This document shows positions 1 through 20,266 of a DNA stretch of 20,266 nucleotides, piece after piece. The notes under the pieces were generated by a model. It did not search any database, was not told where the DNA came from, and worked only from the letters and a program-made list of their open reading frames with translations. Source of the stretch: a virus; IMG/VR virus record IMGVR_UViG_3300044971_000125, positions 1-20,266 of that record, one strand, 5' to 3'. Position 1 is the stretch's first letter. Each line of letters opens with the position of its first letter. The position numbers and the translations under genes are program-made.

Positions 1-1005
1 GTTCCTAACCGCTTCTGGGGTCGTGGCACAGTAGAAAAAGCATACAATATGCAAAAGGCGATTGATGCACAGCTCCGCAGCCACCTAGACAGCTTGGCAT
101 TAACTACTGCTCCAATGATTGCGATGGACGCTACTCGTTTGCCTCGTGGTGCTAAGTTTGAAGTTCGTCCCGGCAAAGCAATCCTCACCAATGGTAATCC
201 TGCTGAGATTATGATGCCATTCAAGTTTGGACAAACAAGCCCTGAGTCTGCTGCTACCGCAAGAGACTTTGAGCGTATGCTTCTGATGGCAACTGGTACT
301 TTAGATAGCCAAGGCATGGTTACACAAGCAACTCGTGATTCTAGTGGTGCTGGTATGTCGATGGCTGTTTCTGGCATCATCAAGAAGTACAAGCGTACCC
401 TGACAAACTTCCAAGAAGATTTCATGGTCCCGTTGATTAAGAAGGTTGCGTTCCGCTATATGCAATTTGACCCTGAGCGTTATCCTTCTGTAGACATGAA
501 GTTCCTTCCTACCGCTACTTTGGGTATCATGGCTCGGGAATACGAACAGCAACAGCTTATCGGTTTGCTACAGACTCTTGGACCTGATACTCCTGTATTG
601 CCAATCATCCTCAAAGGCATCATTGCTAACTCCAGCCTGTCTAATCGTGCTGAGATGGAGCAAGCCTTGACACAGATGAGCCAACCTAACCCTGAAGCAC
701 AGCAACAACAGCAGATGGCAGTGCAGATGCAGATGGAACAGGCTCAAGCAACCACCCAATCGCTCCAAGCTCGTGCAATGCGTGACCAAGCGGAAGCTCA
801 GAAGACCGTAGTTGAGACCCAATTACTGCCTGAAGAACTCAAAGCCAAAGTTATTAGTTCCCTTTCTACCAACATTGATGGTCAAAACCAAGACCAAGAG
901 TTTGAAAAGCGTGCAAGAATCGCTGATTTGATGCTGAAAGAAAAGGACATCGACAACAAAGGTAAGATTGTTGAGTTGCAGATGAAGAAATCTTCGCAAA
1001 TGTAA
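1..1005 (+). CDS. Phage portal (head-tail connector) protein, C-terminal part
   Basis: The reading frame is open from base 1, so this is the last 334 residues of a longer gene whose start lies outside the window; the first internal ATG, at 49, is not the real start. Portal proteins form the dodecameric ring at the capsid vertex through which DNA is packaged and ejected. The visible part has the podovirus portal look: a NRFWGRG opening, a LDSLALTTAPMIAMDA segment, then RPGKAILTNGNPAEIMMPF, and a Gln/Met/Ala-rich, probably helical C-terminal region (about residues 220-330). Position directly upstream of scaffold and capsid genes supports the call. The family is recognised from memory of podovirus portals; the exact subfamily is uncertain. 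Confidence 0.85.
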   Translation, partial: VPNRFWGRGTVEKAYNMQKAIDAQLRSHLDSLALTTAPMIAMDATRLPRGAKFEVRPGKAILTNGNPAEIMMPFKFGQTSPESAATARDFERMLLMATGTLDSQGMVTQATRDSSGAGMSMAVSGIIKKYKRTLTNFQEDFMVPLIKKVAFRYMQFDPERYPSVDMKFLPTATLGIMAREYEQQQLIGLLQTLGPDTPVLPIILKGIIANSSLSNRAEMEQALTQMSQPNPEAQQQQQMAVQMQMEQAQATTQSLQARAMRDQAEAQKTVVETQLLPEELKAKVISSLSTNIDGQNQDQEFEKRARIADLMLKEKDIDNKGKIVELQMKKSSQM

Positions 1006-1014
1006 AGAAAACTA

Positions 1015-1043
1015 TTGACTTTTTAACAAAAGTGTGGTAGAAT
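1015..1043 (+). promoter_or_regulatory. Sigma70-type promoter with extended -10, upstream of the scaffold/capsid operon
   Basis: TTGACT (1015-1020), a 17-base spacer and TAGAAT (1038-1043), with TG one base upstream of the -10 (1035-1036). Transcription should start near 1050, about 45 bases before the next gene. It is the first of three similar elements in the window (others at 3497-3525 and 10077-10105), all with 17-base spacers and TGN before the -10. It would let capsid genes be transcribed independently of the portal. Confidence 0.75.
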
Positions 1044-1095
1044 TGCAACAAAATAAGTAAGTAAGTACTCACTTCTCCTCAAAGGACAAAGAAGA

Positions 1096-1350
1096 ATGAT
1101 AGATAAGAAACTACAAGAATACTACGAGAGTAGGTTCTCAATGATGTCAACCCAAGGTTGGCAAGATTTAGTGGAAGATGCACAAAATATGTTCAATTCG
1201 TTGAACCATGTGCTATCAATCCAGAGTGAAGCGGATTTAATGGTAAAGAAGGGACAACTGGACTTGCTTCAGTGGCTCATTACCCTTAAACCTGCTTCAG
1301 AACAGGCTTACGAGCAGCTCATGTCGGGAGACTCAGCAGATGGCTCGTAG
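1096..1350 (+). CDS. Small conserved-type phage protein between portal and scaffold
   Basis: An 84-residue protein I do not recognise by name. It is mostly helical in appearance (LQEYYESRFSMMSTQGWQDL, then QSEADLMVKKGQLDLLQWLI), acidic, with no membrane segment or cysteine motif. An AAAGGA ribosome-binding site lies at 1080-1085, about 10 bases before the ATG, with purine-rich sequence up to the start. It is the first gene after the promoter at 1015-1043 and overlaps the next gene by 11 bases, so it is co-transcribed with the zinc-ribbon, scaffold and capsid genes. Small proteins in this position are common in podoviruses, and an assembly role is possible, but that is inference from location only. 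Confidence 0.75.
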   Translation: MIDKKLQEYYESRFSMMSTQGWQDLVEDAQNMFNSLNHVLSIQSEADLMVKKGQLDLLQWLITLKPASEQAYEQLMSGDSADGS

Positions 1351-1570
1351 ACTATACGACTTTAAATGTAGTCAAGAACATATTACAGAAGGTTTTGTTG
1401 ATTATGAGACAACAACAATCGCCTGTAGTTGTGGGAATGTAGCTAATCGAATTATCTCTCCTGTGAGGGTGAGTTTAGACGGTACAGACCCAACTTACGT
1501 GGCTGCCTATGATAGATGGGCGAAAAGGCACGAAGACAAGCAGAAGCAAGAAGCAAAGCAAAACGCCTAA
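1340..1570 (+). CDS. FmdB-like zinc-ribbon small protein
   Basis: A 76-residue protein opening with MARRLYDFKCSQEH and then CSCG about 20 residues on. This recalls the FmdB/CxxC_CxxC_SSSS putative regulatory zinc-ribbon family, which typically begins M-P-x-Y-x-[FY]-x-C and has a second cysteine pair. Here the first knuckle is reduced to one Cys plus a nearby His (C10, H14), so the zinc site would be C10/H14/C29/C31 if it forms. The C-terminus is a charged Lys/Gln/Glu tail. The start overlaps the upstream gene by 11 bases. Its job in the virion operon is unknown; zinc-ribbon proteins of this type are often found next to phage scaffold genes. Confidence 0.7.
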   Translation: MARRLYDFKCSQEHITEGFVDYETTTIACSCGNVANRIISPVRVSLDGTDPTYVAAYDRWAKRHEDKQKQEAKQNA

Positions 1571-1575
1571 GATAC

Positions 1576-1593
1576 CTTTATCGGGAGATAAAG
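1576..1593 (+). other. 7-bp hairpin with GGGA (GNRA) loop between zinc-ribbon and scaffold genes
   Basis: CTTTATC (1576-1582) and GATAAAG (1587-1593) pair perfectly around GGGA. No T-run follows, so it is not a clear terminator. It could be an RNA processing or mRNA-stability element in the 74-base gap before the scaffold gene. Confidence 0.45.
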
Positions 1594-1644
1594 CCTTAGA
1601 TTACAAATCCTAAAATCACTTGATTCGGTGACAGGAGACTTTAA

Positions 1645-2472
1645 ATGGCAGCAAACTTTATTCAAGAAGAAGAACTGTTTAACGGCAGTGAGCAAGAAGA
1701 AGTACAAGACGTTACAACCCCAGTACCCGACAGCACTACTGTAGACAATACTGAAGCGGTTGATGTCAAAGAACCCGTAGAAGAATTACCAGAGAAGTAT
1801 CGTGGTAAGTCTGCTATTGAGATTGCAAGGATGCACCAAGAGGCTGAAAAGCTCATTGGACGACAAGCAAATGAGGTTCACGAAGTACGAAGTCTTGCAG
1901 ACCAGCTATTAAAACAACAACTCGACTCTAAGGCTAAGGAAGCGAAGCCTATTGAAGAATCGCTCGAAGACGACTTTTTTGCAGACCCAGCTAGTGCGGT
2001 CAACAGACAAGTAGAGAAGCATCCTGCAGTTCTTGAAGCAAGACAAGCAGCGTTAGAAATGAAGCGCATGAAGACAGCTCAACAGTTGTCCTCAAAGCAC
2101 CCAGACTTTGCAACCATCGCACAAGATGCAGGGTTTCAAGATTGGGTTAAATCTTCTGCTATTCGCTTAAACTTGTTTGCTAAAGCTGACGCTGAATTTG
2201 ACTTTGAATCTGCTGATGAATTGCTTAGTACCTACAAGGAACTAAAGCAAATCAAACAACAGAACCAAAATGTCCAATCGGCTAATGTAGAAAGCAAAGC
2301 TCAAGAACAGGCAATGAAGGCAGCTACAGTCGATGTTGGTGGTGCTGGTGAAACCAGTCGAAAAGTATATCGTAGAGCAGACCTTATTAAACTGAGAATG
2401 ACCGACCCTGACAGGTATATGCAACTCTCTGACGAGATTATGCAAGCATACGCTGAGGGGAGAGTCAAGTAA
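1645..2472 (+). CDS. Capsid scaffold (assembly) protein
   Basis: A 275-residue, strongly acidic and helical protein immediately upstream of the major capsid gene, the standard place for a podovirus scaffold. Scaffolds guide coat assembly into a procapsid and leave before DNA packaging. The N-terminal 60 residues are acidic and low in complexity (runs of E, V, T, D). A conserved-looking LPEKYRGKSAIEIARMHQEA segment follows, then long charged coiled-coil stretches (about 65-110 and 185-235). The C-terminus (RKVYRRADLIKLRMTDPDRY) is basic, as expected for the coat-binding helix of T7 gp9-like scaffolds. CAGGAG lies 9 bases before the ATG. Confidence 0.88.
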   Translation: MAANFIQEEELFNGSEQEEVQDVTTPVPDSTTVDNTEAVDVKEPVEELPEKYRGKSAIEIARMHQEAEKLIGRQANEVHEVRSLADQLLKQQLDSKAKEAKPIEESLEDDFFADPASAVNRQVEKHPAVLEARQAALEMKRMKTAQQLSSKHPDFATIAQDAGFQDWVKSSAIRLNLFAKADAEFDFESADELLSTYKELKQIKQQNQNVQSANVESKAQEQAMKAATVDVGGAGETSRKVYRRADLIKLRMTDPDRYMQLSDEIMQAYAEGRVK

Positions 2473-2503
2473 TTTTAGAATTTCTAATTAAAGGAAAAAT
2501 ATC

Positions 2504-3466
2504 ATGGCATTAGTAGGCGCAGCATACCCCGGCGGTAGTACATCTATCGTCAACAAAACAAACGCAGACAAGTTCATTCCAGAAATCTGGTCTGATGAAG
2601 TTATCGCTGCTTACAAGAAAAACCTAGTATTGGCTAATCTTGTTCGCAAAATGTCTTTCAAAGGCAAAAAAGGCGATACACTGCACATCCCTAAACCAAC
2701 TCGTGGCGTTGCAAGCCTCAAGGCTGCCAACACCGCTGTAACGGTTCAAGCTGATACCGAAAGTGAAGTACAGCTTTTAATCAACCGTCACTTCGAGTAC
2801 TCACGTTTCATCGAGGACATCGTCGAAGTTCAAGCGCTGTCGTCACTCCGTTCTTTCTACACGGAAGATGCTGGTTACGCTTTGGCTAAACAAGTTGATG
2901 ACGACCTCATCGCCTTGGGTAAGTCTTTTGGCGACGGCGACGCTTCTGATTGGGTACACAGCAATGCGTACTTCATCGATGCAACTACAGGTTTGACACT
3001 GTACGCTCTTGACACTGTAACCACCTCTGACTTGTTCACTGACGCTGGTTTCCGTAAGCTCATCCAGTTGATGGACGACGCTGACGTACCTATGGATGGT
3101 CGTAAGTTTGCAATCCCTCCATCACTGCGTAACGCAATCATGGGTATTGACCGTTATAACTCCAGCGACTTCGTTGATGGTCGTGGCGTAAACAATGGTC
3201 AAATCGGTAAGTTGTATGGCATTGACATCTATGTGTCAAGCAATATGCCTGTTATCGAAACAGCCTCTGATAACTCTGTTGGCGACGCAATCAAAGCCGC
3301 TGTTTTGTTCCATACCGACACAATGGTATTGGGCGAGCAGTTAGGTGTTCGTTCACAGACGCAATATAAACAGGACTATCTCTCCACCCTCTACACAGCC
3401 GATACCTTATTTGGTACGAAGGTTGTTCGCCCTGAGGCTGGTTTTGTTCTTGCAGTAAACGCCTAA
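2504..3466 (+). CDS. Major capsid protein
   Basis: A 320-residue coat protein, expected to have the HK97 fold and to form the icosahedral shell. The start region reads AAYPGGSTSIVNKTNADKFI followed by PEIWSDEVIAAYKKNLVL, a pattern seen in many podovirus coat proteins, and the RSQTQYKQDYLSTLYTADTL region near the C-terminus is also typical. There are no internal frameshift signs and no cysteines in the coat core. The leader AAAGGAAAAATATC before the ATG is almost repeated before the genes at 12406 and 14287. It sits directly after the scaffold and is followed by a terminator at 3480-3509, consistent with a very highly expressed gene. Confidence 0.92.
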   Translation: MALVGAAYPGGSTSIVNKTNADKFIPEIWSDEVIAAYKKNLVLANLVRKMSFKGKKGDTLHIPKPTRGVASLKAANTAVTVQADTESEVQLLINRHFEYSRFIEDIVEVQALSSLRSFYTEDAGYALAKQVDDDLIALGKSFGDGDASDWVHSNAYFIDATTGLTLYALDTVTTSDLFTDAGFRKLIQLMDDADVPMDGRKFAIPPSLRNAIMGIDRYNSSDFVDGRGVNNGQIGKLYGIDIYVSSNMPVIETASDNSVGDAIKAAVLFHTDTMVLGEQLGVRSQTQYKQDYLSTLYTADTLFGTKVVRPEAGFVLAVNA

Positions 3467-3479
3467 AAAGCAACTAGGT

Positions 3480-3509
3480 GGGAGGCTCGAAAGAGCTTCT
3501 CATCTTTTT
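3480..3509 (+). terminator. Rho-independent terminator after the capsid gene
   Basis: GGGAGGCTC (3480-3488) pairs with GAGCTTCTC (3493-3501), two G-U pairs included, around a GAAA tetraloop, and a T-run follows (3505-3509). It lies 14 bases after the capsid stop codon, the same place as the T-phi terminator of T7. It probably lowers expression of the genes beyond. Confidence 0.75.
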
Positions 3510-3525
3510 AAAAATGTGTTATACT
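3497..3525 (+). promoter_or_regulatory. Extended -10 promoter for the HNH/tail-fibre segment
   Basis: TGT-TATACT at 3517-3525 is an excellent extended -10. A weak -35 (TTCTCA, 3497-3502) lies 17 bases upstream and falls inside the descending arm of the terminator. Transcription should begin near 3532, leaving a leader of about 18 bases before the GTG at 3550. Confidence 0.65.
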
Positions 3526-3549
3526 TAGCATATTTCTAAAAGGATTCTA

Positions 3550-4047
3550 GTGAAATATTGTTGGAAATGTACTTCTACTAAACCGAAGCTAGATTTTGGT
3601 GTTAACAAATCTAAACCTGATGGATTAGCTACAGAATGTAAACCTTGCAAAAGGCAACAAGATAGAGAATACGCAGCACGAAACAGAGAGACTGCAAAAC
3701 AAAGAGCTTCAGAATGGTACTATAATAATTACGAGTATGCCTTACAGCGTAATAGAGAAAATAATAAACTTTGGCTTAAGAATAACAAAGACAAGCATTG
3801 CGCTTATCAAAACAAAAGAAGAGCTGTTAAATTACAAGCAACGCCTAAGTGGTTAAAAGAAGAACACTACAAGCAAATAGAATCGTTTTACTGGCTTGCT
3901 AAACTGCAGTGCGAATTAACAGATACTAAATATGAAGTGGACCATATAGTTCCATTAAAAGGTAAAACAGTTTGCGGATTACACGTACCTTGGAACTTAC
4001 AACTACTTACAGAACGAGAAAATCGTTCTAAATCTAACAGAATTTAG
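3550..4047 (+). CDS. HNH endonuclease with N-terminal zinc ribbon (probable free-standing homing nuclease)
   Basis: A 165-residue protein starting at GTG, with AAAAGGA eight bases upstream. The N-terminus is a zinc ribbon (C4-x2-C7, C30-x2-C33) of the kind found in phage homing nucleases. A basic, Asn/Arg-rich helical linker follows. The C-terminus carries the HNH signature VDHIVPLKG (D131-H132), H145, N149 in WNLQLL, and a terminal ENRSKSN stretch, as in McrA-type HNH nucleases. It should nick or cut DNA using a divalent metal. Its codons are A-rich (many AAA, AGA, AAT) and unlike the capsid gene beside it, a sign of separate origin. It sits between the capsid and a fibre gene that lacks a normal start codon, which suggests insertion here. 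Confidence 0.88.
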   Translation: MKYCWKCTSTKPKLDFGVNKSKPDGLATECKPCKRQQDREYAARNRETAKQRASEWYYNNYEYALQRNRENNKLWLKNNKDKHCAYQNKRRAVKLQATPKWLKEEHYKQIESFYWLAKLQCELTDTKYEVDHIVPLKGKTVCGLHVPWNLQLLTERENRSKSNRI

Positions 4048-4067
4048 AAAGGCAGGGTAAATCTATT
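4048..4067 (+). promoter_or_regulatory. Ribosome-binding site positioned for an AUU start codon
   Basis: AAAGGCAGGG (4048-4057, allowing for one base at the 5' edge) lies 7 bases before ATT at 4065-4067. The frame downstream has no ATG, GTG or TTG until about 5025, so this site and the ATT are the best candidate for initiation of the fibre gene. The reading MSIYRGAGGAGD would match the usual start of such fibre proteins. Confidence 0.55.
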
Positions 4068-5348
4068 TCCATTTACAGAGGAGCAGGTGGTGCAGGAGAT
4101 GCCGTAGCAGACTCCGCAAGTGAAGCCTTATTAGTTCGTGACTTAGCTGTAGAAGTTCAAGCCGATGCTGACGCTGCTGCTGCAAGTGCCACAGCTGCTG
4201 CTGGCTCTGCTAGTGCTGCATCTTCTTCAGCTAGTGCAGCAAGTACTTCAGCAAGCAATGCTTCAACCTCTGCAACCAATGCAAGTAACTCAGCGTCTAC
4301 CGCAACAACACAAGCAACCAATGCAGCAAACTCTGCCACTGCAGCTCAGACTGCAGAGACTGCTGCTGAACTAGCAGAAACAAACGCAGAGACTGCAGAG
4401 ACTAATGCAGAGACTGCTGCAACCAACGCAGCCTCCAGTGCTTCTGCTGCTAGTACTTCTGCTACCAACGCTGCATCCAGCGCATCTGCAGCATCCACTT
4501 CAGCCACTAACGCAAGCAACTCAGCTACGGCTGCTTCTACGAGTGCATCCAATGCTTCTACGTCAGCTACTTCTGCTTCAGGTTCAGCATCGTCGGCTAC
4601 TACGTCTGCAAGCAATGCTTCCACATCAGCAACCAACGCAAGTAATTCTGCTACTTCAGCTTCAACATCAGCTACAACAGCCACTACTCAAGCAGGTATA
4701 GCAACAACACAAGCATCTAATGCTTCTACCTCAGCCAGTAACGCAGCTACTTCAGAGACTAATGCAGCAGCTAGTGCATCTACAGCAACCACACAAGCCA
4801 CTAACGCAAGTAACTCTGCAAGCGCAGCATCGACCTCAGCTACTAATGCCAGTAACTCTGCCTCTGCTGCAAGCACATCAGCTACCAATGCAGCTAACTC
4901 TGCTACCCTAGCAGCAACATATACACCAAGTCAAACAGGTAACTCTGGTAAGTTCATTACTACCGATGGTACAAATACTTCTTTTGCAAATGTTCCCATC
5001 TCTGTTACTGGCGGTGATTTAACTTTGTCAGGAAGTTCTGGTGCTGCAATCACTAACGCAACTCTAGCCACAGTAAATGCTACTACTGGTTCTTTTGGTT
5101 CTGCTACTTCTATTCCTGTAGTTACAGTTAATGGTAAAGGATTAGTTACTGCCGTCACTACCGCTACCGTACAGGGCGGTCAATACTTTGGTGCTGCAGC
5201 ATCTAAAGCTATTGCATACAATGAAGACTCTATTGCAGAGAACATAACAACCACAAGCGGTAAGAACTGTTTATCTGTTGGACCAATAACGATTGCGTCT
5301 GGATTTACAGTCACTATTGCTTCTAACCAGCGATGGATTATATTATGA
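4065..5348 (+). CDS. Tail-fibre protein with Ala/Ser-rich 14-residue repeats, probable AUU start
   Basis: A 427-residue protein if started at ATT 4065. The first ~40 residues (SIYRGAGGAGDAVADSASEA and on) match the N-terminal style of phage tail fibres that attach to the tail. Residues ~40-285 are Ala/Ser/Thr/Asn repeats like those of lambda side-tail-fibre proteins, with a double-heptad period fitting a long trimeric fibre shaft. The last ~140 residues (GKFITTDGTNTSFANVPISV, then SIPVVTVNGKGLVTAVTTAT) are a beta-rich fibre module. The stop overlaps the next start as TTATGA. The frame is open back to 4038 but holds no canonical start codon for ~320 codons, so AUU initiation, or a start codon damaged when the HNH gene entered, must be assumed. 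Confidence 0.75.
   Translation: MSIYRGAGGAGDAVADSASEALLVRDLAVEVQADADAAAASATAAAGSASAASSSASAASTSASNASTSATNASNSASTATTQATNAANSATAAQTAETAAELAETNAETAETNAETAATNAASSASAASTSATNAASSASAASTSATNASNSATAASTSASNASTSATSASGSASSATTSASNASTSATNASNSATSASTSATTATTQAGIATTQASNASTSASNAATSETNAAASASTATTQATNASNSASAASTSATNASNSASAASTSATNAANSATLAATYTPSQTGNSGKFITTDGTNTSFANVPISVTGGDLTLSGSSGAAITNATLATVNATTGSFGSATSIPVVTVNGKGLVTAVTTATVQGGQYFGAAASKAIAYNEDSIAENITTTSGKNCLSVGPITIASGFTVTIASNQRWIIL
4180..4910 (+). repeat. Degenerate 42-base coding repeats (Ala/Ser/Thr/Asn fibre shaft)
   Basis: Units such as SASAASTSATNASN recur about every 14 residues (two heptads) with synonymous codon variation. Variant units read TATTQATNAANSA or AETNAETAATN. 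The period suggests a trimeric coiled-coil shaft. The DNA is repetitive enough to allow slippage or unequal recombination that would change fibre length. Confidence 0.7.
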
Positions 5349-5887
5349 GTCTTATACTTCAATCCTCAGGCGGTGGACAAATCACCATCCAAGAACCTGC
5401 AACTGCTAGTAACTTTACACAGACATTACCTGCTGCTAGTGGTGAAGTCGTGCTGGCTGGCACTACCCCAACATTTAACGGTATTACATTTCCAGCCACA
5501 CAAGTACCAAGTGCTGATGCAAATACGCTAGATGATTATGAAGAAGGGACTTGGACTCCAACTATTGTTAATGGTGGTGGCACTATTTCTGGAACTGGCA
5601 GGTACATAAAAGTAGGAAGAATTGTTCAATTCTCAATTGATGCACAGTTAGGCGGAACTAGAAACGGAAATGTTTTAACTATTGGTGGTTTGCCATTTGT
5701 AAATTTAGACTGGACAGCTTGTAGTTTTTATGCGCAATCTTATTCCCCAGAAGGAACTCAACAAGCATCTGGATTTATTGTGTCAACCGCAAGTGAGCTT
5801 AGAGTGCAGAATTTTGGGGGTGATGCTGTAGGAACTGATTTTGGAAATGGGTATGCAAACTGGGCTGGTACTTATGCTGCTCTTTAA
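5345..5887 (+). CDS. Tail-fibre tip/receptor-binding-type protein
   Basis: A 180-residue protein. I chose ATG 5345, overlapping the upstream stop as ATGA, over ATG 5333, because the resulting MSLILQSSGGG start resembles the MSLILDGSNG start of the fibre protein at 7449. The N-terminal part (QITIQEPATASNFTQTLPAA) is a common fibre segment. The centre has LDDYEEGTWTPTIVNGGGTI then GRYIKVGRIVQFSIDAQLGG, which is seen at the distal ends of many phage fibres and ends in a beta-sandwich. It most likely contributes to host receptor binding. It is translationally coupled to the shaft protein upstream, and a hairpin follows it at 5885-5912. Confidence 0.75.
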   Translation: MSLILQSSGGGQITIQEPATASNFTQTLPAASGEVVLAGTTPTFNGITFPATQVPSADANTLDDYEEGTWTPTIVNGGGTISGTGRYIKVGRIVQFSIDAQLGGTRNGNVLTIGGLPFVNLDWTACSFYAQSYSPEGTQQASGFIVSTASELRVQNFGGDAVGTDFGNGYANWAGTYAAL

Positions 5888-5912
5888 AACTAATAAATTT
5901 ATATTAGTTTTA
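5885..5912 (+). terminator. AT-rich 11-bp hairpin after the fibre-tip gene (weak terminator or mRNA 3' structure)
   Basis: TAAAACTAATA (5885-5895, including the stop codon) pairs perfectly with TATTAGTTTTA (5902-5912) around AATTTA. The arm ends in TTTTA rather than a long T-run and the stem has few G-C pairs, so termination would be weak; protection of the upstream mRNA end is equally possible. Confidence 0.4.
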
Positions 5913-5931
5913 CAATAAAGGTAAAATAAAA

Positions 5932-6192
5932 ATGGCACTTACAGAAAAAGTAGAAATTGACCGAATAGAAGTCGTAAACAATTGGGTTATCCAAGTTCGT
6001 CAGGCTACTATTATTGAACGAGATGGTGAGTTTGTATCTCGTACTTTTCATCGTTGGTCATTAACTCCCGATATGGACATTAGTGGTCAAGAACAAAAAG
6101 TTCAAGACATTTGTAATGCCGCATGGACTGATGAAGTTAAAGCCGCATACAAAACATTTAAAGCGGAACAAGCCACAAGGACGACAGCGTGA
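5932..6192 (+). CDS. Small conserved-type protein in the fibre cassette
   Basis: An 86-residue, soluble, mixed-charge protein (MALTEKVEIDRIEVVNNWVI, later RTFHRWSLTPDMDISGQEQK). I recall similar short proteins beside fibre genes of aquatic phages, but no function is known to me. It has no cysteine motif, signal peptide or membrane segment. ATAAAGGTAAAATAAAA precedes the ATG. Its TGA stop overlaps the GTG start of the next fibre gene (GTGA), so the two are probably translated together. A fibre assembly or chaperone role is a guess from position. Confidence 0.7.
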   Translation: MALTEKVEIDRIEVVNNWVIQVRQATIIERDGEFVSRTFHRWSLTPDMDISGQEQKVQDICNAAWTDEVKAAYKTFKAEQATRTTA

Positions 6193-7256
6193 GTACAGTT
6201 AATGTCAATAGAGTAGTCGATGCAAGCGGTGGAGTTCTAGCACCCATTAGTTCAGTCATGCGGAATCGCATCATAAACGGTGCAATGGTTATTGACCAAA
6301 GAAATGCTGGTGCTAGTGGAACTGCTGGTGCTTATACAGTTGATAGATGGTTTTACGAGCCATCACAAGCAACAAAAGGAACTTGGCAGCAAAACGCTGG
6401 TTCAGTAACACCGCCTGTAGGATTTACAAATTATTTAGGGTTTACTTCTTCATCTGCTTATACTTTATTATCTAGCGATTATTTTAATTTTCAACAAAAA
6501 ATTGAAGGTTTTAATACAGCAGATTTGGGATGGGGTACTGCAAATGCAAAAACAATCACAGTTTCAGCTTGGGTTTATAGTTCATTAACTGGAACTTTTG
6601 GCGGAACTATAAGAAACAGCGCAGCAAATTATTCTTATCCTTTTACATATTCAATTCCTTCAGCAAACACTTGGACACAAATTAGTGTAACTATTGCTGC
6701 CCCAACAGCAGGAACATGGGTTGGCGCAACAAACGGAGTTGGTTTATTATTAGCCTTTAGTCTTGGAACTGGCTCTACATTTAGTGGAACTGCTGGTGCT
6801 TGGGCGGCTGGTAACTTCTTATCAGCCACAGGCGCAACATCCGTAGTAGGCACTAACGGTGCTACTTTCTACATTACTGGAGTTCAGCTAGAAGTAGGCA
6901 CACAAGCTACTTCATTTGAATACAGACAGTATGGTACTGAGTTGAATTTGTGTCAGCGTTATTACAACCCAAATACATACGGAACTGCTGGTTTTACTTA
7001 CAGCGCAACAACTGGGGTTATGACATTTAACCTTCCAGTTGCGATGAGAACCGTTCCAACTCTTATTTATACAACAGGAAGTTCAACATCTATTGATTTT
7101 ATTGGTGGAACACAAACTGGAATAACACTTGCTTACACCAGCTATGGAAGCCCCAATTCAATTTGTTATACAGTAAATGGAATGTCAGGAAGAACAACAT
7201 GGCAGGGGATACTTCTTGGTGGTAATAATAATGTGGCATTTACTGCGGAGTTATAA
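6189..7256 (+). CDS. Tail-fibre protein with carbohydrate-binding-like domain
   Basis: A 355-residue protein starting at GTG (GTGA overlap with the gene before). The N-terminus has SSVMRNRIINGAMVIDQRNA and YTVDRWFY, a signature of many phage tail proteins. Residues ~95-245 look like a jelly-roll of the CBM4/9 type: ITVSAWVYSSLTGTFGGTI, a WTQISVTIAAPTAGTWVG strand pair, and the closing GVQLEVGTQATSFEYRQYG. The RYYNPNTYGTAGF C-terminal part is a further beta domain. It probably binds surface polysaccharide on the host. Two exact 20-base repeats lie inside the gene, in the same frame (6314 and 6782). Composition is T/A-richer than the structural genes downstream. Confidence 0.78.
   Translation: MSTVNVNRVVDASGGVLAPISSVMRNRIINGAMVIDQRNAGASGTAGAYTVDRWFYEPSQATKGTWQQNAGSVTPPVGFTNYLGFTSSSAYTLLSSDYFNFQQKIEGFNTADLGWGTANAKTITVSAWVYSSLTGTFGGTIRNSAANYSYPFTYSIPSANTWTQISVTIAAPTAGTWVGATNGVGLLLAFSLGTGSTFSGTAGAWAAGNFLSATGATSVVGTNGATFYITGVQLEVGTQATSFEYRQYGTELNLCQRYYNPNTYGTAGFTYSATTGVMTFNLPVAMRTVPTLIYTTGSSTSIDFIGGTQTGITLAYTSYGSPNSICYTVNGMSGRTTWQGILLGGNNNVAFTAEL
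6314..6333 (+). repeat. 20-base direct repeat within the fibre gene (partner at 6782-6801)
   Basis: TAGTGGAACTGCTGGTGCTT occurs exactly here and at 6782-6801, both in the same reading phase and both encoding SGTAGA. Recombination between the copies would delete 468 bases in frame, removing most of the jelly-roll domain. Confidence 0.85.
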
Positions 7257-7257
7257 A

Positions 7258-7452
7258 ATGTATAAACTAAATAAAAATTGGGCAGGTGTTGATTGCGCTG
7301 TTATTCGTTTATCTGACAACGCTTGCATCCCTTTCGACCCAGCCAACACAGACTACGCTAACTTCAAAAAAGACCTTGCTAACGGTGCTGAACTTCAAGA
7401 TGCAGAAGGCAATGTAATAGACGGTATAGCTTATTTAGAGGAACTTGTATGA
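7258..7452 (+). CDS. Small 64-residue protein of the fibre cassette
   Basis: The frame can be extended upstream to 7177, but ATG 7258, one base after the previous stop, is preferred: it gives MYKLNKNWAGVDCAVIRLSD, then NACIPFDPANTDYANFKKDL, and avoids an 80-base overlap with the fibre gene. The sequence resembles short phage proteins whose C-terminal part reads as 'NPANTDYQEYLKWL...GN' and which sit beside fibre genes, and the NVIDGIAYLEELV end fits. Function unknown; a role in fibre attachment or assembly is inferred from location. The stop overlaps the next start as ATGA. Confidence 0.7.
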   Translation: MYKLNKNWAGVDCAVIRLSDNACIPFDPANTDYANFKKDLANGAELQDAEGNVIDGIAYLEELV

Positions 7453-8741
7453 GCCTAATTCTTGATGGTAGTAACGGTTTATCCGATGTAGACGGTTCAG
7501 CAGCTACCCCTGCAATACGAGGTACTGACGCTAATACAGGTATTTTCTTCCCAGCCGCAGATACGATTGCGTTCTCTGAAGGCGGTAGTGAAGTCATGCG
7601 TATTGATAGCGCAGGTAACTTAGGGATTGGTACGACTAGCCCTGTAGATAAATTGACTGTTGTTGCAAGCGGTTCTGCTTTATCACAAATTGATTCGTTT
7701 GAAACAGCACAATTAAGAGGTTCTTCAGTATCTTATTTGCGTGTGTCTGGAGGTTCTGTAGATACATTGTTTGGTTCTGAAGCAGGTGGGGGGTCATCTT
7801 TTATTGGTTCTTATACAAATCATCCTGTTACTTTTAGAACAAACAACACAGAGCGTATGCGTATTGACTCTAGTGGTAATTTGTTGGTTGGGACAAGCAC
7901 TCCATTAGATTTTTCAGTTCGGTTAGGTGTCACAAATGATGGTGCTGGCGCAGGAGTTGGACCATTTTTTGCTAAAACAACAAGGACTGACTTTTTTGCA
8001 GTAGGAGCAGTAGGTAGCAATGCCTCTTTTGCTGACCATGTAATTTATAACCTTTGCACAAGGTCTGCTAATAGTGCCTATAACTTTATGAGGTGCGAGT
8101 CAAGTTTTGGTAGTGGAGCAGATGTAGAATTTCTTTTGCGTGGAGACGGAAACGGATATGCAGACGGAACTTGGAATAACAACGGTGCTGACTATGCTGA
8201 ATATTTTGAATCATTAACGGGGCAAGAAATACCTGTTGGTAGTACCGTAGTTTTAGAAAATAACAAAGTTCGTCTTGCTACTGAAACAGATAATCCAGCC
8301 GATGTGATTGGTGTGGTTCGACCAAAAGAGCCAAGCAAAGCATCAATGGTGGTTGGTAACACAGCTTGGAATAAATGGGCTGATAAATACCTAACAGATG
8401 AATTTGACCGTTACATTATGGAAGACCACAATGTTGTTGAGTGGACTGACGAAGAAGGCAAGTCAAAGTCATACGAAAGCCATAATATTCCAGCAGATGT
8501 GGTTGTGCCTGAGAACGCTGTAATTAAAACCCGTGACGAAAATGGAATTAAGTTTCAACATTACAAACTCAATCCAGCGTGGAATCCAGCGGTGGAATAT
8601 GTTAATCGTGAAAACCGAGAGGAATGGTTAATTATTGGCTTGGTTGGTCAAGTTAAAGTTCTTAAAGGACAAGTAATGGGCGACCGATGGAAAAAGATGC
8701 GAGATGTATCTGAATCTGTAGAAGAATGGTTTATTCGATAA
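7449..8741 (+). CDS. Tail-fibre protein with C-terminal Peptidase_G2-like self-cleaving domain
   Basis: 430 residues. The N-terminal half has two copies of a fibre motif, VMRIDSAGNLGIGTTSP (about 49-65) and RMRIDSSGNLLVGTSTP (about 136-152), typical of trimeric beta-structured fibres. From about residue 240 it reads DGTWNNNGADYAEYFES, then DVIGVVRPKEPS, YKLNPAWNPAVEYVNRE and EEWLIIGLVGQVKVLKGQ. This fits the Peptidase_G2 (IMC autoproteolytic cleavage) domain, an intramolecular chaperone that trimerises the fibre and then cuts itself off. The cleavage residue cannot be assigned confidently from sequence alone. It starts by ATGA overlap and ends by TAATG overlap with a tiny ORF. Confidence 0.8.
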   Translation: MSLILDGSNGLSDVDGSAATPAIRGTDANTGIFFPAADTIAFSEGGSEVMRIDSAGNLGIGTTSPVDKLTVVASGSALSQIDSFETAQLRGSSVSYLRVSGGSVDTLFGSEAGGGSSFIGSYTNHPVTFRTNNTERMRIDSSGNLLVGTSTPLDFSVRLGVTNDGAGAGVGPFFAKTTRTDFFAVGAVGSNASFADHVIYNLCTRSANSAYNFMRCESSFGSGADVEFLLRGDGNGYADGTWNNNGADYAEYFESLTGQEIPVGSTVVLENNKVRLATETDNPADVIGVVRPKEPSKASMVVGNTAWNKWADKYLTDEFDRYIMEDHNVVEWTDEEGKSKSYESHNIPADVVVPENAVIKTRDENGIKFQHYKLNPAWNPAVEYVNRENREEWLIIGLVGQVKVLKGQVMGDRWKKMRDVSESVEEWFIR

Positions 8742-8839
8742 TGAAACAAATTACTACACCACAAACAACCGTAGACGCACAAGCAGCACGAATCGCAGCA
8801 CTAGAAAACCCACCAGTAGAAAGCGCAACAAATGAGTGA
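8741..8839 (+). CDS. Very small ORF (32 residues) bridging the fibre and XhlA-like genes
   Basis: The ATG at 8741 shares its A with the preceding stop (TAATG), and the TGA lies inside the next gene's start region (8 bases of overlap). The product is a polar peptide, MKQITTPQTTVDAQAARIAA followed by LENPPVESATNE, with a short amphipathic helix in the middle. Tight coupling on both sides argues that it is translated. No function is recognised. Confidence 0.55.
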   Translation: MKQITTPQTTVDAQAARIAALENPPVESATNE

Positions 8840-9038
8840 CATTGACCCAATCGAGTACGGTAAGTTAGTTAATTCTGTAGAGAATCTAGAGCGTAAAGTA
8901 GACGCTATGGATAGTGATATTAAGAAATTAGTGGCTATGGCAGAGCGCAGTAAAGGTTCTCTATGGGCTTTGATGGGTGTTGCCTCAGTTGCTGGTGCGT
9001 TCATCAGCTATGTGTCTGAAATGATATTTAAAAAGTAA
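8832..9038 (+). CDS. XhlA-like small membrane protein (coiled coil plus one C-terminal TM helix)
   Basis: 68 residues. Residues ~8-40 form a heptad-like coiled coil (YGKLVNSVENLERKVDAMDS). A single hydrophobic helix (about 43-63, SLWALMGVASVAGAFISYV) follows, then a KK end. This is the layout of haemolysin XhlA-like and similar phage holin-accessory proteins. It would be anchored in the host inner membrane with the coil in the cytoplasm. It lies far from the holin/endolysin pair at 17497-18305, so it may instead serve virion or envelope functions. The family call rests on architecture, not on an alignment. Confidence 0.65.
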   Translation: MSDIDPIEYGKLVNSVENLERKVDAMDSDIKKLVAMAERSKGSLWALMGVASVAGAFISYVSEMIFKK

Positions 9039-9041
9039 ACC

Positions 9042-9392
9042 ATGAGACCATTATCAGTTGGTAAGAACTTAGTAGCAAACACCAAGACTACCTTGTTTAC
9101 TGTTCCCACAAGGCAGATTGCTAAATGGAATCTCCTTTGGGCTGTTAACAACACTTCTTCTGCTAAGAACTTTACCGCATGGTGGTATGACAAGAGTGAA
9201 GATGTCGAAGTCAGGGTTATCCTAAACTACCCTTTAGCAGCTAAGACATTCTTAAAGTTTGATGGCGGTGCTTATGTGACTTTAGAAGAAGGTGATGAAA
9301 TTAGAGTACAAGCAGAGACAGGCGCAGATTGTTCTGTTCTCTGTACGTTTGAATTACAAGCAACTTCCGCAGTTCAATACAATCAATATTAA
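9042..9392 (+). CDS. Probable small virion protein, beta-rich
   Basis: A 116-residue protein of predicted beta-sandwich character: [20 protein letters not shown], then [20 protein letters not shown], and [20 protein letters not shown]. Proteins of this appearance ('tail/virion structural, FTVP...Y..LEEGD.I') recur next to tail genes in phages of marine and freshwater bacteria and are usually left unnamed. It lies 3 bases after the membrane-protein gene and 2 bases before the run of Lys-rich miniproteins. It may be a head decoration or head-tail joining protein; that is inference. Confidence 0.65.
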
Positions 9393-9394
9393 TC

Positions 9395-9535
9395 ATGCCA
9401 CTCAAATCCGGTAAATCACAAAAGACTATCTCTAGTAACATTCGAAAAGAGATGAAGTCAGGAAAGCCGCAGAAACAGGCTATCGCAATCGCTTTATCCA
9501 AAGCTGGACAATCTAAACCTAAGAAAAGGAAGTAA
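9395..9535 (+). CDS. DUF6496-like basic miniprotein
   Basis: 46 residues: [20 protein letters not shown], then [20 protein letters not shown] and KPKKRK. The 'SGKS..TIS.NIR.E...[15 protein letters not shown]' pattern is widespread in phages and is known as DUF6496, without a known function. It is very basic (about one Lys in four residues). It is the first of four small Lys-rich genes in a row. The ATG lies 2 bases after the upstream stop, with no strong ribosome-binding site, so translational coupling is likely. Confidence 0.75.
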
Positions 9536-9537
9536 TT

Positions 9538-9681
9538 ATGCCAATGGTCAAAGACAAGAAGTTCCCTTACACAGCTAAGGGTAAGAAAGAAGCTAAGTCG
9601 TATGCTATGAAGACTGGAGCTAAAGTATCTACTCCTAAAGCTAAACCAGCTAAAAAGATGGGGTCGATGCGTGGCTACTAA
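9538..9681 (+). CDS. Lys-rich miniprotein 2
   Basis: 47 residues: MPMVKDKKFPYTAKGKKEAK, then SYAMKTGAKVSTPKAKPAKK and MGSMRGY. The MP.VK.KKFPYT.KGK.EAK start is a pattern I recall from other phage genomes, usually annotated hypothetical. It is preceded by AAAAGGAAG within the last codons of the gene before, a plausible ribosome-binding site. It overlaps the next gene by 11 bases. Its high positive charge suggests nucleic-acid or acidic-surface binding; this is inference. Confidence 0.7.
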   Translation: MPMVKDKKFPYTAKGKKEAKSYAMKTGAKVSTPKAKPAKKMGSMRGY

Positions 9682-9823
9682 ACCCGGCTTGTATGCCAAT
9701 ATCGCAGCCAAGAGAAACCGTATCAAGGCTGGTTCTGGTGAGAAGATGCGTAAAGTAGGCTCTAAAGGCGCTCCTTCGGCTAAAGACTTCAAAGACGCTG
9801 CTAAGACAGCTAAGAAGAAGTAA
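9671..9823 (+). CDS. Lys-rich miniprotein 3 (GTG start)
   Basis: 50 residues from GTG 9671: MATKPGLYANIAAKRNRIKA, then GSGEKMRKVGSKGAPSAKDF and KDAAKTAKKK. The 'KPGLYANI.AKR.RI..GSGEKMRK.G.KGAP' pattern recurs in many phages as a small protein of unknown function. The start lies inside the end of miniprotein 2 and the stop shares a base with the next start (TAATG). Its C-terminus is histone H1-like in composition (Ala/Lys). Confidence 0.72.
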   Translation: MATKPGLYANIAAKRNRIKAGSGEKMRKVGSKGAPSAKDFKDAAKTAKKK

Positions 9824-10068
9824 TGCCTAAGAAAGCGTTTCAGAACCCCGAAGGTGGTCTCAATCAAAAAGGGCGAGACTACTATAACAAGACCACAGGT
9901 TCTAAGCTAAAGCCACCTGTATCCGCTAAAGAGGCTGCAAAGTCGCCTAAAGCGGCTGGACGGCGTAAGAGCTTCTGCGCTAGGATGGGCGGTGTTGCTG
10001 GTCCTATGAAGGACGAGAAGGGTAGACCAACCCGCAAAGCATTGGCATTAAAAAAGTGGGATTGTTAA
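9823..10068 (+). CDS. DUF6321-like small basic protein
   Basis: 81 residues: PEGGLNQKGRDYYNKTTGSK followed by LKPPVSAKEAA, then RRKSFCARMGGVAGPMKDEK and GRPTRKALALKKWDC. The 'PEGGL..KGR..YN..TG..LKPPV' and 'R.SFCARM.G..GP..DEKG.PTRKALALK.W' blocks are the hallmark of DUF6321 proteins, which are frequent in phages; function unknown. It is the last of the four-gene basic cluster and is followed by a promoter. The start shares its A with the previous stop. Confidence 0.78.
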   Translation: MPKKAFQNPEGGLNQKGRDYYNKTTGSKLKPPVSAKEAAKSPKAAGRRKSFCARMGGVAGPMKDEKGRPTRKALALKKWDC

Positions 10069-10076
10069 GAAAACAC

Positions 10077-10105
10077 TTGCTTTTTATAAAAAAGTATGAT
10101 ATACT
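10077..10105 (+). promoter_or_regulatory. Strong extended -10 promoter directly upstream of tail tubular gene A
   Basis: TTGCTT (10077-10082), a 17-base spacer and TATACT (10100-10105), with TG at 10097-10098. The expected start point (10111-10113) lies only 2-4 bases before the ATG at 10115, so the mRNA would be essentially leaderless. The TTGGA that could act as a ribosome-binding site on read-through mRNA would not be in the transcript. Confidence 0.72.
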
Positions 10106-10114
10106 TGGAAAAAT

Positions 10115-10771
10115 ATGGCAACTAAAAACTACTTAGAATTAACAAACGAAGTGTTAATCCGACTGCGTGAGCCAGAGGCTTCCTCAGTGTCGGATAACGC
10201 CTATGTTAAGCTCATTGCAAAGTATGTAAACGATTCTAAGCGTCAGGTGGAAGATGCTTACAACTGGAACGCATTGTCAGAGACTTTATCTGCTGTGACT
10301 GGCGCTGATGTCTTTAACTATGTCTTAACAGGTACAGGTCAACGCTTTCGTGTTATTGATGTCCTAAACGACACCAGCAATTTCGTAATGCGGAACGCTT
10401 CTACTCGTTTTATGAACGACCAATTCTTAATCGCTAGTCCAGCTAAGGGTTCTCCTTACTATTATAACTTTAACGGCACGAACACCGACGGCGACACTCA
10501 GGTCGATTTATACCCTATCCCTAATGGTGTGTACAACATTCGTTTTAACGTCATTCGACCACAAGTTGAGCTAGTTGCTAACAACGATAAACTGTTAGTT
10601 CCACACGAGCCTGTAATCCTTGCTGCTCTGGCTAGGGCGCAAGCAGAGCGTGGTGAAGACGGTGGTGTACAGTCTGCTGAGACATACGCACTGTTTAAAC
10701 AGAGTCTTGCCGATGCGATTGGTTTAGAGTCTGCACGGTACTGTGAAGAAGAAGCGTGGTATCCTATTTAA
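10115..10771 (+). CDS. Tail tubular protein A (T7 gp11-like adaptor)
   Basis: 218 residues. It forms the ring joining the portal to the tail nozzle in T7-like podoviruses. Supporting features are the NYLELTNEVLIRLREPEASS start, the KYVNDSKRQVEDAYNWNALS block with its conserved W, FRVIDVLNDTSNFVMRNAST, and the helical C-terminal part (PHEPVILAALARAQAERGED). Its length and its place immediately before tubular protein B fit the family. The stop overlaps the next start (TAATG). The promoter at 10077-10105 would give it an almost leaderless mRNA. Confidence 0.88.
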   Translation: MATKNYLELTNEVLIRLREPEASSVSDNAYVKLIAKYVNDSKRQVEDAYNWNALSETLSAVTGADVFNYVLTGTGQRFRVIDVLNDTSNFVMRNASTRFMNDQFLIASPAKGSPYYYNFNGTNTDGDTQVDLYPIPNGVYNIRFNVIRPQVELVANNDKLLVPHEPVILAALARAQAERGEDGGVQSAETYALFKQSLADAIGLESARYCEEEAWYPI

Positions 10772-12390
10772 TGGCTGGCGAACTTAGAACTAACTCGATT
10801 GCAGCACCGGGATTTTACGGTCTCAATCTTCAAGAGTCAAGCGTTACATTGGCTTCTGGCTTTGCATTAAAAGCACAGAACTGCGTAATTGACCGCTATG
10901 GTCGTATTGGTGCAAGACGGGGCTGGACTCCGCAGAACGCTGTCAACGCAGACTTAGGCTCGAACCCGATTGAATCAATGATGGAGGTTGTAGATGGCGG
11001 CGCAAATACTATTATATCAGCAGGTAATAACAAGTTATTCACTGGTCGTGCAACACTTACACAACGTCTTGTCCGAAATGCAGACAATTCAGGAAACGCT
11101 ACTTACACGATAACTGCTAATAACTGGCAGATGGCAGCAATGCCATACGGTGATGTTAACGACTTTCAGCCTCATGCCTATTTAGCTCAAGCTGGACATC
11201 CAATGTTGGTATGGCATGAGTTGCCTGTCTCTGGTGGAGACCCTCACGACCATGATAGCGGTACGTTTGGCTTTCAACAGATAAGCGATGTTGGCACACT
11301 GCCAGCCAATCACAATAATGCGTCGTTTAAACCAAACACAGTATTAGCTGCTTTTGGTCGTATCTGGGTTGGTAACATTGCTGGAGACACACAAACAGTG
11401 TATTTTAGCGACTTACTACGTGGTTCTGATTTTACTACAGGTTCTGCTGGTTATTTAAACCTACAAGAAGTGTTCCCTAATGGTGACAACATTGTCGCTA
11501 TCGCAGCACATAATGGATTCTTGGTTATATTTGGTCGTAACAACACCGCTATCTACGCTAACCCGATTGATACAGGTAGCTTAGTATTACAAGACATTAT
11601 CTATAACGTAGGTTGTATTGCTCGTGATTCTGTACAGAACATTGGTACAGATATTCTATTCTTATCTGATGCTGGTGTTCGGAGTCTTGCTCGTGTGATT
11701 CAAGAGAAGTCACTACCAATGAACGACATCTCTAAGAATGTCCGTGACGACTTGATGACTAACATTGCTTCCGAGGCAGATTTAGGCAAGGTTAAAAGTA
11801 TTTATCACGAACGAGATGCTATTTATTTATTGTCTTTACCTACTACACGCTTTGTGTATTGCTTTGATACTCGCTCACGTTTGCAAGACGGTTCAGCTAG
11901 AGTAACGATTTGGGATAAATTAGAGCCAAAATCATTTTGTATTACTCAGGCTAAAGAGTTATTGATTGGTCAGACATCGTACATTGGTAAGTACTTTGGA
12001 CACTCTGACAATGGTACATCTTATCGTTTACAGTATTACACTAACTACTTTGATTTTGATGCTGCAACTAAACTAAAGATTCTAAAAAAGATTGGTTGGG
12101 TATTAATCGGAGGCACAAATCAAGCAGTAGCGGTTAAGTGGGGTTTTGATTACACCGAAGGTTATCAAGCCACTACCTATACCTTAGATACTGCAGTTGT
12201 ACATGAGTATAACATCGGTGAGTATAACATCGCTGAATACAGTTCAGGTATTGTATTAGATAGGTTCTCCATCAATGCTGGCGGTCAAGGCACTATCATG
12301 CAACTTGGTTTAGAAGCAGACATTAACGGCAACCCATTGTCAATTCAGAAGATTGACGTAGCGGTTAAAGCTGGAAAAACATTAGTTTAA
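10771..12390 (+). CDS. Tail tubular protein B (T7 gp12-like nozzle)
   Basis: 539 residues from ATG 10771, which shares its A with the preceding stop; the upstream ATG at 10756 would overlap gene A needlessly. The protein forms the tail nozzle that contacts the cell. The block GFYGLNLQESSVTLASGFAL, then NCVIDRYGRIGARRGW near the N-terminus is characteristic of tubular B proteins. The rest is beta-propeller-like with repeated blades, including FGRIWVGNIAGDTQTVYFSD, NGFLVIFGRNNTAIYANP and DILFLSDAGVRSLARV. It is shorter than T7 gp12 (about 790 residues) but within the range of related aquatic podoviruses. Confidence 0.88.
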   Translation: MAGELRTNSIAAPGFYGLNLQESSVTLASGFALKAQNCVIDRYGRIGARRGWTPQNAVNADLGSNPIESMMEVVDGGANTIISAGNNKLFTGRATLTQRLVRNADNSGNATYTITANNWQMAAMPYGDVNDFQPHAYLAQAGHPMLVWHELPVSGGDPHDHDSGTFGFQQISDVGTLPANHNNASFKPNTVLAAFGRIWVGNIAGDTQTVYFSDLLRGSDFTTGSAGYLNLQEVFPNGDNIVAIAAHNGFLVIFGRNNTAIYANPIDTGSLVLQDIIYNVGCIARDSVQNIGTDILFLSDAGVRSLARVIQEKSLPMNDISKNVRDDLMTNIASEADLGKVKSIYHERDAIYLLSLPTTRFVYCFDTRSRLQDGSARVTIWDKLEPKSFCITQAKELLIGQTSYIGKYFGHSDNGTSYRLQYYTNYFDFDAATKLKILKKIGWVLIGGTNQAVAVKWGFDYTEGYQATTYTLDTAVVHEYNIGEYNIAEYSSGIVLDRFSINAGGQGTIMQLGLEADINGNPLSIQKIDVAVKAGKTLV

Positions 12391-12405
12391 TAAAAGGAAT
12401 ATATC

Positions 12406-13071
12406 GTGGCGGACTACAACAAGGCAACAAATTTTACAGCTAAGGATGCCTTACCAACAGGTAACGCAGGTAAGATTGTTAAAGGCGCAGAGATTGATAC
12501 CGAACTTACTGCAATTTCTAATGCGATTGCATCTAAAGCAGATATTAATAGTCCGGGATTAACAGGTACGCCTACAGCACCTACAGCATCTGCTGGTACT
12601 AACACAACTCAGTTAGCTACTACAGCGTTTGTAACTGCTGCTTTGTCTGCTGTATATCCAGTAGGTTCTATCTATGTTAATGCTGCTGTATCTACTAACC
12701 CAGCAACTTTACTAGGTTTTGGTACATGGACAGCTTTTGGTGCTGGTCGTGTCATGGTTGGTTTTGATTCTGCTGATGCACTGTTTGACACACTAGAAGA
12801 AACTGGTGGTTCTAAAGATGCTGTTGTTGTGTCACATACACACACTGCAACAGTGACAGACTCAGGTCACGTCCATGTTCAGAATGGACAAACCCTTGAC
12901 CCTTCAGGTGCGGGAGGTGTTAGCGGAGGAACAGCATCGCCAACCGCTTCTATGTCAACACAGTCTGCTGTAACTGGTATTTCTGTAACGAACGCATCTA
13001 CAGGTGTGAGTGCCACTAACGCCAACGTACAACCATACATTACTGTTCGTATGTGGAAGCGTACAGCTTGA
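12406..13071 (+). CDS. Tail fibre/collar-domain protein
   Basis: 221 residues starting at GTG, with AAAAGGAATATATC upstream. The N-terminal half (MADYNKATNFTAKDALPTGN, GAEIDTELTAISNAIASKAD, then a GTPTAPTASAGTNTTQLATT stretch ending in AFV) is the classical fibre linker before a tip. The C-terminal half has YPVGSIYVN, LLGFGTWTAFGAGRVMVGFD and an EETGGSKDAVVVSHTHTATV block. These are features of phage collar/gp10-C-terminal type domains, in which His pairs bind metal in the trimer. It is likely a receptor-binding tip attached to the tubular tail proteins encoded just before it. Confidence 0.82.
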   Translation: MADYNKATNFTAKDALPTGNAGKIVKGAEIDTELTAISNAIASKADINSPGLTGTPTAPTASAGTNTTQLATTAFVTAALSAVYPVGSIYVNAAVSTNPATLLGFGTWTAFGAGRVMVGFDSADALFDTLEETGGSKDAVVVSHTHTATVTDSGHVHVQNGQTLDPSGAGGVSGGTASPTASMSTQSAVTGISVTNASTGVSATNANVQPYITVRMWKRTA

Positions 13072-13099
13072 TAAAAATATATTTTAAAAGAGATGCTAA

Positions 13100-14251
13100 A
13101 TGAATAATATCAAACAAACAGCCGCTAAGTTAGAACAGTATGGTCGTAATGGCGACACTATGTTGGCGCATATCACCCCTGAAGAAGCGCAGCTTCTAAA
13201 GAGTGTTGGAGGCTCTGGTACTATCAACCCTAAGACTGGACTTCCTGAGTTCTTTATTGACAAGATAGTAAGTCCCGCCCTCAGTTTAGTTGGTGGTTTA
13301 ATATCTGGTAGTAAATCTGCCGATGCGTCTAAAGGACAAGCAGAAGCATTGCGAGCTGCTGCGGAACGTGCGTCAGCAATGGCATTGTTCAAGCCAATGG
13401 GGATGACTACAGCCTTTGGCTCATCCACGTTTGGTGACGACGGCACAGGTGGTTATACACTTTCTCCAGAGCTTAAAGCCATTCAGGACAGATTGTTCGG
13501 AGCTGCTGGCGGATATGACCCAACAGCAATCGGAACTGCAGCACAGCCGTTAATGGGTGGTGCGTCTAGTCTGTTTGACAGAGCCTCAGCTTACTTAGGC
13601 CAGTCACCAGAGCAGGTTGCACAAAAATACATTGCAGACCAACAGGCTTTGTTACAACCATCAAGAGCTGCTGATTTTGCTCGATTACAAACCAGTAATT
13701 ATGGTCGTGGCACAGGCGGTCTTGGAGTAAACACAGGCACTGGTGGCGCTCCTTCCAATCCATTAGCACAGGCATTGTTTAATGCCCAAGGTCGTCAGGA
13801 CTTGGAACTGACTGCTAGAGCAGACCAAGCTGCTATGGATAGAGCTAGATTTGGTGCTGGCTTGTTTGGCACTGGCGGTGAGTTATTAGGCATGGTTCCA
13901 AAACTCACAACAGCGGGTTATGGTCCATTAGAAGCTCAGTTAGGTTTATTACGTACTACAGAAACAATGGGACAAGACCCGTTCAAACTGAGTACGGACC
14001 TTGCAGGTCGTTATTCCAATGCAGGTGCAAACGCAGGTCGTTTGTATTTAGACCCACAACAAGCAGCAGCTACAGCATACAGTCAGTATCAAGGCTATAG
14101 TCCAATTGGTTCAGCACTGAGCGCTATCGGCGGTGGCATGGGTGGAATGGGCGGTGGTGGAGGCAGTGGTGCTTCTAGCTGGTTTAGTAACTTGTTTAGT
14201 AGCGGTCCAGAACCGTTAGGCAACAGAGGCGGCGCAGGCTTCGGACCATAA
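13100..14251 (+). CDS. Internal virion / DNA-ejection protein 1
   Basis: 383 residues, Ala/Gly-rich. It lies first in the block of three genes between tail tubular B/collar and the holin, where T7-like phages encode the internal core proteins (gp14-16) that are injected to make the trans-envelope channel. The segment FFIDKIVSPALSLVGGLISG is a hydrophobic amphipathic stretch, followed by a helical region (KGQAEALRAAAERASAMALF). The middle has QPSRAADFARLQTSNYGRGT, common in ejection proteins of this type. The C-terminus is an extreme Gly run followed by SSWFSNLFSSGPEPLG. No enzyme motif is visible. The assignment rests on position and composition. Confidence 0.72.
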   Translation: MNNIKQTAAKLEQYGRNGDTMLAHITPEEAQLLKSVGGSGTINPKTGLPEFFIDKIVSPALSLVGGLISGSKSADASKGQAEALRAAAERASAMALFKPMGMTTAFGSSTFGDDGTGGYTLSPELKAIQDRLFGAAGGYDPTAIGTAAQPLMGGASSLFDRASAYLGQSPEQVAQKYIADQQALLQPSRAADFARLQTSNYGRGTGGLGVNTGTGGAPSNPLAQALFNAQGRQDLELTARADQAAMDRARFGAGLFGTGGELLGMVPKLTTAGYGPLEAQLGLLRTTETMGQDPFKLSTDLAGRYSNAGANAGRLYLDPQQAAATAYSQYQGYSPIGSALSAIGGGMGGMGGGGGSGASSWFSNLFSSGPEPLGNRGGAGFGP

Positions 14252-14286
14252 ATCAATTTACTAAATTTAGAATATAAGGACATATC

Positions 14287-15426
14287 ATGGCGGAAATTGT
14301 AGGCAGTTTATTCGGAGTATCCCCTGAGCAGTTGATGCGCCAGCGTCAAACAACAGACGCTTCTAATGCGTTTAGGTTTGCACAGCTCAGTCCAATGGAA
14401 AGAGCGCAATACTCTATCTATCAGGGCGGAGCCGGTCTTGCTCGTGGTGTGCAGGGCTTGCTTGGTGGAGACCCTGAGTTAGAGCGTGTGTCTAAGATTA
14501 AACAACTGTCTTCACAGTTTGATTTATCTACACCACAAGGCGCTAGAGACTTTGCTAAAGCATTGCAACCGTTTGCACCGCAAGAATCAATGATGGCGTT
14601 GCGTGAAGCAGAGCGTATAGAAGCCGCCACAGGTAAAGCTGCTTTAACAGAAGCACAGACGGTTAAAGCATTGCGGGAACAAAGAATACCGACATCTCCT
14701 CTAGGTAAGTTAATGTATGAAAGAGATGAATTGCTAAAATCAGGTGTACCAGCTAACGACCCTCGGGTTGCTTCGTATACAAGAGCGATTGATGCCGAAG
14801 GCTCACCAAAAGGAACTAAGGTTGAAGTTAATCTTGGCGGAGTATTTGATAAAGCCTTTGCTAAACAAGAAGCAGAAAAACAAGCAGAGGATTGGACTAA
14901 AGCAGGTCAAGCGTATTCTGATGCGTCTGCCTTAGCACGCAATGTTCGTGAAATGGAATCAGTTGTTGGAAATGCTTTTGTAGGGTCTTACGGCTCATTA
15001 CAAGCTGGTGTGTCGAGAGCCTTTGGCGGTGGTAAACGATTGAATGACACAGAGGTATTTGATGCCCTGTCAGCACAATTAGTTTTACCATTAGCTAAAC
15101 TGTTACCGGGTTCATTGGCTGTAAAAGAACTTGACCAGTTAATTAAGACTAAGCCTAACCTCAAGCAGCAAGAAGGTACGATTCGTCGTCTGTTGAACAC
15201 AATTAATCAAGACTTACGGGCTTCTGAGATTTCTTACGAAGCAGGTGAAAAGCATCGTTCGCAAAACAATGGTAAAATATCTGGCTTCAATCCATACATT
15301 GCGAAGAACAAAGCAACACGCTTTACTGAACTTGAAGGTAAATACAAGTCTGGGAAAAAGTTAACAGATGCTGAAAAGGCTGAAGCACAAAAACTTGCAA
15401 AAGAACTTCAAATAGAAGGACTATAA
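14287..15426 (+). CDS. Internal virion / DNA-ejection protein 2
   Basis: 379 residues, largely helical and charged. The start MAEIVGSLFGVSPEQLMRQR and the segment QYSIYQGGAGLARGVQGLLG are typical of phage core proteins encoded in this place. A central LPLAKLLPGSLAVKELDQLI region and a charged KYKSGKKLTDAEKAEAQKLA C-terminus follow. No lysozyme or transglycosylase motif is present. The leader ATAAGGACATATC repeats the ribosome-binding leader of the capsid and collar genes. It overlaps the next gene by one base (TAATG), so the two are probably made in a fixed ratio. Confidence 0.72.
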   Translation: MAEIVGSLFGVSPEQLMRQRQTTDASNAFRFAQLSPMERAQYSIYQGGAGLARGVQGLLGGDPELERVSKIKQLSSQFDLSTPQGARDFAKALQPFAPQESMMALREAERIEAATGKAALTEAQTVKALREQRIPTSPLGKLMYERDELLKSGVPANDPRVASYTRAIDAEGSPKGTKVEVNLGGVFDKAFAKQEAEKQAEDWTKAGQAYSDASALARNVREMESVVGNAFVGSYGSLQAGVSRAFGGGKRLNDTEVFDALSAQLVLPLAKLLPGSLAVKELDQLIKTKPNLKQQEGTIRRLLNTINQDLRASEISYEAGEKHRSQNNGKISGFNPYIAKNKATRFTELEGKYKSGKKLTDAEKAEAQKLAKELQIEGL

Positions 15427-17495
15427 TGAGCTTTTTAGATTACATTAGTGGTAGAGAAGAATACAAAAGTCCGTTAGAGGGTGGCGAACAAAAGACTTAT
15501 CGTGTGACTGAAAGCGGTGCGGTAGAGCCGACTGAAGAATCCCCACTACCAGCTATTGGCGGTCTGTTAGGAACTGTGGGTGGTGTTGCTTTACAAAAAG
15601 CACCTTATATTGGTCCTATCCTTACACTTGGTCAAACAGCTAAAAATGTTGGTATGTTCGGTAGCGCAGCCCGTACCTTGGCTCCTTCTCTAATTGGTTC
15701 AAGTGTCGGCACAGCCGCTGGTTTAACAGCCGAAGGACTTACAGCCGATAGAGCGCCTACGCAGGACAGAGTCTTAGGTGAGCTAGTGTCTAACGCTGCT
15801 TTTGACGTAGGTGGTAATTTAGTATTTGGCGCTGCTGGTAAGACATTTAAAATCGCTCAGCCATATCTTGCTTCGTTTTTACCTTTCTTAAAAGACAAAA
15901 CACCTGACGCTGCTCGTGAAGCAGCACAGCGTTTCTTGTCTGAGCGAGGTGCTACTTTAACAAGAGCGCAATTAACAGGCAGCAACGTAGACATCGGTAT
16001 TGAAGAAGTTGCTCGTGGCGGTACAGGTTCTGCTGCATTTAGAGCGCAAGAACAAAATGTTAAGCGTGCGATTCAAGAAGGCGTTGACGAGTTTAAGACA
16101 AAACTAGATGTGTCTGAACCGTTTAAGATGGCTCTAAAACAGGGCGACCCAACTCAAATGGCTTTGGGCGACAACTTTAAAGCTGCTATTAATGTCGCTC
16201 GTGATGAGTTTAAATCTGTCCATCGTCCGTTCTATGAAAAGTTATCTCAAGACACAGGCGCTTATGTTGATATGCGTTCTTTAAAAGCACAAGCACAAAA
16301 AGAATACGACAGATTAGCACAAGGTAAATTTGCTGGAGCAGGAGCGGATAAGAAGTCTATTCTTGAAGATATTTTAAAACAAGATGATTTTGTAGATTTT
16401 GGAGTAGCTCATGATATTCGTAGTAACTTCGGGGCTGCTGCAAGAGATAAGGTTGAGGCTGGCGGTAAAGCAACAACTTTGTCTGCTGGATATTCAAGGT
16501 ACGAAAATGCAATTAGTAAGGCAATGGATGATTCTTTTGCGTTAGTTGGAAGCACTCGTAAACGTGTTGAAGGGCAGGGGCTGCAATTTACACCGTCTGC
16601 AGCGGAGTCCCCAAACGCAATGGTTACAGGACAAACTGGCTTTAATCCGTATTTAAAGAAAACAGACGAAACAAAGGCTTTAGTCCAGCAGTATCAAAAT
16701 ACACAAGCGGCTTATAAAGAGGGAATGAACGGTTTATATAATAATACCCTAACTAAAGCATTAGACATGGAGCCGGAACAGGTAGGTAAATACTTGTTTA
16801 ATGCTGAGTCACCTTCTCGTATCCGTGATGTGTTTAAAGCAGTTGCTCAAGTTGATAAGTACAAAAAAACAGATGTAATAAATAGTTTGAAGTTTGGATT
16901 TATTGACCAAGTCATGTCTTCTCCTGAGAATGTTCTAAAGTTATCACAGACATTAGAGAAAGATAAAGCGTTTGCGGAGGGCTTTAACTATTTGTTTAAA
17001 GCACCCGGTGAGAGGAAAGCATTGCAAGATATTATTGGCGCTGCTAAGTTTGGTCTTGACGAAGGAGCTGCTTCGCAGATTATCCGTAACCGTACTGTTT
17101 TAGAAGGTACACGGTTTGCTGCTCAAGCAGGTACATTAGGTGGTGGATTTCTTTTGTTACCTACGGATGTGCAGGATAAAATTCAAAATAACCTACCTGA
17201 GATTATTACCACAACAGGTGTATTGTTGTTAACCCCTCGCTTTATCTCCAAAGCAATGACAAGCAAAGCAGGTCAAGATGCTCTTATTGACCTTGGTAAA
17301 GTACAAGCTAATCCACGCCTTGCTGGTGCATTGGCGGCAAAGATTGCAAGCAACTTAACTGAATCAGGCATTATTGACAACGAGTACATAACTGATGTAA
17401 ATAATCGCTTAAAGATGCAACAACCACAACAAGGACCAGAGCAAGCTCCGACTGCTCCGCAGCAAGGTTCGTTTGTTGACTTTCTAAGGGATTAA
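15426..17495 (+). CDS. Internal virion / DNA-ejection protein 3 (large)
   Basis: 689 residues. The N-terminal ~130 residues contain Gly/Ala-rich hydrophobic segments (LPAIGGLLGTVGGVALQKAP, LIGSSVGTAAGLTAEGLTAD) that may insert into the host membrane. Then comes a long helical middle with EAAQRFLSERGATLTRAQLT and a VARGGTGSAAFRAQEQNVKR block. A second hydrophobic patch (LGGGFLLLPTDVQ, then TTTGVLLLTPRFISKA) lies near residues 570-610, and the C-terminus is Gln/Pro-rich. This fits an ejection protein forming a channel across the envelope. I see no catalytic transglycosylase Glu motif, so the T7 gp16 enzymatic activity is apparently absent. Confidence 0.72.
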   Translation: MSFLDYISGREEYKSPLEGGEQKTYRVTESGAVEPTEESPLPAIGGLLGTVGGVALQKAPYIGPILTLGQTAKNVGMFGSAARTLAPSLIGSSVGTAAGLTAEGLTADRAPTQDRVLGELVSNAAFDVGGNLVFGAAGKTFKIAQPYLASFLPFLKDKTPDAAREAAQRFLSERGATLTRAQLTGSNVDIGIEEVARGGTGSAAFRAQEQNVKRAIQEGVDEFKTKLDVSEPFKMALKQGDPTQMALGDNFKAAINVARDEFKSVHRPFYEKLSQDTGAYVDMRSLKAQAQKEYDRLAQGKFAGAGADKKSILEDILKQDDFVDFGVAHDIRSNFGAAARDKVEAGGKATTLSAGYSRYENAISKAMDDSFALVGSTRKRVEGQGLQFTPSAAESPNAMVTGQTGFNPYLKKTDETKALVQQYQNTQAAYKEGMNGLYNNTLTKALDMEPEQVGKYLFNAESPSRIRDVFKAVAQVDKYKKTDVINSLKFGFIDQVMSSPENVLKLSQTLEKDKAFAEGFNYLFKAPGERKALQDIIGAAKFGLDEGAASQIIRNRTVLEGTRFAAQAGTLGGGFLLLPTDVQDKIQNNLPEIITTTGVLLLTPRFISKAMTSKAGQDALIDLGKVQANPRLAGALAAKIASNLTESGIIDNEYITDVNNRLKMQQPQQGPEQAPTAPQQGSFVDFLRD

Positions 17496-17496
17496 T

Positions 17497-17871
17497 ATGG
17501 ACCCAATAACACTACTGGCAGCATTTGCGCCTCTAGCGGTAGACTTAGGAAAGTCGTTAATTGCCAAGTTTGTCGCTCCTGAGAACTTTAAACCAGCAAC
17601 GATTGAGCAGTATGTCGAAGTCAAGAAGATTGACTTGGAGATGTTCAAGGCTTTAAACGAAGCAGGAGGCTCTAATCCTTCTTACCTGTGGGTAGAGGCT
17701 ATTGTACGTCTACAGCGTCCTCTGGTGGTCGCTGTAGCCCTTGGAGCATGGGCGTGGAGTCACACTTACGGCACTCCGTCGTCTGAAGTAGACAACTTTG
17801 CTGCTATTGTTGGTTTTTACCTGTTTGGTGATAGGACTATGTTCTACGCTAAGAACGGTAGAGCTAAGTGA
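17497..17871 (+). CDS. Holin, GTA-type three-TM family
   Basis: 124 residues. The pattern NPSYLWVEAIVRLQRPLVVA, then VALGAWAWS and the NFAAIVGFYLFGDR end match the GTA_holin_3TM family. Hydrophobic segments are at about 4-20, 70-90 and 102-118. A holin makes inner-membrane holes that release the endolysin encoded next. The start lies one base after the preceding stop. The stop TGA overlaps the GTG start of the endolysin (GTGA), the expected lysis-cassette coupling. Confidence 0.82.
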   Translation: MDPITLLAAFAPLAVDLGKSLIAKFVAPENFKPATIEQYVEVKKIDLEMFKALNEAGGSNPSYLWVEAIVRLQRPLVVAVALGAWAWSHTYGTPSSEVDNFAAIVGFYLFGDRTMFYAKNGRAK

Positions 17872-18305
17872 AGTTAACGGAGAACTTCTCCTTACAGGAA
17901 ATGACTGTATCGGAGATTGGTGAGCGTAGAGGACTAGATAACACCCCCAACGCTACCGAGATAGCCAATCTAGTGCGTACTGCAGGACTCTTAGAGCAGG
18001 TTAGGGCTTTAATCAACAAGCCCATCATCGTAAACTCTGCCTTTCGCTCTAAAGCAGTCAACGATGCTGTAGGCTCTAAAGATACTAGCCAACATCGTAT
18101 CGGTTGTGCAGCAGATATTAGAGTCCCCGGCATGACCCCTAGAGAGGTCGTAGAGGCTTGCATTCAAGCCAACATAGGGTACGACCAAATCATCGAAGAA
18201 TTCGGCTCATGGACGCATATAAGCGTTCCTGATAGCCCTGCTAGACCACCACGCAAACAGGCTTTGATTATTGACAAACAAGGCACTCGTCCTTTTAACT
18301 CATAG
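17868..18305 (+). CDS. Endolysin, M15-type (Peptidase_M15_3) DD/LD-peptidase
   Basis: 145 residues starting at GTG. It should cut peptide cross-links of peptidoglycan using zinc. The zinc-site motifs are visible: SQHRIGCAADI gives H76 and D83, and WTHISVP gives H117. The conserved SAFRS (R60) and VNDAVGS loop lies before them, and E110/E111 are candidates for the general base. It has no signal peptide, so export depends on the holin immediately upstream. It is the last gene of the plus-strand block. A stem-loop begins at its stop codon. Confidence 0.88.
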   Translation: MKLTENFSLQEMTVSEIGERRGLDNTPNATEIANLVRTAGLLEQVRALINKPIIVNSAFRSKAVNDAVGSKDTSQHRIGCAADIRVPGMTPREVVEACIQANIGYDQIIEEFGSWTHISVPDSPARPPRKQALIIDKQGTRPFNS

Positions 18306-18374
18306 GTATCAATTTCACTGCTGTTTTGATACTTATAGGTATAAATTTCCCTATCGGTAAAGTTCTGCTGTTTT
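18302..18374 (+). repeat. Stem-loop and imperfect direct repeat at the end of the plus-strand block
   Basis: ATAGGTATCAATTTC (18302-18316) recurs with one change at 18335-18349, and CTGCTGTTTT (18318-18327) recurs exactly at 18365-18374. GGTATCAA and its flanks (18302-18312) can also pair with 18326-18336 over 11 bp around a 13-base loop. No T-run follows on the plus strand, so termination is uncertain. The rest of this 152-base convergent gap holds the minus-strand terminator and the reductase-tail remnant. Confidence 0.55.
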
Positions 18375-18411
18375 TGCACAAGAATTAAGCATAATAACCC
18401 AAACGGGAAAT

Positions 18412-18436
18412 AAAAAAACCCCGCCGAAGCGGGGCT
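18412..18436 (-). terminator. Strong rho-independent terminator of the minus-strand operon
   Basis: Read on the minus strand, GCCCCGC and GCGGGG arms flank a TTCG tetraloop, followed by seven T residues. The UUCG loop closed by C-G is exceptionally stable. It ends the nrdJ-HNH-acb2 transcript. There is no matching T-run on the plus side, so it acts in one direction. Confidence 0.92.
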
Positions 18437-18457
18437 GTAAAGCACTACACAATATAA

Positions 18458-18493
18458 TTAGATAGAGCATCCACCAGCGGTGCATGAGAGCAT
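18458..18493 (-). pseudogene. Stranded duplicate of the ribonucleotide reductase C-terminal redox tail
   Basis: On the minus strand, directly after the acb2 stop and one G, the sequence reads ATG then codons for LSCTAGGCSI and a TAA stop. The intact reductase gene ends LSCTAGGCEI and TAA at 19073. Nine of ten tail residues and the stop match, including both redox cysteines and their spacing. Yet the codons differ at seven of the eight positions of LSCTAGGC (for example Leu TTG/CTC, Ser AGC/TCA). It is therefore a divergent homologue and not a recent copy. The best explanation is that this was the original end of the resident gene, displaced by the HNH-acb2 unit. With its own ATG it could also be translated as an 11-residue peptide after acb2. 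Confidence 0.85.
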
Positions 18494-18494
18494 C

Positions 18495-18701
18495 TTAAAA
18501 ACCTTCTGGTTTAGCCACAGAACGAACTAAAGCCATAAATCCTTTTTGTAAATCAGTCTTAGCAATTGATACCCATCGTTGGTCTGCTCCGTCAAACCCA
18601 GTAAATGCTTCAACTAAAGCACCAACCTCAGTAGCCATTTTTTTAATACTGTTAATGTTCTGAATTTCACTTGGTTTTAATTCTCTATATCCATCAATCA
18701 T
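18495..18701 (-). CDS. acb2: Acb2-family cyclic-nucleotide sponge (anti-CBASS protein)
   Basis: 68 residues. It has GYRELKPSEIQNINSIK at 4-20 and, at the end, DQRWVSIAKTDLQKGFMALV (40-59) then RSVAKPEGF. The Y-R-x-L...E-I..IN.IK and DQRWVSI..TDLQ.GFMALVR..A.P blocks are the signature of the Acb2/Tad1-hairpin family. Characterised Acb2 proteins form hexamers that bind cyclic di- and trinucleotides and so stop CBASS effectors; the related Tad1 binds the Thoeris signal. This one is short (Acb2 is often 80-100 residues) with a trimmed N-terminus. A strong GGAG lies 7 bases before its ATG, within the HNH stop region. It shares an operon with nrdJ and the HNH gene. The ligand is not predictable from sequence. 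Confidence 0.82.
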   Translation of the reverse strand: MIDGYRELKPSEIQNINSIKKMATEVGALVEAFTGFDGADQRWVSIAKTDLQKGFMALVRSVAKPEGF

Positions 18702-18702
18702 T

Positions 18703-19089
18703 TTATTCTCCTAAATTAAATCTACCAGCATGAACTTTTGCGTGGCAGTTGCGACACAATACTACACATTTTACAGCTTCTTTTAAAAATGTCTCAAACT
18801 TACCTACTCTACTGGGGTCTTTATCCTTAGTAGACGGGTCTGTGTGGTGCATATCTAAACAAGCAGCGTCATTCTCACCACACTTCACACACCCTCTAGC
18901 AGCTTTCCACTCTGAAATCTTGCGTCGTTCTTCCGTGAAATAACCACGAGCTTGTTCAGGGTTGTTGTCTCTCCATTTCTTTGCAGTCTTGTTGACACAT
19001 TCTTTACAAGCCGAGCGTGGCTTGCTGTGAAAAGCCTCTAAAGGCTTCTCCAGCTTGCACGAACTACATACTTTAGATTTCACAGCCAC
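18703..19089 (-). CDS. HNH endonuclease starting inside the reductase 3' end
   Basis: 128 residues from GTG 19089 (an in-frame GTG at 19083 is an alternative). The N-terminal zinc ribbon has C8-x2-C11 and C28-x2-C31. The C-terminal domain has C67-x2-C70, LDMHHTDP (H81-H82), and VVLCRNCHAKVHAG (C112-x2-C115, N114, H116, H120), the zinc-stabilised HNH fold of free-standing phage homing nucleases. The first 17 bases overlap the last codons and stop of the reductase gene, so it is translationally coupled to it, and acb2 starts one base after its stop. Such genes commonly cut an allele lacking themselves near their own site; here the likely target is the reductase tail region. Confidence 0.88.
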   Translation of the reverse strand: MAVKSKVCSSCKLEKPLEAFHSKPRSACKECVNKTAKKWRDNNPEQARGYFTEERRKISEWKAARGCVKCGENDAACLDMHHTDPSTKDKDPSRVGKFETFLKEAVKCVVLCRNCHAKVHAGRFNLGE

Positions 19090-20266
19090 CTGCAGTACAG
19101 CTCAAGGTTTGGACACCTTCGACGTTATCGTCATACTCTTTGAAGTTCTCCCAATCTACTGTATCAGGTACTAACATCTTGAGTTGGCGATAAGTATCTT
19201 CGCTACACTCTTCATACGGAGCTTGTTTGTAGGTTCCACCATCCATCGGTAAGAAAGACACACCAGTTACTTCATCGAAGTGCTTAAATGTCCATGCTCC
19301 AACATCCATCCACTCGTTCTCTAACACAGAGATAGTTACTGACGGCTTATGCTCACAGTAGTGACGCTGGAACAACAACCACAAACGCAAGTGTTGAATC
19401 GCAGACAAATCTTCACGCAACAATGCACCGTCAGCTACAGCAACAGGGAAGCTAAATACTGTTGTTGAATCAGGTTTCATTACGCAAGGCTCAGCAACGA
19501 ACCCAGCTTGAATCATGAATTGAGTGAGAGGGTCTTTGTTATCAGCTCTGACCCGTCGAATATAGTATTTACTATGCTGAGGATGTATGCCAGAGGCAGT
19601 AGAACAGAGCTGAGATACGGTTCCCTCGGGCTTGATGGCTGTGACAGCAACACTTTGATTAATACCAATAGCAGAAGCGAATTCAGCATTGACACTGATA
19701 GCGATATCACGAAGTTTCTCCAATCGTGCAGGTAATCCTTCATCATCAGGATTGTTAAGTAAAGTATTGTCGCAAATACCTGTCATTGATACACCTAAGA
19801 GTGCTTCTTCTTCAGTGTTCTTTTGCCAGATTTTACGCAGATACGGGAAGTCTGTTAACGACGCTTGAAAAGTTCCCAAGATTGTTGCCAGCCTGATTTT
19901 ATTGCTGATGGTATCGAAAGTGTCGTCAGAACGAATGATACAAGAAGACAAATTACAGAACTGATAGGGACGAAGAATAATCTCAGAGCAAGGATTAGTA
20001 CCAAACGCATACGACGCATCCCTACGACCATTCTTCGCAGCTTGCTTTTGACTTGCTTCACGATTGAAGATACCACGCTCTCCACTGTGTGATTCATAGA
20101 TTGAACTCCATTCACGCATGAATTGACCAATAGATGGAGTCTCAACATAGGTAGCGGAGTTATTCGCTAACGCACGTTGTCCTTGACCATCCCACCAGTT
20201 ACCTGCCTTAGCGTGAGCCATCTTGTCGTCTGTTAAATCAGACAGGCTAATCATTGCCGACCGTCG
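19073..20266 (-). CDS. nrdJ: Class II (adenosylcobalamin-dependent) ribonucleotide reductase, C-terminal part
   Basis: The frame is open to the window edge; four residues (RRSA) precede the first internal Met, so the gene continues outside. It reduces ribonucleotides to deoxyribonucleotides for phage DNA synthesis, with vitamin B12 as radical source. NPCSEI carries the catalytic Asn, thiyl-radical Cys and Glu (N87, C89, E91 counting from that Met). C100, eleven residues on, is the partner cysteine, the same spacing as C408/C419 in the Lactobacillus enzyme. KPEGTVSQL and SGIHP are the substrate-binding loops. The C-terminal SCTAGGC holds the redox shuttle pair. The gene's last codons are overlapped by an HNH gene, and a divergent copy of its tail lies about 600 bases downstream. 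Confidence 0.92.
   Translation of the reverse strand, partial: RRSAMISLSDLTDDKMAHAKAGNWWDGQGQRALANNSATYVETPSIGQFMREWSSIYESHSGERGIFNREASQKQAAKNGRRDASYAFGTNPCSEIILRPYQFCNLSSCIIRSDDTFDTISNKIRLATILGTFQASLTDFPYLRKIWQKNTEEEALLGVSMTGICDNTLLNNPDDEGLPARLEKLRDIAISVNAEFASAIGINQSVAVTAIKPEGTVSQLCSTASGIHPQHSKYYIRRVRADNKDPLTQFMIQAGFVAEPCVMKPDSTTVFSFPVAVADGALLREDLSAIQHLRLWLLFQRHYCEHKPSVTISVLENEWMDVGAWTFKHFDEVTGVSFLPMDGGTYKQAPYEECSEDTYRQLKMLVPDTVDWENFKEYDDNVEGVQTLSCTAGGCEI

Follow-up and report, generated by a model that had tools for sequence, protein, structure and literature searches.

The 20,266-base virus record analysed here at its full length (the window) carries a major capsid protein gene followed by a free-standing HNH endonuclease gene and a fibre-like structural gene (Table 1). 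The identity of the latter as a fibre is probable but not proven: it comes from the repeats of the protein, its position in the genome and matches to PHROG tail-fibre families (best 4.7e-18), which lie mainly across the repeats, and no Pfam match was found for it. Relatives were collected from IMG/VR by searches with the capsid, the fibre N-terminus and the HNH protein, and by a pattern search at the DNA level for the conserved N-terminus; the fibre N-terminal sequence [M/I]-S-I-YRGAGGAGDA is common to more than 140 of them. Close isolate phages were not found, since isolates gave no DNA match, no match to the fibre N-terminus, and capsid identities below 60% (for example 28.7% for Mastigocladus phage CHP58 and 32.8% for Anabaena phage A-4L). 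A search of GTDB genomes with the major capsid protein gave a single marine MAG contig (from a Crocinitomicaceae bin, L299, 70% identity), which was not trusted as a host. Elsewhere in the window, the gap between listed open reading frames at 9353-9823 is occupied by small basic proteins, some 46 and 50 residues long, and a second HNH endonuclease gene (18703-19089, minus strand) overlaps the end of 19073-20254 (minus strand), which reaches the contig end and which, naming it by eye from its sequence, I take to be a ribonucleotide-reductase-like gene. In what follows, ATH denotes ATT, ATA or ATC, and AUH the same codons in RNA.

Table 1. Features of the capsid-fibre region of the window.
Feature	Position	Strand	Description
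Major capsid protein gene, upstream of HNH and fibre genes	2504..3466	+	phrog_267 1.7e-50; Pfam Phage_capsid_2 2.4e-11
Cassette 5' side	3467..3549	+	GC-rich hairpin then T-run (~3480-3511); promoter-like -10 TATACT (3520-3525); AAAAGGATTCTA HNH leader
Free-standing HNH endonuclease gene	3550..4047	+	165 aa, GTG start, inserted at fibre start
Shine-Dalgarno region AAAGGCAGGG	4048..4057	+	Within 3' end of HNH cassette; 7 bases between AGGG and ATT
ATT (AUU) putative start codon	4065..4067	+	Aligned on ATG/TTG start of relatives
Fibre-like structural gene	4065..5348	+	427 codons including initiator, stop 5346-5348, as read from AUU 4065

The initial annotation had described the fibre frame as open and coding from 4038 with no ATG, GTG or TTG before about 5025, and had pointed to a sequence seven bases upstream of ATT 4065. 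Both observations were borne out. The open frame runs from 4038 to its stop at 5346-5348, the first standard start codon within it is TTG 5025, and AGGCAGGG at 4050-4057 precedes the ATT at the spacing described. Over 427 codons the window and its relative L290, both with ATT, differ by a dN of 0.044 and a dS of 0.220, which indicates that purifying selection has acted on the fibre between these two ATT-started sequences. A pseudogene or a sequencing error, with the ATG lost and the fibre dead, would account for the missing ATG and for nothing further, and is very improbable in view of this selection, of the frames of hundreds of codons that are kept intact and of the presence of the same codon in independent contigs; its recurrence in three more of these (L290, L293 and L006/L277) rules out an error in a single contig. 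The long start-free stretch is in itself unsurprising, since it results from repeats rich in Ala, Ser, Thr and Asn and is common to relatives with ordinary starts: the median distance to the next standard start downstream is 183 codons in ATG-started relatives, 300 in TTG-started and 306 in ATH-started ones. What is beyond chance is the start position itself, which coincides with the start codon of the relatives and, in the scans described below, is confined to start-competent triplets unless another standard start is nearby.

Nearly all the relatives' proteins begin M-[S/A/P/G]-I-YRG[AP]GG, and in the alignment ATT 4065 coincides exactly with this M. The aligned codon in 147 distinct viral relatives is ATG in 85, TTG in 34, ATT in 10, ATA in 8, ATC in 3 and GTG in 1, the remaining 6 being extended at the N-terminus, where an ATG or TTG at codon -15 serves as start. 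A sample of 76 distinct relatives obtained with the pattern, blind to the codon, comprised 51 ATG, 16 TTG, 1 GTG, 6 ATH and 2 extended forms. Were this an ordinary position inside the protein, further triplets would be expected at the site, and all of IMG/VR was scanned for the same N-terminus with other triplets at the start position. These scans were complete for 44 triplets including GTG and CTG; with all NTG and ATH codons set aside, 57 triplets remain, of which 42 were covered in this way. T-first codons were covered in the sample only, where all were TTG or extended forms. A codon beginning with C or G was present at the site in four contigs, two with GTG and two with an ATG at -15, and one beginning with AA, AC or AG in four others, all with an ATG at -4. 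Hence no member without another standard start was found in IMG/VR for any of the 42 triplets, while ATH was present in 22 contigs. In the ATH set, the stretch from the upstream stop to the motif has no in-frame standard start except in L082, where a TTG at -20, inside the leader hairpin, is the sole nearby alternative of the set; downstream, the next standard start is at least 91 codons away. From the position of the codon and its restriction to start-competent triplets I infer initiation with fMet at the AUU. The start at AUU 4065 that was proposed initially is thus strongly supported by the relatives, on whose start codon the ATT falls, and on the evidence of sequence, translation of the fibre very probably begins there.

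Two further features of this site deserve mention. TTG is common (34 of 147), yet GTG is nearly absent (1 of 147; two contigs when all of IMG/VR was scanned) and CTG was found neither in the 147 relatives nor in the complete scan. In L040, L092, L105, L107, L108, L224 and L380, a minority of the relatives, the usual MSIYRG start is replaced by an extended N-terminus that contains a PKxKH motif (e.g. MFCDFPKHKHLKC, MWADFPKFKHRKQ), with an HNH gene upstream in four of these fibres.

The predicted duplex of the Shine-Dalgarno sequence with the anti-Shine-Dalgarno has an energy of -8.3 kcal/mol in the window, versus a mean of -6.4 in ATG-started relatives. Mean energies are -8.1 kcal/mol for ATH starts and -8.0 for TTG starts (p 2e-6 and 9e-9, respectively; here and below, the p-values take no account of relatedness among contigs, save for the independent-pair test on the capsid tree). 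The stronger Shine-Dalgarno sequences at ATH and TTG starts look like a compensation that would restore output. Positions -2 and -1 are pyrimidines in 21 of 21 ATH starts and 30 of 34 TTG starts, ATG being mostly preceded by A; the extended pairing made by the initiator tRNA is known to involve base -1. The folding of the mRNA around the start differs little, with a mean MFE of -8.6 for ATH and TTG and -9.3 for ATG. A general relaxation of start use in these phages was rejected, as only one unrescued ATH was found in the remaining gene families of these loci. This is an ATC in L290/L317 (IMGVR_UViG_3300021141_000110), where a second tail gene, homologous to the window gene at 12406, has an apparent ATC start (AAGGGGAATAAC-ATC-AGCGACTAT) with no alternative, the sole ATH among 83 sequences; the fibre of that genome starts at ATT.

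These data bear on the possibility of dosage control, according to which a weak AUH or UUG start would be selected to hold the fibre low relative to the adjoining major capsid protein, IF3 discriminating against AUU. Frequent weak starts are indeed confined to the fibre gene, and hairpins are found in the leader between capsid and fibre in HNH-free relatives. AUU and AUA starts of Staphylococcus aureus, which have extended Shine-Dalgarno sequences, reach about 10-30% of the AUG level in reporters (PMC13009471), and IF3 represses non-canonical starts (PMC5472188). However, ATG suffices in most relatives, the near absence of GTG and the lack of CTG are not predicted by a simple tuning of strength, the Shine-Dalgarno sequences seem to compensate for output rather than lower it, and ATH goes with the HNH gene, as described below. 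Selection for low dosage is therefore conceivable but rather unlikely as the origin of these codons. As to the expression level of the fibre under the AUU start, I infer that a low dosage may nonetheless be a consequence of the AUH codon, because published AUU and AUA starts are weak and non-canonical starts are repressed by IF3.

The HNH protein matches phrog_1035 endonuclease VII (5e-21) and phrog_2255 (3.2e-7), and its score against Pfam HNH_4, 19.6 bits, is under the cut-off of 22. Its relatives are found at the identical site in 20 loci and are absent from about 100. The 5' side of the cassette, with its hairpin, T-run and promoter-like stretch, is almost unchanged in the window, L290, L012, L009 and L024; the promoter-like match is no better than in shuffles and the hairpin is unlisted by the scan, so that both are weak as features. 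In L006, the sequence AAACAAGTTAAGGAGATTC-ATG-AAACAT leads into the HNH gene, versus AAACAAGTCAAGGAGATTAA-ATG-TCAATC leading into the fibre in HNH-free L067 (in shorter form, AAGGAGATTC ATG AAACAT and AAGGAGATTAA ATG TCAATC): the HNH gene of L006 is placed behind what serves relatives as the fibre's own leader. Likewise, L298 reads GAGGCTGAATGA-TTGAAACAT(HNH)...TTTTAGGGGAATATT-ATT-TCTATCTAT, versus GAGGAAGTTTAA-ATG-TCTATCTAT in its sister L099. The 3' end of the cassette carries a Shine-Dalgarno sequence and ATT or ATA, the former overlapping the HNH stop in several types (TAGGAGAATATC). The Shine-Dalgarno-related sequence AGGYAGGGTAAA is found in L006, L054, L102, L290, L293 and L295, and also in L059 and L291, which are HNH-free. 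In the latter two, the ATA follows AGGAAGGTAGGGTAAAACC, as it does where the cassettes of L054, L102 and L295 end on their 3' side, and both contigs appear to bear the footprint of an HNH gene since lost. L291 has almost the same capsid as L079 and L080, which start with TTG, and a source of the 18 bases ATTCTTACTGTCTATTAG that precede its footprint was not found outside L059 and L291. Similarly, GGAGAATATC-ATA is common to L297, L082 and the L289 cassette. The junctions of these relatives show what appears to be capture of the old fibre start by the HNH gene, the direction of events being presumed.

The proximity of the two genes raises the question of whether they are expressed as one. The HNH stop lies 12-20 bases upstream of the fibre start in most loci, and in L012, L289, L296 and L298 both are in the same frame with a TAG between them, as a fusion by readthrough or frameshifting would have it. 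However, the frame offset from HNH to fibre varies among ATH loci, taking the value 0 or 2, the stop of the window (TAG 4045-4047) being in a frame other than the fibre's; inspection of 4035-4047 revealed no slippery heptamer, and ATH loci without HNH occur. A fusion to the HNH product, which the initial annotation had named as an outcome that would speak against the AUU start, is thus unsupported and highly improbable. HNH genes often reside within group I introns, and a self-splicing intron could join an upstream ATG exon to the fibre. This is the least probable of all the alternatives, given that no Rfam match, hence no intron core, was found in the window and that the capsid-fibre gap is only about 90-120 bases in several ATH loci.

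The start codon was compared between loci with and without the HNH gene. HNH-carrying loci comprise 12 ATH, 2 ATG, 2 TTG and 4 extended forms, and HNH-free loci with a short capsid-fibre distance 61 ATG, 31 TTG, 1 GTG, 8 ATH and 1 extended form; the ATH locus L235 has a longer capsid-fibre insert of another kind. Since the samples from the HNH search and the ATH scan are biased by design, the test was repeated on those from the capsid search and the codon-blind pattern. In these samples, blind to both start codon and HNH, ATH was present in 4 of 8 loci with HNH versus 6 of 92 without (p 0.003). HNH presence at this one site is patchy, and on the capsid tree it changes 14 times and ATH 15 times, counts that exceed the number of independent events because fibre genes recombine, and that, for the same reason, reflect altered junctions which need not stem from new mutations. 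In independent pairs, ATH and HNH change together in about 7 cases to 0-1 (median p 0.016). The HNH gene does not force ATH, since L009 and L048 carry it with ATG kept and L024 and L112 carry it with TTG. Conversely, ATH is found without HNH in L030, L032, L082, L235, L238, L294 and L297, and only some of these have a recognisable cassette end. The initial suggestion that the ATG was lost upon entry of the HNH gene therefore holds in large part: the HNH gene is at the fibre start and ATH is associated with it, but 8-9 ATH loci have no adjoining HNH gene and some HNH loci retain ATG or TTG.

The same association could arise if the HNH endonuclease recognised DNA across the fibre ATG, a codon with an altered third base resisting cleavage while still initiating. 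The position of the HNH gene exactly at the start would fit, and the HNH-free ATH genomes L059, L291 and L297 could be resistant relics; yet L009 and L048 carry HNH with an intact ATG, no cleavage site is known, and the insertion alone could destroy the site. Cleavage resistance is accordingly an unlikely cause. Its stronger form, in which a homing endonuclease targeting the start codon would drive repeated conversion of ATG to AUU, AUA or AUC and leave these start-competent, cleavage-resistant codons as footprints that outlast it, is equally unlikely.

The explanation that I favour, and consider probable, is initiation at AUU 4065 with the help of a strong Shine-Dalgarno sequence, the AUU having arisen from HNH insertion and start capture. 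The initiator tRNA would read the AUU; the mobile HNH gene would have integrated at the fibre start and taken the old leader or start for itself, so that the fibre would now depend on the 3' end of the cassette for both a substitute ribosome-binding site and a near-cognate AUH codon. Footprints would presumably remain after loss of the HNH gene. The origin by HNH capture is the less certain part of this proposal, compared with AUU initiation.

AUH starts are known from only a handful of bacterial genes. The codons AUU, AUA and AUC, with a strong Shine-Dalgarno sequence beside the weak start, are found in infC, pcnB and S. aureus cvfC1 and ccpN as they are here, but those genes are cellular and their codon is often conserved, whereas the fibre is a phage structural gene whose codon shifts repeatedly among ATG, TTG, ATT, ATA and ATC. 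Within phage structural genes, T4 gene 26 has an internal AUU start; that start is secondary, not the main one as proposed here. Streptomyces sigR resembles the fibre in having a non-canonical start in an operon where the ratio between partners matters, but its codon is GTC, it encodes a cellular regulator, and a role of IF3 has been demonstrated there (PMC5472188). Free-standing endonuclease genes between conserved phage genes are also known, such as the T4 mob (HNH) and seg (GIY-YIG) genes, which must not disturb their neighbours; the disturbances discussed for them concern promoters, terminators and RNA structures (PMC2988022). Here, unlike in T4, the HNH gene occupies the very place where the downstream gene begins, and that gene is left with a near-cognate start. 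AUH starts and intergenic HNH genes are thus each known; searches of open-access papers turned up no account of a phage structural gene in which AUH starts recur, nor any that ties such starts to a homing endonuclease.

Gene finders limited to ATG, GTG and TTG miss or truncate such genes. The series ATG, TTG, ATT, ATA and ATC, occurring naturally at one site with matching changes in the Shine-Dalgarno sequence, offers material for studies of start-codon selection. In this phage group, AUH starts occur at a frequency of about 8% (6 of the 76 relatives sampled blind), change at many points of the capsid tree and are associated with a mobile HNH gene, which suggests how mobile genes reshape the translation of their neighbours.
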